Source: Leisingera sp. NJS204
GTDB taxonomy: Bacteria; Pseudomonadota; Alphaproteobacteria; Rhodobacterales; Rhodobacteraceae
Length of the DNA: 64,000 nt
Assembly (NCBI RefSeq): GCF_004123675.1
Contig: NZ_CP035417.1
Location: 2,285,501-2,349,500 of the forward strand
Reading direction: 5' to 3'
In this document: piece after piece, positions 1-64,000 of the stretch
Layout of the letters: each line of letters starts with the position of its first letter
Position numbering within the stretch: the stretch's first letter is position 1
Program-made: the position numbers and the translations under genes
Notes under the pieces: generated by a model
Databases searched by the model: none
Seen by the model: only the letters and a program-made list of their open reading frames with translations
What the model was told of the DNA's origin: nothing

Positions 1-518
1 ACCCAGCCAATGGCCAGCGCTACCGGACCTGAAAGGCCGGCGGGACCGGCCACCGCCCCAAAGGCATAGGCAACACCCCACGCAAGCAGCAGCGCCAGAA
101 ACGCCTGCAAAAGCAGCATCCCCACCGGGTAAAGCGCGGCGATCACCGGCCCTTTGCGCAGCCGCATCAGCCGCCGCAGCGCTCCAGTAGAGATATAGAT
201 CCAGGCAGTGCGCAACAGCTGCCAATAGGTGCCGGGAATGGTTGCTTCCATACTGCCGCGGACGATGTCGGACCAGACCAGCACCTCGATGTCAGCCTCG
301 GTCCGGCGCCCCTCCATCTCTGACACAACGTGCCAGCCATAGGGACCTTTGGTCTGCTTGGGGGACAGTGACAGGCTGTAGCCGGAAATCCCGGCCTGCG
401 CTGTGCCTTCCTTGCGGTACAGCTCGCGGTAACGGCGCGGGTGAATCGGATCATAGCCGGGTATGTAGAATACCCGCCGCTTGCGCACCTGCTGTTGACC
501 ATGCTCCTGCTGTGTCAC
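1..518 (-). CDS. Conserved hypothetical protein, N-terminal part (cut by window edge)
   Basis: The reverse frame stays open from a GTG at 518 to the window edge, so only the N-terminal ~172 residues are visible. It begins with charged residues, then reads FYIPGYDPIHPRRYRELYRK, a Tyr/Pro/Arg-rich segment I associate with conserved alphaproteobacterial proteins of unknown role that look faintly lipase/hydrolase-like. Residues ~125-170 hold a hydrophobic stretch (VIAALYPVGMLLLQAFLALL) that is probably membrane-spanning. The frame is also open upstream of the GTG without a better start, so the start is uncertain. Function is not assigned. Confidence 0.6.
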   Translation of the reverse strand, partial: MTQQEHGQQQVRKRRVFYIPGYDPIHPRRYRELYRKEGTAQAGISGYSLSLSPKQTKGPYGWHVVSEMEGRRTEADIEVLVWSDIVRGSMEATIPGTYWQLLRTAWIYISTGALRRLMRLRKGPVIAALYPVGMLLLQAFLALLLAWGVAYAFGAVAGPAGLSGPVALAIGW

Positions 519-589
519 GCCTTGGCCTGCATCCTTGTTCTGCGGCCAGACTAGCCGTGCATTCCGGCAAGAGTAAGGCCAGGATTGGA

Positions 590-617
590 AAAGAAAAAGG
601 GGCCCGAAGACCCCTTT
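590..617 (-). terminator. Rho-independent terminator of ccdA
   Basis: AAAGGGG (596-602) and CCCCTTT (611-617) form a 7-bp stem with an 8-nt loop. On the minus strand the stem is followed by a T-rich tract (TTTTTCTTT). It lies 14 bp beyond the ccdA stop codon. Confidence 0.75.
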
Positions 618-630
618 GAACATCTCAGGC

Positions 631-1392
631 TCAGCCCAGCGTTGCCAGCGCCGGGAATGTTTCCAGCAGCCACCAGGAGAAGGTGGTGAACAACCCGGTG
701 ACCAGCATAACGCCGACACCCAGCAACAGCCCGCCCATCACTTTTTCAATCAGTCCCATATGGCGCTTCATCTTGTTCATCAGCACCATGGAACGGGTGA
801 GAAACATCGCCGCCAGCAGAAAGGGAATGCCCAGGCCTGCGGCGTAAACGCCGAGCAGGATTGTGCCGCGGCTGACTGATGCTTCCGAGGCGGCAAGCGA
901 CAGGATCGCGCCCAGCTGCGGCCCGATGCAAGGCGTCCAGCCAAAGGCAAAAGCCAGCCCCAGAACATAAGCCCCCAAGGCGGAGCCGCCGGATTCGCCC
1001 GCCTCCATCCGCGCCTCGCGGTCCAGCAGCGGAATGCGGAACACAGACAGGAAATGCAGGCCGAATATGATCACCACCACACCTGAAACTTGCGCAAAAA
1101 GCTCCTGATTTTTCAGCACGAATGCACCAAAAACCGAGGCGGTGAAGCCCAGCAGCAGGAACACGGTGGACAGTCCCAACACAAAGAACAGCGCCGCAAT
1201 GACCGCTTTGCGCCGGGCTGCACCGGTGCCTTGCATCTCGCCGATGGTCACTCCGCTCATATAGGCCAGATACGGCGGCACGATCGGCAGGACGCAGGGC
1301 GACAGAAAACTGATCACGCCGCCTAGCAGCGCCACCAGCATGGCAGGGAGCAGCCCTGCGTCTATGATCTCGATTCCAAACATGTCCCACAC
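631..1392 (-). CDS. ccdA: Cytochrome c biogenesis protein CcdA
   Basis: This 253-residue inner-membrane protein belongs to the CcdA/DsbD transmembrane family, which passes electrons from cytoplasmic thioredoxin to periplasmic thiol carriers for haem attachment to cytochrome c. It shows about six hydrophobic segments and the two signature cysteines: SPCVLPIVPP near residue 33 in the first helix and GWTPCIGPQLG in the fourth. The family is usually 230-250 residues, so it is full length. The longest start is a GTG at 1392; an ATG three codons in (1383) is equally possible. It is divergent from the TusA-like gene and is followed by a terminator. Confidence 0.9.
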   Translation of the reverse strand: MWDMFGIEIIDAGLLPAMLVALLGGVISFLSPCVLPIVPPYLAYMSGVTIGEMQGTGAARRKAVIAALFFVLGLSTVFLLLGFTASVFGAFVLKNQELFAQVSGVVVIIFGLHFLSVFRIPLLDREARMEAGESGGSALGAYVLGLAFAFGWTPCIGPQLGAILSLAASEASVSRGTILLGVYAAGLGIPFLLAAMFLTRSMVLMNKMKRHMGLIEKVMGGLLLGVGVMLVTGLFTTFSWWLLETFPALATLG

Positions 1393-1476
1393 TTATGCCA
1401 GCAATTGACCAACGTCACGGGGCGGGTTGGTCACATCCTTGTGGACAGCATGAAACATCCCGTTTATCTGCACACC

Positions 1477-1710
1477 ATGACCGAGATCAATGAGACATTG
1501 GACGCCATCGGGCTGCTGTGCCCCCTGCCCGTCCTTAAAGCCCGCAAGCGGTTGAAATCGCTGCAGCCCGGCCATGTGCTGCAACTGCTGGCGGATGATC
1601 CGGCAGCGGTGATCGACGTGCCGCATTTCTGCAATGAGGCGGGCCATGAATTCCTCGGCCACAGCGACGGTGCAGGCCACCAGGTCTATCTGATCCGCAA
1701 GGGCAGCTAA
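1477..1710 (+). CDS. TusA-like sulfurtransferase
   Basis: This is a small SirA/TusA-fold protein of 77 residues that moves persulfide sulfur for tRNA thiolation or molybdenum cofactor/Fe-S maturation. The key motif is LLCPLPVLKARKRL, with the sulfur-carrying Cys at residue 15 followed by Pro-x-Pro, as in E. coli TusA. The start at 1477 gives the normal family length (~75-81). Upstream ATGs at 1405 and 1450 are in frame but add residues without family similarity, and none has a clear ribosome-binding site. It is divergent from ccdA, which fits a shared redox/sulfur theme, though a functional link is only inferred. Confidence 0.8.
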   Translation: MTEINETLDAIGLLCPLPVLKARKRLKSLQPGHVLQLLADDPAAVIDVPHFCNEAGHEFLGHSDGAGHQVYLIRKGS

Positions 1711-1871
1711 GACCAAAGCCGCCTTGGCGCCCTGTCCGCACAGCTGCGGAATTCGACACGAAGTGCGGCGTTGATACCGCGTGGTTTCCGAACCGAGTCA
1801 CGCGCCAGGATGCCCTTTCCTGACACACCGGCGGCAGCGTTGCCATCGCCGGCAATACCGCCAAAAAAGAA

Positions 1872-1893
1872 AGGCAGGCGCTTTGGCCTGCCT
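1872..1893 (-). terminator. Rho-independent terminator of rne
   Basis: AGGCAGG (1872-1878) pairs with CCTGCCT (1887-1893). On the minus strand the stem is followed by TTCTTTTTT. It sits 24 bp after the RNase E stop codon. Confidence 0.8.
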
Positions 1894-1917
1894 CTCCCAT
1901 TAGTTATCACTTAGCAA

Positions 1918-4900
1918 TCAGCTGCCCACCGACCACCAGCCGCGGCGTTTCGGCTTGGGCGGTGCTGCCGGTTCCGGGTCAGCCGCAGCAACGGCCATCG
2001 CAGGTTCCGGCTGCTTCTCCTGTTCCGAAGACGTCTGCTCCGGCTGGGCGGCCTCTTCTGCAGCAGGCTGTTCCGCCACCGCCTCGGCAGCCGCATCAGG
2101 TGCTGCCTCCACAGGTTCTTTCTCCGGTACAGCCTCGGCTTCAGCGGCAACCGGTTCTGCCGGCGCAGCTTCCACTTCAGCAGCGGTGACTTCCGCCGGA
2201 GCAGTGGCTTCTGCCGGAACAGTGGCTTCCGCCGGAGCGCCATCTTGGGCTTCTGCAGCACTGTCGGCGGCAGGCTCAGCATCCGGGGCAGCAGCGGCTG
2301 CTGCGCCTTTCGCAGCGTCTTCAGACGGCGCCTGTGCAACGGTTTCCGCTGCAGGGGCCTCCTCAGCGTCAGCCGCGGCCGGGGCGTCCTGCACAGAGGC
2401 TTCGGCAGGCTCAACAGCGGCGGGAGCCTCTTCTGCGGTCTCTGCCTCAGCCGGTTTGGCCTTCGGCTTGCGCGACCGGGTACGGGTGCGGCTGCGGGAA
2501 GGTTTCTTTTCCTTCACCTCTTCTGCGGCTGCGCCTTTGTCTTCGGCGGCAGCCTCCGCAGGCTCAGCTGCGTCATCCTGCTGCTTCGGCTCGTCAGACG
2601 CCTCATCGCCGTTTTCACCATCCTGGCCTTGCTCGCCATTGCCGGATTTCCGGCGGCGGCGGCGGCGGCGCTTGCGCTTGGGCTTGTCGTCCTGCGCAGC
2701 ATCGTCATCGGTGCTGGTGGCCTCCTCAACGGCTGCAGGCGCTTCTTCTTCGTCCTGGGTGGCTTCCTCAGCGTCCACCTGATCCATGATCGAGGTATCA
2801 ACGGACACCACCGGAGCAGTCGCAGCAGGCACCACGCGGGATGCGGTTTTGAACTTCTCCAGCACAAAATCCGGGCTGACCAGATGCGGATCGCCTTCGA
2901 TGCGCACGGACAGGCCGTAGCGCGCCTCGATCTGGGCAATGTGCTCGCGCTTCTGGTTCATCAGGAAATTGGCGATGGAGACCGGGCAGCGCACCAGCAC
3001 TTCGCGGGAGCGGCGGCGGGTGCCCTCTTCCTCGATCTGGCGCAGGATCGACAGCGCCATCGAGTCGTCGGAGCGGATCAGGCCGGTGCCGTGGCAATGC
3101 GGGCACGGCGCGGTGGTCGCCTCGATCATGCCGGGGCGCAGGCGCTGGCGCGACATTTCCATCAGGCCAAAGCCCGAGATCCGGCCCACCTGGATGCGGG
3201 CACGGTCGGTCTTCAGCTTGTCCTTCATGCGCTTTTCGACGGCGGCGTTGTTCTTGCGCTCGTCCATGTCGATGAAGTCGATGACGATCAAACCGGCAAG
3301 GTCGCGCAGACGCAGCTGGCGGGCGACTTCTTCAGCCGCCTCCAGATTGGTGTTGAGCGCGGTTTCCTCGATCGAGCCCTGTTTGGTGGCCCGGCCCGAG
3401 TTCACGTCGATTGCCACCAGCGCTTCGGTCACGCCGATCACGATGTAGCCGCCGGATTTCAGCTGCACGGTCGGGTTGAACATGCCTGCCAGGTAGCTTT
3501 CCACCTGGAAGCGGGCAAACAGCGGCAGCCCTTCCTGGTAGTTCTTCACGTTCTTGGCATGGGACGGCATGATCATTTTCATGAAGTCCTTGGCGATGCG
3601 GTAGCCGCGCTCGCCCTCAACCAGAACTTCGTCGATCTCGCGGCTGTAAAGATCGCGGATCGAGCGTTTGATCAGGTCGCCTTCTTCATAGATCTTGGCC
3701 GGCGCGATGGATTTCAGTGTCAGCTCACGGATCTGTTCCCACATCCGCTGCAGGTATTCATAGTCGCGCTTGATCTCGGATTTGGTGCGTTTGGCACCGG
3801 CGGTGCGCACGATCAGGCCCGCGCCGGTCGGCACGTCCAGTTCGGTTGCGATATCCTTCAGCTTCTTGCGGTCATCCGCGTTGGTGATTTTGCGGGAGAT
3901 GCCGCCGCCGCGGGCAGTGTTGGGCATCAGCACGCAATAGCGGCCGGCCAGCGACAAATAGGTGGTCAGGGCCGCACCCTTGTTGCCGCGCTCTTCCTTG
4001 ACGACCTGCACCAGCAGGACCTGGCGGACCTTGATGACTTCCTGGATCTTGTAGCGGCGCGGACGCGGCTTGCGCGGCGGACGGATGTCCTCGCTGTCGT
4101 CCTCATCAGCAACGGATTCGATGCTGTCATCTTTGGAGGTTGCATCGGCACGGCCGGTTTCGCCCGCGTCTTCATCGCTGTCGCCGCTGTCTGCGGAGTC
4201 AGCACCGGCATTGGCAGATGCGGCCTCCGGAGCAGCCGTTTCTGCATCGTCCTTGGCTGCTTCGGCGGCTGGTTCGGTGCCGGCATTTGCTTCGGCTGCA
4301 GGCTCATCCGCAGCTTCTGCGGGTGCCTCTTCAGCAGCGGCGGCCTCAACTGCCGCCCCTTCAGGTGCTTTTTCGCCAGCAGTCTCAGCGGGTCCGGCAG
4401 CCACTTCAGCTTCGGCTGCCTCAGGTGCAGACGCATCATCGTCTTCCGGCTCTTCCACCGGCGTTTCCGCGACATGCTCCACCGGCGAGGACCCTTCCGG
4501 CACGTCCGCCAGATCATCCCCGGCCTCAGCACTGTCGCTCAGGTCGATGGTCTCCATTCCGGCGATTTCAGCGGTCTTCTCCTCAGAGGCCTCAACCTCC
4601 TTGGTTTCCACCGCATCATCGGAAGAAGTCTTGGCAGCCTTGGCGGCGGATTTGGAGCGGCGCGACCGTTTGGGCTTGGCCGGTTTTTCGTCGTCTTCCT
4701 CGTCGCGGGCGCGCATCGCTTCGGCATAGGCGCGTTCTTCCTCCATCAGCGCCTCACGGTCGGCGACGGGGATCTGGTAATAATCCGGGTGGATTTCGGA
4801 GAACGCCAGGAAGCCATGACGGTTGCCGCCATAGTCCACAAACGCCGCCTGCAGCGACGGTTCGACCCGGGTTACTTTTGCGAGGTAAATGTTGCCAGCA

Positions 4901-5013
4901 AGCTGGCGTTTATTTTCGGATTCAAAGTCGAATTCCTCAACCTTGTTTCCATCCACAACCACAACACGGGTCTCTTCCGCGTGGGTGGCGTCGATAAGCA
5001 TCTTCTTTGCCAT
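1918..5013 (-). CDS. rne: Ribonuclease E
   Basis: This endoribonuclease of 1031 residues is the scaffold of the RNA degradosome and acts in mRNA turnover and rRNA/tRNA processing. The S1 RNA-binding domain starts at residue ~37 (GNIYLAKVTRVEPSLQAAF) and is interrupted at ~85-318 by a long Ala/Glu-rich acidic insertion before resuming at RYKIQEVIKVRQVLLVQV. The catalytic DNase I-like part carries both metal-binding aspartates (IDVNSGR near 531 and VIDFIDM). CPHCHGTG near 635 is the Zn-link that joins dimers. The last ~300 residues are low-complexity Ala/Glu/Pro with Arg/Lys patches such as KPKRKRRRRRRR, as expected for RNA binding and partner docking. ATG 5013 is preferred over the GTG at 5028 because AAGGA lies just upstream. 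Confidence 0.95.
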   Translation of the reverse strand: MAKKMLIDATHAEETRVVVVDGNKVEEFDFESENKRQLAGNIYLAKVTRVEPSLQAAFVDYGGNRHGFLAFSEIHPDYYQIPVADREALMEEERAYAEAMRARDEEDDEKPAKPKRSRRSKSAAKAAKTSSDDAVETKEVEASEEKTAEIAGMETIDLSDSAEAGDDLADVPEGSSPVEHVAETPVEEPEDDDASAPEAAEAEVAAGPAETAGEKAPEGAAVEAAAAEEAPAEAADEPAAEANAGTEPAAEAAKDDAETAAPEAASANAGADSADSGDSDEDAGETGRADATSKDDSIESVADEDDSEDIRPPRKPRPRRYKIQEVIKVRQVLLVQVVKEERGNKGAALTTYLSLAGRYCVLMPNTARGGGISRKITNADDRKKLKDIATELDVPTGAGLIVRTAGAKRTKSEIKRDYEYLQRMWEQIRELTLKSIAPAKIYEEGDLIKRSIRDLYSREIDEVLVEGERGYRIAKDFMKMIMPSHAKNVKNYQEGLPLFARFQVESYLAGMFNPTVQLKSGGYIVIGVTEALVAIDVNSGRATKQGSIEETALNTNLEAAEEVARQLRLRDLAGLIVIDFIDMDERKNNAAVEKRMKDKLKTDRARIQVGRISGFGLMEMSRQRLRPGMIEATTAPCPHCHGTGLIRSDDSMALSILRQIEEEGTRRRSREVLVRCPVSIANFLMNQKREHIAQIEARYGLSVRIEGDPHLVSPDFVLEKFKTASRVVPAATAPVVSVDTSIMDQVDAEEATQDEEEAPAAVEEATSTDDDAAQDDKPKRKRRRRRRRKSGNGEQGQDGENGDEASDEPKQQDDAAEPAEAAAEDKGAAAEEVKEKKPSRSRTRTRSRKPKAKPAEAETAEEAPAAVEPAEASVQDAPAAADAEEAPAAETVAQAPSEDAAKGAAAAAAPDAEPAADSAAEAQDGAPAEATVPAEATAPAEVTAAEVEAAPAEPVAAEAEAVPEKEPVEAAPDAAAEAVAEQPAAEEAAQPEQTSSEQEKQPEPAMAVAAADPEPAAPPKPKRRGWWSVGS

Positions 5014-5598
5014 GTGTCCTTGGTGCACCTGCCCTGTGCGTCCGCAAGCCTCTTGTTTCCAGGCGGCCGCGCACGTTTCGGGTGGTGTCTTGTCAGGGCG
5101 ATCTGGGACGGCGCGGTGCAGCAGGTGGTCCCGGGATCGATGCCCGGCCTTCCTGCCTCAGTGCTTTTCGCTCTCGCGCGCGTCATCGCGGTTCTTCTCC
5201 GGCAGGCGGGTGCTGCCCGTCCCTGCCACATTATCCCTGCACCGGCTTAAATTCCGGCTTGGGCGCTAAACTGCCCTCCAAAGTTCGGAGGGCCAATCGG
5301 TCTGACTGCAGCTTTCTCGGATCATGCCGGACAAAAACCGCAGTCAGCGAAACTCATAAGAACGGGGGAACCATACACCGGTTTCCGGCCCGTTTGGTCA
5401 GCATAAGGCCTGTGGATAGGTAATGACAATGGACATTCGTCACCACGGGCATTGAAAATGAAACCTGCCGGCCCATAGCAGACAACGCATTAAATTATGG
5501 TAAGTTTTCAGCCGGCTGCCGGAGTTCCAATAGAACTCCGGCGCGCAAGCATTTGTTTTCCCGGCCGGTTCCCATGCCGAAAACAGCAGCGGCGGCGG
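5014..5598. other. 585-bp intergenic region: probable rne leader and dctD terminator
   Basis: There is no convincing gene between rne and dctD, both on the minus strand. Open frames here lack ribosome-binding sites and family similarity. The half nearest rne is GC-rich and probably transcribed as a long 5' untranslated leader, as seen for RNase E genes that control their own mRNA; this is inference. The half nearest dctD is more A+T-rich (e.g. TTAAATTATGG near 5490) and holds the hairpins that should end the dctB-dctD transcript. I could not fix a promoter. Confidence 0.5.
5518..5542 (-). terminator. Perfect 10-bp hairpin downstream of dctD
   Basis: GCCGGAGTTC (5518-5527) and GAACTCCGGC (5533-5542) form a perfect stem around a 5-nt loop. 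A second imperfect inverted repeat, TGTTTTCccGGC/GCCGAAAACA, lies at 5554-5585, nearer the dctD stop. There is no clean U-run, so the pair may act together as the end of the dctB-dctD transcript. Confidence 0.5.
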
Positions 5599-6936
5599 TT
5601 ACGCCAGATAGTCGGACCGCTGCAGGCCGTATTTGGCCATCTTCTCGTTCAGCGTCCGGCGCGGCAGGCACAGCTCGTCCATCACGCTGGCAATAGACCC
5701 TTTGTGGCGGCGCATGGTGTTGTCGATCAGCATCCGCTCAAAGGCTTCCACATATTCCTTCAGCGGCTTGCCTTCGGTGGTCATCACCGGCTGCATTTCC
5801 TCGTGATCGGACATCAAGAGCGAGGCAATGGTGCCTGACCCCCGGCGCGACTGCAGGACCGCGCGTTCCGCGATGTTGATCAGCTGACGCACGTTGCCCG
5901 GCCAGGGTGCCTGCAGCAGCTGTGCCGCCTCCTGCGCGCTGACCTGCGGCGCTTCGCAGCCGTATTCTTCCGAGAATTGCTCGGACAGGCGGGTGAACAG
6001 CGTCAGGATATCTTCGCCGCGCTGGCGCAGCGGCGGCACGGTGATGCGCAGCGCTGCCAGGCGGTAGAACAGATCCGGGCGCAGCGCGTCTTCGCAGGTC
6101 TTGCCCGCTTCCTGCAGGTTGGAAATGGCGATAATCCGGGTTTCTGCCGGGGTGCCCTGCTCATTGATCACACTCAGCAGCTTGGCCTGCAGCGTTTCCG
6201 ACAGTGCATCGATATCTTCCAGCACCAGGGTGCCGCCGCGGGCTTCCTCGACCGCGGGCAGCATGCTGTCTTCGGGCAGCATCGGCCCGAACAGACGCTT
6301 GGCCAGTGCTTCTTCTTCCAAGGCGGCACAGGAGATCAGCACGAATTTCTTGCCCGCCCGGCTGCCAACCGCGTGCAGCGCATGCGCCACCAGGGTTTTG
6401 CCGGTGCCGGTCTCGCCGTCGATCAGCACATGGCCGTCAGCCTGCCCCAGATCCAGGATATCTTCGCGCAGGCGCTCCATCACCGGGCTTTGGCCGATCA
6501 GCTTCTTCATGATCTGGCCGCCATCCGACAGCTCGCGCCGCAGCGCCCGGTTGTCCAGCGTCAGACGGCGGGCACCGGTGGCGCGCTTGGCCAGTTCCGA
6601 CATCCGGTCCGGGTTGAACGGTTTTTCCAGGAAGTCGAAGGCGCCCACGCGCATCGCCTCCACCGCCATCGGCACATCGCCATGGCCGGTGATCATGATC
6701 ACCGGCAGCGCGGAATCGCTGCCCATCAGTTTTTTCAGGAACTGCATCCCGTCCATGCCCGGCATCTTGATGTCGGAGATCACGATCCCCGGGTAATCCG
6801 GCCCCAGCACCTTGAGCGCTTCTTCGGCGCTGGAGAAGGTCTCGGTGTCGTAACCCGACAATGCCAGCCACTGGCTGATCGACTGCCGCATATCCTGTTC
6901 GTCGTCCACGATCGCGATTTTCATAGCCTGGGCCAT
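5599..6936 (-). CDS. dctD: DctD-like response regulator, AAA+ NtrC-type but lacking GAFTGA
   Basis: This 445-residue response regulator is partner of the adjacent DctB kinase; the family controls C4-dicarboxylate (succinate, malate, fumarate) uptake. Receiver domain: residues 6-120 with the phosphate-accepting Asp55 in VISDIKMPG. AAA+ domain: Walker A GETGTGKT (173-180), Walker B GGTLVLEDID (~233-242) and a sensor/arginine region DLFYRLAALRITVPPLRQR. The C-terminus is a Fis-type helix-turn-helix (LPRRTLNEKMAKYGL). The segment between Walker A and B, where sigma-54 activators carry GAFTGA, reads KRLFGPMLPEDSMLP and has no such motif. It may therefore not activate sigma-54 RNA polymerase in the classical way. 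It sits 31 bp downstream of dctB. Confidence 0.85.
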   Translation of the reverse strand: MAQAMKIAIVDDEQDMRQSISQWLALSGYDTETFSSAEEALKVLGPDYPGIVISDIKMPGMDGMQFLKKLMGSDSALPVIMITGHGDVPMAVEAMRVGAFDFLEKPFNPDRMSELAKRATGARRLTLDNRALRRELSDGGQIMKKLIGQSPVMERLREDILDLGQADGHVLIDGETGTGKTLVAHALHAVGSRAGKKFVLISCAALEEEALAKRLFGPMLPEDSMLPAVEEARGGTLVLEDIDALSETLQAKLLSVINEQGTPAETRIIAISNLQEAGKTCEDALRPDLFYRLAALRITVPPLRQRGEDILTLFTRLSEQFSEEYGCEAPQVSAQEAAQLLQAPWPGNVRQLINIAERAVLQSRRGSGTIASLLMSDHEEMQPVMTTEGKPLKEYVEAFERMLIDNTMRRHKGSIASVMDELCLPRRTLNEKMAKYGLQRSDYLA

Positions 6937-6967
6937 GCGCGTTCTCTCCTAATCTTCAGGGGCTGCT

Positions 6968-8740
6968 TCATTCCGCAGCCTCGATACCGTCCACCAGGAC
7001 CGGCAATTGCATCTCAAAGACCGCGCCGCCGTTCTGGCCGTTGCGGGCAGTCAGCCGTCCCCCTAGGTCGTTGACGATCCCCGAGGAGATGGCAAGACCC
7101 AAACCAACCCCGTCGCCGGGCTGCTTGGTGGTGTAGAACGGCTCGAACAATTCATCGAAGTCGTTGATCCCCACCCCGTTGTCGCGCACCGACAGGGTTG
7201 CCGTCTCACCCGCGGCCAGCAGGATTTCCACCTCCGGGTCGGTCACCGATTTGGTGGCGTCCAGCGCGTTACGCAAGAGGTTGACCATGACCTGTTCCAG
7301 CCGCATCCGGTCGCCCATCACCATAACAGGTTCTTCGGGCAAAATCCGGGTGATTTTCACATGCCGCTGACGCAGCTGCGGTTCCATCATCGACAGGCTG
7401 GAGGCCAGCGCATCGCCCACGTTTACAGGGCTGAACGTATCGCCGCCCTTGCGCGCGTAGGATTTCAGCTGACGGGTGATCGCCCCCATCCGTTCGATCA
7501 AGTCATCGATCCGGCCAAAGGAGGCCAGCGCCTCATCCGGGCGGTTGCGGTTAAGCAGCAGACGGGCGCCGGCCAGATAGGTTTTCATCGCTGCCAGCGG
7601 CTGGTTCAGCTCGTGGCTGACGGCAGCCGACATCTCACCCAAGGCGGCCAGTTTCGAGCTTTGCGCCAGGCTCTGTTCCGCCACTGCAAGGGTCTTTTGC
7701 ATCCGCTCCCGCTCGGCAATTTCCCGCTGCAAGCGGGCGTTCAATACGCGAAGCTCTGCCGACTCGCGCTGGAACAAGGCCATCCGCAGCGCGGTTTTCC
7801 GGCTGAGCGCATAAAACGCCAGCGCCAGCAGGATGGCGAATCCCATAATTTCCAGCGCCAGCACTGCGTTAACCCGCTCGCGCACCGAGGAATAAGTGGT
7901 GAAGGACGCCATCCGCCAGCCCTGGAACGGCACCCGGGTTTCCAGCCGCATCACCGCCTCACCCTGAAGATAGGCGTCCGGCGGCAGCGCGGTCCAGTCG
8001 GTGGTGGCGCGGATCGCCCGCTGGATGGCGCCCTCGGGTGTCTGCAGGGTCAGCGCGTCGCCTTCCTGCAGCCCGCGCCAGCGCGCCTCGGTGGCCAGGA
8101 TGATATTGCCGGTGCTGTCGGTGACCAGCACCGCATCGGAAATCCCGGCCCAGGCCCGCTCGAACTTCTGCAAGTCCACCTCGACCACAATCGCGCCCAG
8201 CACGCCGGTCGCATCAATCATCCGCCGGGAATAGGTGAAACGGTAGCCGCCCACTTCCCGCGGGATCACCGAAAAAACTGTCGATTTGGCCCGGATCGCA
8301 TCGACAAAATAGGCAGCATTGCGATGGGTCTCGCCCAACCGGTTGCGGTCGGTTGCGGCCACCGTGCGGCCATCCTGCGCCAGCAGCATGATCGACGCCG
8401 CGCCAATCTCATCCACAAACGAGATCAGCCGCTGGGTGGACAGGGAAAAGTCATTGGATTGCAGTGCCGAAATCAGCGTCTGGTCGCGCGCCAGCAGCTG
8501 CGGCACAATTGCATGCTGGCGCAGCTCGCTCAGCAGGTTGCCCGAATACAGCGCCAGCCGCAGCTCGGCCCGGTTGCGGGTGCTTTCGGTAAAACGGTGG
8601 GTCAGCGCCCGGTTTGTGGTCCACACGGTGACAGCCGCCACCAGCATGAACAGCACAAGCGACAGCCGTGCGCGCCACGAAATCGTGCGCGAGCCGGTCT
8701 TCCGCTTGGGTTTGGTCACATCAAAGCGCGGGGCGGTCAT
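6968..8740 (-). CDS. dctB: DctB-like C4-dicarboxylate sensor histidine kinase
   Basis: This is a 590-residue inner-membrane kinase. Transmembrane helices at ~24-41 and ~292-312 flank a ~250-residue periplasmic sensor of the double-PDC type found in DctB, which binds C4-dicarboxylates. A coiled-coil segment (~325-365) leads to the HisKA domain with the phosphorylated His376 in SAAVSHELNQPLAAMK. The ATPase domain shows the N box (VNLLRNALDA), G1 (DNGVGI) and G2 (GVGLGLAIS). dctD lies 31 bp downstream and forms its operon. purQ lies only 36 bp upstream on the same strand, so some read-through from purine genes is possible. The transport genes (dctPQM) are not in this window. Confidence 0.88.
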   Translation of the reverse strand: MTAPRFDVTKPKRKTGSRTISWRARLSLVLFMLVAAVTVWTTNRALTHRFTESTRNRAELRLALYSGNLLSELRQHAIVPQLLARDQTLISALQSNDFSLSTQRLISFVDEIGAASIMLLAQDGRTVAATDRNRLGETHRNAAYFVDAIRAKSTVFSVIPREVGGYRFTYSRRMIDATGVLGAIVVEVDLQKFERAWAGISDAVLVTDSTGNIILATEARWRGLQEGDALTLQTPEGAIQRAIRATTDWTALPPDAYLQGEAVMRLETRVPFQGWRMASFTTYSSVRERVNAVLALEIMGFAILLALAFYALSRKTALRMALFQRESAELRVLNARLQREIAERERMQKTLAVAEQSLAQSSKLAALGEMSAAVSHELNQPLAAMKTYLAGARLLLNRNRPDEALASFGRIDDLIERMGAITRQLKSYARKGGDTFSPVNVGDALASSLSMMEPQLRQRHVKITRILPEEPVMVMGDRMRLEQVMVNLLRNALDATKSVTDPEVEILLAAGETATLSVRDNGVGINDFDELFEPFYTTKQPGDGVGLGLAISSGIVNDLGGRLTARNGQNGGAVFEMQLPVLVDGIEAAE

Positions 8741-8776
8741 AAACTATACCTATTGCGGCCGCCCCGCATCCTCAAG

Positions 8777-9445
8777 TCACGCCGCAGTGACCATGCCCGC
8801 CAATGCGCGGAACACTGCCGTGCCATCGGTGCCGCCGTGCCCTTCATCCGCGGCCCGTTCCGGGTGCGGCATCATGCCGAGCACGCGGCGGTTGTCCGAC
8901 AGGATACCGGCAATATCAGCAACCGAACCATTGGGGTTGTCTGCATAGGTGAAGGCCACCCGGTCCTGGTCCTGCAACGCCTTGACGGTCTCGGCATCGG
9001 CAAAATAATTGCCATCATGGTGGGCAATCGGCACCCCGATCACGTCGCCCGCATTGTACCCTTGGGTAAAGACGCTCTCAGACGTCGCCACCTTCAGGTC
9101 CACAGTGCGGCAGATGTATTTCAGACCTGCGTTGCGCAGCAGTGCGCCCGGCAGCACGCCGGTTTCGGTCAGAATCTGGAAACCGTTGCAGACGCCAATG
9201 GCATAGCCGCCTCGATCTGCGTGCGCGACCACGGCCTTGCAGATCGGCGATTGCGCCGCGATAGCACCGCAGCGCAGGTAGTCGCCGTAGGAGAAACCGC
9301 CAGGAACGCCAACGATATCGACACCTTCCGGCAGCGCGCTGTCCTTATGCCAGACCATCGACACGTCGAAACCAGCCTGCTCAAACGCTACCGCCAAATC
9401 GCGATCACAGTTTGAACCCGGGAAGACTACTACCGCCGCCTTCAT
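8777..9445 (-). CDS. purQ: Phosphoribosylformylglycinamidine synthase, glutaminase subunit PurQ
   Basis: This 222-residue class I glutamine amidotransferase supplies ammonia to PurL for conversion of FGAR to FGAM in purine synthesis. The nucleophile Cys86 lies in [10 protein letters not shown], and the N-terminal strand reads [16 protein letters not shown]. The His/Glu pair of the triad is in GMMPHPERA near the C-terminus. The start at 9445 overlaps the purS stop by one base (TGATG), showing translational coupling. The large subunit purL is not in this window. Confidence 0.95.
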
Positions 9446-9675
9446 CACTGCAGCTCGATGCTGTAGGATTCGATCACGGTGTTGGCCAGCAGCTTTTCGC
9501 ACATTGCGGTCACGTCAGCTTCGGTGGCGCCGTCTGTCAAATCCAGATCGATCACCTTGCCCTGCCGCACACCTTCAACCTTGTCAAAGCCCAGGGCCCC
9601 CAGCGCGTGGCGCACCGCCTCGCCCTGCGGATCCAGAACCCCGTTCTTCAGCATCACATGCACCCGTGCCTTCAT
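9445..9675 (-). CDS. purS: Phosphoribosylformylglycinamidine synthase subunit PurS
   Basis: This 76-residue protein bridges PurL and PurQ in the three-part FGAM synthase complex and helps channel ammonia. It begins [20 protein letters not shown] and contains [19 protein letters not shown], both typical of PurS. An in-frame ATG further upstream would add 12 residues not found in the family, so 9675 is chosen. It is directly coupled to purQ. Confidence 0.93.
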
Positions 9676-9742
9676 CGCATCATCCCTCAGGTTTCGGTGG
9701 CAAAGCCCCATCCAGGCTTCATCTTTTAAAAATACTCAAAAT

Positions 9743-9764
9743 CCCGCCCTATCCGCAGGGCGGG
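9743..9764 (-). terminator. Rho-independent terminator of purC
   Basis: CCCGCCCT (9743-9750) and AGGGCGGG (9757-9764) form a perfect 8-bp stem. On the minus strand it is followed by ATTTTGAGTATTTTT. It begins 7 bp after the purC stop and separates purC from purS. Confidence 0.85.
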
Positions 9765-9770
9765 ACCGGC

Positions 9771-10532
9771 TTAGTTCACCAGCGTCGGTTTGCCCGGCGC
9801 CGGCGGGTTGTTCGGCATCACGCCCAGTCGGCGCGCCACTTCCGAATATGCATCGGTCAGACTGCCCAGGTCGCGGCGGAACACGTCCTTGTCCAGCTTC
9901 TGGCCGGTCTTCACGTCCCACAGGCGGCAGCTGTCCGGGCTGATCTCGTCCGCAATCACCAGACGCTGGAAATCGCCCTCATAAACGCGGCCGATCTCGA
10001 TCTTGAAGTCGACCAGACGGATGCCCACGGCCAGGAACACCCCGGACAGGAAGTCATTGACCCGCAGCGCCAGGCTCAGGATATCGTCCATGTCCTGCTG
10101 GCTGGCCCAGCCAAAGGCGGCGATGTGCTCTTCGGTGACCAGCGGATCGCCCAGACCGTCGTCCTTGTAGCAGTATTCCACAATCGGGCGCGGCAGCTGA
10201 GTGCCCTCGTCAATGCCCAGACGCTTGGAGATACTGCCGGCCGCATAGTTCCGCACGATCACTTCCAGCGGAATGATCTCGCAGCTGCGCACCAGCTGCT
10301 CGCGCATATTCAAACGCTTCAGAAAATGGGTCGGCACACCGATCTGACCCAAGCCCAGCATGAAAAACTCGCTCAGGATGTTGTTCAGAACGCCCTTGCC
10401 CTCGATCACGTCGTGCTTTTCAGCATTGAAGGCGGTGGCGTCGTCTTTGAAATACTGCACGATGGTTCCCGGCTCGGGGCCTTCATACAGTGTTTTGGCC
10501 TTGCCTTCGTAGATTTTCTTGCGACGCGCCAT
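9771..10532 (-). CDS. purC: Phosphoribosylaminoimidazole-succinocarboxamide synthase (SAICAR synthetase)
   Basis: This 253-residue enzyme joins aspartate to CAIR with ATP to give SAICAR, a late step of purine synthesis. Family signatures are the N-terminal nucleotide-binding part [18 protein letters not shown], the central SAICAR motif [19 protein letters not shown], and [10 protein letters not shown] near residue 172. Length matches the family (~235-255). It is followed by its own terminator, so purC and purSQ are adjacent but appear to be separate transcripts. Confidence 0.95.
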
Positions 10533-10792
10533 TGGGAGCCTTTCGGGTCAATGCCGGGAATCCGGCCCTGCGATGTGCCGCCCTCATAGTGCAAGGGGGC
10601 CTCAGCCGCAAGCTTGCTGCATGGGATCGCGCCCCTGCAGATGCAGCCCCCGTAAGCGGCAGCCGCCGCCCGGTGCAGCCCGCCCGCCTTGCAGCAGGCA
10701 CAAAGGCTTTATCAAGAACAGTTTTTTCTTGCCCTCTGCAGGGATCATGCTCCTATCATTAGACAGGTGCAATCGGTTAATGAGGATCAGTC

Positions 10793-11110
10793 ATGACTAC
10801 ATTTGACGAACGCGAACAGGCGTTTGAGGCCAAATTCGCGCATGATGAGGAAATGCAGTTCAAAGCCCGCGCGCGGCGCAACAAGCTGGTCGGCCTTTGG
10901 GCGGCAGAGCTGCTGGGGAAAAGCGGCTCATCTGCCGCCGATTACGCCCAGTCCGTCGTTGCTGCCGATCTTGAGGAAGCCGGCCATGAGGATGTCGTGC
11001 GCAAGCTGTCAGGCGACCTCGGCTCTCAGGCAAGCGAAACACAGATCCGCAGCAAACTGCAGGAACTGATGCCGCAGGCGCAGGAAGAAATTCTGAACGA
11101 AGCCGGCTGA
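10793..11110 (+). CDS. F1-ATPase inhibitor, zeta subunit (DUF1476 family)
   Basis: This 105-residue helical protein belongs to DUF1476, shown in Paracoccus denitrificans to be the zeta subunit that inhibits ATP hydrolysis by the F1-ATPase. The N-terminal inhibitory region TTFDEREQAFEAKFAHDEEM and the following KARARRNKLVGLWAAELLG are characteristic. GAGGA lies 8 bases before the ATG. It is a single gene, not next to the atp operon, as is usual in Rhodobacteraceae. The ~260 bp upstream, shared with the divergent purC, should hold its promoter. Confidence 0.9.
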   Translation: MTTFDEREQAFEAKFAHDEEMQFKARARRNKLVGLWAAELLGKSGSSAADYAQSVVAADLEEAGHEDVVRKLSGDLGSQASETQIRSKLQELMPQAQEEILNEAG

Positions 11111-11338
11111 TCATCCAGCCGGACCGCCAAACCAGCCCGGCGTCTTCCGCCGCTTCCCGGCACGGTGCCCGCCGGCAGCGTTGCCATGCGGCTGCCGCAA
11201 CAACCTGCCTGCCTTACCTATCCAATGATGGAAAGGCCGCTACGGCAATCAGCACAGTTTTAGCGGTTAACTGATCTGCAAACAGCACCCGGTACACTGG
11301 CAGCAAAGGGCCTTTTACGCTGCCTTTCAAGGATTGCC

Positions 11339-13228
11339 ATGCTGTTATCAAAATCCACCGCCCCCAGGCCGGTTGTGCGGCTTATCCGGCTGACCGTTCC
11401 TTTTCTGGTCATGGGGGGCTGTCTTTGGCTGCTGCAAACACAGACCGAATTGCCGCCGATGCGGGAACTTGGCGCCATCCTGGGCAGTCTGCCCGCCTGG
11501 AAATGGGCTGCTGCTGTATTGGCCACCGGCCTCAGCTTTTGGGCGCTGGGGCGTTATGATTCCGTGGCCCACCGCCATCTTGGCACCGGCATGGATGGTC
11601 CCGCAGCGCGGCGCGCAGGCATGGCTGCCATCGCTTTTTCGCAGACCGCCGGGTTCGGCCTGATCACCGGCAGCTATGCCCGCTGGCGCCTGCTGCCCGG
11701 CCTGTCCCCGCTGCAGGCGGGCCAACTGACAGCATTGGTGGCCGTCACATTTTTGGCAGCACTTTCGGTAATCTGCGGTGCCGCGCTGATCCTGGCGCCG
11801 CCGTCGCCGGGCCTGGCCTGGGCTGGCAGTGTGATCCTGGCTGCCGCCGCTTGCGTTTCGGTCTTCAGCTTTCTGCATCCGCAAACACCGCTGTTCCGGC
11901 TGAGGCTGCGCTGGCCCTCCTTGACCGCGATGACCGCTTTGGGGTTCTGGGCGACCGCCGATGTCGCCGCCGCCGGCACCGCGTTATGGCTGCTGCTGCC
12001 GGGTGGAATTGATACATCCTGGGCGCAGCTCCTTACGGCCTATGCGATTGCGCTGGGGTTTGCAGTTGTGTCTTCGGCACCCGGCGGGGCCGGCCCGTTT
12101 GAACTGACTCTCTGCGCGCTGCTGCCTGCGGTCCCCGACCACAGTCTGATCGCCGGGCTGCTGGCCTTCCGTTTGGTCTATTATGCAGTGCCGGCGGTTC
12201 TGGCCGCCTTGCTGATGGTCTTTCCCGGACTGCTGCCGGCAAGGGTTCCAGCCGCCGGCGATACAGACCTGCTGGGCAGCCGCAGCCTGCCGCCAGCCGC
12301 CCTGTCCGGCAGCCGGGCATGCTCTGAAACCGGAATTATCCGGCAGAACGGCGGCCATGTGCAAGCGTTCGGCCTTAACCAGATTGCGCTGCTGGACAGC
12401 CCGCAGGCATCGATTGCGCTGTTTGACCCCCTGTCGGGCCTTGCAGCCGAGACCTTTGCTCCGCTGGCCCGCCACGCCCAAACCCGCAACGCCGCCGCCT
12501 GCTATTACAAATGCAGCGGACGCAGTGCGCTGCATGCCCGCAAGTCCGGCTGGCGCGTCCTGCGGATCGCCGAGGACGCGGTATTGAACCCGCTTAAGTT
12601 CTCCGAGGGCGGTTCCTCCCGCCGCCAGTTGCGCCGCAAACTGCGTCATGCCGAGAAAGCAGGCATTGAGGTCTGCCGCGCCGCGGCCCGTCTGCCCTTT
12701 GATCAGATGCGGGACGCCGACGCAGCCTGGCAATCGGCCCATGGCACCGCCTATGGCACCACGATGGGACGGTTTGAACCCGGCTATCTGGCCGCCCAGG
12801 AGGTGATCCTGGCGTTCCGGGACGGACAGCTGATCGGCTTTGCCAGCTTTCACACATCCGCCCGCGAATGGTGCCTGGATCTGATCCGGATGCGCCCTGA
12901 TGTTCCGGACGGGACCGGCCATGCGCTGGTGCGGGCCGGCATAGCTGCCGCTGCAGCCGAAGAAATCCCGCGCTTGTCGCTGGCAGCCGTGCCCGGCCAC
13001 CGCCTGGCCAAGGGCGTGGACCGGGGCCTGCGCCGGTTCAAGGCCTGCTTTGCACCAAGGTGGGAGCCGCGCTATATCGCAGCCCCCAGCTGGCTGCAAA
13101 TGGCGCTTTGCATTGGGGAGCTGCTGCGCCTGGTGCACCGCCCGCCCGCCGTGCAGCCCGCAGCCGCCGTAGCGCCCGCTCATAATGAAGATGAAGAAAA
13201 TGAAATTGCCCTTGCCCGCCCGGCATGA
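11339..13228 (+). CDS. MprF-like lysylphosphatidylglycerol synthetase/flippase, short form
   Basis: This 629-residue membrane protein has about eight N-terminal hydrophobic segments (~15-310), resembling the flippase part of MprF, including SAPGGAGPFELTLCALLP. It is followed by a soluble C-terminal part (~340-615) resembling the DUF2156 phosphatidylglycerol lysyltransferase domain with two GNAT-like folds. Features include ACYYKCSGRSALHARKSGW and the basic RRQLRRKLRHAEKAG. Classical MprF proteins are ~840-870 residues with 12-14 helices, so this one lacks several. The family modifies membrane lipid charge for resistance to cationic peptides or acid; the aminoacyl donor here is unknown. AAGGA lies 6 bases before the ATG. 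Confidence 0.75.
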   Translation: MLLSKSTAPRPVVRLIRLTVPFLVMGGCLWLLQTQTELPPMRELGAILGSLPAWKWAAAVLATGLSFWALGRYDSVAHRHLGTGMDGPAARRAGMAAIAFSQTAGFGLITGSYARWRLLPGLSPLQAGQLTALVAVTFLAALSVICGAALILAPPSPGLAWAGSVILAAAACVSVFSFLHPQTPLFRLRLRWPSLTAMTALGFWATADVAAAGTALWLLLPGGIDTSWAQLLTAYAIALGFAVVSSAPGGAGPFELTLCALLPAVPDHSLIAGLLAFRLVYYAVPAVLAALLMVFPGLLPARVPAAGDTDLLGSRSLPPAALSGSRACSETGIIRQNGGHVQAFGLNQIALLDSPQASIALFDPLSGLAAETFAPLARHAQTRNAAACYYKCSGRSALHARKSGWRVLRIAEDAVLNPLKFSEGGSSRRQLRRKLRHAEKAGIEVCRAAARLPFDQMRDADAAWQSAHGTAYGTTMGRFEPGYLAAQEVILAFRDGQLIGFASFHTSAREWCLDLIRMRPDVPDGTGHALVRAGIAAAAAEEIPRLSLAAVPGHRLAKGVDRGLRRFKACFAPRWEPRYIAAPSWLQMALCIGELLRLVHRPPAVQPAAAVAPAHNEDEENEIALARPA

Positions 13229-13286
13229 GACAGGGGACACAGACCGATTTGCCGCCCTGCCCGCCCGGACGGCCTGCTGACACGGG

Positions 13287-14315
13287 ATGAAACCGATGAC
13301 AAACACTTTCAAACAGCTGCTGGAAACCAAAGACGCCCTGCTGGCGGATGGTGCAACCGGCACCAATCTGTTCGCCATGGGTCTGCAGCCCGGCGATGCG
13401 CCGGAATTGTGGAACGTGGACGAACCGCAGAAAATTCTGGCACTGTACAAGGGCTCGGTCGATGCGGGCAGCGACCTGTTCCTGACCAACAGCTTCGGCG
13501 GCACCGCCGCGCGGCTGAAACTGCATGACGCTCAAAACCGCGTGCGCGAGTTGAACCGCATTGCGGCCGAACTGGGCCGCGAGGTGGCAGACAAGGCGGA
13601 ACGCAAGATCGCCGTGGCCGGTTCCGTCGGCCCGACCGGAGAAATCTTTGAGCCTATCGGTGACATGTCCCATGCTCTGGCGGTTGAAATGTTCCATGAA
13701 CAGGCCGATGCCCTGAAGGAGGGCGGCGCCGACGTTTTGTGGCTGGAAACCATTTCTGCACCGGAAGAATTCCGAGCCGCGGCTGAGGCCTTCAAGCTGG
13801 CAGACATGCCCTGGTGCGGCACCATGAGCTTTGATACCGCAGGGCGGACCATGATGGGTGTGACCTCAGCGGATCTCGCCCAGCTGGTGGAAGAATTCGA
13901 CAATGCACCGCTGGCTTTTGGCGCCAATTGCGGCACCGGTGCGTCGGACATCCTGCGCACTGTGCTTGGCTTTGCGGCGCAGGGCACGGAACGCCCGATC
14001 ATCTCCAAGGGCAATGCCGGAATTCCGAAATATGTCGACGGCCACATCCATTACGACGGCACGCCCGAGCTGATGGGGGAATACGCAGTGATGGCCCGCG
14101 ACTCGGGTGCCAGGATCATTGGCGGCTGCTGCGGCACCATGCCGGATCATCTGCGCGCAATGCGCGACGCCCTGGACAGCCGCCCGCGCGGCGACCGCCC
14201 GGCTCTTGAGAAAATCGTCGAAGTGCTTGGCCCTTTCACCTCCGACAGCGACGGCACCGGTGAAGACGCAAACGCAGGCGGTGAGCGCCGCTCGCGCCGC
14301 CGCCGCCGCGCCTGA
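13287..14315 (+). CDS. bmt: Homocysteine S-methyltransferase (betaine-homocysteine/MetH-N type)
   Basis: This 342-residue TIM-barrel enzyme corresponds to the homocysteine-binding module of MetH or to BHMT. The Zn-binding cysteines are present: Cys215 in GANCGTGAS and Cys281-Cys282 in IIGGCCGTMPDH. The N-terminal LLADGATGTNLF and GSVGPTGEIFEP motifs are typical. The C-terminus ends in a basic Arg tail. It lies ~1.9 kb from a corrinoid protein gene (16211), which suggests that it takes a methyl group from the corrinoid protein rather than acting only as a betaine enzyme. A second in-frame ATG at 13296 is an alternative start. Confidence 0.85.
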   Translation: MKPMTNTFKQLLETKDALLADGATGTNLFAMGLQPGDAPELWNVDEPQKILALYKGSVDAGSDLFLTNSFGGTAARLKLHDAQNRVRELNRIAAELGREVADKAERKIAVAGSVGPTGEIFEPIGDMSHALAVEMFHEQADALKEGGADVLWLETISAPEEFRAAAEAFKLADMPWCGTMSFDTAGRTMMGVTSADLAQLVEEFDNAPLAFGANCGTGASDILRTVLGFAAQGTERPIISKGNAGIPKYVDGHIHYDGTPELMGEYAVMARDSGARIIGGCCGTMPDHLRAMRDALDSRPRGDRPALEKIVEVLGPFTSDSDGTGEDANAGGERRSRRRRRA

Positions 14316-14375
14316 TCTGCCGGGCCACCGCAACCGTGGACTTTCGGGCGGCCAGTGGAAGCACCGGAATGCAAA

Positions 14376-14410
14376 TTAAGGGCGCCGCAATTGCCTTGCG
14401 GCGCCCTTAA
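14376..14410 (+). terminator. Perfect 15-bp hairpin after bmt
   Basis: TTAAGGGCGCCGCAA (14376-14390) and TTGCGGCGCCCTTAA (14396-14410) form a perfect stem with a 5-nt loop, 60 bp after the bmt stop. The U-run is short, but stem strength and position fit a terminator. It could also serve the acylphosphatase gene coming from the other side. Confidence 0.7.
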
Positions 14411-14557
14411 TTATGGCTCAGCCTGTTTTTTTGCCTCCAATGTGCCTTGCAAACCGTCAGGCCGGCCTGGCGATGCGCGCGTATTATTTGCGCGAACGCC
14501 CGTATCACTTTCGCCGCTAGCCCCGGCAAATGACGCCAGCCGATTGTTCACGCCGAC

Positions 14558-14836
14558 CTAGCGGACGATTGTAAAGCCGCTCACTTCAGGGTCGGGAACT
14601 GTCCGTTCAGTCAGCACATCCTTCACCGCGGCGGCGCCAGGCCCGTGGCCCATCCGGCGCACCATATCAGCGACGCCGGCGGCCGGGCCCATCAGCAACG
14701 CCCGCACCGAGCCGTCCGGCTCATTCCGGATCCAGCCGGACAGGCCGTGGCGCAACGCCTCTGCCCTGGCCCAGGTGCGGAACGCCACACCCTGCACGCG
14801 GCCGGTGACACGTGCCTTCACTGCGACAGCAGTCAT
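14558..14836 (-). CDS. acyP: Acylphosphatase
   Basis: This 92-residue enzyme hydrolyses carboxyl-phosphate bonds such as acetyl phosphate. The phosphate-binding loop RVTGRVQGVAFRTWARAEA with the catalytic Arg, and GWIRNEPDGSV with the catalytic Asn, are both intact. AAGGAAGG precedes the ATG at 14836 by 6 bases, which decides this start over an upstream in-frame ATG. It is a single gene on the minus strand between bmt and the radical SAM gene. Confidence 0.9.
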   Translation of the reverse strand: MTAVAVKARVTGRVQGVAFRTWARAEALRHGLSGWIRNEPDGSVRALLMGPAAGVADMVRRMGHGPGAAAVKDVLTERTVPDPEVSGFTIVR

Positions 14837-14908
14837 AGCACACCTTCCTTTCAATCATGAATGATCACAGCCTAGCACAAAAAGCCGCTCCGCAGGATCA
14901 AGGGCGGA

Positions 14909-15988
14909 TCAAAACAACGCCAGCTGGTCGCCCGGCTGCGGCGGCCTGGCAAACAGATCGCATCGCAGATCCGGTGTTCGCTCCTTCAGCCCGAGCCGCC
15001 GGCAGGCTGCCTTAAACCGCTGCGCAATCATTTCGGCATAACGCCCCTCGCCGCGCATCCTGTGGCCCCAGCGCGGGTCATAGTCGCGCCCGCCATGCAT
15101 TTCCCGCAACCGCGCCATCACCTTGGCCGCTCGGCCAGGCTCGTGCTTGCCCAGCCATTCCTGCCACAAACCCGACACCTCCCGCGGCAGCCGCAGCATG
15201 ATCCAGCTGGCGGCATCCGCACCCGCCTCCGCCCCGGCTGCCAGCAGCGCCTCCAGCTCATGATCGGTCAGCCCCGGCACAACAGGGGAGGTCATCACCC
15301 GCACCGGCACACCCGCCTGCGTCAGCCGCCGGATCGCGGCCAGCCGCCGGGCCGGCAAAGGGGCCCGCGGCTCCATCCGGCGGGACAGTTCCGGGTCCAG
15401 CGTGGTAACGGAAACCCCCACCCGCACCAGACCTTTGGCTGCCATCGGCGCCAGGATATCCAGGTCCCGTTCCACCATCGCACCCTTGGTGACGATCGCC
15501 ACAGGATGATTGAAATCCCGCAAAACCGCCAAGCAGCTGCGAGTGATACGATGGTCCCGCTCGCACGGCTGGTACGGGTCGGTGTTGGTGCCTAGCGCCA
15601 GCACGGCCGTCTTGTAACGCGGCGCCGACAGTTCGTTGCGCAGCACCGCGGCCGCATTGGGGCGTGCGACCAGCCGTGTCTCAAAGTCCAAACCCGGTGA
15701 CAGGCCAAGATAAGCATGGCTGGGCCGTGCAAAGCAGTAGATGCAGCCATGCTCGCATCCCCGGTAAGGGTTGATGGACCGGTCAAACGGCAGATCCGGC
15801 GACCGGTTGTAACTGATCAGCGACCGTGCCGTTTCTTGCCGCACTTCGGTGGGAATCACTTCCGCTTCCGGCTCCTGAAACCAGCCGTCATCCGCTTGGC
15901 TGCGGTCCAAATCGAACCGTCCTGCCGCATTGCTGAGACTGGCGCGCCCTTTGCGGCGTGTGGCATGCTGGGTGTTTTCCTGCGGCAT
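14909..15988 (-). CDS. PA0069-family radical SAM protein
   Basis: This 359-residue radical SAM enzyme is distantly related to spore photoproduct lyase. The cluster motif is RGCEHGCIYCFARPSH, with cysteines spaced C-x3-C-x2-C. Further conserved parts are LALGTNTDPYQPCERD and VTTLDPELSRRMEPRAP. The C-terminus ends GDQLALF, a tail shared by members of this family. The substrate is unknown. Its position between bmt and the corrinoid protein gene is noted, but it is on the opposite strand and no functional link is shown. Confidence 0.85.
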   Translation of the reverse strand: MPQENTQHATRRKGRASLSNAAGRFDLDRSQADDGWFQEPEAEVIPTEVRQETARSLISYNRSPDLPFDRSINPYRGCEHGCIYCFARPSHAYLGLSPGLDFETRLVARPNAAAVLRNELSAPRYKTAVLALGTNTDPYQPCERDHRITRSCLAVLRDFNHPVAIVTKGAMVERDLDILAPMAAKGLVRVGVSVTTLDPELSRRMEPRAPLPARRLAAIRRLTQAGVPVRVMTSPVVPGLTDHELEALLAAGAEAGADAASWIMLRLPREVSGLWQEWLGKHEPGRAAKVMARLREMHGGRDYDPRWGHRMRGEGRYAEMIAQRFKAACRRLGLKERTPDLRCDLFARPPQPGDQLALF

Positions 15989-16210
15989 GGACGCAACGTA
16001 ACCACCCGGTTAGAACAAATAAAGAACAAATGGGCAATTTCGAAGATTTCCATGTGAAATCTTCATTATTCTTGCGCCGAAATTGTCTCTATACGTCGGT
16101 TAGAAACGCGGCAATGTCGCAAATAATGCAGTTCACCGGCTGTATTCTGTCACAAAAGCCTCAGAAACAGGCCAACACCGGGGACTCCCCCGTCAGCAAG
16201 GATTAGGCGC

Positions 16211-16909
16211 ATGTCGGACGAAGAAGACATCATCCTCTCGGAACTCGATGACGAGGAACTTGTTCAGCAGATGTTTGACGACCTCTATGACGGTCTCAAA
16301 GAGGAAATCGAAGAAGGCGTTGGCATTCTTCTCTCGCGCGACTGGGCGCCGTATGATGTTCTGACCAAGGCCCTGGTGGGCGGCATGACCATCGTTGGCG
16401 CCGACTTCCGCGACGGCATCCTGTTCGTGCCCGAGGTTCTGCTGGCCGCCAACGCGATGAAGGGCGGCATGGCCATCCTGAAACCGCTGCTGGCTGCAAC
16501 CGGCGCACCGCAGGTCGGCTCAATGGTAATCGGCACCGTCAAAGGCGACATCCACGACATCGGCAAAAACCTGGTTTCGATGATGATGGAAGGCGCAGGC
16601 TTTGAAGTTGTCGATCTGGGTATCAACAACCCGGTTGAAAACTATCTGGAAGCCCTGGGCGAGCATAAGCCGGACATCCTTGGCATGTCGGCTCTGCTGA
16701 CCACCACCATGCCCTACATGAAAGTCGTTATCGACACCATGGTCGAGCAAGGCCTGCGTGATGACTACATCGTGCTGGTTGGCGGCGCGCCGCTGAACGA
16801 AGAGTTCGGCAAGGCCATCGGCGCCGATGGCTATTGCCGTGACGCCGCCGTGGCTGTGGAAATGGCCAAGGATATGGTGGCGCGCAAGCACAACTCGATG
16901 AGCGCCTGA
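16211..16909 (+). CDS. Corrinoid (B12-binding) methyl-carrier protein
   Basis: This 232-residue protein resembles the cobalamin module of MetH and MtbC/MttC-type corrinoid proteins. The N-terminal helical cap (~20-95) includes the LVGGMTIVGADF region. The Rossmann-like B12 domain carries the lower-ligand motif GDIHDIGKN with Asp113, His115 and Gly118. MSALLTTTMPYM and VGGAPLNEEF complete the corrinoid-binding pocket. It is a stand-alone protein, so methyl transfer must involve separate partners: bmt nearby as acceptor enzyme and a methyl-THF enzyme elsewhere. AAGGA precedes the ATG. The DUF1638 gene starts one base after its stop. Confidence 0.9.
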   Translation: MSDEEDIILSELDDEELVQQMFDDLYDGLKEEIEEGVGILLSRDWAPYDVLTKALVGGMTIVGADFRDGILFVPEVLLAANAMKGGMAILKPLLAATGAPQVGSMVIGTVKGDIHDIGKNLVSMMMEGAGFEVVDLGINNPVENYLEALGEHKPDILGMSALLTTTMPYMKVVIDTMVEQGLRDDYIVLVGGAPLNEEFGKAIGADGYCRDAAVAVEMAKDMVARKHNSMSA

Positions 16910-16910
16910 T

Positions 16911-17621
16911 TTGGCACGCAAAGGACGCGCAGCCCGCTTGACCGAGCGGGCTGCCTTCCGCCCGCCGACAGGGCGGACACTTGAGGAAAGCTCCCTCACC
17001 GAACAGGGCCTGGCTGCCCCTGAAAAGAAGACCGGCCGTATCCTGCTGATTGCCTGCGGCGCCCTTGCGCGCGAGATCCTTGCCATTAAGGACGCAAACG
17101 GCATGGATCACATCGACCTCACTTGCCTGCCCGCAAAACTGCACCTTTACCCGGAGCAGATTGTCGATGCCGTGGACGGCGCCGTAGCCAAACACTCAGC
17201 CGTTTATGACAAGATCTTCGTGGTCTATGCTGATTGCGGAACCGGCGGTGCGCTGGAACGCAAATGCGCAGAGCTGGGCGTTGAAATGGTGGCAGGCCCG
17301 CATTGCTATTCCTTTTTTGAGGGCAATGAGGCCTTCGCCGCCCATGCGGATGCAGGCGAGATCACTGCCTTTTACTTGACCGATTTCCTGGTCAAGCAGT
17401 TCGACGCCTTTATCTGGCGCCCAATGGGCATAGACAAGAACCCCGAACTCAGGGACATGGTGTTCGGCAATTACACCAAACTGGTCTATCAGTCGCAGAT
17501 CAGCGACCCCAAGCTGGTGGAAAAGGCGCGCGAATGCGCGGACCGCATGGGTCTGGAATTCGAACACCGCCACACCGGCTATGGCGATCTGGAAACCACC
17601 CTTTCAGGCTGGGCAGGCTAG
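16911..17621 (+). CDS. DUF1638 protein, partner of the corrinoid protein
   Basis: This 236-residue protein starts at a TTG one base after the corrinoid gene stop, so the two are translationally coupled. The core (~40-230) matches DUF1638: LLIACGALAREILAI, VVYADCGTGGALERKC, and VEMVAGPHCYSFFEG, with several conserved Cys and His residues. DUF1638 genes are often found beside corrinoid methyltransferase genes; their role is not established, and redox or corrinoid-loading help is only a guess. The first ~35 residues are Arg/Thr-rich and probably unstructured; the exact start is uncertain. Confidence 0.82.
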   Translation: MARKGRAARLTERAAFRPPTGRTLEESSLTEQGLAAPEKKTGRILLIACGALAREILAIKDANGMDHIDLTCLPAKLHLYPEQIVDAVDGAVAKHSAVYDKIFVVYADCGTGGALERKCAELGVEMVAGPHCYSFFEGNEAFAAHADAGEITAFYLTDFLVKQFDAFIWRPMGIDKNPELRDMVFGNYTKLVYQSQISDPKLVEKARECADRMGLEFEHRHTGYGDLETTLSGWAG

Positions 17622-17682
17622 ACTTTCATCTTTTCTAAAATACTCCGGGGAGCGCGAGGGGCCGGCCCCTCGCCCTGCTGCC

Positions 17683-18093
17683 TCAGGCCTGGGCCATCGC
17701 GGTTTCGCGGATCCGCTCGATCATCGACCGCAGCCCGTTTGAGCGTTGCGAAGACAAATGTTCGTTCAGCCCCAGCCGTCCCAGCTCAGCCTTGGCATCC
17801 ACGGCCACCACGTCCTTATGCCCCAGACCATTGTACAGGCAGCGCAGCACCGCAATCAGACCGCGCACAATCATCGCGTCGCTGTCGCCGTCGAACCGGA
17901 ACTCTCCGCCGTCGATCGTGGCATGCAGCCAGACCTGGCTGGCACAGCCGTCGACCTTGGTTGCCGGCACTTTCAGCGCGTCGTCCAGCGGCTGCATCGC
18001 CTTGCCCAGATCAATGACATGGCGGTAGCGGTCCTCCCAGTCCTCCATGAACTCAAAGTCTTCCACGATCTCTTCAAAGGCGGCAGTGGCCAT
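17683..18093 (-). CDS. sufE: SufE-family Fe-S cluster sulfur acceptor
   Basis: This 136-residue protein accepts persulfide sulfur from the cysteine desulfurase SufS and stimulates it during Fe-S cluster assembly. The acceptor Cys50 lies in KVDGCASQVWL, and the N-terminal EDFEFMEDWEDRYRHVIDLG is typical of SufE. Length is normal. It stands alone; the suf operon is not in this window. Confidence 0.92.
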   Translation of the reverse strand: MATAAFEEIVEDFEFMEDWEDRYRHVIDLGKAMQPLDDALKVPATKVDGCASQVWLHATIDGGEFRFDGDSDAMIVRGLIAVLRCLYNGLGHKDVVAVDAKAELGRLGLNEHLSSQRSNGLRSMIERIRETAMAQA

Positions 18094-18226
18094 TATCGTC
18101 CATCCTCAAAACCCGCATCCGGTGCAGATCAGCACCTAAGCCCCTGCCCGCCCCATTTCAACCGCTTTTCAAGCCGCAGCCAATCGGGTAATCCGTTGCA
18201 AAGACATTTTGAATGGGCGGGGACAG

Positions 18227-18739
18227 ATGCATAAACCATTGGCTCTTACATTGGCCTGCGCGCTGATGCTGGCAGGCTGCGGCGGCTGGAAACAGTCGCG
18301 GATCAACCCCTCCAACTGGTTCGGCAGCTCCGCGCCTGCGGAAGCGCCGGTGGCGGACAACACCAACCCGCTGCTGCCGCAAGACAGCAATGCCCGCGGT
18401 ATCTTTGCCCGGCCTGAGCCCAAGGACACCACTGTCCTGGCCGGCCGGATCACCGAAATGCGGATCGAACGCACCGCATCCGGCGCCATCATCTATGCAA
18501 CGGCCATTGCCAGCCGCCAGGGCGCCTATGACGTTGTTCTGCGGCCGGCCGACGGCAGTGAAGAGGGCGTCCTGAGCTTGGATTTCCGGGTGGTCTACCC
18601 GGAAACCAGCACCGCCACCGGCAGTGAATTCAGCCGCACCATCCATGCCGCCCGCACGGTCACAAACCAGGACTTGGCCGGTATCCGCACCGTGCGTGTG
18701 AATGGCGCGCAGAATGCCCGCGAAAGCCGCCGGCGCTGA
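18227..18739 (+). CDS. Conserved hypothetical lipoprotein
   Basis: The predicted product of 170 residues begins MHKPLALTLACALMLAGCGG, a lipoprotein signal peptide with lipobox LAGC, so it should be anchored to the outer membrane. The mature part starts with a Pro/Asn-rich linker (NPSNWFGSS), then a compact domain with VLAGRITEMRIERTASG and a conserved-looking DVVLRPADGSEEG. No function is recognised. An upstream ATG at 18209 would add six residues before the signal peptide and is less likely. It is followed by a strong bidirectional terminator. Confidence 0.8.
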   Translation: MHKPLALTLACALMLAGCGGWKQSRINPSNWFGSSAPAEAPVADNTNPLLPQDSNARGIFARPEPKDTTVLAGRITEMRIERTASGAIIYATAIASRQGAYDVVLRPADGSEEGVLSLDFRVVYPETSTATGSEFSRTIHAARTVTNQDLAGIRTVRVNGAQNARESRRR

Positions 18740-18759
18740 CTTCAAGACCGACCGATAAG

Positions 18760-18790
18760 AAAAACGCCCGCAGGATTTGCGGGCGTTTTT
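18760..18790. terminator. Bidirectional Rho-independent terminator
   Basis: AAAAACGCCCGCA (18760-18772) and TGCGGGCGTTTTT (18778-18790) form a perfect 13-bp stem with A/T-rich ends on both sides. It lies between the converging lipoprotein gene (+) and rnd (-). Confidence 0.9.
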
Positions 18791-18824
18791 CTTTGTGAGG
18801 ATTGCTTACAGCGGCTGGGGCGTC

Positions 18825-19982
18825 TTACAGCTCCACAACCTTTACGTCCTGACCCTTGGCAGCAAGACCGATCTTGCCGTCACACAGCCGCAGCGCATCG
18901 GCGCCGAACACCTCATGCCGCCAGCCGTTAAGGGCCGGGACATCGCGCAGCCCCGCTGCAATTGCGTCCAGGTCCGCGCTGGGTGCGATCAGCTTGGCCG
19001 CCACGCCCTCCGCTTCGGTCTTGGCCTTCAGCAGCACCCGCAAAAGATCTGCCAGCGCCGGGTTTACCTGCAGCTTTTCCTTGCTGCGGTCCATCTTGGG
19101 GTGGTCTTCGGGCGGGCAGTCAGCCCCCTTGGCCACGGCCGCCAGGATGCCTTCGGCAATCGCACCTTTGCGCGCCTCGCGCAGCAGCAGACGGGATCCG
19201 CCCAGATCGCCGGGATTGCGCGGTTTGGTCGAGGCCAGCTCCACCAGCGCGTCATCCTTGAACACCCGGTTGCGCGGCACATTGTTGGATTGCGCATAGG
19301 TTTCACGGAACGCCGCCAATTCGCGCACAACCGCCAGAAACTTGCCCGAGGAGGTCCGGGTTTTGACCCGTTTCCAAGCGTCCTGGGGCTGAATGTCATA
19401 GGTCGCCGGATCGGTCAGCACCTGCAGTTCCTCGGTCACCCAATGGGCGCGTCCGCTCTTTTGCAATTCCGCGGCCAGGAACTCATAAATCTTGCGCAGA
19501 TGGGTCACATCGGCCAGCGCATAGGTCTTTTGCGCCTCGCTCAGGGGGCGGCGCGACCAGTCGGTAAAGCGCGATGTCTTGTCGACGCCCAGCTTGACGA
19601 TCTTGCGCACCAGAGTTTCATAGCCCGCCTGATCGCCAAAGCCGCAGACCATCGCCGCCACCTGAGTGTCGAACAGCGGCTTGGGAAAGACGTTCGCATC
19701 GACCCAGAAGATTTCCAGATCCTGACGGGCAGCGTGGAACACCTTGACCACGTTCTCGTCACGGAACAGCGTATAAAGCGGCTCCAGAGAAATACCATCG
19801 GCCAGCGGATCAACCAGAACCGCATCATTTTCGCCGTCGCCGGCAAAGGCCAGCTGGATCAGGCAGAGCTTGGAATAATAGGTCCGTTCCCGCAAAAACT
19901 CGGTATCCACCGTGACATAAGGATACTGTGCGGCGGTTTCGCAAAAGGCCTGCAGGTCTTCGGTGGTGGTCAGAGTTTTCAT
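18825..19982 (-). CDS. rnd: Ribonuclease D
   Basis: This 385-residue 3'-5' exoribonuclease trims tRNA 3' ends. The DEDD exonuclease domain begins with YVTVDTEFLRERTYYSKLCL (first Asp/Glu pair). VFHAARQDLEIFWVD supplies the second conserved Asp, and ALADVTHLRKIYEFLAAEL the third block. Two HRDC-like helical domains follow (~205-370). It is downstream of purM-purN on the same strand with a 75-bp gap and may be part of that transcript. Confidence 0.93.
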   Translation of the reverse strand: MKTLTTTEDLQAFCETAAQYPYVTVDTEFLRERTYYSKLCLIQLAFAGDGENDAVLVDPLADGISLEPLYTLFRDENVVKVFHAARQDLEIFWVDANVFPKPLFDTQVAAMVCGFGDQAGYETLVRKIVKLGVDKTSRFTDWSRRPLSEAQKTYALADVTHLRKIYEFLAAELQKSGRAHWVTEELQVLTDPATYDIQPQDAWKRVKTRTSSGKFLAVVRELAAFRETYAQSNNVPRNRVFKDDALVELASTKPRNPGDLGGSRLLLREARKGAIAEGILAAVAKGADCPPEDHPKMDRSKEKLQVNPALADLLRVLLKAKTEAEGVAAKLIAPSADLDAIAAGLRDVPALNGWRHEVFGADALRLCDGKIGLAAKGQDVKVVEL

Positions 19983-20057
19983 AAATTCCGGCTTTTCAAT
20001 CTCATGTGGGCCGGGACGTGATACGCGCTTGTCCCGGGCAATGCAATCAGCCGGGCT

Positions 20058-20654
20058 TCAGCCCAGCTGAACCGGCGTCTTATCTCCCGCGGCGAAGCGG
20101 CGCAGCACGGCCGGATACAGAAGATGCTCCTGCACCAGAACCCGGGCCGCCAGCGCATCCGGCGTGTCGTTTTCCAGAACCGGCACCCGTGCCTGGCCCA
20201 GAATGGGGCCGTCATCCAGGCGCGGCGTCACCTCATGAACGGTGCAGCCGTGCGCAACATCGCCGGCCTCCAGCGCGCGGGCATGGGTATGCAGGCCCTT
20301 GTACTTCGGCAGCAAGGAGGGGTGGATGTTCAGCATCCGGCCTTCGAACTGCGACACGAACCCGGCGGTCAGCACCCGCATGAAACCTGCGAGGCAGACG
20401 ATATCGGCACCAGCCTCCAGAATCGGCTTCACCAGCTCCGCCTCAAAGGCAGCACGGTCGCCATCGAAAGGCCTATGATCCACAGCTGCGATGGCAATTC
20501 CGGCGGCGGCGGCCTTTTTAAGACCGCCCGCTTCGGCATCATTGGACAGCACCAGACAGGGCCGGGCCGGATGATCGCCAGTCATGCTTGCAACCAGGGA
20601 CACCATGTTGGAGCCCCCGCCCGAAACCAGTATGGCGACCTTTTTATGGCTCAC
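20058..20654 (-). CDS. purN: Phosphoribosylglycinamide formyltransferase (GART)
   Basis: This 198-residue enzyme transfers a formyl group from 10-formyl-THF to GAR in purine synthesis. The N-terminal nucleotide loop [12 protein letters not shown], the catalytic Asn/His in [14 protein letters not shown], and [19 protein letters not shown] with its Asp are all present. Its ATG overlaps the purM stop by four bases (ATGA). Confidence 0.95.
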
Positions 20655-21700
20655 AGCAGCTTGCCGGTATAACGCATGCCGGCACCAGCGGTGACCGTTC
20701 CCAGGCGCGCAACGGTCTCGCCTTCGCCTTCCAGAATTTCTGTCAGCGCGTCAGCACGGTCGGCAGAAACCGACAGGATCATGCCGATGCCGCAGTTGAA
20801 GGTCTTCAGCATTTCCGCTTCGGCGATATTGCCGGTCTCTGCCATCCACTTGAACACGGGCGGCAGCTCCCAGGCGTTCAGGTCGATGTCGGCGCCCAGA
20901 TCTTCGGGCAGAACCCGCGGCAGGTTTTCGGTCAGGCCGCCGCCGGTGATATGGGCCAGCGCATGCACGCCCCCTGCTCGCACCGCGGCCAGGCATTGTT
21001 TGACATAGAGCCGGGTCGGGGTCAGCAGTGCGGCGCCCAGGGTGCCTTCGCCAAACGGGCAGTCCGCATCCCAGCCGAGGCCGGAAACGTCTACCAGCTT
21101 GCGCACCAATGAGTAGCCGTTGGAATGCACCCCGTCAGAGGCCAGGCCCAGCAGCACGTCGCCCTCGGCCACGCCTTCGGGCAGCGCCGTGCCGCGCTCC
21201 ATCGCGCCGACAGCAAAGCCTGCGAGGTCGAAATCGCCTTCCGGGTACATGCCGGGCATCTCAGCCGTCTCACCGCCAATCAGCGCGCAGCCCGAGCGCA
21301 CGCAGCCCTCGGCAATGCCTTCGATGATGCGGGCGGCGGTTTCCGTTTCCAGCTTGCCAGTGGCAAAATAGTCGAGGAAGAACAGCGGCTCGGCGCCCTG
21401 GCAGACCAGATCATTGACGCACATCGCCACCAGGTCGATGCCAACGCCGTCCACCACGCCGGTGTCGATGGCGATCCGCAGCTTGGTGCCGACACCATCG
21501 GTGGCGCCGACCAGGATCGGGTCATTGTATCCAGCAGCCTTCAGGTCGAACAGCGCGCCAAAGCCGCCCAGCCCGCTGGCAACGCCAGAGCGGTTGGTGC
21601 GCTTGGCGGCCGGCTTGATCCGGTCAACCAGGGCGTTGCCCGCATCAATGTCCACACCTGCGTCTGCATAGGTCAAGCCTTTCTTGCCGCTGGTCATCAC
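20651..21700 (-). CDS. purM: Phosphoribosylformylglycinamidine cyclo-ligase (AIR synthetase)
   Basis: This 349-residue ATP-dependent enzyme closes the imidazole ring of FGAM to give AIR. Signatures are [49 protein letters not shown], and the [11 protein letters not shown] loop. It is the first gene of the minus-strand purM-purN(-rnd) cluster and overlaps purN by four bases. The ~120-bp gap to the next gene upstream contains a GC-rich inverted repeat (21768-21790) whose role is unclear. Confidence 0.95.
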
Positions 21701-21821
21701 TTGGCTCCTTCAAATCGGTTGCGCAGCCTTTAGCGCAAGGCGCATCAGAAGGGAACTAGGGAATCTGCTGCGCCATCCCGGACGGCGCAGCGGGGTGGTT
21801 TTCACGACAGTACCGCCAATC

Positions 21822-22802
21822 TCAGATACCAAACTGCCAGGGTGCCGCCTGATAGGCATAGGCATCGCCTTGGCGCAGCACCCGGCCCAGCGCCGGGAAA
21901 TCCAGATGCGCGCCGGTGACCAGCAGATTATCCGCTGCCGCCCGGTCCAGCATCTGCCGGCGGGTCGCCGCCGTCTGCGCGGGATCGGTGTCAAATGCGA
22001 CGGTCCAGTCCGGCAGGGCAAATTGCAGCGCGGCGCTGTGAATCAGGTCACCCCAGAACAGCAGCCCCTCGCCGCCCGCATCCAGCATGAAGCCAGTGTG
22101 GCCCGGCGTGTGGCCCGGCAGCTCCAGCGCGGTGAAACCGGGGGCGGCCTCCTCCTCGCCCCGCAGCAATTTCAGCCGGCCGGCATAAGGCGCCACGGAA
22201 TTGCGGGCCATGTCAAAGAAGCCGCGGTTGGCCTCGGGCACCCCGGCCAGGATCCCGTCATCATGCCAGAAATCCCATTCCCGCTGCGCGACCACCAGTT
22301 CGGCATTGGCAAAAACCCCGGCTCCGTCCGCGGTGATCAGCCCGCCGGAATGGTCCGGGTGGATATGGGTCAGCAGCACCGTGTTGATGCTCTCGGGCGC
22401 CACGCCCGCTGCCGCCAGCCCGGCGCCCAGCGCGCCAAGCCCCGGCCCCATCAACTCGGCTGTGCCGGTGTCGATCAGCAGCTTTTGCCCGCCGCGCTCC
22501 ACCAGATAGCCGTTGACCGGGATCTGCAGCGCGCCGTCCTGCAACCGGTGCAGCCCCTGCGCCAGAACGGGTTCGGCTGCAGCAGCATCGTAATCGTTGA
22601 ACAGCTGCGTCCCCAGGGGAAGATGCCCGTCCAGAAGAACCGTGATCCGGGCGTCCCCCAGGGTAAAGGAATGAATGACCGGCGCCGCTTCTGCTGCACT
22701 TTCTGCAGCCATGGCAGCGCCGCCGCCCCAAAACCCGCCTACCAGTGCCGCCGCCGGAGCCGCCGCCAGCCCGTTCAAAAATGCCCTGCGATTGATTGTC
22801 AT
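21822..22802 (-). CDS. Tat-exported MBL-fold metallo-hydrolase
   Basis: This 326-residue protein starts with MTINRRAFLNGLAAAPAAAL, a twin-arginine signal peptide, so it is folded in the cytoplasm before export. The metallo-beta-lactamase fold carries the metal motif LTHIHPDHSGG, a later GHTPGHTGFML and the GDLIHSA loop. It resembles the lactonase/YtnP-like branch, but the substrate is not identifiable. CGGAG precedes the ATG at 22802. It is divergent from a LysR-type gene across 120 bp, so that regulator probably controls it. Confidence 0.85.
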   Translation of the reverse strand: MTINRRAFLNGLAAAPAAALVGGFWGGGAAMAAESAAEAAPVIHSFTLGDARITVLLDGHLPLGTQLFNDYDAAAAEPVLAQGLHRLQDGALQIPVNGYLVERGGQKLLIDTGTAELMGPGLGALGAGLAAAGVAPESINTVLLTHIHPDHSGGLITADGAGVFANAELVVAQREWDFWHDDGILAGVPEANRGFFDMARNSVAPYAGRLKLLRGEEEAAPGFTALELPGHTPGHTGFMLDAGGEGLLFWGDLIHSAALQFALPDWTVAFDTDPAQTAATRRQMLDRAAADNLLVTGAHLDFPALGRVLRQGDAYAYQAAPWQFGI

Positions 22803-22922
22803 AAGAAACTCCGATATCCAATTGAGGAGAATTTTCCTGTGAGCCGGAAATAGCCCTGATGGTCCGGTACTTACAGCCCAGCAGTTCCGATAGCAGTTAT
22901 AAGCAACACTGATAGGCATCCG

Positions 22923-23858
22923 ATGGACCGGTTCACTCTTCTTGAGACATTTACCATCGCCCTGGACGAAGGCAGCCTGAACCGGGCCGCCCAGCGCCGC
23001 GGTATCAGCCAATCCGCAGTCAGCCAGCAGATCAAGCAGCTTGAAACCCTGACAGGCCAGCAATTGCTGCACCGCACCGCCAAGGGCATTCACGCCACCC
23101 GTGCAGGCGATCTGGTCTACAGCCACGCGCAGGCGCTGCTGTCCGGCTACAACCGGATGACGGCAGAACTCGACGCGCTGGAGGGCAGTGTATCGGGCAC
23201 CTTCCGCATCAGCGTGAATTCTTTTCTGGGCCGCAGCGTGATCGGCCCGATGCTGCTGGAGCTGAACCAGCAGCACCCCGACCTGAACATCGTGATGCGG
23301 CTCGAGGACCGGCTGGTCGATGTGGTACGCGAAGGCTACGATCTGGCGATCCGCACCGGGCGGCTGGGGGATACCGACGGGTTCGGTCGCAAGATCTCGA
23401 CCTTGGAAACGGTGCTGTTTGCCACACCGGAATATCTGGACCGCGAAACCCGCCCGCAGAAACCGGAAGACCTGCAGCGGCTCAAGTTCATCCAGCACCA
23501 CGAGGATCAGACCCGCGGTTTCTTTCCGCTGCGCCGCGGCGGGCAGGAATTTCCGGCGCCGGTGCGGGTCGGCTTTACCGCCGATGACCCGGATCTGATC
23601 ATGCGGGCCGTCAGCAGCGGTACCGGATATACCCGCGCGCCCCGCTTCATGATCGAGGCGCAGCTTGCCTCTGGCGAATACGAACTGGTGCTGCCCGACT
23701 ATGAGGCGCCGCTCAAAGAAGTCTTTGCCGTCTACCCCTCCCGCCGCACCCCGGACCGGCGCCGGGATCTGACCATCGAGAACACGGTGGCGCGGCTGGA
23801 GGCACTGCTCCAGCCGCGCACGGCAAATTCACCGGTGCGCCCTGCAATCACCGCTTGA
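22923..23858 (+). CDS. LysR-family transcriptional regulator
   Basis: This 311-residue regulator has an N-terminal winged helix-turn-helix at 4-62 (GSLNRAAQRRGISQSAVSQQ). A periplasmic-binding-protein-like effector domain at ~90-295 carries the typical GTFRISVNSFLG start and LVDVVREGYDLAIRTG. The C-terminal part resembles regulators of the CrgA/DsdC-like group. It is divergent from the Tat-exported metallo-hydrolase, the standard arrangement for a LysR regulator and its target. No clear T-N11-A dyad was found in the gap. Confidence 0.88.
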   Translation: MDRFTLLETFTIALDEGSLNRAAQRRGISQSAVSQQIKQLETLTGQQLLHRTAKGIHATRAGDLVYSHAQALLSGYNRMTAELDALEGSVSGTFRISVNSFLGRSVIGPMLLELNQQHPDLNIVMRLEDRLVDVVREGYDLAIRTGRLGDTDGFGRKISTLETVLFATPEYLDRETRPQKPEDLQRLKFIQHHEDQTRGFFPLRRGGQEFPAPVRVGFTADDPDLIMRAVSSGTGYTRAPRFMIEAQLASGEYELVLPDYEAPLKEVFAVYPSRRTPDRRRDLTIENTVARLEALLQPRTANSPVRPAITA

Positions 23859-23895
23859 CCTCGCCCGCCCCATTTCCTAACCACAAACCCATGGC

Positions 23896-23971
23896 GGGCC
23901 TGTAGCTCAACGGTTAGAGCAGAGCGCTCATAACGCTTTGGTTGCAGGTTCGAATCCTGCCGGGCCTACCA
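23896..23971 (+). tRNA. tRNA with CAU anticodon, probably tRNA-Ile2 (lysidine type)
   Basis: A 76-nt cloverleaf with encoded CCA. Acceptor GGGCCTG pairs with CGGGCCT (two G-U pairs), the D-arm is GCTC/GAGC, the anticodon stem is GAGCG/CGCTT with loop CTCATAA, and the T-arm is GCAGG/CCTGC around TTCGAAT. Anticodon CAT could mean elongator Met or Ile2; the TTGG after the anticodon stem and overall likeness to bacterial Ile2 favour Ile2. Confidence 0.9.
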
Positions 23972-24215
23972 TCCTCCCCGCCCTGCCTCCGGTTCGGCTG
24001 CGCTGTTTTTGACCCTTCCCGATCCACTGATTTGCGTCCGGAATCGGCCGATGCCATTCCAATCCCCGGTCTGGCCAGAAGCTTTTGCTTTTTTCTAACC
24101 GCCTGAAGGCTAAAGTGGCCACTGAGCAGGCCGGCTTTATTCATTCCGTTGTGTTTCCAAGCTGTTTTTTGGCATTCGTCCGGCCACTAGACCTGTAGAG
24201 GCACGAGAGAGCACA

Positions 24216-25400
24216 ATGGCAACCGAAAAACTCACAATCATCAAAGCAGACGTCAAGAACGAGGTGACCAAGGCTGTGAAGCCGAAGTTTGTTCAGCTCG
24301 GCAATATGAATTTTGCAGCCACCGTCGAAATCGACAAGAAAGTGGCTGCCGAACTGGATACCGACGCCCGTTTTGTCGCCAAGCTTTATGATGACGCCAC
24401 CAAGGAATACAAAAAGCTTCTGGCCGAATGCAGCCTGCGGATCAGCCAGGCAAACGATCTGGGTTCGGTGCTGCCGCTGACTGAAAAGGAATGCAAAGAG
24501 CTGGACGCCGACATCAAGAAGATCTTTGCCAAATACGAAAAGTCGATTGAGCAGGTCGCGACCAAACATTTCGACAAGTGGAAGCAGGCCAACAAGGACC
24601 GCAAGAAATACCGGATCAAAGTTGTCAGCGCGATTGTCCTGGGCAGCGCCTGCGCCATCGGCAGCACGGCGTCATTGGCGGCTGGTGCGGTGACCGGCGG
24701 CGTGTCGATTGCCGCCAGCATCTACGGTATTGCGCAAAGCATCGTCTCGGTGGCGCGCGCTGTGCAAAAGGTGACGTCCGACATCGTCAAGATCCATGGC
24801 GAGCTGGAGAAGGCGCTGAAGCAGCTGGTGACCTCCTATGAGAAACAGTCCAAGGCCAAGGTTAAGGCCAAGGAGATCGGCAAGGAATTCCTGGCAGATT
24901 TTCTGATGATCGAAACCGCGGGCTTCAACCGGGTGGATAAGCATCTGGAGACCTATAAGGCGAAGCTCAAAAACATCGATCTGGAGATTGCGGGCCTCGG
25001 CAAGGAGCTGAACAAGCTGCTGGATAAGCAGGGCAAGCTCGACAAGGAGATCGAGAAGAAGCTGGGCAAAATGGCCAAGGACCGGGGCTACAAGAGCAAG
25101 AAACTGGATGGGCTGTTTACAGCCATGGAAGCGGCCCGCAAGGCCACGGCCAAGCTGATCAAGGATATCGAGGCTTATCATGTCAGCATCAAACCGGCCG
25201 AGAAATTCCGCGACAATGCACAGAAGGCCGTTGATGCCTTGCGCCACAAGGACCCGGTCTGGACCAAATGGGCAATCTGGATCGGCAGCCTCGGCCTTAC
25301 AACCGCAGTGACCAGCATCGCATCGGGCGGCGAAAACCTGATCAAGGCAGCCTCGGCCATTGAACAGGGTTTCACCGCACTGTCCAAGGAACTTGCCTGA
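24216..25400 (+). CDS. Unrecognised Lys-rich coiled-coil protein with central hydrophobic stretch
   Basis: This 394-residue protein is not recognised. It has no signal peptide. Residues ~40-130 and ~185-345 are strongly helical, rich in Lys, Glu, Ala and Leu with heptad-like spacing (KELNKLLDKQGKLDKEIEKK). Residues ~135-182 form a long Gly/Ala/Ser-rich hydrophobic segment (IVLGSACAIGSTASLAAG). A second hydrophobic stretch lies at ~349-372 (WAIWIGSLGLTTAVTSIAS). A helix bundle with an amphipathic-hydrophobic hairpin resembles alpha-helical pore-forming toxins (ClyA/HBL/XaxA type), but this is architecture, not homology. GAGAGAG precedes the ATG. It sits ~240 bp from a tRNA gene, and AAG/GAA-rich codons differ from its neighbours, which fits acquired DNA. 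Confidence 0.75.
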   Translation: MATEKLTIIKADVKNEVTKAVKPKFVQLGNMNFAATVEIDKKVAAELDTDARFVAKLYDDATKEYKKLLAECSLRISQANDLGSVLPLTEKECKELDADIKKIFAKYEKSIEQVATKHFDKWKQANKDRKKYRIKVVSAIVLGSACAIGSTASLAAGAVTGGVSIAASIYGIAQSIVSVARAVQKVTSDIVKIHGELEKALKQLVTSYEKQSKAKVKAKEIGKEFLADFLMIETAGFNRVDKHLETYKAKLKNIDLEIAGLGKELNKLLDKQGKLDKEIEKKLGKMAKDRGYKSKKLDGLFTAMEAARKATAKLIKDIEAYHVSIKPAEKFRDNAQKAVDALRHKDPVWTKWAIWIGSLGLTTAVTSIASGGENLIKAASAIEQGFTALSKELA

Positions 25401-25413
25401 ACCTGGAAGCACG

Positions 25414-25445
25414 CTTGCGGGCCGCTGAAGACAGCGGGCCGCAAG
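25414..25445 (+). terminator. Hairpin after the coiled-coil gene
   Basis: CTTGCGGGCCGCTG (25414-25427) and CAGCGGGCCGCAAG (25432-25445) pair over 14 positions with one central mismatch and a 4-nt loop, 14 bp after the stop. There is no U-run, so termination is probable but not certain. Confidence 0.5.
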
Positions 25446-25499
25446 CAGCCTGTCCGGACCAGCCCTGGCAAGATATTGCACCCCCAGCCTCGCCCACGG

Positions 25500-26441
25500 T
25501 CATACCCCGCGCTTGCTATTGAGCCAGGCAGTCAGGCCTGCCGTCTCCGCTGCCGTCAGCGCCCTGTTGACCACACCATAGGCGTAAAGCTTTTGGCTGA
25601 CCGGCAAATCCCGCAGCCCCGCGGCGATGGTCAGACCGCCGCTGATCACCACACCGGTTTCATCTGCGCGCCATTCTGTGGCCTGCGTTCCCAGATCCGG
25701 CAGCGGTACCGTCAAACGATCGTCAACCAGGTCGTGTGACAGATACCAGGCGCTGCTGGAGGGCTCCTGCATCAGCAGCGGCCTGAAACTGTCCCCTCCC
25801 TCCTGCAACGCATGGAGGCCGGGGACATTGCGCACCGAAACATTGCGCACCGATCCTTGGGTCGCGGGTGTGCCCTCGATCCAGAAGTTGCCGCCGGAGC
25901 CGTCGCCGCGCAGCAGAACCTCAACCGTGCCATTGGCGACCTGCCAGGGGCCAATCCCTGTATCATCCGCACTGGTCCCCACCCTGGCGCGGAAGCCCCC
26001 CGACAGAAAGCCGAAGGCTTCGTAAGAGACGAGATACCAGTCCCCCACCGTGATCCCGGCCCCATCCTTGTAGACATAGGACGTGCCGGAACCATCACCG
26101 GTGCAAGTAAAGCTGCCGTCGCCGTTGTCCGCGAATTTCCTGGTGGTTGAGAACGGTGCCGCGAACAGCTCCGTCCCCTGCCCGCTGAGGCGCTGCGCCA
26201 GCGGCCCGGCGCCCGCAGCGGCCATTACACCCTGTGCGCCATCCAGTATCAGCGCCACCGGATCGCCCGGGCCGCCCACCGGCACCCGGCCTTTGAGGTC
26301 CTGGAACATCCCGCCGGTGCTGGACGGATCCCAATAGCCGCCAAGCGCGCCGGGCGCGGCAAACAAGGCAGCGGGCGTGAACGGGTGCTGTGCAGCCGCC
26401 AGACCGGTCAGCCTGGTGGCGGAATGCCCCAGCCCCAGCAT
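25500..26441 (-). CDS. Head-spike fibre-like protein (GTA GhsB type)
   Basis: This 313-residue protein is coupled to the spike-base gene: its ATG overlaps that stop by one base (TGATG). The N-terminal ~100 residues (WDPSSTGGMFQDLKGRVPV, then DPVALILDGAQGV) are a type I know from phage-like tail or spike proteins in Rhodobacteraceae. The middle part (~105-200) is a Gly/Thr-rich beta domain resembling a carbohydrate-binding or capsid-decoration fold. The C-terminus YGVVNRALTAAETAGLTAWL is a repeat-like motif common at the end of such proteins. By position it corresponds to R. capsulatus rcc01080 (ghsB), needed for gene transfer agent attachment. A longer GTG start (26450) is less likely. Confidence 0.7.
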   Translation of the reverse strand: MLGLGHSATRLTGLAAAQHPFTPAALFAAPGALGGYWDPSSTGGMFQDLKGRVPVGGPGDPVALILDGAQGVMAAAGAGPLAQRLSGQGTELFAAPFSTTRKFADNGDGSFTCTGDGSGTSYVYKDGAGITVGDWYLVSYEAFGFLSGGFRARVGTSADDTGIGPWQVANGTVEVLLRGDGSGGNFWIEGTPATQGSVRNVSVRNVPGLHALQEGGDSFRPLLMQEPSSSAWYLSHDLVDDRLTVPLPDLGTQATEWRADETGVVISGGLTIAAGLRDLPVSQKLYAYGVVNRALTAAETAGLTAWLNSKRGV

Positions 26442-26704
26442 CAGTACCACCCAGCCACGGATGCGGTCGTACCGGTCGCTTCAATGCCCGCGGCGGAAAA
26501 CCCGATGGTTTCACCGGCGGCAACCACATAGGTGATGATTGTGCCCGCCTCATCGCGCAGCACCAGATCCCCCGAGGCCAGCACCCGCAGCACCCGCGGC
26601 CGGACCGGCAGGTCGGTGCCGTCCTGCGGCGTGATCACCATGTGATGAGCAGCAGGGCTTTCCAGCCCGCGGCGGTGGTTGGAAAACGGATCAATCTGAG
26701 GCAT
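26441..26704 (-). CDS. Spike base protein, RCAP_rcc01079 (GhsA) family
   Basis: This 87-residue protein matches the small spike-base family named after R. capsulatus rcc01079. It has the family opening DPFSNHRRGLESPAAHHMVI, then TPQDGTDLPVRPRVLRVL, LVLRDEAGTIITYVVAAGE and a C-terminal ATGTTASVAGWY. In R. capsulatus this protein and its downstream partner form the head spikes of the gene transfer agent and lie outside the main GTA cluster. The same two-gene arrangement is seen here. No capsid, portal or tail gene is in this window. Confidence 0.82.
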   Translation of the reverse strand: MPQIDPFSNHRRGLESPAAHHMVITPQDGTDLPVRPRVLRVLASGDLVLRDEAGTIITYVVAAGETIGFSAAGIEATGTTASVAGWY

Positions 26705-26886
26705 GAGAGCTCTCCCAACAGTGTTTCTTTCCCGGACAAGCTGCCCGGGGCCCGATTGATAGCTGCAAAGAAAGAAGATTGGGAAAAGCAGGCGTGCGCT
26801 GCAGGCCGCCGCCGCGCAACACCTGACGGCATTCAGGCGCCCGCCCCGTGCGCCCGCCCCGCGCGGCGGCCAGTTCGTCTTAGCGG

Positions 26887-28206
26887 TCAGCGCGCGATTA
26901 CGATGTCAGCCTTCAGCCCGCCCAGATCCGTGCTTTCGCCCAGCCGCAATGTGCCGCCATGGGCACGTGCTATGTCCGCCACAATCGCCAGCCCCAGACC
27001 AACACCAGACCCGCGGTCCTGGTTGCGGGCCGGATCCAGCCGGGTGAAGGGGCGGATGGCATCGCCGCGCTGGCTGGCTGGGATGCCGGGGCCGTCATCC
27101 TCGACCCGGATCCGCATGGAGCGTTCGGTCATCGCCACAGAAACCCGCGCTTGGGAGCCATAGCGCACGGCATTGGATATCAGGTTCTCCACTGCCCGCC
27201 GCAGCGGCTGGCGGCGCAGCATCACCTCTCCTTCGCCGGACATCTCTCCCAGCGCCACCTGTTTTTCCTGGCGCTGCCAATCGCTGATGATGGTGCGGAC
27301 CAGCTCTTGCGGGTCCACCGGCTCCGGTTCGCTTATCGTCGCCCCCCGGGAAAAATCCAGAAATGCGTCCAGCAGTGCCTGCATTTCATCCACATCCCGC
27401 AGCATCGGTGCGGCGTCCTCCTCGTCCAGCATCGCCAGCTCCAGCTTCATCCGCGTCAGCGGCGTGCGCAGATCATGGCTAACCCCCGACAGCATCAGCG
27501 TGCGCTGCTCGATCTGGCGCTCCAGCCGGGCCCGCATGTCCAGAAAGGCGCTCCCGGCTGCCCGCACCTCCAGCGCGCCGGCGGGCGAATAGGGCACTGC
27601 CCGGCCGCGCCCGAAAGCCTCAGCCGCATTGGCCAGCCGCTTGATCGGGCGCAGCTGGTTGCGCATGTAAAGGAAGGAAATCAGCATCATCAGAAAGCCG
27701 AACAACAGCATGGTGACAATCAGCTGATGCGGAGCTGCCGCAGTCACCCGGCGGCGGTCAAAGCTGAGTTCCATCAGCCCATGCGCCGAGCCGAAATAGA
27801 CCTGCACCCTGCGGTCCGCCGGGAACCGCGCCGCGAGAAACCCCGGAAACGTCTTTTCCAGCTCTTCGCGCACCACCCGGCCGGAAAACTCAATCAGGCT
27901 GAACTGATCCTCCGGCAGCGGCGCACCGGGCGGCAGAAACCGCGCCTGCATTTTCAGCGGCTGCAGCAGCGGCCCCATCTGCGCCAATGCGGCCTCCTGA
28001 TCCGGTGCCGTATCCGCCACCTGGCGCAGCAGCTCGAACTCACGCTGGAGGGTGGCCGTCATCTGCACGGTCACATCCTCCAGGTCGCGTTTGATGAACA
28101 CGACGGACACCACTATTTGCAATGCCACAATGGGCACCACCAGGATCAAAGCCGCACGGGCATAAAGACTGCGCGGCATATATCGTTTGAGCCATTTGAA
28201 GAACAT
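26887..28206 (-). CDS. EnvZ-like sensor histidine kinase
   Basis: This 439-residue inner-membrane kinase has transmembrane helices at ~17-38 and ~161-180 enclosing a ~120-residue periplasmic domain. A HAMP linker (~181-235) leads to HisKA with His244 in SGVSHDLRTPLTRMKLE and an ATPase domain with ENLISNAVRYG, DDGPGIP and GVGLGLAIV. It is closest in layout to EnvZ/RisS. No response regulator gene adjoins it in this window; the divergent neighbour is a metallo-hydrolase. Its partner is therefore encoded elsewhere or unknown. Confidence 0.85.
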   Translation of the reverse strand: MFFKWLKRYMPRSLYARAALILVVPIVALQIVVSVVFIKRDLEDVTVQMTATLQREFELLRQVADTAPDQEAALAQMGPLLQPLKMQARFLPPGAPLPEDQFSLIEFSGRVVREELEKTFPGFLAARFPADRRVQVYFGSAHGLMELSFDRRRVTAAAPHQLIVTMLLFGFLMMLISFLYMRNQLRPIKRLANAAEAFGRGRAVPYSPAGALEVRAAGSAFLDMRARLERQIEQRTLMLSGVSHDLRTPLTRMKLELAMLDEEDAAPMLRDVDEMQALLDAFLDFSRGATISEPEPVDPQELVRTIISDWQRQEKQVALGEMSGEGEVMLRRQPLRRAVENLISNAVRYGSQARVSVAMTERSMRIRVEDDGPGIPASQRGDAIRPFTRLDPARNQDRGSGVGLGLAIVADIARAHGGTLRLGESTDLGGLKADIVIAR

Positions 28207-28289
28207 GGGCTAAGCCTATAGGGCGGTTGGAAAAGAGGAAAGACGATCCAGGCGCGCACCGGCCAGGAAAACAGCAGCGGAGCAAGACC

Positions 28290-29207
28290 ATGCAGGCACC
28301 GGATGAATTCAACCCGCAGGCAGGCCCGGCCGAGGAGCTGGAGCCAGGCCTGCGCCGCATCCTGGCGCCGAATCCCTCGCCGATGACTTATCGCGGCACC
28401 AATACCTATATGATCGGGACCGGCGGCCTGGCCGTCATTGATCCGGGGCCGGACTCTGCGCCGCATCTTGCCGCGATCCTGGCCGCCGTGCAGCCGGGCC
28501 AAATGATCACCCACATCATCGTGACCCACAGCCATCTGGACCACTCCCCGCTGTCCCGGGCGCTGGCCCGGGCAACCGGCGCGCCGGTCTATGCCTTTGG
28601 CGGCCCCGCAGCCGGGCGCAGCGCCGTCATGCACCAGCTGGCCGCCGACGGGTTGGCCGGCGGCGGCGAGGGCATCGACAGCGGATTCTCTCCAGACATC
28701 ACCGTCGGTGACGGCGAAATGATCCGCGGCGACGGCTGGGAACTAGAAGTCATCCACACACCCGGCCACCTTGGCAATCACATTGCGCTGGCTTGGGGCG
28801 ACGCCTGTTTCACCGCCGATCATGTGATGGGCTGGGCCAGTTCGCTGGTGTCGCCGCCGGATGGCGACCTGACGGAATTCATGGCCTCCTGCCGCCGCCT
28901 GCGCCAGCGCGGCTGGCGTGTTTTCCACCCAGGCCACGGCGCCCCGGTCCACGATCCTGCCGGAAGGCTCGACTGGCTGACCGCCCACCGCGAATCCCGC
29001 GAGGCCGCAATTCTGGACGCGCTTCAAATTGCGCCGGCCAGCGCAACCTCCTTAGCTCGGCAGATTTATACCGAGACCCCGTCGGCTTTGCTAAAGGCTG
29101 CTGAGCGCAACGTTTTTGCCCACCTTGTTGACCTCACCGGCCGCAAGTTGGCCGCGCCGCAGGGCGTCCTTTCTGCCACCGCTGTATTCGAACAGCGCGG
29201 CGGTTGA
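28290..29207 (+). CDS. MBL-fold metallo-hydrolase (LACTB2-like)
   Basis: This 305-residue cytoplasmic protein has the metallo-beta-lactamase motif TSHLDH-type: THSHLDHSP with His80, His82, Asp84 and His85. Further metal ligands are in VIHTPGHLGNH and ADHVMGW. PNPSPMTYRGTNTYMIG at the N-terminus and a C-terminal winged-helix-like region are typical of the LACTB2/endoribonuclease-like branch. The substrate is unknown. The start at 28290 follows GCGGAG; an in-frame ATG at 28227 adds a basic stretch that I regard as non-coding. It is divergent from the EnvZ-like kinase. Confidence 0.85.
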   Translation: MQAPDEFNPQAGPAEELEPGLRRILAPNPSPMTYRGTNTYMIGTGGLAVIDPGPDSAPHLAAILAAVQPGQMITHIIVTHSHLDHSPLSRALARATGAPVYAFGGPAAGRSAVMHQLAADGLAGGGEGIDSGFSPDITVGDGEMIRGDGWELEVIHTPGHLGNHIALAWGDACFTADHVMGWASSLVSPPDGDLTEFMASCRRLRQRGWRVFHPGHGAPVHDPAGRLDWLTAHRESREAAILDALQIAPASATSLARQIYTETPSALLKAAERNVFAHLVDLTGRKLAAPQGVLSATAVFEQRGG

Positions 29208-29276
29208 TTTTTTTCGAAAAAGTCCTCCGAAGCCTCTGGACGCCTGATCCCGAGGGCGCTATACGGCACGGACCGT

Positions 29277-29351
29277 TCCGGCGTAGCTCAGCGGTAGAGC
29301 AGTTGACTGTTAATCAATTGGTCGTAGGTTCGATCCCTACCGCCGGAGCCA
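29277..29351 (+). tRNA. tRNA-Asn(GTT), copy 1
   Basis: A 75-nt cloverleaf with encoded CCA. Acceptor TCCGGCG pairs with CGCCGGA, the anticodon stem is GTTGA/TCAAT with loop CTGTTAA (anticodon GTT), and the T-arm is GTAGG/CCTAC. An identical copy lies in inverted orientation at 30074-30148. Confidence 0.97.
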
Positions 29352-29359
29352 AAGAATTC

Positions 29360-29395
29360 AAGGACTTAGCGATTGCCCGCTAGGTCCTTTTTCTT
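29360..29395 (+). terminator. Terminator after tRNA-Asn copy 1
   Basis: AAGGAC and TAGCG pair with CGCTA and GTCCTT around one mismatch and a short loop, followed by a TTTTTCTTTT tract. It starts 8 bp after the tRNA CCA end. Confidence 0.8.
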
Positions 29396-29398
29396 TTC

Positions 29399-29419
29399 AA
29401 GCACAGAATAAGCACAGAA
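29399..29419. repeat. Tandem 10-bp direct repeat
   Basis: AAGCACAGAA occurs at 29399-29408 and again at 29410-29419, an 11-bp period of one DNA turn. Its place just past a tRNA 3' end recalls integrase arm-type binding sites. Confidence 0.6.
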
Positions 29420-29543
29420 AACACTGCCCGGATCGGTGACATCGGATCTTTTGTCATCCATTTGCACATGTACGTCCTAACCATTGGCCTGCAAACGCTT
29501 TTTCTCCTCCGCCGCATATTGAAGGAGAGGCTTGCCCTTTTCC

Positions 29544-29645
29544 TTAGCTGTGGCAAGCACGCATGGTTTCGGCACCATCGGCAAAGACCTTGGTGGCTGC
29601 ACCTCTGGGCCGCACGAACGTGTTTTTTGACGAATGCTCAGTCAT
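29544..29645 (-). CDS. Possible 33-residue protein in the tRNA-Asn cassette
   Basis: The frame starts at an ATG preceded by GGGGGAG at a 7-base spacing and ends with TAA, encoding MTEHSSKNTFVRPRGAATKV plus 13 further residues. It follows the 63-residue frame on the same strand after 47 bp. No family is recognised. It may be a remnant of a phage-type gene or a true small protein; the good ribosome-binding site is the only support. Confidence 0.35.
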   Translation of the reverse strand: MTEHSSKNTFVRPRGAATKVFADGAETMRACHS

Positions 29646-29692
29646 CAGATGCTCCCCCAGCCTCCCGTGGCGTCCCCTGGACTGCTTCGGCA

Positions 29693-29884
29693 TCAATCGT
29701 GTCGTGTCGCATAGACCATGTAGTCGGGTGATTGTTCGATGGGATGCGCCGTTAGATCATAGACCAATAATGCGAGTTGATCGCCGAGATCAGAGGCGTT
29801 CTCGACTTTGAGGTTTGCCGTGCTGTTCAAAACCGTGACTGTGACGGTTGCGGTCGCCCCGCCGGTAGAGGCGGAGAACGTCAT
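29693..29884 (-). CDS. Possible 63-residue protein in the tRNA-Asn cassette
   Basis: The ATG at 29884 is preceded by AAAGGAA at a 7-base spacing. The product begins MTFSASTGGATATVTVTVLN and is rich in Thr, Val and Ala, suggesting beta strands; it ends in a more polar segment (HPIEQSPDYMVYATRHD). It has no signal peptide and no recognised family. Its size and style fit a small phage structural or decoration protein, but this is a guess. Confidence 0.45.
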   Translation of the reverse strand: MTFSASTGGATATVTVTVLNSTANLKVENASDLGDQLALLVYDLTAHPIEQSPDYMVYATRHD

Positions 29885-30010
29885 GGCGTTCCTTTCATGG
29901 TGTTGCGCGCCCAAGAGCCAAGCCAGTCGAACCCGCCTTGAGTTTGATCTTCTCAATGCTCCGGCTCCCGCAGGGTGGGGGTAATCGGATGTGACCGAGG
30001 GTGTGCCCAG

Positions 30011-30048
30011 AACGACAAAAGCGCCCCGGCATGGAGCGCTTTGTCGTT
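30011..30048 (-). terminator. Terminator-like hairpin after tRNA-Asn copy 2
   Basis: AACGACAAAAGCGC (30011-30024) pairs with GCGCTTTGTCGTT (30036-30048) with one bulged base and an 11-nt loop. It lies 26 bp beyond the CCA end of the minus-strand tRNA-Asn. Confidence 0.65.
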
Positions 30049-30073
30049 TAATTCCAACTCCTTAAGGGGAAGT

Positions 30074-30148
30074 TGGCTCCGGCGGTAGGGATCGAACCTA
30101 CGACCAATTGATTAACAGTCAACTGCTCTACCGCTGAGCTACGCCGGA
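30074..30148 (-). tRNA. tRNA-Asn(GTT), copy 2 (inverted)
   Basis: Identical in all 75 bases to the copy at 29277-29351, on the opposite strand, with anticodon GTT and encoded CCA. Flanking sequences differ from copy 1 on both sides. Confidence 0.97.
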
Positions 30149-30343
30149 ATACGAGATGCGGTATAGGAATAACTCCAATGGACGTCCAGAGGGAATTTGC
30201 GGTTTTGAACAACTTTTTTCGCCCCCGCTTGAGGGGCCGTTTTTGCCGGGAAGAACCGCAAGTCCTCCAAGGCCTGCCAACCTCCAATCAGCCGCCGGGC
30301 AGGCCCCCGAATTGCACGCGCAAGACTGATGCCTGCGGTACGG

Positions 30344-31276
30344 CTAGTGCGTATCTTCAGGTGCATCCTTCGGGAACAATTCCTCCAAAAACGCCTGCAG
30401 CGGCGGGTTCTTTTCAGCCGCACCGGTTTGCTGAGCAGCAGAATGCGGCACGATAGCAAAATAAGCGTACGGCAGCGGCAGGCCAGGTTCACCAACCACG
30501 ACGCCAAGATTGGCGGGATTTTTTGCCTGCGCCAGCATCTTTGGCACCAATGCAATCCCTGCCCCCTGTCTGGCGAGTTCCAGGGCAACCGCAGCGCCGC
30601 CGACACGCAGGCCTTTGCGCATGTTCGGGTTTCTGGCCAGACCAGCGGCCCGGAACCAGTTTGCCCAGGTCGGATGCGACGCATACTGCTCTCCCCAATC
30701 AGTATGTATCAGCAAAACGTCCGGCACTGCGGCAATCCCGGATCCTGCCACATGGCTGTCGTAAAACGCTTGTGTGCAATACGGATGGGCGACGTCTTTG
30801 AACAATGGCAGCTGGGTGTGCTGCGGATAAAGATGGCTCTCATACGTAATCCTAAGATCGGTACGCGTATTCAACAGGTCGACCGGATCAGCTTCGATCC
30901 GCAGCTCGATCCCGGTGCCGGGAAACGCCTCCCGAAAGCGCGAAATGGCGGGGGCAACCCAGTTTTCTGCCAAAGACTGGATTGTGCTGACTGCAAGGCC
31001 GGAGCGGGCCTCAGCTTCAATGAGGTTCTCCGTGGCCGTCGATATGGCCGTCAATGCTTCGGAAATTGCCGGGTAATAGGTCCGCCCGGCATCGGTCAGC
31101 AGCAGACGGTTATTCAAACGGTGAAACAGCGTTTTCCCAAGAAACGCTTCTGCATTCTTGACCTGCATACTGACTGCGGCAGGCGACACGCCAAGTTCGG
31201 ACGCCGCAGGCGTGAACCCGCCCAAACGCACTGCAGCCTCGAATGCTTTGAGTGCATTCAATGGAGGAAGGAGCAT
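30344..31276 (-). CDS. LysR-family regulator (GcvA-like), divergent from the OCD/lyase pair
   Basis: This 310-residue regulator has a helix-turn-helix at ~3-62, opening LPPLNALKAFEAAVRLGGFT with SELGVSPAAVSMQVKNAE. The effector-binding domain (~90-295) includes the GcvA-type segment LRITYESHLYPQHTQLPLF. The C-terminus is Ala/Glu/Pro-rich. The start at 31276 is chosen because the LPPLNALKAFEA opening is where GcvA-like proteins begin and GGAGG-like bases lie close to it; longer in-frame starts run into the divergent promoter region. A 15-bp palindrome lies just upstream. It probably controls the ornithine-cyclodeaminase-like and lyase-like genes. Confidence 0.87.
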   Translation of the reverse strand: MLLPPLNALKAFEAAVRLGGFTPAASELGVSPAAVSMQVKNAEAFLGKTLFHRLNNRLLLTDAGRTYYPAISEALTAISTATENLIEAEARSGLAVSTIQSLAENWVAPAISRFREAFPGTGIELRIEADPVDLLNTRTDLRITYESHLYPQHTQLPLFKDVAHPYCTQAFYDSHVAGSGIAAVPDVLLIHTDWGEQYASHPTWANWFRAAGLARNPNMRKGLRVGGAAVALELARQGAGIALVPKMLAQAKNPANLGVVVGEPGLPLPYAYFAIVPHSAAQQTGAAEKNPPLQAFLEELFPKDAPEDTH

Positions 31277-31287
31277 GGAAGCGGCCC

Positions 31288-31302
31288 TTTCTGAATCAGA
31301 AA
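31288..31302. promoter_or_regulatory. Putative LysR operator (palindrome)
   Basis: TTTCTGA-A-TCAGAAA is a perfect 15-bp palindrome between the LysR start (31276) and the ornithine-cyclodeaminase-like start (31382). It satisfies the T-N11-A pattern of LysR binding sites (T31289, A31301). Its regulatory role is inferred. Confidence 0.55.
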
Positions 31303-31381
31303 AACTTAGGCCAGCCTCACATTTTTCGATCTGTAAAGACATCACACAAACGCCATCATGCCCAAAACGGGAGTGACAGAC

Positions 31382-32389
31382 ATGGCGCGCATAGAGATCG
31401 AATACCTGGGACAGCCGGAAGTGGACCGGGTGGCTCTCAGCAATGACGACATACTGGATGCGGTTGAGCAGACTTTGGCTGCAGCCGGCCGGAACAAAAC
31501 CGTCATCGAACCGCGGATGCATCTGACGCCGGATCCGGCGTTCAACGGGCACTTCAATGTGCTGCGCGGGTATGTGGCGCCGCTGGACTATGCAGGGGTC
31601 AAGATCGTGGGGGATTACGTCGACAATTACAAACAGGGCCTGCCGTCAGAGCTGGCGCTTTTGAACCTGTTTTGCCCCAGAACCGGGGCACCGCGCGCCG
31701 TGATCGACGCCGCCGGCATTACCGATATGCGCACTGGTGCGCTGACGGCCCTGGGTGCCAAATGGCTGGGGCCGAAGACCCCGAAGATCCTGGGCCATGT
31801 CGGCGCGCGCGGCACCTCGTACTGGAATGTGCGGCTGCTGGACCATCTGTTCGATTTCGAGGAAATCCGCATCCATTCGCGGCGCCCCGAAAGCCGGGAG
31901 GCCTTTGCCGAACGGCTGCGCCAGGATCTGGGCAAAGACGTGACCGTGACCACCAGCTGGCAAAGCTGCCTGGAGGGCGCTGATATTCTGGTCGAGGCAA
32001 CGCGGCTTAGCACCCCAGCCCCGATTTTTAACCAGGCCTGGGTCAAGCCGGGTGCCTTTGTGGTGCCTTACGGAACCATGAGCACCCTGCCGTTGGATTT
32101 CATCGAGGGTTTTGACAAGCTTGTCATGGATGATCTGGGGCAGATGCGCGCCGGGCACCTTGGGGCGCTGAGACCGCACATCGATGCGGGCCTGGTCAGC
32201 GAAGAGACGTTTTATGCCGAGATCGGCGAAATCGCTGCAGGATTGAAACCGGGGCGCGAGGCGGACAGCGAAACAATTCTGTTCTGGCACCGCGGCATGT
32301 CCACAAGCGATATCGCCCTTGGGGCAAAGATACTGGAGCGCGCCAGGGAACTGGGGATCGTTCAGAACCTGCTGTACCGGGATGCCTGA
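31382..32389 (+). CDS. Ornithine cyclodeaminase/mu-crystallin family protein
   Basis: This 335-residue protein has the OCD fold: N-terminal dimerisation/substrate domain with GVKIVGDYVDNYKQGLPSEL (conserved Lys), a DMRTGALTALGAKWL helix, and a Rossmann domain with the NAD loop LGHVGARGTSYWNV. The catalytic Asp region of true ornithine cyclodeaminase is replaced (PYGTMSTLPLDFIEG), so it is more likely a ketimine reductase or amino acid dehydrogenase-like member. GGGAG lies 8 bases before the ATG. The lyase-like gene starts one base after its stop, so the two products probably act on the same substrate. Confidence 0.82.
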   Translation: MARIEIEYLGQPEVDRVALSNDDILDAVEQTLAAAGRNKTVIEPRMHLTPDPAFNGHFNVLRGYVAPLDYAGVKIVGDYVDNYKQGLPSELALLNLFCPRTGAPRAVIDAAGITDMRTGALTALGAKWLGPKTPKILGHVGARGTSYWNVRLLDHLFDFEEIRIHSRRPESREAFAERLRQDLGKDVTVTTSWQSCLEGADILVEATRLSTPAPIFNQAWVKPGAFVVPYGTMSTLPLDFIEGFDKLVMDDLGQMRAGHLGALRPHIDAGLVSEETFYAEIGEIAAGLKPGREADSETILFWHRGMSTSDIALGAKILERARELGIVQNLLYRDA

Positions 32390-32390
32390 C

Positions 32391-33911
32391 ATGAAAACGC
32401 TAAGACTGGATGGCACGTCGCTGACGGTTGCGGATCTTGACCGGGCCGCGCATGGGAACTGGCAGCTGGACCTCGCCCCGGAAGGGCTTGCCAGAATGAG
32501 CCGGACACATGCGCTGGTCGCGCGGGCCATCGCAGGAAAAATCCCGGTTTACGGCGTGACAACCGGATTGGGCGCGCGGGCGACCGAGGTATTAGGTGCA
32601 GACGCACTTGCTGATTTTTCACTGCAGACGCTGCGGGGACGTGCCCATGCCATCGGCCCATTGGCCGCGCCCGAAGTGGTGCGGGCAGGTTTGATCGTCC
32701 GGCTGAACACGATGCTCGGCGGTTACAGCGCAGCCCGGCCCGAGGTCGCCCGGCATATTGCCACCTGCCTGAATGCGGGTCTTGTCCCGGTGACCGGCTC
32801 CCTTGGGTCAATTGGTGCGGCGGATCTGGTGCTGAATGCCGCAACCGGGCTGGCGCTGATCGGCGAAGGCGAGATGTATGCCGGCGATGGCAGCATCGGC
32901 CCCAGCGCCGAACTGATGCAAGCTCATGGGATTACGCCCTTAAAGCTGGCACCGCGCGACGGGCTGGCGCTGGCCAATCACTCCTGTGCAACCGCCGCCA
33001 GGGCCGCGCTGACCGTGTCCAAAGCCGCAACCGCCTTTGAAGCGGTGCAGACTTCTGCCGCGATGTCGATGGAAGGGTTCCGGGCGAATACCGGTCCTTT
33101 GGACGAAACCATTTTGTCCATTAAACCCCATCCCGGCCATCTGAAGGCAGCATCGGGCCTGCGCAACCGGCTGGCTGGCAGTGCGCTGTTTGAAACCGGC
33201 CAGGCCCGGCGCCTGCAGGATCCGCTGTCGTTTCGCAATGTTGCGCAGATCCATGGCACCGCCAAAACTGCGCTGGACCGGGCCATGGACTGCGTGCAAA
33301 TCGAGATCAGCAGTGCCAGCGACAATCCGGTTGCCCTGGCCGAACGCGAGAAATTGGTGTCTTGCGGCGCCTATTTCACATCCGAGATTACCAGTGCTGC
33401 CGAAACCCTAAGCCGGTCGTTTGTCCCATTGGCCATGGCACAGCTTGCCCGCGCCGCCAAACTTCTGAACCCCGAATTCAGCGGCTTGCCCAGTTTTCTG
33501 GCAATGCCGGACAGCGCCTCCAACGGGTTCGCCCCGGTCATGAAGGTGGCCGAATCCCTGGTCGCCGAGATCGCGCATGCCGCCCAATCGATACCGGTTT
33601 GGCCCAGCGTGAATGCAAATGGAGTGGAAGATTGCCTGACAGGTTCCCCGGCAGCCGTCAGCGCGCTGGACAGGATCGCTGACAATGTCTTTCACCTGAC
33701 GTCGATTGAATTACTGATTGCCTGCCAAGCGATAGAGCTTCGCAAGCTCAGCAGCAATTGCGGTGGGTTTCTCGCTGGTATGAACTATCAGGTCCGAAAG
33801 ATCTCGCCCGCGCTGCGCGACGACCGGCCGCTTGCCAAAGATATCGAAAACCTGTCAGCCACCCTGAAAGAAAATCGCATCGCTTTCTGCCCCCCTGACG
33901 CAAGCGAATGA
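32391..33911 (+). CDS. HAL/PAL-family ammonia-lyase homologue without the MIO triad
   Basis: This 506-residue protein shows the aromatic amino acid lyase fold throughout. Tyr54 is present in PVYGVTTGLG, the LQDPLSFRNVAQIHG block keeps the conserved Arg, and SASDNPVAL is intact. The segment that should form the MIO prosthetic group from Ala-Ser-Gly reads GSLGSIGAADL and contains no Ser-Gly pair at all. Without it the normal electrophile cannot form, so it is either inactive as an ammonia-lyase or uses another chemistry. The usual NGT after the active-site loop is replaced by ALANHSCAT. It is coupled to the OCD-like gene by a one-base gap. Confidence 0.8.
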   Translation: MKTLRLDGTSLTVADLDRAAHGNWQLDLAPEGLARMSRTHALVARAIAGKIPVYGVTTGLGARATEVLGADALADFSLQTLRGRAHAIGPLAAPEVVRAGLIVRLNTMLGGYSAARPEVARHIATCLNAGLVPVTGSLGSIGAADLVLNAATGLALIGEGEMYAGDGSIGPSAELMQAHGITPLKLAPRDGLALANHSCATAARAALTVSKAATAFEAVQTSAAMSMEGFRANTGPLDETILSIKPHPGHLKAASGLRNRLAGSALFETGQARRLQDPLSFRNVAQIHGTAKTALDRAMDCVQIEISSASDNPVALAEREKLVSCGAYFTSEITSAAETLSRSFVPLAMAQLARAAKLLNPEFSGLPSFLAMPDSASNGFAPVMKVAESLVAEIAHAAQSIPVWPSVNANGVEDCLTGSPAAVSALDRIADNVFHLTSIELLIACQAIELRKLSSNCGGFLAGMNYQVRKISPALRDDRPLAKDIENLSATLKENRIAFCPPDASE

Positions 33912-34091
33912 ACACTTCAGATGCGGCGACCTGATTGCAAAGGCACGATCCGGCCGGCAATCAGCCCCGCCCAGGCGACACAGGTTTTTGGAGTGGTGAC
34001 TTAAAACATGGCTGAAATCTGCGGGGGCCGCTTTTGCAATTACCCTCGCCGCGGCTGCGTGCAGCAAACGGTATAGTTGTTTTTTGAAGCC

Positions 34092-34124
34092 TGAAGCGCG
34101 GTAAGGAGTTATTGCCGCGCCTCA
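34092..34124 (+). terminator. Terminator of the OCD/lyase operon
   Basis: TGAAGCGCGG (34092-34101) pairs with CCGCGCCTCA (34115-34124) with one G-T pair, followed by TTTTTG on the plus strand. It may also serve the converging RTX gene on the minus strand. Confidence 0.6.
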
Positions 34125-34139
34125 TTTTTGATCAAGCCC

Positions 34140-37094
34140 CTACGCGAAAGTAAGGTCGATATTTTCGATATTTGCGATATCCAGTGCGATTGTCGAGAAG
34201 CTGTAGCTTGATACAACACCATTGGTGTCATCCGCATTTGCAGCCAGCGACATCAGATAAGCATCAACTTCGACTTGCATCGCAGCAAAGTCCGCAGCAG
34301 CCACCTGCACCTCAAGCGTATCGATACCTGACTGCCCGTCGATCAGATCGCGCACGCCATCCGCCTGGAAGTCGCGCCAGACAAAAACGTCATCGCCATC
34401 ACCGCCAAAGGCCCTGTCTGCACCCTCACCGATACGGTTGATTTCATCATCGCCTTGGCCTGCAAAGATCAGCTCGTTTCCAACATTGCCGTCGATCGTG
34501 TCATTGCCGGCGCCCGCGAAAATGAAGTCGTCGCCCGGATTGGCACTGATGTCGTCATCACCGTCGCCGCCCAGAATCTGGTCATTGTCACCGCTGCCCG
34601 CGATCGTGTCATTGCCGCCGCCGCCGGAAATGAGGTCATTGCCGCGGTTGCCCGACAGATCGTCATCCCCTTCTCCGCCGATGATCGTGTCATCGCCAGC
34701 CGAACCTTGGATCGAGTCGTTGCCGCCCGCCCCGTTGATGCCATCATTGCCGCCGCGGCCAGCGATGGTGTCGCCGCCGCTGCCGCCGATGATGATGTCA
34801 TCAAGGCCTGAGCCTTCGAAGGTTTCGCCCCCGTCGCCCAATATCACGGCGCCCGGCGCTGACGCGTCCGGAGCCGCAATATCGCCCAACAGAAGCTCGG
34901 CTGTCGCCATCCGGCCCTGGCTGTCAACAACGGTATAGCTCACAACGTCAAACCCGCCGGTTGCTTCCGCAGTGGCGGTGTAGGTGATCTGGCCGTCCGG
35001 CTCGACTGACGCCGTGCCAAACTGCCCGTCTGTAACAGACATGACAACCGGCGTGCCGGGGGCCTGACCCGGATTGTCGTTGGCCAGCACGTCAACACTC
35101 ACGCTGCCGTTCAGTGCTGGCAGATCAGCGGTATCATCACTGGCCGAAAGGATCAGGGAGGAGATCAGAACGTCCTGATCGTCAAACTGCAGCAGTTCCA
35201 CATCAATCAACAGGTCTTCACCATCCGGCCCCGTCACTGTGAGCGAACTTCCGTCCAGTGCATTCAGTGTGATCGTGTAATCCGCAGCCGCACCGCCGAA
35301 GATTGCGGTGTCGAAATCGAAACTGCCGTCGATCGTGTCATTGCCGGCGCCTCCGATGGCTGTGTCATTGCCCCGGCCCAGGTCGATGAAGTCATCGCCG
35401 CCGCGCGCATCAACCAGATCATTGCCGGAGAACCCGCGGAAATTGTCATCCGTGTCGCAGCCGATGAGCACATCATCTACCCCCGACTCGCCGAAGATGT
35501 TTCCGCAGGGGCGGATACCGGCATCGACATCGCTGGCAGCCTCGCCTTTGCCGATTTCGATTATCTCGACCTTGCCAGCGGCAGTAACATCGGAGTCGAT
35601 TGTATCATCGCCTCCCTGATCCTGAGCGACGAAGCCGAAGCCGTCGACCTCAGCAAACAAGACTTCATAAGTGCCCGGCTCCAGGTCAGTGAACGCATAG
35701 AAGCCATCGGCATCCGTCGTCGTGGTGGAAACCTCGCCCGTATCAAGGTTCGTCAAAGTGACTTCTGCGTTGGCCACACCTGGTTCGCCATTGTCAGTAT
35801 CACTGCCATCCGTGTCTTCGAAATACCGGCCTGAGAGCGAGCCGGGCTGCGGGTCGACAACACCCAGGTCGATATCAGTTTCCGTGTTCGCACCAACAGT
35901 GATCACACCCGACATGCCGTTTTCATCAACATCTGAATCGACCGCATCGTCCGAGCCGGCGTCCTGAATGGTGAATTCGGTGCCGTCAGGCGCCACACCC
36001 ATGATCTTGTAATCACCGGCTTCAATTCCGTCGAACCGGTAGTTCCCATCGGCATCGGTGGTGGTGGTTGCCACGACAACGCCGCCGGCATCAAGCAGCT
36101 TGATCGTGACATCAGCCTTGCCAGGCTCCGGGACCACTTCTTGCTGGTCCTGGCCTTCAAGAACGATGTTATCGATGCGCACATATTCGTAGCCATCGCC
36201 CTTGGTCTTGATCGTGATGTCTTCCCCATTGCTGATGGCAACATCCTTGATGACATAGGTTGAAAAGCCGCCATCATTCGACCCGCCGCCGTCTGAATCG
36301 GCATCCAGCCGGATTGCTTCGACTAACTGACCATCCACTTTCAGCTTGATCTTGCTTTGGCCGTCGTTTTCATCCTGCACGCGTATCTTTACGTCGTAGA
36401 CACCGGTTTTGCCGTCAAAGGTGGTGCACAGCGTGCCGTAGCACCCTGGATAAGCCAGCTTGACAAGCTCACCGCCGGACGCCTGGTTGCCGTCCACCGT
36501 CTTAAAGCCGCTCTTGTGCATATTCTCGGCTTCGATCTTGTAATCGCAACCTGGGATGGTGGTCACCTCCCCGTTAATGCCGTCGCAATCCAAATCGCAG
36601 AAAACGGTGCCTGAAATGGATCCCGTTTCAATTTTGTCACCCGCGCCAAGGCATTTGTAGTCAACCCAGTTACCTTTGACGCCGCAGGTCTTGACCACAG
36701 TCAATTCAACCCCGGCCGGGGGAACATCATTGTAGAAGGTGAAATAGTCTTCGCCCTGTCCCGGGGCGTCATGGCCTTCAATCTCGATTTCGATCAGGTA
36801 ATAGGTATTGCCGTCCGAGCCTTTCAGGACGTGATAGCTTTCGGCATACATCTTCCCGCCTGCCGGTTCACCATCGACATAAGCGTTTTGGCCGTACCTG
36901 TCATCCGCGCGTTCGTTACTGTAATAGTCGCCTGACAAAAAATAGTCGTTGTCTTTTGTAGACAGGCATACCGTGGCGCTTGCCGGCATGCTGAAGGTGT
37001 CACCGTACCCAAAGCTGGATCCATTTCCTCCTTGATCCAAAAGATCTGCTTCGGTAAATGCAGTCCATTCGTAATTCCGGTAATTGTAGGTCAC
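34140..37094 (-). CDS. Large secreted RTX/SdrD-B repeat protein (adhesin-like)
   Basis: This acidic protein of ~984 residues has no N-terminal signal peptide, as for type I secretion substrates. Approximate layout: unique N-terminal part (1-155); a Cna-B/SdrD-B domain (SISGTVFCDLDCDGINGE near 161) interrupted at ~187-316 by a CBM6/35-like domain (CDYKIEAENMHKSG ... YVRIDNIVLEG) and resuming at ~327-415; a second SdrD-B domain (~420-530); RTX repeats (~535-595); a cadherin/VCBS-like domain with DVLANDNPG (~655-740); a longer RTX array with GGxGxD nonapeptides (~755-905); and a C-terminal secretion region. RTX repeats bind calcium. The start is a GTG; 37094 has better spacing from GGGGGA than 37100. 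No secretion-system genes adjoin it. Confidence 0.85.
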   Translation of the reverse strand: MTYNYRNYEWTAFTEADLLDQGGNGSSFGYGDTFSMPASATVCLSTKDNDYFLSGDYYSNERADDRYGQNAYVDGEPAGGKMYAESYHVLKGSDGNTYYLIEIEIEGHDAPGQGEDYFTFYNDVPPAGVELTVVKTCGVKGNWVDYKCLGAGDKIETGSISGTVFCDLDCDGINGEVTTIPGCDYKIEAENMHKSGFKTVDGNQASGGELVKLAYPGCYGTLCTTFDGKTGVYDVKIRVQDENDGQSKIKLKVDGQLVEAIRLDADSDGGGSNDGGFSTYVIKDVAISNGEDITIKTKGDGYEYVRIDNIVLEGQDQQEVVPEPGKADVTIKLLDAGGVVVATTTTDADGNYRFDGIEAGDYKIMGVAPDGTEFTIQDAGSDDAVDSDVDENGMSGVITVGANTETDIDLGVVDPQPGSLSGRYFEDTDGSDTDNGEPGVANAEVTLTNLDTGEVSTTTTDADGFYAFTDLEPGTYEVLFAEVDGFGFVAQDQGGDDTIDSDVTAAGKVEIIEIGKGEAASDVDAGIRPCGNIFGESGVDDVLIGCDTDDNFRGFSGNDLVDARGGDDFIDLGRGNDTAIGGAGNDTIDGSFDFDTAIFGGAAADYTITLNALDGSSLTVTGPDGEDLLIDVELLQFDDQDVLISSLILSASDDTADLPALNGSVSVDVLANDNPGQAPGTPVVMSVTDGQFGTASVEPDGQITYTATAEATGGFDVVSYTVVDSQGRMATAELLLGDIAAPDASAPGAVILGDGGETFEGSGLDDIIIGGSGGDTIAGRGGNDGINGAGGNDSIQGSAGDDTIIGGEGDDDLSGNRGNDLISGGGGNDTIAGSGDNDQILGGDGDDDISANPGDDFIFAGAGNDTIDGNVGNELIFAGQGDDEINRIGEGADRAFGGDGDDVFVWRDFQADGVRDLIDGQSGIDTLEVQVAAADFAAMQVEVDAYLMSLAANADDTNGVVSSYSFSTIALDIANIENIDLTFA

Positions 37095-37100
37095 TTTCAC

Positions 37101-37619
37101 TTCCCCCGATCAGGCGCAACTCGTTACAAAAAACGCCCCGGGGAAAGGCCCGGCTTCCAGGCCGTTTAAACGCATTCCGCAACACAGACTGCCCGCAAAA
37201 CCGGGTTCGACGAAACCGGCTGCGGCTCTCACTGAGTAATGGAATTTGTTCATTTCGGCCAAGTACGGCTCGGTCTGTCCCCCGGCAGCGTGTTTTCCCA
37301 ATTCTTGACCACCGGAAACAACACTTCGCTTCTGGCAGCCACCTTCTAAACTAAAGCGCAAATTTTTTTGTCAATGGGAGAAAGCACCCAACCGGTTGCG
37401 CAAAACAATGGAGCGTGCCTCCAAATGCGGCCGGAGCCTTGTCAAACATGCTTTAAAAACAACCTCTATCGCCGTAACAGACCGGTCTTCCAATCGCTGC
37501 CAAAGGTCAAAAAAAGAACACCGTAAAAGCGGATCCCAATCTGTTTTCCAGATTAAACTGGAATGGGAGAGGCGCGCCCGGCGGTTTCTGCCCCAGCAGC
37601 CGCTGGCAAGGAAACCGGT
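37101..37619. other. 519-bp A+T-richer intergenic region
   Basis: No convincing gene is seen here. The part next to the RTX gene is probably its promoter and ~245-nt leader. A small inverted repeat TTCCAG/CTGGAA lies at 37546-37563, and an imperfect hairpin follows the hybrid kinase stop near 37587-37620. The region is visibly lower in GC than the flanking genes. Confidence 0.5.
37345..37374 (-). promoter_or_regulatory. Candidate sigma-70 promoter of the RTX gene
   Basis: A perfect TTGACA -35 element (37374-37369) is followed after 18 bp by TTTAGA as a weak -10 (37350-37345), in A+T-rich DNA ~250 bp upstream of the RTX start. The -10 match is poor, so this is tentative. Confidence 0.4.
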
Positions 37620-40106
37620 TTATACGTGCAAATGAGGGGCCAGAACCAGTGCTGCGCTGGCCCAGGCCTGCTGAAACGGCGCAACCGGAGGCGTTCCCCC
37701 TTCTTCCGCCGTCTCGATCGCCAGCATCGCCGCGCGCAGGCCGGACAGGCCCAGAACTGCCGCCGACCCTGCCAGCCGGTGCGCCTCTTTGCGCTGGTCA
37801 TCGTCTAGAACCGCGCAATCCTGCAGCCCGTCCTGGAGCTGATTTACCTCGTCGCAAAAGGAAGCCAGAAAGCTGCGTGCCCGGTCTTGCCCAAGGGCTT
37901 CAAAAAACTGGTGGATGTCCGACTGCGTTCCGGGCAGCACCTTGACCCCGCTGCCTGCCCGGCGGTCTATCACTTCAGCCAGCTCAGCCTTGTTGGCCGG
38001 TTTGGTAAGAACTTCGGCAAACCCGGCATCCAGAATGCGGGCGTGGTCCTCCGCGGCGGCATGCGCGGTGAGCGCCACAATGTCGGTGCCCTCGGCCAGC
38101 TGCTGGGCGCGGATCCGGCGCAGCGCCTCGATCCCGTCCACCTGCGGCATGCTGATGTCCATCAGAATCAGATCGAACCGCCCCTCTTCTGCGGCCTGCA
38201 CAGCCTCGGCACCGCCCGGCACAGCCGTCACCTGATGTCCCTCCTGGCGCAGCATCGTGGCCAGAAGCTCCCGGTTGATGTCGTTATCCTCGGCGATCAG
38301 CAGACGGCAGGCGCCGTTCCGGCAGGGTTTGTCCTGTGCTGCCTGGCGCGGCGGCGCCTTGGCCGCCGGTAACGCCAGTGAGATGGTGAAAAGGCTGCCC
38401 TCACCCAGCTCGCTTTCGCATGCAATCGTACCGCCCATGGCCTGCACCAGGCGCTTGGTGATTGCCAGTCCCAGTCCCGTGCCCTCGCTGCCACGGCCAT
38501 AGCTGGAATCCAGAGTGATAAAATCTTCGAAAATCCGGTCAAGGTCGCCAGGCGAGATGCCTTGGCCGGTGTCCGCGACATGGAATTCCACCGTTTCCCC
38601 GTCCGGCAGCCGCATTACATCCACACTCACCGCGCCATCGCTGGTGAACTTCAAAGCATTGCCAATCAGGTTCAAAAGCACCTGCTGCACAGCCCGCGGC
38701 CGCCCGGCCACCACCGGCTTGCCGCCCAGGCTGCAGTGCAGAGACAGATCGATCCCCCTGCCCTTGGCGCTGGCCTGCTGGCTTTCAATCAGACCGCTGA
38801 TCAGCTCCTCCAGATCAAAGATCCGCCGTTTCTCAGTTTCGGCGCCGGCCTCCAGCCGCGACAGCTCCAGCACGTCATTCACATGCTGCAGCAGCAAGCC
38901 GCCCGAAACCCGCATCGCCTGCAAGTAGCGGCGCTGCTCCGGTGTCGGTCCGGTTCCCTCGATCAGATCGATAGCCCCCAGAACCCCGGTCAGCGGGGTG
39001 CGCATCTCGTGGCTCATCACCGTCAGCAGGTTTTGCTTGGCGCGCTCGCCGGCCAGTGCGTCGTCCCGCGCCCGCCGCAATTCCTCTTCCGCAGCGATCC
39101 GCTCGGAGATGTCGCGCAGGAAGCCAACAAAGACCAGTTCGTTTCCCGACTGGCTGACCGACACAGACAGCTCTACCGGGAACAGCTCGCCGGACTTACG
39201 CCGCGCTTCCAGCTGCAGCCGGCCTTTGCCGGCCACCTGCGCCTCACCGGTTTGCAGAAACCGTTTCATGCCGGCCTGATGCGCCTCCTGCAGGTGGTCC
39301 GGCACAATCAGGCTGACCATCTGCTGGCCCATGGCCTCAGCCTTGCTGTAGCCGAACACCGTTTCCGCCGCCCCGTTGAAGGCAAGAATGCTGCCGTCCG
39401 CACCAACCACCAGGATCGCATCCAGCGAGGAGGCAATCATCGCCTCCATCCGCGCGGCAGAGCGGCTGCGCTCCGCTGCCAGCCTGCGGCCTTTGCGGTA
39501 GAGCCGCCCAAGCAGCAGCGCCGCCAGCGCCAGCGCCAGCACCAGGGCCAGCACCACCCAGCCCAGACGCGTCAGGATGGTGAACAGTTTCAGCCGCTTA
39601 TCCTTGGAATCCTCCACCTGCAGCACGACACCAAACAACGCAAGTTCACGCACATCACCGCTGTTTTGCGCCAGCTCGGCGGCAAGCTCCGGCAGGCTGT
39701 CCAGCAACGGCCGGCTGCCACTGTCAATAACCGCCGCCATGCGGTCCAGCCGGTCCTGCATCTGCTGCAGCAGGGCTGCACCTGCCGGGCTTTGGCGCAA
39801 ATCCTCAAACAGCGGGCTTTCGCGGAACGTGGCAATCCGGCTGTAGTAAACATCGAACTGGCGCCGCAGGCGGCGCAGATCCCCAGGCGCGCTGGCCGTC
39901 AGAACCGCCGCCTCCAGCTTGAGATGCTCAACTTCGGCCTGGGACAGGTTCCATTGCATATTGTCTGTTGCCGCGGTCGACAGCCCGCCCAGCTGCTGCA
40001 GCACCTGATGCCCGAGCCGCACAGACTGCGCAGCCAGCGCTGCTGCAATTGCCAGCACCAGCGCTAAAACCCAGCGCGGCATCGTTGGAAATCCGCGCAG
40101 CATCAC
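37620..40106 (-). CDS. Hybrid sensor histidine kinase (PAS-HisKA-HATPase-REC-Hpt)
   Basis: This 828-residue inner-membrane kinase has helices at ~12-29 and ~180-200 flanking a helical periplasmic sensor. A PAS domain follows (~220-335, ILAFNGAAETVFGYSKAEAM), then HisKA with His366 in VMSHEMRTPLTGVLG and an ATPase domain with DTGQGIS and GTGLGLAIT. The receiver domain (~600-715, CRLLIAEDNDINRELL with LILMDISMPQVDG) and C-terminal Hpt with His776 in EAHRLAGSAAVLG form a full phosphorelay. A periplasmic SUOX-fold protein gene lies 22 bp upstream, and a LuxR-type regulator is divergent from both. The three probably form one pathway. Confidence 0.88.
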   Translation of the reverse strand: MMLRGFPTMPRWVLALVLAIAAALAAQSVRLGHQVLQQLGGLSTAATDNMQWNLSQAEVEHLKLEAAVLTASAPGDLRRLRRQFDVYYSRIATFRESPLFEDLRQSPAGAALLQQMQDRLDRMAAVIDSGSRPLLDSLPELAAELAQNSGDVRELALFGVVLQVEDSKDKRLKLFTILTRLGWVVLALVLALALAALLLGRLYRKGRRLAAERSRSAARMEAMIASSLDAILVVGADGSILAFNGAAETVFGYSKAEAMGQQMVSLIVPDHLQEAHQAGMKRFLQTGEAQVAGKGRLQLEARRKSGELFPVELSVSVSQSGNELVFVGFLRDISERIAAEEELRRARDDALAGERAKQNLLTVMSHEMRTPLTGVLGAIDLIEGTGPTPEQRRYLQAMRVSGGLLLQHVNDVLELSRLEAGAETEKRRIFDLEELISGLIESQQASAKGRGIDLSLHCSLGGKPVVAGRPRAVQQVLLNLIGNALKFTSDGAVSVDVMRLPDGETVEFHVADTGQGISPGDLDRIFEDFITLDSSYGRGSEGTGLGLAITKRLVQAMGGTIACESELGEGSLFTISLALPAAKAPPRQAAQDKPCRNGACRLLIAEDNDINRELLATMLRQEGHQVTAVPGGAEAVQAAEEGRFDLILMDISMPQVDGIEALRRIRAQQLAEGTDIVALTAHAAAEDHARILDAGFAEVLTKPANKAELAEVIDRRAGSGVKVLPGTQSDIHQFFEALGQDRARSFLASFCDEVNQLQDGLQDCAVLDDDQRKEAHRLAGSAAVLGLSGLRAAMLAIETAEEGGTPPVAPFQQAWASAALVLAPHLHV

Positions 40107-40128
40107 CTGACTGCTCCCTGCCTGCCAT

Positions 40129-40626
40129 TCACGGCTGAATTACGATCCGGTCCAGTTGCCAAATACTGCGCGAAAAGACTTCTTCGGTGCGGTAGGCCGG
40201 GTTGCTGTCATAAGGATACACCACCCATAGCGGCCCCTTGTTGCGCAAGGACATTTCCGCGCCGTTACGCTCAAAGGCGACAATCGGGCCACCGTCAACC
40301 GCATCCGCAACAGGGATTTCCACCGCATAGTCATTCACCGCATACGCTACAAGCCGCCCGCTGCTGACATCCATCCGCCCGACCAGAACAGCCAGCGGCA
40401 CGCCGGTGAACTGCTGCGGCCCGGTGGTCCAGATGGTCTCCGTCTCAAAGGTGACCGGAGCCAGCGCACGCAGATCCTCAATCGTGTACTGCGCTGCAGG
40501 TTCCGCCGCGCCCTCCACTCCGACCGACAGCAGCACCGGTTGCGCTTCATCCGCAAAAACTGCGGCTGCGCACGCCATGACTGCAAGCGAAGCCAAGGCC
40601 GCGACCTGCGAAATCAATCCTCTCAT
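40129..40626 (-). CDS. Periplasmic molybdopterin-binding (SUOX-fold) domain protein
   Basis: This protein of 165 residues begins with a cleavable signal (GLISQVAALASLAVMACAAA ending near AVFADEA). The rest looks like the small oxidoreductase molybdopterin-binding domain: YTIEDLRALAPVTFETETIW, QFTGVPLAVLV, AYAVNDYAVEIPVADA, and KGPLWVVYPYDSNPAYR. No cysteine is present at the place that ligates molybdenum in sulfite oxidase, so it is probably a binding or signalling protein, not an enzyme. It is directly upstream of the hybrid kinase and may be its periplasmic sensing partner. An ATG at 40641 is an alternative start. Confidence 0.8.
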   Translation of the reverse strand: MRGLISQVAALASLAVMACAAAVFADEAQPVLLSVGVEGAAEPAAQYTIEDLRALAPVTFETETIWTTGPQQFTGVPLAVLVGRMDVSSGRLVAYAVNDYAVEIPVADAVDGGPIVAFERNGAEMSLRNKGPLWVVYPYDSNPAYRTEEVFSRSIWQLDRIVIQP

Positions 40627-40846
40627 TCCAGCACTCCTCATTTGATGCCGTTTCCGTAACAGCCAGGCTAAGCATGGCACATCCGCTCCGCCCGAAAACC
40701 GGCACCTGAGGATAGGTTCATGACCTTTCGTATAGGGTGCACAACCGCCAGAGTAGCGCCATCAACCCTAATGTTGGCTTACCAGAGGCCGTCGGAACGT
40801 CGTAATATCGGTAAAATTTCCAGTACTCGCACAGGAGCAGCAGCAG

Positions 40847-41563
40847 ATGTTCACACCCCAGACCAGTCCGCAATCCAAGGTTGACAGTTTTGAAACCCTT
40901 GTCGCTGTAGACTGGGACCGGGAAATAAAGAACAGGTCTAGTGGCTACATGCGCATTTTGCTGGCAGACGATCATGATATGGTCCGCGAAACAATCTCCG
41001 CCTACCTCAAATCCGAGGGCGGTGCTGAGGTCGCTTTGGCGACTGATCTGCCTGGTGCGATCGCGCAGATTTGCGAACTGGGCCCCTACGACCTGGTGCT
41101 TCTTGACTTCAATATGCCCGGCATGATGGGGCTCGACGGCCTGGCCAAGGCGCTGGAGGCCAATGGCGGCAAGGGCGTGGCCATACTGTCCGGCAGCGCG
41201 CCCGCCCGCACCGCGCAGGAGGCCCTGGATGCCGGCGCCATCGGCTTCATCCCCAAGACCATGGGCGCGCAGTCACTGCTCAATGCCGTGCGCTTCATGA
41301 GCGCGGGAGAGATCTATGTGCCTGTAGATCTGATGCGCGAAGACGCCTCGGCAAAAACCCATCCGCTGGCCGAAAAACTCAGCCCGCGTGAACTGGAAGT
41401 GCTGAACGGGTTATGCCGCGGCCTGTCGAACAAGGAAATCGCCCGCGAGCTGGAGCTGCAGGAAGTGACGATCAAACTGCATGTGCGCACGCTTTGCCGC
41501 AAGCTGGAGGCCAAAAACCGGACCCAGGCCGCGCTGACCGCCAAGGCGGCCGGGCTGTTCTGA
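40847..41563 (+). CDS. LuxR/NarL-type response regulator
   Basis: The receiver domain starts MRILLADDHDMVRET with the acceptor Asp in DLVLLDFNMPGM, and the Lys in GFIPKTMG. The output domain is a LuxR helix-turn-helix (LSPRELEVLNGLCRGLSNKE). The ATG at 40847 has AGGAG at an 8-base spacing and gives 238 residues with a 34-residue N-terminal extension. An internal ATG at 40949 begins exactly at the receiver domain but lacks a good ribosome-binding site. It is divergent from the SUOX-fold protein and hybrid kinase and is the likely final phosphate acceptor of that relay. Confidence 0.85.
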   Translation: MFTPQTSPQSKVDSFETLVAVDWDREIKNRSSGYMRILLADDHDMVRETISAYLKSEGGAEVALATDLPGAIAQICELGPYDLVLLDFNMPGMMGLDGLAKALEANGGKGVAILSGSAPARTAQEALDAGAIGFIPKTMGAQSLLNAVRFMSAGEIYVPVDLMREDASAKTHPLAEKLSPRELEVLNGLCRGLSNKEIARELELQEVTIKLHVRTLCRKLEAKNRTQAALTAKAAGLF

Positions 41564-41599
41564 GCCGGCCTGCCTGACAGCGCCCCTGTCGACCCTTAT

Positions 41600-42829
41600 T
41601 CACTCCATTTCCGCCGGCAGTGCCGCATAGCCGCGAAAGCGGATTCGCCCGCCCGGCACCCGGCCGGGCAACAGGCGATAGCCCGGGAAACGGTGCAGCA
41701 GGCGTTCAATGGCGATCCTCCCCTCCAGCCGCGCCAGCGTCAGCCCGACGCAGACATGCGGCCCGCCGGCAAAGGCCAGATGCCGGTTCGGCGTCCGGTT
41801 AACATCAAAGACACCCGGCTTTTCAAACACCTCCGGATCGCGGTTCGCCGCCCCGATCAGCAGATGCAAGTTGGTCCCCGCAGAGACTTTCAGTCCGCCG
41901 AATTCCACATCCGCTGTGGTTTCCCGGTTGCCCAGCTGATTGGGCGACCGAAAGCGCAGAACCTCCTCGATGGCAGGTTTGATCAGCTCCGGCTGCTCCA
42001 GCAGCCGCTGCTTTTGGTCCGGATGGTCATTCAGCAGCGCCAACCCGTTGCCGATCAGATTGGTGGTGGTCTCGTGACCTGCATTCAGTATAAAGATGCA
42101 ATTCTGGATCAGCTCAACCTCGCTGAGGGCGCTATCCGCCCCCTCGCCGTTGATCAGCCGTGTCAGCACGTCGGTGTCAATGTCCCCTGGTTTGGCCCGC
42201 CGCCGGGCGATCAAATCCTGCAGGTAGGCCTTGAACTCCTCCACCGCCCGGTGCCCTGCGGCCAGCTGATCAGCATTCAGCGCTGGCTCCAGCGCGCCCA
42301 GGATGGCCAGCGACCAGTCACGTAGCGGCGCCCGCTCCGCCATCGGCACGTCCAGCAGATTGCCGATAATCTGGATCGGAATGGAGGCGGCAAAATCCTC
42401 GATCAGGTCCACATTGGCTGCGCCCGCCATTCTGTCCAGCAAGCGGTCAACCGTCTCAACCAGCCCCGGTTCCATCCTGGCAATTGCCCGCGGCGTCAGC
42501 GCCGAGGTCATGATCCTGCGCACCCGCGTATGCAGCGGCGGATCGGAAAACACTAGCGAAGTGGTGTGATGCTCAAACAATGGCGAACCCGCGCCGAATT
42601 TTGGCGCAAAAGCTTTCTTCTTGTCCGAGGAAAACAGCGTGGTGTCCCGGTAAACCCTGTCCAGATCGGCATGGCGGCAGACCAGCAGTGACCCATCCGG
42701 CTGCGGCAGCACCGGCGCCTCGCGCAGCAAAGCATCGTAAATGGGAAAGGGATCCTCCAGAAAACCCTCAGGCGGGTTCGCCAGATTAAACTCCTCAATA
42801 TTCACAGATACTTGCTCTCCGCTGCTCAT
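41600..42829 (-). CDS. Cytochrome P450
   Basis: This 409-residue soluble bacterial class P450 has the haem-binding loop FAGGPHVCVGLTLAR with the axial Cys360. The I-helix oxygen-activation motif is LNAGHETTTNLIGNG, and the K-helix ExxR is in EEVLRFRSP. Size and motifs match the CYP family of alphaproteobacteria that hydroxylate fatty acids, terpenes or aromatics; the substrate is not predictable. No ferredoxin or reductase gene adjoins it. Confidence 0.92.
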   Translation of the reverse strand: MSSGEQVSVNIEEFNLANPPEGFLEDPFPIYDALLREAPVLPQPDGSLLVCRHADLDRVYRDTTLFSSDKKKAFAPKFGAGSPLFEHHTTSLVFSDPPLHTRVRRIMTSALTPRAIARMEPGLVETVDRLLDRMAGAANVDLIEDFAASIPIQIIGNLLDVPMAERAPLRDWSLAILGALEPALNADQLAAGHRAVEEFKAYLQDLIARRRAKPGDIDTDVLTRLINGEGADSALSEVELIQNCIFILNAGHETTTNLIGNGLALLNDHPDQKQRLLEQPELIKPAIEEVLRFRSPNQLGNRETTADVEFGGLKVSAGTNLHLLIGAANRDPEVFEKPGVFDVNRTPNRHLAFAGGPHVCVGLTLARLEGRIAIERLLHRFPGYRLLPGRVPGGRIRFRGYAALPAEME

Positions 42830-42992
42830 CCGACACCCTCCCGCTGGCCATTCCGGTCAGGGTTTCTGCAGGAAATGCGACTGTCAATCCGCCATTGCGG
42901 CAAGAAACCCAGCGTCAGTACGATGCCCCGCAATATACGGCGACGCCCGATTACAGCGTGACAACGGCACCGGGAACAGGTAGAAACAAAAC

Positions 42993-43322
42993 ATGAACAC
43001 ACCAATTTCTTCCATCCGAAACCTTGGCCCCGCGTATGAGGAAGCCTGCCACCGGGCCGGCATTTCGTCCGCCGAGGATTTGCGTGCCATCGGCGCTGAC
43101 GCGGCCTATGCCAAACTTCTGAAAACCGGTACCCGGCCGCATTTCATCGGCTACTACGTGCTGGTGATGGCGCTGCAGGGGCGGCCTTGGAATGATTGCA
43201 AAGGCAAGGAAAAAGAAGAGCTTCGCCAGCGCTTTGACGAGATCAAGGCCAGCAGCATTGACACCCATCAAGCAGCATTCGAGGCAACCTTGGACATGAT
43301 CGGCGTTGTCGCGCGCAAATAG
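42993..43322 (+). CDS. TfoX C-terminal domain protein
   Basis: This 109-residue protein consists only of the TfoX/Sxy C-terminal domain: ISSIRNLGPAYEEACHRAGI, SAEDLRAIGADAAYAKLL and ALQGRPWNDC. The full TfoX protein regulates competence in gamma-proteobacteria, but stand-alone C-terminal domains are common and of unknown role; the fold is a helix-hairpin-helix type that could bind DNA. It is followed by the Pmp3 and DUF4112 genes. Confidence 0.88.
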   Translation: MNTPISSIRNLGPAYEEACHRAGISSAEDLRAIGADAAYAKLLKTGTRPHFIGYYVLVMALQGRPWNDCKGKEKEELRQRFDEIKASSIDTHQAAFEATLDMIGVVARK

Positions 43323-43391
43323 CTGGATGGAACCAAATGGGGTATCCGGGGGTTGGTTCATCAACGGGACATTAACCAAAGGAGATCCTCG

Positions 43392-43562
43392 ATGGACCTG
43401 ATCCGGATTATTTTTGCAGTCATTCTGCCGCCGCTTGGCGTGTTTCTGCAGGTCGGCCTGGGCAAGCATTTCTGGCTCAACATCCTGCTGACGATCCTCG
43501 GCTATATTCCGGGCATCGTGCACGCTGTGTGGATTATCGCGAAGACGCCTGAACATGCCTGA
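43392..43562 (+). CDS. YqaE/Pmp3-family small membrane protein
   Basis: This 56-residue proteolipid has two hydrophobic helices (IRIIFAVILPPLGVFLQVGL and ILLTILGYIPGIVHAVWII), the standard Pmp3 layout. The family is linked to salt and membrane-potential stress. AAAGGAG lies 8 bases before the ATG. The DUF4112 gene starts inside its last codons, overlapping by eight bases. Confidence 0.92.
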   Translation: MDLIRIIFAVILPPLGVFLQVGLGKHFWLNILLTILGYIPGIVHAVWIIAKTPEHA

Positions 43563-44070
43563 CACCGCGCATCACGAAGACCGCCTACAATCATTGCAGC
43601 GCCTGGCACACCGCATGGACCGGGCATTCCGCATTCCCTTAATCGGAACGCGGATCGGCTGGGACAGCATTCTGGGTCTCATCCCGGGCGTGGGCGACGC
43701 GGTGGCGCTGCTGCCTGCGGGCTATATCCTGCTCTCGGGACACCGCATGGGTGCTTCAAAAGGAACGCTGGCGCGCATGGCCGCCAACATCGGCATTGAT
43801 GCGCTTGTTGGCACGATCCCGCTGGCCGGCGATCTTTTCGACATTGGCTGGAAGGCCAATACCCGCAACGTCGCCCTGCTGCGCCGCCACTTGGAACAAT
43901 CAGCCGCGCAGGATGAGCCGTTGGCGAAACGTCTTGCGCGGCGCGGCTTTTCCACCCTGGTTGCGCCCAAGGACTTGGCTGCCTTCAGCCGCTTCGCCAC
44001 GCGGAAACGGCCCCGCAGACCGCGCAACCGGCAGCACAGCGGGCTTAGAACCGCTTTCTCCAACTCATAA
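43555..44070 (+). CDS. DUF4112 membrane protein
   Basis: This 171-residue protein of the DUF4112 family carries the hallmark LAHRMDRAFRIPLIGTRIGW and SILGLIPGVGDAVALLPAGY, then a second hydrophobic part IGIDALVGTIPLAGDLFDIG. The C-terminus is strongly basic (TRKRPRRPRNRQ). Function is unknown. It overlaps the Pmp3 gene by eight bases, so both are made together and may act in the same membrane stress response. Confidence 0.88.
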   Translation: MPDTAHHEDRLQSLQRLAHRMDRAFRIPLIGTRIGWDSILGLIPGVGDAVALLPAGYILLSGHRMGASKGTLARMAANIGIDALVGTIPLAGDLFDIGWKANTRNVALLRRHLEQSAAQDEPLAKRLARRGFSTLVAPKDLAAFSRFATRKRPRRPRNRQHSGLRTAFSNS

Positions 44071-44075
44071 AAAAA

Positions 44076-44097
44076 CCGCGCCAGTCGCCCGGCGCGG
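44076..44097 (-). terminator. Rho-independent terminator of ndk
   Basis: CCGCGCC (44076-44082) pairs with GGCGCGG (44091-44097). On the minus strand it is followed by TTTTTTATG. It also lies directly after the DUF4112 stop and may act for both converging genes. Confidence 0.8.
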
Positions 44098-44123
44098 CCT
44101 TCAGTCATCGCTAAGCCTGCGGC

Positions 44124-44546
44124 TTAGCCGACCAGCTCGAGGCCGGAGAAGAAATAGGCGATCTCGACAGCGGCGGTTTCCGGTGCGTCGGAACCGTGCA
44201 CGGAGTTTTCGCCAACCGATTCAGCAAATTCGGCGCGAATGGTGCCGGCCGCGGCGTCCGCCGGGTTGGTGGCGCCCATCACTTCGCGGTTTTTGGCAAT
44301 GGCGTTTTCGCCTTCCAGAACCTGCGCGACGATCGGAGCGGAGGCCATGAATTCGCACAGTTCGTCGTAGAAGGGACGCTCGGCGTGCACTTTGTAGAAC
44401 TCGCCTGCCTGGGCTTTGGTCAGGTGAATGCGCTTTTGCGCCACAACGCGCAGGCCGGCTTCTTCGAATTTGGCGTTGATTGCGCCGGTCAGATTGCGGC
44501 GGGTTGCGTCGGGCTTGATGATCGAGAAAGTGCGTTCCAGTGCCAT
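44124..44546 (-). CDS. ndk: Nucleoside diphosphate kinase
   Basis: This 140-residue enzyme exchanges the terminal phosphate among nucleoside triphosphates. The phosphohistidine is His117 in [23 protein letters not shown] and [18 protein letters not shown] are the other invariant blocks. It is complete and normal in length, divergent from the ABC-F gene. Confidence 0.97.
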
Positions 44547-44817
44547 GGGGCAGACTCCTGTGCTGAAAAGCCGGACATCATGCCCGGCCCGTTACGAATT
44601 GCCGCCCCGATAGCATGGCTCTGTGACAGGATAAAGAGGGGATTACGCAGCTTTGACGCAGCAGCAAGGGCGGCGCGCAGCCCGTTGGCTTTGCCTCCTG
44701 AGCCTGCGCCGGTCTTGCCGCGCATCTGCAATAAGCCGGCCACAGCCAGCCACGTCCGGCACCCGCACATGGCCTGCCCCATTGACAAGGGCCAGACAGT
44801 ACCCCAGTGCAAGGCCC

Positions 44818-46677
44818 ATGTTACGTATCAGCGATATATCCTATGCGGTCGAAGGCCGTCTTTTGTTCGATGGCGCCAGCGCCACGATCCCCACTGGCCA
44901 CAAGGTTGGATTGGTCGGCCGCAACGGCACCGGCAAAACCACGCTGTTCCGGCTGATCCGCAATGAGCTGTCGCTGGAATCCGGCGCCATTTCACTGCCC
45001 AGCAAAGCGCGGATCGGCGGCATTGCCCAGGAAGCGCCATCCTCCAACGTGTCGCTGATCGATACGGTGCTTGCCGCGGACACTGAACGCGCCGAATTGA
45101 TGGCCGAGTCCGAGACCGCGCAGGATCCCGGACGGATTGCCGAAATTCAAACCCGGCTTTCAGATATCGACGCATGGTCGGCCGAGGCACGTGCCGCTGC
45201 CATCCTCAAAGGTCTCGGGTTTGATTTTGCCGCCCAGCAACGCCCTTGCTCCGACTATTCGGGCGGCTGGCGGATGCGGGTGGCCCTGGCTGCGGTGCTG
45301 TTTTCACAGCCTGACCTCTTGCTGCTGGACGAACCTACCAACTACCTGGACCTTGAGGGCGCGCTGTGGCTTGAGGCCTATCTGGTCAAATACCCGCACA
45401 CCGTGATCATCATCAGCCACGACCGCGAGCTGCTGAACCGCTCGGTGAACGGCATTCTGCACCTCGAAGAGCTGGGCCTGACCTATTACTCCGGCAACTA
45501 TGACCAGTTCGCCCGTCAGCGCGCCGCCAACCGGGCCAATCAGGCCGCACAGGCCAAGAAACAGGACGCCCGCCGCGCCCATCTGCAGGCCTTTGTCGAC
45601 CGGTTCAAGGCCAAGGCGAGCAAAGCCAAACAGGCGCAAAGCCGGGTCAAGATGCTGGAGAAGATGGAGACCATCCGCGCACCCGAAGACGCCGCGCGCA
45701 CCGTTTTCACCTTCCCCGAACCCGAGGAGCTGTCGCCGCCGATCATCGCGACCGAGGGCGCCTCGGTCGGCTATGACGGCACCCCGATCCTCAGTCGGCT
45801 GGATCTGCGCATTGATCAGGACGACCGTATCGCGCTGCTTGGCAAGAACGGAGAGGGCAAATCCACCCTGTCCAAAATGCTGTCAGGCCGTCTGGATGTG
45901 ATGGCCGGCAAGATGACCCAGTCCGGCAAGCTGCGGATCGGTTTTTTTGCCCAGCACCAGGTGGATGAGCTGCACATTGACGAAACGCCGCTGCAGCATT
46001 TGCAGCGCGAACGCCCGAACGAAGGCCAGGCCCGCCTGCGCGCCCGGCTGGCCGGGTTCGGACTGGGGTCGGATCAGGCTGATACCGAGGTCGGCCGTCT
46101 CTCCGGCGGGCAGAAGGCGCGGCTGTCGCTGCTGCTGGCCACCCTGCCCGCTCCGCATCTGCTGATCCTCGATGAACCGACCAACCACCTGGACATCGAA
46201 AGCCGCGAGGCGCTGGTCGAAGCGCTGACCGCCTATTCCGGCGCGGTCATTCTGGTCAGCCATGACATGCACCTCCTTAGCCTGGTCGCGGACCGGCTGT
46301 GGCTGGTGTCCGGCGGCACAGTGAAACCGTTTGAGGGCGATCTGCCGGCCTACCGCGATCTGCTGCTGACGCGCGACAAACCCGCAGGCAAATCCAAGAC
46401 CAAGGCCAAGGCCGAAAAACCAAAGCGCCCCAGCCGCGAAGCCATTCAGGCCCTGCGCGCCGAGGTCCGCAAAGGTGAGGCGCGCCTGGAAAAAGTCAGC
46501 GAAATGCGCGACAAGCTGGCCAAAAAACTGGCAGACCCTGCTCTTTATGACGATGGACGCAAAGACGAAGCCATTGTCTGGCAGCGCAAATATGCCGAAG
46601 TCATGGAAGCCCAGGACCGCGCCGAGGAGCTGTGGCTGAAAGCGGTGGAGAAACTGGAAAAAGCAGAGGCGCAATGA
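44818..46677 (+). CDS. ABC-F family ATPase (Uup-like)
   Basis: This 619-residue soluble protein has two ABC ATPase domains and no membrane segments, as for ABC-F proteins that act on ribosomes. Domain 1 has GRNGTGKTTLF, signature YSGGWRMRVAL and LLLDEPTNYLD. Domain 2 has GKNGEGKSTLSKML, LSGGQKARLSLL and LILDEPTNHLD. The charged inter-domain linker lies at ~235-290, and the C-terminal coiled coil (~540-615) suggests the Uup subgroup. ATG 44818 is chosen where the conserved LRISDISYAV begins; the frame is open further upstream without similarity. It overlaps marC-like by four bases (ATGA). Confidence 0.9.
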   Translation: MLRISDISYAVEGRLLFDGASATIPTGHKVGLVGRNGTGKTTLFRLIRNELSLESGAISLPSKARIGGIAQEAPSSNVSLIDTVLAADTERAELMAESETAQDPGRIAEIQTRLSDIDAWSAEARAAAILKGLGFDFAAQQRPCSDYSGGWRMRVALAAVLFSQPDLLLLDEPTNYLDLEGALWLEAYLVKYPHTVIIISHDRELLNRSVNGILHLEELGLTYYSGNYDQFARQRAANRANQAAQAKKQDARRAHLQAFVDRFKAKASKAKQAQSRVKMLEKMETIRAPEDAARTVFTFPEPEELSPPIIATEGASVGYDGTPILSRLDLRIDQDDRIALLGKNGEGKSTLSKMLSGRLDVMAGKMTQSGKLRIGFFAQHQVDELHIDETPLQHLQRERPNEGQARLRARLAGFGLGSDQADTEVGRLSGGQKARLSLLLATLPAPHLLILDEPTNHLDIESREALVEALTAYSGAVILVSHDMHLLSLVADRLWLVSGGTVKPFEGDLPAYRDLLLTRDKPAGKSKTKAKAEKPKRPSREAIQALRAEVRKGEARLEKVSEMRDKLAKKLADPALYDDGRKDEAIVWQRKYAEVMEAQDRAEELWLKAVEKLEKAEAQ

Positions 46678-47294
46678 TCGACACGGCCTTTCTGATCACC
46701 TCATTTGTCACGTTGTTTGTCATCGTTGACCCGATTGGGCTGACACCGATCTTTCTGGCGCTGACACAGGGCATGACGCCCGCACAGCGGCGTGCGATTG
46801 CCCTGCGTTCGACCATCACCGCAGCAATTCTGCTTGCGCTGTTTACGGCACTTGGCGAAGCGGTGCTTGGCTTTGCAGGCATTTCCATGGCTGCCTTCCG
46901 CATTGCCGGGGGTGTGCTGTTGTTCCTCACTGCGCTTGATATGCTGTTTGAACGCCGCAACAAGCGGCGCGAAGACCGCAGCGAAGAGGATGATTTTGAC
47001 GACCCGTCCATCTTCCCGCTGGCGATCCCGCTGATTGCAGGCCCCGGCTCCATCGCCACTGTCATCCTGCTGGCGGGGCAGCAGCCTGGCATTGCAGGCT
47101 TTGCCATGGTGATGGGCGTGGTGGTCGCAGTGCTGGCGATCCTCTTGGTGATGTGCCTGTTTTCCGGCCTGTTCGAACGCTTGCTGGGCAAGACCGGCAT
47201 CACCGTTGTGACCCGCCTTCTGGGCATGCTGCTGGCGGCGCTTTCTGTCCAGTTCGTGCTCGACGGACTGCGCGCTTTTGGATTTGCAGGCTAG
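46674..47294 (+). CDS. MarC/UPF0056-family membrane protein
   Basis: This 206-residue protein has six hydrophobic helices and the MarC signature VIVDPIGLTPIFLALT near the N-terminus and FPLAIPLIAGPGSIATVILL in the middle. The family was named for the mar locus but has no proven transport substrate or role in antibiotic resistance. It is translationally coupled to the ABC-F gene. Confidence 0.9.
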   Translation: MIDTAFLITSFVTLFVIVDPIGLTPIFLALTQGMTPAQRRAIALRSTITAAILLALFTALGEAVLGFAGISMAAFRIAGGVLLFLTALDMLFERRNKRREDRSEEDDFDDPSIFPLAIPLIAGPGSIATVILLAGQQPGIAGFAMVMGVVVAVLAILLVMCLFSGLFERLLGKTGITVVTRLLGMLLAALSVQFVLDGLRAFGFAG

Positions 47295-47338
47295 CATAAC
47301 GCCCCGGCCCGCCTACATTATATTCAGGAGGTGCGCAG

Positions 47339-47920
47339 ATGGGCGAGTTTGAGATCGGGCGGGTTATCTATCTGGTTGTCCTGCTGGTTGCAGTGGGATC
47401 CTGGGTCTTTGTGCAGAACCGCCAATCCATCGGCAAGACACTGCAGATGTTTGCGGTCTGGGGATTTATCTTCCTTGGTGTGATCGCCTCTTACGGGCTG
47501 TGGGAGGACATTCGCCAAACCGTGCGCCCGCAGCAAAGCGTGGCGGTGGAGGCCGGACGGGTCGAAGTGCCGCGCGCGCCGGACGGGCATTATTATCTGA
47601 CCCTTGAGGTGAACGGCGCTGCCGTCCCGTTCCTGGTAGACACCGGCGCCAGCGAAGTCGTGCTGAACGCGCGCGATGCAGAGCGTGCCGGCATTGACAC
47701 CGGCAGCCTCGCCTATCTCGGCCGCGCCCGCACCGCCAATGGTGAGGTGCGCACAGCCTCGGTCTGGATCGAAGAAATGTCGCTGGGCGGCATCACCGAC
47801 ACGGATGTGCGTGTTTGGGTTAACCAGGGCGAGCTGGAGCAATCCCTTTTGGGCATGGGCTATCTGCAGCGCTGGTCCAGCATCGAAATCCGCAATGGCG
47901 CATTGGTGCTGACCCGCTGA
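47339..47920 (+). CDS. Membrane-anchored clan AA aspartic protease (TIGR02281 type)
   Basis: This 193-residue protein has two N-terminal membrane segments (~8-26 and ~36-55) followed by a retropepsin-like domain with the catalytic FLVDTGASEVVL (Asp101). The C-terminal LLGMGYLQRWSSIEI is the second conserved block. Proteins of this group act as homodimeric proteases in the periplasm of alphaproteobacteria; the target is unknown. Its start has AGGAGGTGCGCAG upstream, a very strong ribosome-binding site. Confidence 0.88.
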   Translation: MGEFEIGRVIYLVVLLVAVGSWVFVQNRQSIGKTLQMFAVWGFIFLGVIASYGLWEDIRQTVRPQQSVAVEAGRVEVPRAPDGHYYLTLEVNGAAVPFLVDTGASEVVLNARDAERAGIDTGSLAYLGRARTANGEVRTASVWIEEMSLGGITDTDVRVWVNQGELEQSLLGMGYLQRWSSIEIRNGALVLTR

Positions 47921-48026
47921 TCATGCGCCTTGCGGCGCAGGCCTCCGGCAGGGGTATTTCGAACCAGAAAGAAGCCAAGGCACCTTTCTTCCTTTGGCCA
48001 AGAGGGGCAGCGCCGCTGCGCTGCGA

Positions 48027-48578
48027 TCACCCTTTGTCCGGAACCGGCAGAATGAAGCCGTTGATCGGATAGACCCGCCCGTAGGCCCCCGGATTGCTTT
48101 CCAAGCGAACGGCGGACCAGTCGTTTGCTGCAGACACGTCAATTACCGCCATGCCCAGCGACACCTTGTTGCGGCGCCAGTTGGCGTGATTGATCCGGAT
48201 CCGGCGCGAATCCTCCACCTTGGAGACCACTGCCACATGGCCCAGCGGATTGGAGCGGGTCGCCCGGAACGCCATCACCGCGCCGGTTTGCGGCTGCTGG
48301 CCGCGGCTGAACTGTCCTTTGGCCTGTGCCCACCAGGTTTTGGCATTGCCGAAAATCTCAATCCCGCTGGCATTGCGGGCAAAGGGCACGCACCAGACAC
48401 GGCTCCCTCTGGATTGCAAAGACTGGACTTCCTGAACCGCGTATTCCAGACGCGCGGCCTCAGCCTCGGCCCGGGCCACCGATCCGCCTTGAATATCACC
48501 GCAATTGGCAAGGAACAGCAGCCCAGCCCCAACAATCGGCAGCAGCCGCGCCCGACGGAACGCATGTGATACTTTCAT
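48027..48578 (-). CDS. CHAP-domain lipoprotein (putative peptidoglycan amidase)
   Basis: This 183-residue protein has a lipoprotein signal ending LLFLANCGD (Cys26). The CHAP domain carries Cys63 in WCVPFARNASG and His114 in PLGHVAVVSKV, the expected catalytic pair; INHANWRR supplies the third conserved block. CHAP enzymes cut peptidoglycan peptide or amide bonds. A 33-residue upstream extension is open but lacks the signal, so ATG 48578 is chosen. Confidence 0.85.
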   Translation of the reverse strand: MKVSHAFRRARLLPIVGAGLLFLANCGDIQGGSVARAEAEAARLEYAVQEVQSLQSRGSRVWCVPFARNASGIEIFGNAKTWWAQAKGQFSRGQQPQTGAVMAFRATRSNPLGHVAVVSKVEDSRRIRINHANWRRNKVSLGMAVIDVSAANDWSAVRLESNPGAYGRVYPINGFILPVPDKG

Positions 48579-48737
48579 CTGTCCCCCAGTGTCCTGGTCT
48601 TTTGTTCTGATCTTTTGACCCGGAGGATTACTGCGGCAGCGCCTTTTGCGCGAGCATTTCCTGCCAAGCTGAAACAAATCTGAAGGATATTGGCAAAATC
48701 CCGCCGATACCGCGGGTTAACAGGCCGGTTTCCCGGC

Positions 48738-49196
48738 CTATTTCTCGGCCTTCTTCTCCCAACGCCCGCCCTCTTCGGACCAGTATTGGGCGGAACAGCC
48801 AGCATCTGTCAGTGACTTCCACTGGCTGCGGGCGTGCTGCACAGCTTGCGGATCTGTGCCGTCGAACAGAATACAGACACGGCTCAGCGCCTGCACCTCA
48901 TCGGCGCTGACTGCGGCGCCCTCCACCGCCATCACACAGTCCGGGGTATTGGCGGCCTCAGGCCCGGCGGTAAGCAGAACCGGCTGCAGCGCGTCGTGGG
49001 GGCCGCCCGCCAGGCCATGGGGCAGAAAGCTGTCCTCTGCCCCCAGCCACAGACGGTCATCCAGCCAGGCCATGCGCTCGGGGTCGCGCCCGCGCACCGC
49101 AATGCGCCAGCCCGCCCCGCGCGCCTTGTCCAGAAGGACCGGCAAGGTCTCCTCCAGCGGCCTGCGCGTCAGATGATAGAAATAGGCAGCCCCCAT
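48738..49196 (-). CDS. holC: DNA polymerase III chi subunit
   Basis: This 152-residue protein matches HolC of the clamp-loader complex, which links the replisome to single-strand binding protein. It opens AAYFYHLTRRPLEETLPVLL, and continues AGWRIAVRGRDPERMAWLDD and DDRLWLGAEDSFLPHGL; the latter is the family signature. It sits 6 bp downstream of pepA; pepA-holC is a common gene order. Confidence 0.92.
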   Translation of the reverse strand: MGAAYFYHLTRRPLEETLPVLLDKARGAGWRIAVRGRDPERMAWLDDRLWLGAEDSFLPHGLAGGPHDALQPVLLTAGPEAANTPDCVMAVEGAAVSADEVQALSRVCILFDGTDPQAVQHARSQWKSLTDAGCSAQYWSEEGGRWEKKAEK

Positions 49197-49202
49197 GAAC
49201 GC

Positions 49203-50678
49203 TTATTCCGCCTCGAACTTATCCGCGACCAGACGGTTCAGCGCCATCACGCCCCAACCGGTGGCGCCTTTGGGCGCATAGTCCGTGTCCGCCTTGACCG
49301 AGGCCACACCGGCAATGTCCAGATGGATCCAGGGCATATCGTCCTTGATGAACCGCTGCAGGAACTGCGCTGCGGTGATGGAGCCCGCCGGGCGTCCGCC
49401 GATGTTTTTCATATCGGCAATCCGCGATTTCAGTTGTTCGTCATAGGCCTTGCCCAACGGCATCCGCCAGGCGCCTTCATCCTCGGAGCGCGCGGCCTTC
49501 AGGAAGGCATTGCACAGATCGTCATCGTTGGAGAATACGCCGGCATTTTCATGCCCGAGGCCAATAATGATCGCGCCGGTCAGGGTCGCCAGATCGATAA
49601 CACCCGCAGGTTTGAACCGCTCCTGCGCGTACCACAGCACATCACACAGAACCAGACGGCCCTCGGCGTCGGTGTTGATGATCTCAACCGTGTCGCCCTT
49701 CATCGACTTCACCACATCGCCCGGACGGGTGGCATTGCCCGAGGGCATGTTTTCCACAAGGCCGACCAGCCCGACCACATTGGCCTGGGCTTTGCGCAGC
49801 GCCAAGGCCTTCATCGTGCCGGCTACAACGCCCGCGCCGCCCATGTCCATGGTCATGTCTTCCATGCCGCCCGCAGGCTTCAGCGAGATGCCGCCGGTAT
49901 CAAACACCACGCCCTTGCCGACCAGCGCCAGCGGGGCTGCGTCCTTGGCGCCGCCTTTCCAGTGCATCACCGCCACTTTGGAGGGGCTGTCAGAACCTTG
50001 GCCAACACACAACAGCGTGCGCATGCCCAGCTTTTCCAGGTCCGCCTCTTCCAGGACCTCAACCTCAAGGCCGATCTCACTCATTTCTTCGATGCGGCGG
50101 GCGAATTCGGTGGTGGTCAGCACATTGGCAGGCTCATTGACCAGATCCCGGGTCATGTGAACGCCTTCGGCCACCGCCAGCAACGGTGCGCAGGCGGTCT
50201 CCAGATCGGACGGCATCTTGGAAGCGATCACCACCTCGCCTTCAGGCTTGTCTTCGGCGGGGGTCTTATGGTCATCAAAGCCATAGTCGCGCAGCGCCAG
50301 CCCCATGGTGAGGTCAGCAGCCTTGTTCATGCTGCCGGCCATCACCGTCAGCCGCTTGCCCGCTGCCGCCTTGGCCAGTTTTGCACCCGCTTGGCGTGCC
50401 TCTACCGGAGTCAGCTTGCGCGGCAGAACCAGCACATCCAGTGCCTCGGCCTGCATGCCTGCGGGCCAGCGGAGCGACACCACATCCCCCGCCTTGGCCT
50501 TCTTGAAGCCATCCGATTCGATCAGCCGGGCAATTGCGCCCTTGCTCAGCCGGTTGGCGGTGCGCGCGGCCTGATCCATGCTGCCCTCGGGCGTGACCAT
50601 CACCGCCACACGGCCGGTCATTTCCGGCAGCGCCTTGGGGTCGTATTCGGCAAATCGGATCGGGGTAAGGCTGCTCAT
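49203..50678 (-). CDS. pepA: Leucyl aminopeptidase (M17)
   Basis: This 491-residue cytosolic enzyme removes N-terminal residues from peptides. The M17 signature NTDAEGRLVL supplies two metal ligands, with LVGKGVVFDTGGISLKPAGG and MTMDMGGAGVVAGTMKALA just before it. The first ~170 residues form the regulatory domain. Length is normal. It is divergent from lptF, a conserved order (holC-pepA/lptFG) in proteobacteria. Confidence 0.96.
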   Translation of the reverse strand: MSSLTPIRFAEYDPKALPEMTGRVAVMVTPEGSMDQAARTANRLSKGAIARLIESDGFKKAKAGDVVSLRWPAGMQAEALDVLVLPRKLTPVEARQAGAKLAKAAAGKRLTVMAGSMNKAADLTMGLALRDYGFDDHKTPAEDKPEGEVVIASKMPSDLETACAPLLAVAEGVHMTRDLVNEPANVLTTTEFARRIEEMSEIGLEVEVLEEADLEKLGMRTLLCVGQGSDSPSKVAVMHWKGGAKDAAPLALVGKGVVFDTGGISLKPAGGMEDMTMDMGGAGVVAGTMKALALRKAQANVVGLVGLVENMPSGNATRPGDVVKSMKGDTVEIINTDAEGRLVLCDVLWYAQERFKPAGVIDLATLTGAIIIGLGHENAGVFSNDDDLCNAFLKAARSEDEGAWRMPLGKAYDEQLKSRIADMKNIGGRPAGSITAAQFLQRFIKDDMPWIHLDIAGVASVKADTDYAPKGATGWGVMALNRLVADKFEAE

Positions 50679-50874
50679 TCTCGCGCGCTCCTGCTGGTTT
50701 CATATGGTTCTTGGCATAAGAGGTATCCTGCGCAGGGGCGCTTGGCCAGACCCGGCTTTGCGCCCGCTGCGGCCGCGATCTGCCGCCGAATGAGGCGCCT
50801 TGCGAGAATGCAGTTTTCCCCGCCCGGCAAATCCACTAATGTCGCGCAAAATCACAATGGTCTGGGGGGATCGG

Positions 50875-51993
50875 GTGTCACGCTACGACAGATACGTGCT
50901 GTCACAATATCTGCTCTTCTTCGGCTTTTTTGCGCTGATTCTGGTGGCCGTGTTCTGGGTCAACCGGGCTGTCGTGCTGTTTGACCGGCTGATCGGCAAC
51001 GGGCAGTCTGCTTTGGTATTCCTTGAGTTCACCGCGCTCACCCTGCCGAACCTCATCCGCATGGTGCTGCCGATTGCCGCCTTTGGCGCCTCGGTTTGGG
51101 TCACCAACCGGCTGAACAGCGAAAGCGAGCTGACAGTGCTGCGCGCCACCGGCACCAGCCCCTGGCAGATGGCGCGGCCGGCCCTCGCATTCGGCGTCAT
51201 CACGGCACTGATGATGTCGGCGCTGACCCACTATCTGCTGCCGGCGTCGATCAGCCAGTTGGAAGTCCGTGAAAGCGAAGTCTCCCGCAACATCACCGCC
51301 AAGCTGCTGAGCGAGGGCGATTTCCTGCACCCGGCAGACGGTGTTACCTTCTATATCCGCCAGATCGACCCGGACGGCACCCTGCACGACGTCTTCCTGT
51401 CTGACCGCCGCGACCCGGCGACCACGGTGACCTATACCGGCGCCCGCGCCTTTCTGGTACGCGACGAAGGCAGCGCGCATCTGATCATGGTAGAAGGCAT
51501 GGCGCAGCGGCTGGACAATCAGACGCAACGGCTTTCGACCACGTTCTTCTCGGATTTTTCGTATGATATCAGCGCACTGGCCCGGAAGTCTGAAAACCAG
51601 TCGCGCAACATCCGTGCGATCCCAAGCCTGGAGCTGATGACAAGCACCCAGGCCATCACCCGCAGCGATGGCTACTCCGCAGGCGCCCAGGCCGAGGAAC
51701 TGCACCTGCGCTTTGCCCGTGCCCTGGTCTGTGTGGCCGTCGCCCTGATCGGGTTTTCCGCGCTGATGCTAGGAACATTCTCGCGGTTCGGCGTGTGGCG
51801 GCAAGCTTTCCTCGCCTTTGTTGTACTGATCTTTGTCGAGGGCTTGCGCGGAGTTGTCTCGGAGCCGGTTTTGCAAAACCCCAGCCTGTGGCCGCTGATT
51901 TACCTGCCGACCTTGCTGGGGCTTTTGGTGGCGCTGATCTTCCTGATTTTGTCAGTCCGGCCCAAACGGACCCGGGCGGAGGCGCCCGCATGA
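50875..51993 (+). CDS. lptF: LPS export permease LptF
   Basis: This 372-residue inner-membrane protein forms, with LptG, the permease that extracts lipopolysaccharide for transport to the outer membrane. It has three N-terminal helices, a periplasmic beta-jellyroll-like domain (~130-265) and three C-terminal helices ending PTLLGLLVALIFLIL. The GTG at 50875 (reading SRYDRYVLSQYLL) is chosen because GGGGGA precedes it and related LptF proteins begin at this point; ATGs at 50839 and 50857 have no ribosome-binding site. It overlaps lptG by four bases. Confidence 0.92.
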   Translation: MSRYDRYVLSQYLLFFGFFALILVAVFWVNRAVVLFDRLIGNGQSALVFLEFTALTLPNLIRMVLPIAAFGASVWVTNRLNSESELTVLRATGTSPWQMARPALAFGVITALMMSALTHYLLPASISQLEVRESEVSRNITAKLLSEGDFLHPADGVTFYIRQIDPDGTLHDVFLSDRRDPATTVTYTGARAFLVRDEGSAHLIMVEGMAQRLDNQTQRLSTTFFSDFSYDISALARKSENQSRNIRAIPSLELMTSTQAITRSDGYSAGAQAEELHLRFARALVCVAVALIGFSALMLGTFSRFGVWRQAFLAFVVLIFVEGLRGVVSEPVLQNPSLWPLIYLPTLLGLLVALIFLILSVRPKRTRAEAPA

Positions 51994-53093
51994 AGCTTGA
52001 TCTCTATTATGCGCGCCGCTTTCTGCAGTGGTTCCTGGTGATTGTTGCGGTGCTGATGACACTGGTGGTGCTGATCGACCTGAACGAACAGGTCCGCCGG
52101 TTTGAGGCGATCGACCTCAGCCTGCCGCAATTGCTTGGCCTGACCCTGCTGAACGTTCCGGCCGCCCTCAGCGAGTTCCTGCCGCTGATCATGATCCTGT
52201 CGACCATCGTGCTGTTTGTCGGCCTTGCCCGCAGCAGCGAGCTGGTGGTGACCCGCGCCATCGGCCGGTCCGGCATCCGCGCGCTGGCGGCACCGGTGCT
52301 GGTGGCCGCGGCAATCGGCGCCTTGGCGGTCACCATGCTCAACCCGATCGCCTCGGCCACCGCCAACCGCTATCAGGACCTGGCCGAGACCTATCACAAC
52401 GGCGGGCCGTCGGCGCTGTCGCTGTCCGGCGAAGGCCTGTGGCTGCGCCAGGGCGGCGCCAGGGGCCAGTCGGTCATCCACGCCAAAGGCTACAGCGGCG
52501 ACGCGGCGGATATCACTTTGCTTGACGTGTCGATCCACGCCTATACCAGTGCCGGCGGCCTGGTCCGCCGCATCATTGCCGACAGCGCCCGGCTGGAGGG
52601 CAGCAACTGGATCCTGTCCAATGCCAAAACCTGGCCGCTGGCAGCCGGCATCAACCCCGATTCCAACGCCGCCCGGCATGACGAGCTGCATTTGCCCACA
52701 ACACTGACCACCGACCGGATCCGCGATACCCTGGGCACGGCCAGCGGCATCTCGATCTACGATCTGCCCTCCACAATCCGCGAATTGTCTGCCGCAGGTT
52801 TTACCACCAAACGCTACGAGGTCCGCTATCAGGCGGAACTGGCCCGCCCCCTGTTTCTTATCGCCATGGTTCTGGTCGGTGCCTCCTTCACCATGCGGCA
52901 CGCGCGCTTTGGCGGCACCGGCCTGGCGGTGCTGATGGCGGTCCTTTTGGGATTCGGGCTTTATTTCATCCGCAATTTCGCGCAAATCCTTGGCGAGAAC
53001 GGGCAAATCCCTGTGGCCCTGGCCGCTTGGGCGCCGCCCGCCGCCGCGATACTTTTGACCTTGGGACTGCTTCTCCATGCCGAAGACGGGTAA
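51990..53093 (+). CDS. lptG: LPS export permease LptG
   Basis: This 367-residue partner of LptF starts MKLDLYYARRFLQWFLVIVA and has the same three-plus-three helix layout around a periplasmic domain. The conserved LIDLNEQVRRFEA follows the first helix and contributes to the ATPase contact. It overlaps lptF by 4 bases (ATGA) and lptD by 17 bases. Confidence 0.94.
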   Translation: MKLDLYYARRFLQWFLVIVAVLMTLVVLIDLNEQVRRFEAIDLSLPQLLGLTLLNVPAALSEFLPLIMILSTIVLFVGLARSSELVVTRAIGRSGIRALAAPVLVAAAIGALAVTMLNPIASATANRYQDLAETYHNGGPSALSLSGEGLWLRQGGARGQSVIHAKGYSGDAADITLLDVSIHAYTSAGGLVRRIIADSARLEGSNWILSNAKTWPLAAGINPDSNAARHDELHLPTTLTTDRIRDTLGTASGISIYDLPSTIRELSAAGFTTKRYEVRYQAELARPLFLIAMVLVGASFTMRHARFGGTGLAVLMAVLLGFGLYFIRNFAQILGENGQIPVALAAWAPPAAAILLTLGLLLHAEDG

Positions 53094-55257
53094 ATTGCGC
53101 CGCGCACTGCTTCTTTCGGCTGTGCTGCCCTGGCTCGCCCTGACAGCCCCGGCGCCGCAGGCGCAGACCGCGGCGCTGCCTGATCCGGCGCAGCCCGCGA
53201 TGCTGGTTGCAGATCAGGTCTTCATCACCCCTGACCGCACCCTGGTGGCCGAAGGCAATGTCGAGGCGTTTCAAGGCGATATCCGGCTGCGCGCGCAAAA
53301 GATAACGTTTGATCAGACCACCGGCACCCTGCAGATCGAAGGCCCGATCCGCATCGACCAGCAAGGCGATATCACCATACTGGCCACCGCTGGCGAGCTG
53401 GACCGAGACCTGCGCAACGGATTGCTGACCGGCGCCCGCATGGTGTTCCAGCAGCAGCTGCAGCTGGCCTCGCTTCAAATGACCCGGGTCAGCGGCCGCT
53501 ACACACAGCTGTACAAGACCGCCGTCACCTCCTGCCACGTCTGCGAGGATGGACGCCCGCCGCTCTGGCAGATCCGGGCTGAGCGGGTGACCCACGACCA
53601 GCAGGCACGCCAGCTCTATTTCGAAAGCGCCCAGCTGCGGGTGCTGGACGTGCCGGTGTTCTATTTTCCGGCGATCCGCCTGCCTGATCCTTCACTGGAG
53701 CGGGCCAGCGGATTTCTGGTGCCTTCGATACGCTCCACGTCGAATCTCGGCACCGGGGTCAAGGCGCCCTATTTCTTCACGCTTGGCCCGCACCGCGACC
53801 TGACGCTGGCGCCCTATATCTCGTCCAGCACCCAGACGCTGGACGTCCGCTACCGCCAGGCCTTCCGCCGCGGCAGGATCGAATTCAACGGGGCCTACAC
53901 CCGCGACGATCTGTTTTCCGGCGAAGACCGCGGCTACATCTTTGGCGAAGGCCAGTTCGATCTGCCGCGGGACTTCCGCTTCACCTTTGATGTCAAAGCG
54001 GTCTCGGACGACGCCTATCTCGAGGACTACGGCCTGCCGGAACTGGACCGTTTGCGGTCGGAGGCGGTGCTGTCCCGCGCCAAACGCGACAGCCTGTTCC
54101 GCGCCTCCCTGACCCATTACAAAACCCTGCGTACCAGCGAAGAGCAGGCAAACATTCCTTCTGGAATCGCGGAAGCCTTCTATCAGACCCGCCATCATCC
54201 CGCCCTCACCGGCGGCGAGCTGCGGCTGACCCTGCAGGGCCATGGCCACCGCCGCAGCTCCAGCATCGACGGCACCGCCACTGACAGCAACGGGCGTGAC
54301 CTTGCGCGGCTCACTGCCGACATCGACTGGCGCCGCAGCTGGCGCCTGGGCTATGGCATCCTGGCGGAATGGGAGCTCGGCGCCGCAGCAGACGCCTTCC
54401 GCGCTTATGACGACAGTTTCTTCAACGAAGAGGTCACCCGCCTGACGCCGCGCACCGCGCTGACCCTGCGTCTGCCGATGAGCCGCCGCGAGGCTGGCGG
54501 CGCCACCCAGTACCTGGAGCCGATCCTGCAGCTGGGCTGGCGCGACGAGGGCGGCGGCAGCGTGGTCACCGAGGAAAGTCGCTTTGTAGAGTTTGACCAG
54601 GGCAATCTGTTGTCACTGTCGCGGTTTCCCTCCACCGACGCCCGCGAGGACGGCCTGACACTGGTCTACGGCGCCAACTGGGCGCGTTATGCGCCCACTG
54701 GCTGGCAGGCCTATGCCACCGTCGGCCAGGTGCTGCGCAGCGACGGCGATGACCGGTTCACCAAAAGCTCCGGCCTCAGCGGCACCTCCTCGGATTTCCT
54801 GCTGGCAGGCCAAATCAAATTCGGCGACGGGCTGGCCCTCTCCACCCGCGGCTTGCTGAACGGTTCACTGAACTTCTCCAAGGCAGAACTGCGCGGCGAC
54901 TGGCGCACCAGCCGCTCCAGCCTTTCCGGCACCTATCTGTGGCTCGGCACCGACCCCGATGAAGACCGGGCCGAGGAAAGTTCGGAGCTGTGGGTCGACG
55001 GCAGCTATGATTTCACCCCCAGCTGGTCCGCCAGTGCCCGGCTGCGCTATGATATTTCCGACGCCCGCGCCACCCGTGCAGGTCTCGGCGTGGCCTACAG
55101 CAACGAATGCGTGACGGTCGACCTTTCAGTCAACCGCCGCTATACCTCAACAACAAGTGTTGAGCCGACAACCGATTTCGGCTTTACCATCTCGCTCAGC
55201 GGATTTTCCGTAAAGAGCGGCAGCAAACAGTACAGGCGGTCATGCAGCAAGACGTGA
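53077..55257 (+). CDS. lptD: LPS assembly outer-membrane protein LptD
   Basis: This 726-residue outer-membrane translocon inserts lipopolysaccharide into the outer leaflet. A signal peptide (1-~28, LSAVLPWLALTAPAPQAQ) is followed by an OstA/LptA-like jellyroll (~40-150; VADQVFITPDRTLVAEGNVE). A pair of cysteines, SCHVC near residue 150, precedes the 26-strand barrel domain rich in alternating Arg/Tyr strands. It ends in a short basic/aromatic tail. It overlaps both lptG and surA. Confidence 0.93.
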   Translation: MPKTGKLRRALLLSAVLPWLALTAPAPQAQTAALPDPAQPAMLVADQVFITPDRTLVAEGNVEAFQGDIRLRAQKITFDQTTGTLQIEGPIRIDQQGDITILATAGELDRDLRNGLLTGARMVFQQQLQLASLQMTRVSGRYTQLYKTAVTSCHVCEDGRPPLWQIRAERVTHDQQARQLYFESAQLRVLDVPVFYFPAIRLPDPSLERASGFLVPSIRSTSNLGTGVKAPYFFTLGPHRDLTLAPYISSSTQTLDVRYRQAFRRGRIEFNGAYTRDDLFSGEDRGYIFGEGQFDLPRDFRFTFDVKAVSDDAYLEDYGLPELDRLRSEAVLSRAKRDSLFRASLTHYKTLRTSEEQANIPSGIAEAFYQTRHHPALTGGELRLTLQGHGHRRSSSIDGTATDSNGRDLARLTADIDWRRSWRLGYGILAEWELGAAADAFRAYDDSFFNEEVTRLTPRTALTLRLPMSRREAGGATQYLEPILQLGWRDEGGGSVVTEESRFVEFDQGNLLSLSRFPSTDAREDGLTLVYGANWARYAPTGWQAYATVGQVLRSDGDDRFTKSSGLSGTSSDFLLAGQIKFGDGLALSTRGLLNGSLNFSKAELRGDWRTSRSSLSGTYLWLGTDPDEDRAEESSELWVDGSYDFTPSWSASARLRYDISDARATRAGLGVAYSNECVTVDLSVNRRYTSTTSVEPTTDFGFTISLSGFSVKSGSKQYRRSCSKT

Positions 55258-56501
55258 ATACCCGGTTCCCGGCTCCTTTCCTTTCCCGTGCTCTCAAAAC
55301 CGCAGCCGCGCTGGCGCTGGCCGCGGGGCTGTCCTGGACCGGCCTGCCGGCAGGAGCACAAAACCTCTTTGCCCCGGCCATCACCGTGAATGACGAGGTC
55401 ATCACCCGGTATGAGCTGGAACAGCGCGCCCGCTTCCAATCGGCGCTGCGGGTGCCCGGCGATCCTCTGGCCACCGCCCGCGAAGAGCTGATCAACGACC
55501 GGCTCAAACTCGCTGAACTGGAGCAGGCCGGGATCGAACTGGCCGAAGAAGATATCACCGCCGGCATGGAAGAGCTGGCCGCACGCGCCAACCTGTCGCT
55601 GAACGAATTTCTCACCGCCTTGCAGCAAAGCGGCGTGGAGCCGCAAACCCTGCGCGATTTCACCAAGGTCGGGCTGGGCTGGCGGGAATACACCCGCGCC
55701 CGCTTCCTGTCCCGCGCCCGCCCCACTCCGGAGGAGATTGACCGCGCCATGGGCTCGGCCGGCACCGGCAGCGTCCAGGTTCTGCTCAGCGAATTCATCG
55801 TTCCGATCAACGAACAGAACGCAGCGCAGGTCGAAGAGCTGATCGAACAGGTCGCCCGGCTGAAAGGCTACGACAGCTTCTCAGCTGCCGCTGCCCAGTA
55901 TTCTGCTGCCGCCAGCCGCAACGAGGGCGGACGCCTGCCCTGGATGCCGCTGACCCAGCTGCCGCCGCAGCTGCAAGAAGTTGCGCTGGCGCTGAAACCC
56001 GGCGAGATTTCCGAACCGCTGCCGCTGCAAAGCGCTGTAGCCCTGTTCCAGATGCGCGGCGTGCGCGAGGTTGAGGGCGCAGCACCGCGCTTCACCGCGA
56101 TCGAATACGCTGCCTATCATGTGCCCGGCGGCCGCACGCCCGAAGGGCTTGCCGCGGCGCAAAAGGTGGTGGACAGCGTCGACACCTGCGAAGATTTCTA
56201 TGGGCTGGCCCAGGGTCAGGACCCCTCGGTGCTGGATGTGCAAAGCCTGCAGCCGTCAGAAATCCCCCGCGATATCGCGCTGGAACTGGCCAAACTGGAC
56301 CCGGGTGAGACCTCCACTACGCTGACCCGCAACAACGGCCAGACACTGATGGTGCTGATGCTCTGCGGCCGCACTGCCGACCTGGGCGAGGACAGCTCGC
56401 GCGAGACCGTGGCCAATGCGCTGACGGCACAGCGGATGGCCTCTCTGGCCGGCAGCTACCTTGAACAGCTGCGCGCCGACGCCCGGATCAACATCAAATG
56501 A
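55242..56501 (+). CDS. surA: Periplasmic chaperone / peptidyl-prolyl isomerase SurA
   Basis: This 419-residue protein has a signal peptide (~1-40) and N-terminal SurA-type helical region (ITVNDEVITRYELEQRARF). A parvulin domain lies at ~175-275 (SVQVLLSEFIVPINEQNAAQ, EGGRLPWMPLTQLPPQL). SurA escorts outer-membrane proteins, including LptD, which explains its place directly after lptD with a 16-base overlap. Only one parvulin-like domain is evident; a second is degraded or absent. Confidence 0.9.
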   Translation: MQQDVNTRFPAPFLSRALKTAAALALAAGLSWTGLPAGAQNLFAPAITVNDEVITRYELEQRARFQSALRVPGDPLATAREELINDRLKLAELEQAGIELAEEDITAGMEELAARANLSLNEFLTALQQSGVEPQTLRDFTKVGLGWREYTRARFLSRARPTPEEIDRAMGSAGTGSVQVLLSEFIVPINEQNAAQVEELIEQVARLKGYDSFSAAAAQYSAAASRNEGGRLPWMPLTQLPPQLQEVALALKPGEISEPLPLQSAVALFQMRGVREVEGAAPRFTAIEYAAYHVPGGRTPEGLAAAQKVVDSVDTCEDFYGLAQGQDPSVLDVQSLQPSEIPRDIALELAKLDPGETSTTLTRNNGQTLMVLMLCGRTADLGEDSSRETVANALTAQRMASLAGSYLEQLRADARINIK

Positions 56502-57469
56502 GCTTATCCGGGCCGATTGCCCTTAGCTGCGGCGAACCCGCAGGCATCGGCCCGGAAATTGCCGTCAAGGCTTGGGACGCACTGCGCAGCTCTTGCCCGT
56601 TCTTCTGGATCGGCGACCCGCGCCACCTGCCTGCGGGCACCCCGGTCAAGGAAATCACCGCCCCGGCCGAAGCCGCCACAACAAGTACAGACAGCTTCCC
56701 GGTACTGCCTCTCGCCTTCGGCGGCAGCGCAGCCAAGGGCGCTGCCGACCCGGCCAACGCCGCTGGCGTCATCCGGTCCATTGAGACCGCAGTCCAATTG
56801 GTCCAGACCGGCAAAGCCGCCGCAGTCTGCACCGCCCCGATCCACAAAAAGGCGCTGATTGACGGCGCCGGCTTTGCCTATCCCGGCCATACTGAATTTC
56901 TGGCGTCCCTCGCCGGCCGCAATCGCGTGGTAATGATGCTGGCCAGCGAGCAGCTGCGGGTTGTGCCCGCCACAATCCACATCGCTTTGTCCGAAGTCCC
57001 TAAGGCCTTGACCCAGGAGCTGCTGCGCGAAACCCTTGAGATCACCGCTGCCGGCCTTAGCGGTCAGTTCGGCATCGCAGCGCCCCGCATTGCGGTCGCC
57101 GGGCTCAACCCGCATGCAGGCGAAGGCGGCGCCATGGGCCATGAGGAATTGGATTGGATCAACGCCCTGATCCGTCAGATGCAGTCGGAAGGCCTGAATG
57201 TCACCGGCCCGCACCCGGCGGACACACTGTTCCATGCGGCCGCCCGCACCCGCTATGACGCGGCGGTCTGCATGTATCACGACCAGGCGCTGATCCCCAT
57301 CAAGACGCTGGATTTCGACCGCGGCGTCAATGTAACCTTGGGCCTGCCCTTCATCCGCACCTCGCCCGATCACGGCACCGCCTTTGACATCGCAGGCACC
57401 GGCCAAGCCAACCCAACCAGCCTGATCGAAGCCCTGAAGCTGGCGCAGCGGATGGCTGCCAGCCCTTGA
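56498..57469 (+). CDS. pdxA: 4-hydroxythreonine-4-phosphate dehydrogenase
   Basis: This 323-residue NAD-dependent enzyme of pyridoxal phosphate synthesis has the metal-binding histidines in YPGHTEFLA, LNPHAGEGGAMG and MYHDQALIPIKT. The N-terminal ALSCGEPAGIGPEIAVK is diagnostic. It overlaps surA by four bases and follows the common order surA-pdxA-rsmA. Confidence 0.95.
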   Translation: MSLSGPIALSCGEPAGIGPEIAVKAWDALRSSCPFFWIGDPRHLPAGTPVKEITAPAEAATTSTDSFPVLPLAFGGSAAKGAADPANAAGVIRSIETAVQLVQTGKAAAVCTAPIHKKALIDGAGFAYPGHTEFLASLAGRNRVVMMLASEQLRVVPATIHIALSEVPKALTQELLRETLEITAAGLSGQFGIAAPRIAVAGLNPHAGEGGAMGHEELDWINALIRQMQSEGLNVTGPHPADTLFHAAARTRYDAAVCMYHDQALIPIKTLDFDRGVNVTLGLPFIRTSPDHGTAFDIAGTGQANPTSLIEALKLAQRMAASP

Positions 57470-57553
57470 TTCTTCCTCGGACGGCAAATATCCCCGCCGG
57501 AGGCATGAAATCTCTGGCGCGCCGCCCGCGCCATGTCCCAAGGTACAGATGAT

Positions 57554-58396
57554 ATGAGCGCTATCGATAGCCTTCCTCCCCTGCGTGACGTGATCGCAAC
57601 GCATCAATTGTCGGCGCGCAAATCACTGGGCCAGAATTTCCTGCTGGACCTGAATCTCACCGCCAAGATCGCCCGCCAAGCCGGTGATCTGACGGGCTGT
57701 GATGTGCTGGAAATCGGCCCCGGCCCTGGCGGGTTGACACGCGGCTTGCTGGCCGAAGGCGCCCGGCGGGTGCTGGCAGTAGAGAAAGACAGCCGCTGCC
57801 TGCCCGCATTGCAGGAAATCGCAGATGCCTATCCGGGCCGGTTTGACGTCATCAACGGCGACGCGCTGGAGATAGACCCGCTGGCGCATTTGACCCCGCC
57901 GATCCGCATCGCCGCCAACCTGCCCTATAACGTCGGCACCGAACTGCTGGTGCGCTGGCTCACTCCCAAGGAGTGGCCGCCGTTCTGGCAGAGCCTCACC
58001 CTGATGTTCCAGCGCGAGGTGGCCGAGCGTATCGTGGCCCTGCCCGGCTCCAAGGCCTATGGCCGGCTGGCAATCCTGGCGCAATGGCGGGCCGATGCAC
58101 GCATTGTGCTGTCGTTGCCGCCCGGCGCCTTCACCCCGCCGCCCAAAGTCTCCAGCGCAGTGGTGCATCTGGATGCCCTGCCCGAGCCGCGCTTCCCGGC
58201 TGATGCAGCCATCCTGTCGCGTGTCGTGGCCACGGCCTTCAACCAGCGCCGCAAAATGCTGCGCTCCTCGCTCAAAGGCGTCTCACCGGTGATCGAGGAC
58301 CACCTCAACGCTGCCGGCATCCCGCCCACCGAACGCGCTGAACAGGTGAGTCTTGAGGCCTTCTGCGCGCTTGCCCGCGAACTGGCCAAAGCCTGA
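57554..58396 (+). CDS. rsmA: 16S rRNA dimethyladenosine transferase
   Basis: This 280-residue SAM-dependent enzyme dimethylates two adjacent adenines near the 3' end of 16S rRNA. Motifs are the N-terminal [10 protein letters not shown], the SAM loop [15 protein letters not shown] and the catalytic [11 protein letters not shown]. The start at 57554 is preferred over an ATG 21 bases earlier because family members begin around [12 protein letters not shown]. It is the last gene of the lptF-to-rsmA operon and is followed by a terminator. Confidence 0.94.
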
Positions 58397-58406
58397 ACAG
58401 AAACGG

Positions 58407-58443
58407 AAAAGACCCCCGGGCAGTCAGCGCCGGGGGTCTTTTT
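58407..58443. terminator. Bidirectional Rho-independent terminator after rsmA
   Basis: AAAAGACCCCCGG (58407-58419) pairs with CCGGGGGTCTTTTT (58430-58443), flanked by A and T tracts on either side. It ends the rsmA operon and the converging DUF4167 gene. Confidence 0.9.
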
Positions 58444-58464
58444 GATTGCCGGAGCTGGCGCTGA

Positions 58465-59151
58465 TTACTCAGCCGCCTCTGCCGGGCCTTCTTCGGCCTT
58501 CGGCTTGGGCTTGGCGCGCGGACGGGCCGGTTTCTTCGGCGCCGGTGCCTCGCCGCCTTCACTTGCTGCAGGCGCATCGGCAGCCTTGGCCGCGGGTTTG
58601 CGCGGGCGGGGCTTGCGGGCCGGAGCCTTTTTGGCGGGTGCTTCAGCCGGCGCTTCAGCAGATGCTGCCGACTGGCTTTCCGGTGTTTCCACCAGGCCGC
58701 TGTCGCCGCCGTTGCCATTGTCGCCGCGCGGGTCGATCACCTCGGGCTGCGGGGCCGCTGCCGGATCAGCTGCGGGGGATGCCGCTGCGGCAGCCGCAGC
58801 TTCCCGCTCCTGGCGTTCCAGCCGCTCGGTGCGTTCGCGGTCGCGCTCGGCCTGGCGTTCGCGGTTCTGCCGCTCCTGCTCATCGCGGCGCGCATCGATT
58901 TCGCGCTGTGCTTCATTGAGCAGCCGCAGATAATGCTCTGCATGCTGCTGGAAATTCTCTGCCGCAACCCGGTCATTGCTCAGCTGCGCGTCCCGCGCCA
59001 GCTGATTGTATTTGTCAATGATCTGCTGCGGGGTTCCGCGCACCTTGCCTTCGGGACCGGAGCTGTCGAACACCCGGTTGACAACATTGACGCCATTCGG
59101 GCGATTCCGGTTGTTCGACTTGGAACGTGAACGTGATTTTGACGATCTCAT
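58465..59151 (-). CDS. DUF4167 protein
   Basis: This 228-residue protein has the DUF4167 opening: a basic Ser/Arg/Asn-rich start (RSSKSRSRSKSNNRNRPNG) followed by VFDSSGPEGKVRGTPQQIID and KYNQLARDAQLSNDRVAAEN. The middle is a long charged helix (QERQNRERQAERDRERTERL), and the rest is Ala/Pro/Lys low complexity. Charge and style suggest nucleic acid or ribosome binding; no function is proven. It is near prmC-prfA, a common alphaproteobacterial neighbourhood. Confidence 0.9.
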   Translation of the reverse strand: MRSSKSRSRSKSNNRNRPNGVNVVNRVFDSSGPEGKVRGTPQQIIDKYNQLARDAQLSNDRVAAENFQQHAEHYLRLLNEAQREIDARRDEQERQNRERQAERDRERTERLERQEREAAAAAAASPAADPAAAPQPEVIDPRGDNGNGGDSGLVETPESQSAASAEAPAEAPAKKAPARKPRPRKPAAKAADAPAASEGGEAPAPKKPARPRAKPKPKAEEGPAEAAE

Positions 59152-59364
59152 ATGCCTAGCGTAAGCCTTGAGTTAATGCGCCGTAGACCCTGTTCTACGC
59201 GTCTTAGCGCCGGATCATTAGCTTTTTTGGGCTTGATGCCGCGGGAAGGCTTGGAAAGCGTTCTCCTGAAGCGGCTCCTCTTGAGTAACCATGTTACGAA
59301 GCCCCAGACAAGGGGCACAACAGTGTTTTCTTTGATTTTTCTTCCGAAATTGTGAATCTTCGCG

Positions 59365-60222
59365 TTAAAAGCGGTGTTTTGCGCCGGAATGCGCCCGTAC
59401 CACCCGGTCCCGGCCGTCCAAGTCCGGCAGCACAGCAATGCCGCTTAACCCTGCCATTTCCAGCAGCGCGCCGACCGCCTGCGCCTGCGTCGGGCCGATT
59501 TCCAACAGCACCCGCCCGCCCGGCGCCAGATGCGCCGCAGCCTGCGCAGCTATCCGCCGGTAGGCGCCCAGCCCGTCGCCGCCATCTGTCAGTGCAATGC
59601 CCGGCTCATGCCCGCGCACCTCTGCGGACAGCCCGTCCATCTCGTCCAGCGCAATATAGGGCGGGTTGGATACGATCAGATCAAACGTCCCCTCGACACT
59701 CTCAAACCAGTCCGACTGCTGAATATCCGCCCGCGCTTCAACCCGGTGCAAAACGGCATTGGCGCTGGCCTGCAGGCAGGCCGCCTCGCTGATGTCCACC
59801 CCCAGGCCTGTGGCCTCCTGCCGCTCAGCCAGCAGCGTCACCAGAATACAGCCCGAGCCAACGCCTAAGTCCAGCACCCGCGCGTATGGTTCCGCCAGTG
59901 CGGCCTCTATCAGGATCTCTGTTTCGGGGCGCGGATCCAGAACATCGCGCGACACTTTGAAACGGCGGCCATAGAATTCCCGCTCGCCGATCAGATGCGA
60001 GACCGGCACCCGCACCGCCCTAAGCGAAATCAGCTGCTCATACCGTTCTGCCACTTCCTGCGCCAGCTCCTCGGGCGCGATCAGCGTCACCCGGCTGGCT
60101 TCGATCCGCGCCGCATGGGCCAGCAGCACCCGCGCATCCCGCGCCGGGTCATGAACCCCGGCCGCGCGCAGCCGGGACGCCGCTGCTGCCATCGCCTGTG
60201 CCGCGGTTTCTGCCATGCTCAC
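59365..60222 (-). CDS. prmC: Release factor glutamine methyltransferase
   Basis: This 285-residue enzyme methylates the Gln of the GGQ motif in release factors, here encoded by the adjacent prfA. It has the SAM loop [18 protein letters not shown] and catalytic [11 protein letters not shown]. The GTG at 60222 overlaps the prfA stop (GTGA), implying coupling; an ATG two codons later (60216) is also possible. Confidence 0.94.
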
Positions 60223-61274
60223 TGCCCCATCTCGGCCAGAAGCCGCGCCTGATTGTCTGCAGTCAGCGCATCGACAATCTCATCCAGATCGCCTCCCATC
60301 ACCTGATCCAGCTTGTAAAGCGTCAGGTTGATGCGGTGATCGGTCATCCGCCCTTGCGGAAAATTATAGGTGCGGATGCGTTCCGACCGGTCGCCCGAGC
60401 CCACCTGACTTGCCCGGTCCGCAGACCGCTCATTGTCGATCCGCTGCCGTTCCAGATCATAGAGCCGGGTTTTCAGCACCTGCATGGCAATTTCGCGGTT
60501 TCGGTGCTGGGATTTCTCTGACGACGTCACGATCAGCCCGGTCGGCAGGTGGGTGATACGGACAGCCGAGTCGGTGGTGTTCACATGCTGCCCGCCCGCA
60601 CCCGAGGCCCGCATGGTATCAATACGGATGTCGTTGGCATCAATATGAATGTCCACATCCTCGGCCTCCGGCAGCACCGCCACGGTGGCCGCCGAGGTAT
60701 GTATGCGCCCTCCGCTTTCTGTGGTTGGCACCCGCTGCACCCGGTGGACGCCGGATTCATATTTCAGCCGGGCAAAGACATTCTCGCCCTTGATATGCGC
60801 CACCACTTCCTTGATGCCGCCCAGCTCGGTCGCCTGTTCCTCGATGATCTCGACTTTCCAGCCCTGCGCCTCGGCATAGCGCTGGTACATCCGCAGCAGA
60901 TCGCCCGCAAACAGCGCCGCCTCGTCACCGCCGGTGCCGGGCCGGATTTCCAGCATCGCAGGGCGGCCATCGGCGGCGTCCTTGGGCAGCAAGGCCAGCT
61001 GCAGCGCCTGCTCAGCTTCGGGGATCGCCGCCTTCAGCGCCGGGATCTCTTCCTCGGCCAGATCCTTCATGTCCGGATCACCCAGCATCAGCTCGGCTTC
61101 CTCCAGATCGCTCAGCAGCTTGCGGTAGGCCGTCACCTGCTCCGCCACCGGGCGCAGGCCGGAATATTCCTTGGCCAGCGCCGCAATGTCCCCGCCCCCG
61201 GCACCATCCGCCATTGCGGCTTCAAGATACTGAAACCGCTGCAGGATCTGTTCCAGCCGCTCTTCGGGGACCAT
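60219..61274 (-). CDS. prfA: Peptide chain release factor 1
   Basis: This 351-residue factor reads UAA and UAG stop codons. The GGQ catalytic loop lies in [18 protein letters not shown], and the codon-recognition region in [17 protein letters not shown]. An N-terminal helical domain completes it. prmC, its methyltransferase, overlaps its stop codon by four bases. Confidence 0.97.
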
Positions 61275-61334
61275 GGGCGCGCCTATTCTTGTTCATGTTT
61301 TGGCCAAATCTTGCCTCTGTGATATGCTAGAGCC

Positions 61335-61634
61335 ATGAAACATGCCAGTGCCCTTGTCGTTTCCATTCTAATGGCTGCCTCCGGCAGTGCCTGGGCTGAT
61401 GTGACCGGGCCGGGCGGCAAAACCATCGACTGCTACTGCACCGACAAGTCCGGCAGCCGCGTCGAGCTGGGCGAGCTGCGCTGCCTGCAGGTCGACGGGC
61501 GCATGTTCATGGCGCAATGCCAAATGTCGCTGAACGTGCCGATGTGGCGCGAGGTCCAAAGCAGCTGCCTGTCGGCGTCGCTGGGGGCAAACTCCGGTTC
61601 TTCGGACGCGCCATCAGACCTGCCGCGGCTCTGA
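61335..61634 (+). CDS. Small cysteine-rich exported protein, unknown function
   Basis: This 99-residue protein has a signal peptide (HASALVVSILMAASGSAWA) and a mature part with five cysteines: DCYCTDKSG, LRCLQVDG, QCQMSLN and SSCLSAS. They could form disulfides in the periplasm. It resembles small conserved proteins of Rhodobacteraceae without known role. It is divergent from prfA across 60 bp. Confidence 0.75.
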   Translation: MKHASALVVSILMAASGSAWADVTGPGGKTIDCYCTDKSGSRVELGELRCLQVDGRMFMAQCQMSLNVPMWREVQSSCLSASLGANSGSSDAPSDLPRL

Positions 61635-61725
61635 GCCGCCCCGCCGGCTGTTCCGCTGCCCCTGCAACGTGAATACAGATGTCCGGCAAAGACGTCTTCA
61701 TTGAGCTGGGCAGCCCGGGCATTCG

Positions 61726-61869
61726 CTAACCTTCACCCGGTCTGCAGCCACGCTTGATCAAGTAGTTACGCGACAGCTCATCTTTGTTGAGTTCACGGCA
61801 GAGCGTCTTATGACCGCCCCCCACGCTCAGCCCCTGCCGCGTTGAACGCGGAAGGGATGCCTGCGCCAT
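61726..61869 (-). CDS. Possible 47-residue protein overlapping the lipoprotein stop
   Basis: The ATG at 61869 overlaps the stop codon of the upstream lipoprotein gene by one base (TGATG), as in coupled gene pairs elsewhere in this window. The product ends CRELNKDELSRNYLIKRGC plus a short tail, which looks like coding sequence. Its first ~15 residues look less convincing. It may instead be the C-terminal remnant of a frameshifted gene. No family is recognised. Confidence 0.35.
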   Translation of the reverse strand: MAQASLPRSTRQGLSVGGGHKTLCRELNKDELSRNYLIKRGCRPGEG

Positions 61870-62270
61870 CAATCCACAAACGGGGTGGAGCCGTCCCAAG
61901 CCGAACTGCTCGCCACTGGCGCCACTGCCGCCGCCGGGGCGGGCTGCGCGGTGACGATGTAGTCTTGCCCCACGCCTGCGACGGGGAAGCCATCGCCTCC
62001 GGATGCGCAAGAGCCGGAGAAAATCTTGTAGTCCGGTGCAGTTGGCAACACCCTCACATTGATGTCCGCAACAGATCCATTACCGCATATCTGGCCAGAG
62101 ACCTGTGTTCTGATCTCTTGCGCCGTCCAACTGGCACCGGCACTGCCGCTGAAGCGGCCATTTCCATCCTTGTCGAATCGCAATTCATTGCTGGCAGGCG
62201 CGCCGCCGCAGGCCGCCAGCAGCGCACAACAGGCAAAGTACAGAACAGGTTTGGAAAAACTTAAGGCCAC
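61869..62270 (-). CDS. Hypothetical lipoprotein
   Basis: This 133-residue protein has a lipoprotein signal with lipobox LLAACGG. The mature part holds FDKDGNGRFSGSAGASW, a Gly/Asp stretch, and three further cysteines (ICGNGS, SGSCASG), then an Ala/Pro-rich C-terminus ending FVD. No function is known. A 47-residue frame overlaps its stop codon. A single Ca-binding-like DKDGNGR motif is noted but alone is weak. Confidence 0.7.
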   Translation of the reverse strand: MALSFSKPVLYFACCALLAACGGAPASNELRFDKDGNGRFSGSAGASWTAQEIRTQVSGQICGNGSVADINVRVLPTAPDYKIFSGSCASGGDGFPVAGVGQDYIVTAQPAPAAAVAPVASSSAWDGSTPFVD

Positions 62271-62605
62271 GAAATATTCTCCTTATTTTAATAAAACAGC
62301 GCTTTAGGTCAGAGCATGCGAATAACATCTGCTTTGGAAGATGCCACGAAGCACACCCAACAAACACCCTGCCGGGTCAAGGGTGGCGCAGCCACCGCGC
62401 GCCAGCGCGGCTTGCCCTTGACGCGGCAGAAACAAACACAATCGAAAGGGCGTCTTCAGGGGCAGTCCGGCCCCTGAAGCGCTTCTCAGCAAAAACCGTG
62501 GCTCATCGGCCATGGGCCGATGAGCCTGCGCCGCGCTTTGCGCGGCGCCCGGCCCAACTGTGAGGGGCTTTTCCCAAAAGCCCGCGAACAGGCGGGAGCC
62601 GCCGC
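62271..62605. other. 335-bp intergenic region with GC hairpins
   Basis: No gene is seen. A perfect hairpin GCGCCGCGC-TTT-GCGCGGCGC lies at 62528-62548, and a second inverted repeat GGGCTTTT/AAAAGCCC lies near 62563-62583; both are downstream of the DUF1499 gene on the minus strand and may end its transcript. The rest should hold the promoter of the lipoprotein gene. Confidence 0.45.
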
Positions 62606-63046
62606 TTACTCTCCGGCCGCAGCGGCCTGCGGCGCCGCTTCCATCTCGGCGAGCCAGCCGTTGATCCGCTCCTTGTTGGCGCCCAGATCCGACCGCCCGA
62701 ACCGCAGCCGCGCATAGACCTTCAGCAGATCCCCGTCCTGCGCGGCGGTAGTATAATCCGGAAACCCCAGCACCTGGGTGCGGGTGATATAGGTCACCAT
62801 TCCATCTGCCGGCCCGCCTGCCAGCACGCTGGTGCGCGGGGCGTGGCTGGCGATGCGATGGAACCGCTCCAGCCCGTCCGGGCCGCTGCGCACCACCCGG
62901 AACACGCCGCCTCGGAACTCCTTGTCTTCAGTGAACTCCGGCTGAGTGTTCCAATCCAGCGGATCGCTTGGCGCCAGCCGGACAAAGCCCAAGACAGCAA
63001 TGCCTGCCGCCAATACCAGCCAAGCAAACAGCATCAGCCGCCTCAT
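62606..63046 (-). CDS. DUF1499 domain protein
   Basis: This 146-residue protein has one N-terminal membrane helix (LMLFAWLVLAAGIAVLGFVRL) and a domain like DUF1499: FRVVRSGPDGLERFHRIASH, MVTYITRTQVLGFPDYTTA and LRFGRSDLGANKERINGWL. Members are membrane-anchored and of unknown function. It is 72 bp downstream of the agmatinase-family gene on the same strand and may share its transcript. Confidence 0.85.
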   Translation of the reverse strand: MRRLMLFAWLVLAAGIAVLGFVRLAPSDPLDWNTQPEFTEDKEFRGGVFRVVRSGPDGLERFHRIASHAPRTSVLAGGPADGMVTYITRTQVLGFPDYTTAAQDGDLLKVYARLRFGRSDLGANKERINGWLAEMEAAPQAAAAGE

Positions 63047-63118
63047 TGCGGTTTCAAGGTCAACCCTTGCCTCCTCCCTTTGCGGCCCTCCCCCGGCCTG
63101 ACGTGCAGGCCGGACCGC

Positions 63119-64000
63119 TTATTTTGTCGTCACCCCCGGCAGCACGCACAGCAGCTCATAGAGCAGATTGGCACCCACCAAAGCCGTGTTGCCCGAGGGA
63201 TCATACGGCGGCGACACCTCCACCAGGTCGCAGCCCACGATGTTCACCCCCTTCAGCGACCGGATCAGCTCCAGCGCCTGCGGCGTGGTCAGCCCGCCGA
63301 TTTCCGGCGTGCCGGTTCCCGGTGCATAAGCCGGGTCCAGACTATCGATATCATAAGACACATAAACCGGCCTATTGCCGATATCGCGGCGAATTTCCGC
63401 ACCCATCTGATGCAGCTGCCGCCCCCACAGCTCCGCCGCGGGAAAATGCTGAAAACCCCAGCTTTGCGCCTCGGTAAAATCGCTGGCGGCGTAACCTGTG
63501 CCGCGGATACCGATCTGATAAGTCTTGTCGGGGACAATCAGCCCTTCTTCAAAGGCGCGGCGGAACACGGTGCCATGGGTTTCGCGCTCACCGAACATCT
63601 CGTCGTTCACATCCGCATGGGCATCCACATGCACCAGCGCCACGGGGCCGTATTTCTTGGCAATCGCCCGCAGAATCGGCAGGGTGATCGAATGATCGCC
63701 GCCCATTGCCACCGGGATCACCCCGCCGGACAGGATCGCCTCATAGCTTTCCTGAATGATGCGCAGCGATTCCGGCAGCGAAAACGTGTTGATCGCCAGA
63801 TCACCGATATCGCCAATGTTCAGACTGTCAAAGGGTGCTGCCCCCGTGGCCATGTTATAGGGCCGCAGCATCGCGCTTTCAGCACGGATCTGCTTGGGGC
63901 CGAAACGGGTGCCCGACCGCCAGGAGGTGCCAATGTCCATTGGAACCCCCAGAACGGCCACATCCAGGCCCTCCAGAGAGGTTGCCTGCGGCAGCCGCAT
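63119..64000 (-). CDS. speB: Agmatinase/arginase-family ureohydrolase (5' end at window edge)
   Basis: At least 293 residues are visible. The Mn-binding motifs of the ureohydrolase family are intact: VAMGGDHSITLPI, VHVDAHADVND and VSYDIDSLDPAYAPGTGTPE. RSGTRFGPKQIRAES is the N-terminal substrate-loop region. Sequence style favours agmatinase (agmatine to putrescine and urea), though guanidinobutyrase or similar cannot be excluded. A CAT occupies the last three bases of the window, but family members usually carry ~15-25 more N-terminal residues, so the true start probably lies beyond the edge. Confidence 0.9.
   Translation of the reverse strand: MRLPQATSLEGLDVAVLGVPMDIGTSWRSGTRFGPKQIRAESAMLRPYNMATGAAPFDSLNIGDIGDLAINTFSLPESLRIIQESYEAILSGGVIPVAMGGDHSITLPILRAIAKKYGPVALVHVDAHADVNDEMFGERETHGTVFRRAFEEGLIVPDKTYQIGIRGTGYAASDFTEAQSWGFQHFPAAELWGRQLHQMGAEIRRDIGNRPVYVSYDIDSLDPAYAPGTGTPEIGGLTTPQALELIRSLKGVNIVGCDLVEVSPPYDPSGNTALVGANLLYELLCVLPGVTTK

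Follow-up and report, generated by a model that had tools for sequence, protein, structure and literature searches.

A gene in the 64,000-nucleotide stretch of DNA from the marine bacterium Leisingera sp. NJS204 analysed here (the window) raises the question of what a protein of the MIO-dependent ammonia-lyase family might do when it lacks the Ala-Ser-Gly triad that cyclises to the cofactor. The gene lies at 32391..33911 on the plus strand with an intact frame that opens with an ATG at 32391 and whose stop codon ends at 33911, and its 506-amino-acid product is listed here as an MIO-free PF00221 lyase on the basis of the ORF, the Pfam match and a tree branch shared with ergothionase. The product matched PF00221 (Lyase_aromatic) in Pfam with an E value of 1.8e-107 and 360 bits. 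Structure prediction, a check that an earlier note on this DNA had suggested, gave an AlphaFold model (input alignment of 19 sequences) with a PF00221-type fold, i.e., that of the MIO-dependent HAL, PAL and TAL enzymes, at a mean pLDDT of 89.2 and a pTM of 0.90. The segments quoted in that note, namely Tyr54 in YGVTTGLG, LQDPLSFRNVAQIHG, SDNP and the loop GSLGSIGAADL, were all found in the protein. Eight NCBIfam models matched the window lyase, every one with a score below its cut-off (best hutH, 296.6 vs 539.15). The same genome (L001) encodes a separate HutH with a normal triad on contig C2, which scored 606 bits against PF00221. This HutH and that of P. putida (1gkj) share with the window lyase the fold, Tyr54, Gln276, Arg282 and Glu413-Asp414, but they have Ala-Ser-Gly, the Tyr of QDPYS and a His at position 84, all three of which the window lyase lacks.

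The alignment with the HutH of its own genome placed GSVG-A-S-G-DL of HutH against GSIG-A-(gap)-A-DL of the window lyase, whose loop residues S140-I-G-A-A-D145 are encoded at 32808..32825 on the plus strand. Residues S140-I141-G142 pair with the conserved Ser-Val-Gly that precedes the triad (HutH 135-137), A143 with the triad Ala and A144 with the triad Gly, leaving the triad Ser without a partner, as a one-residue deletion; a second alignment put the gap one column later with an unchanged residue count. The loss of Ala-Ser-Gly was correctly recognised in the earlier note, and the serine for the known Ala-Ser-Gly cyclisation is missing; the reading of the loop as a substituted triad (SIG for ASG) did not hold, given that the alignment shows a deletion of the Ser. 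A genuine Ala-Ser-Gly elsewhere in the loop, which the note had named as a finding that would overturn it, was not seen in the alignment, where the triad Ser has no counterpart.

The altered loop is common to the whole clade, as that note had asked to be examined: it was present in 18 of the 20 homologous loci from species genomes (the exceptions, L021 and L022, are ASG lyases) and in 37 triad-less rows of the trees described below. The nearest relative found was Leisingera aquimarina (L003), with 91% identity for the lyase and 95% for the adjacent ornithine cyclodeaminase/mu-crystallin family (OCD) protein, and the comparison of the two lyases gave a dN of 0.052 and a dS of 0.279, a ratio of about 0.19. 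Judged from these rates the window lyase is under purifying selection. Since 18 of 20 loci are triad-less and the dN/dS ratio against L003 is low, the loop change is not a chance lesion, and a pseudogene was rejected on the grounds of the intact ORF, the same ratio and the conserved clade.

Ergothionase, a characterised relative, removes trimethylamine from ergothioneine, a histidine derivative, the amine being released from the alpha carbon. The best match of the window lyase among solved structures was ergothionase 6s7j (5.9e-51), followed by a HAL (8.8e-48), and 6s7j shares the triad-less loop, the motif LQDPLSFR and the Lys at position 385. PMC13405746 presents ergothionase as an enzyme without MIO. 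In the trees, whose supports are SH-aLRT values on quick trees, one of the 83 rows was removed before the first and 14 (that one, long branches and near copies) before the second. The first tree placed the ergothionase side and the triad-less rows together (46 of 82 rows) on one side with a support of 98; with the diagnostic columns left out, the second again united the four ergothionase-side and 37 triad-less rows (41 of 69) with an SH-aLRT of 99.9. The 37-row triad-less group had a support of 92, while the ergothionase 6s7j subclade consists of four rows with a support of 100, and the window lyase falls outside it. One of the three companions of ergothionase in that subclade (L143) has an OCD gene in the examined stretch. 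A search of 249 phylum genomes with ergothionase gave six matches at E<=1e-70, every one of them a triad-less enzyme. Thus the Treponema denticola ergothionase (6s7j/6s7q) and the window lyase have in common the fold, the branch set against the MIO lyases, the loss of the triad, Leu279 and Lys385, but are only 27-28% identical, belong to separate subclades and differ in having a His and Arg84, respectively. The earlier view that a protein without MIO must be a non-lyase or an entirely new type of enzyme is not sustained: since ergothionase has this fold, falls in this branch and is a C-N lyase without MIO, an eliminating enzyme with a good leaving group remains likely.

A second HutH-like kind without Ala-Ser-Gly was observed, with the loop GSVG-YLTH and a Leu for the Tyr of QDPYS (11 such rows). 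It is found at L100:13053-14537, L007:15158-16564 and L153:6177-7619, with further matches in L115, L116, L118, L120, L121, L122, L128, L130 and L134, and it adjoins an ordinary HutH in L116, L120 and L122. In the trees these YLTH-type lyases cluster with the MIO lyases, apart from ergothionase, and a grouping of ergothionase with them was rejected (AU p 0.0207, the YLTH group having been named after the tree was seen). Distant PF00221-type homologues with very long branches and loops of the kind GMGMDGE, ALGMDGE and GNGGAGE lie near OCD genes (L087:11026-14006, L089:4810-6195).

At three positions of the alignment the window lyase departs from the MIO lyases. At the HAL/TAL selectivity position, His83 in P. 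putida HAL and His89 in TAL, the window lyase has Arg84 (codon 32640..32642, plus strand) in place of the His of HutH and of the ergothionase side; an Arg occupies this position in 30 of the 37 triad-less rows, the window lyase among them, and a His in all MIO (18/18), YLTH (10/10) and ergothionase-side (4/4) rows. The Tyr of QDPYS, present in 18/18 MIO rows, is replaced by Leu279 (33225..33227, plus strand), and the triad-less rows have Leu (32/37), Ile (4/37) or Phe (1/37) there; Leu is also found in 4/4 ergothionase-side rows. Lys385 (33543..33545, plus strand) is characteristic of the triad-less branch, being present in 35/37 triad-less and 3/4 ergothionase-side rows and in none of the 18 MIO or 10 YLTH rows. 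Gln276, Arg282, Glu413 and Asp414 are conserved in 37/37 triad-less rows and Tyr54 in 36/37, the remaining row having a gap. Because Arg84 sits at the selectivity position, it suggests a substrate whose side chain differs from the thio-imidazole of ergothioneine and perhaps bears an acidic group. As a marker of OCD pairing Arg84 is weakened by L072 and L143, which carry His yet have OCD. In the 12 lyases of the alphaproteobacterial sample introduced below, the triad Ser was missing in all, Arg84 was present in 11 and Lys385 in nine.

The OCD gene precedes the lyase at 31358..32389 on the plus strand (343 amino acids; alternative ATG at 31382), matches PF02423 with an E value of 2.1e-50 and leaves a single base between its own end and the start codon of the lyase. 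A divergent gene for a LysR-type regulator, a conserved neighbour, lies at 30344..31276 on the minus strand, its start codon chosen from the sequence, and the stretch between LysR and OCD (31277..31357) is, by its position, the presumed promoter region. A LysR gene also stands beside OCD in L003-L008, L019, L023 and L024. The closest solved relatives of the OCD protein were alanine dehydrogenase (1omo/1vll), pyrroline-2-carboxylate reductase (6t3e) and mu-crystallin (2i99); all are kin, but each of the 13 NCBIfam models that matched scored under its cut-off (best TIGR02371, 167.6 vs 409.15), EutC included (135.9, cut-off 471.65). Of the two proteins OCD is the better conserved, with 59-65% in distant loci against 34-38% for the lyase. 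Two further features of the surroundings were recorded: two identical, inverted tRNA-Asn genes 720 nt apart (29276-29352 and 30073-30149) beside the LysR-OCD-lyase locus, and a downstream 986-residue ORF (34140-37100, minus strand) in which SdrD-like and GGxGNDxI calcium-binding repeats were recognised by eye.

The coupling with an OCD-like gene that the earlier note had read from the window was borne out in other genomes. OCD lay within 3 kb of the lyase in 13 of the 18 triad-less species-genome loci found through the lyase, which is the fairer count; of the other five, L014 has OCD 7.5 kb away and four had none in the examined stretch. Over all loci the figure is 31 of 50 triad-less lyases, a biased count since L070-L105 were found through OCD and several loci are near copies (L023/L024, L145/L146, L009/L011/L070). 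Plasmid loci L023-L029 were paired in five of seven, these seven being selected from 40 matches listed (855 records), with L026 taken partly for its listed OCD. In 385 alphaproteobacterial genomes, treated as one common sample for both searches, 27 had OCD (E<=1e-90) and 12 had the lyase (E<=1e-125, which leaves out divergent triad-less enzymes), and all 12 lyase genomes had OCD (P 9e-16); this is the strongest evidence for the coupling and is independent of adjacency. By genus, OCD occurred in 15 of 277 and in eight of the eight lyase genera (P 8e-12; seven families). The two genes were linked in four of the 12 genomes and unlinked in eight: six of these are draft assemblies with the genes on separate contigs, and in two (G261, G379) the genes share a contig but lie far from each other. 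In the phylum samples, the eight of 299 genomes with a lyase of at least 480 bits all fell among the 11 of 398 with OCD, six of the eight belonging to one genus. Conversely, 15 of the 27 OCD genomes in the alphaproteobacterial sample had no lyase, and therefore OCD has other uses; a PF00221-type match at E<=1e-60 was present in 27 of 28 OCD genomes, so that a general tie between OCD and histidine use is possible.

The neighbourhoods of relatives were examined by crude ORF picking and tblastn. In L080, L097 and L100 the gene of a quaternary-ammonium type binding protein separates OCD from the lyase, and in L026 such a gene is found upstream; the protein of L097 matched in the PDB ProX, EgtUC, OpuCC and engineered nicotine/acetylcholine sensors derived from such proteins. 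PMC9732360 describes EgtU as an ergothioneine transporter that had been annotated as an osmoprotectant system. In L012 a Rieske oxygenase and two DMGDH-type genes stand beside the pair on the opposite strand. FA_desaturase genes were found near the lyase or OCD by Pfam in L014, L083 and L099 and by tblastn in L018, L071, L072, L076, L098, L101-L104 and L187, and it is the lyase that they adjoin in L014, L018 and, judging from tblastn, L072 and L187; no NCBIfam name was obtained for these genes. A triad-less lyase directly follows hutU, with an ordinary HutH also present, in L144 (annotated) and L151. OCD itself adjoins hut genes (L105:7020-8018, L096:7334-8332, L018:10289-11284, L081:6611-7624), an ordinary HutH also being present there in L105, and for this reason the OCD subfamily may, apart from the lyase, have a role in histidine degradation. 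Where the lyase is absent, OCD has as neighbours serine dehydratase, WD40/caspase, tripartite transporter and aminotransferase class IV genes, and these were discarded as a pathway clue for want of a consistent pattern. A PhnD-like protein adjoins OCD at L027:8508-9317, L088:6329-7042, L097:6352-7170, L100:6196-6996, L105:6238-6927 and L143:10703-11536 (that of L143 being PF12974), by eye without a signal peptide; PhnD-like matches above 120 bits occurred in 14 of 36 genomes, and a role as third partner was rejected, as the window's genome and six g296 genomes gave no match at E<=1e-10. A glutaminase-family gene directly follows the lyase in four loci (L009:9505-10437, by PF04960; L010:9509-10441, L011:9505-10437 and L070:4534-5466, by tblastn). 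In the examined part of the window locus, no quaternary-ammonium transporter, hut, DMGDH/Rieske or FA_desaturase genes adjoin the pair, and therefore context does not fix the substrate of the window lyase.

We hold with moderate confidence that the window lyase belongs to the ergothionase lineage and is a C-N lyase that works without MIO, releases an N-methylated amine from an amino-acid betaine and acts in one pathway with the OCD-type enzyme; both the substrate and the OCD step of the window pair are what we infer. The enzyme is thus probably an amine-releasing one rather than a dead one. By analogy with ergothionase, acid/base residues would take the beta proton and the alpha amine would leave; with a leaving group that is good from the outset, the reaction could do without an MIO electrophile. 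That group would most likely be trimethylamine, or else some other N-methylated tertiary amine, of an amino-acid betaine. The lineage and the gene context of relatives are the reasons for favouring such an amine. The OCD-type enzyme would contribute an NAD(P)-dependent step to this pathway, either as imine reductase or as amino-acid dehydrogenase. A quaternary nitrogen cannot turn into an imine, and OCD would therefore have to use another intermediate, a partly demethylated substrate or, compare the EutC proposal below, an imine that the lyase produces. The LysR protein encoded divergently would act as the activator of the OCD-lyase pair.

The strongest competing explanation, which we nevertheless consider unlikely, is that the lyase eliminates the beta substituent of an alpha-amino acid and OCD reduces the resulting enamine or imine, a scheme that does not require a betaine as substrate. 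It accords with an OCD family that includes imine and ketimine reductases, with alanine dehydrogenase, pyrroline-2-carboxylate reductase and mu-crystallin as closest solved relatives, and with the strict dependence of the lyase on OCD (12/12 genomes). It also has a precedent in the EutB/EutC proposal for hydroxyectoine catabolism, where a lyase-type enzyme has an OCD-family partner, a proposal marked in PMC5924519 as not biochemically evaluated. EutC belongs to the OCD family by the NCBIfam model listing, but EutB is a PLP-type dehydratase, unlike the PF00221 window lyase. Against this reading, 15 of 27 OCD genomes do without the lyase, the quaternary-ammonium transporters are left unexplained, and the characterised relative ergothionase frees its amine from the alpha carbon.

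Two further explanations appear improbable to a similar degree. In the first, the lyase would cleave an N-substituted acidic amino acid by argininosuccinate-like chemistry on the HAL fold, with Arg84 holding the side-chain carboxylate, a beta proton acidic enough to be taken without MIO, and the freed amino acid passing to OCD; nothing points directly to a substrate of this kind, and L072 and L143 keep OCD although they have His. In the second, the protein would be non-eliminating or non-catalytic, its pocket used for isomerisation, addition or sensing. The catalytic group is indeed gone, but the near-invariant Tyr54 (36/37) and invariant Gln276, Arg282, Glu413 and Asp414 (37/37), the purifying selection, and an ergothionase that eliminates without MIO all argue against it. 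That the window lyase is a true ergothionase acting on ergothioneine is very improbable: the branch, the triad loss, Lys385 and Leu279 are shared, but with 27-28% identity to 6s7j, a position outside its subclade and Arg84 instead of His we did not accept it as ergothionase proper. An ordinary MIO-dependent ammonia-lyase with its triad located elsewhere, for which the high PF00221 score could be cited, was rejected as having practically no chance, since the alignments hold no counterpart of the triad Ser and the scores for all eight matching NCBIfam models fall far below their cut-offs.

Returning to the MIO-free amine-releasing lyase, such enzymes are already known through ergothionase; the Arg84-type, OCD-tied branch beside the ergothionase subclade is new. 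A literature search over titles and starts of abstracts, with subscription journals mostly missing, gave no description of the lyase-OCD pair or of an OCD-linked branch. We propose, as yet tentatively, that Arg84-type MIO-free lyases and OCD form an undescribed two-enzyme route in Roseobacters, rhizobia and other hosts, in which the lyase works only together with the OCD-type oxidoreductase and the substrates are amino-acid betaines or N-substituted amino acids beyond ergothioneine. In public plasmid records some lyases of the triad-less branch carry the label histidine ammonia-lyase or that of an aromatic amino acid lyase, and because of such labels histidine degradation may have been over-called and a possible source of methylated amines overlooked. 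A natural comparison is available within the clade, in which the loss of MIO is accompanied by a deleted Ser, Lys385 and Leu279, and in which Arg84 can be set against His as the residue that may determine the substrate. Since the lyase depends on a single OCD subfamily, the two genes make up a pathway open to genetic test. If the proposal is true, the PF00221 fold would have a broad MIO-free half with one known activity.
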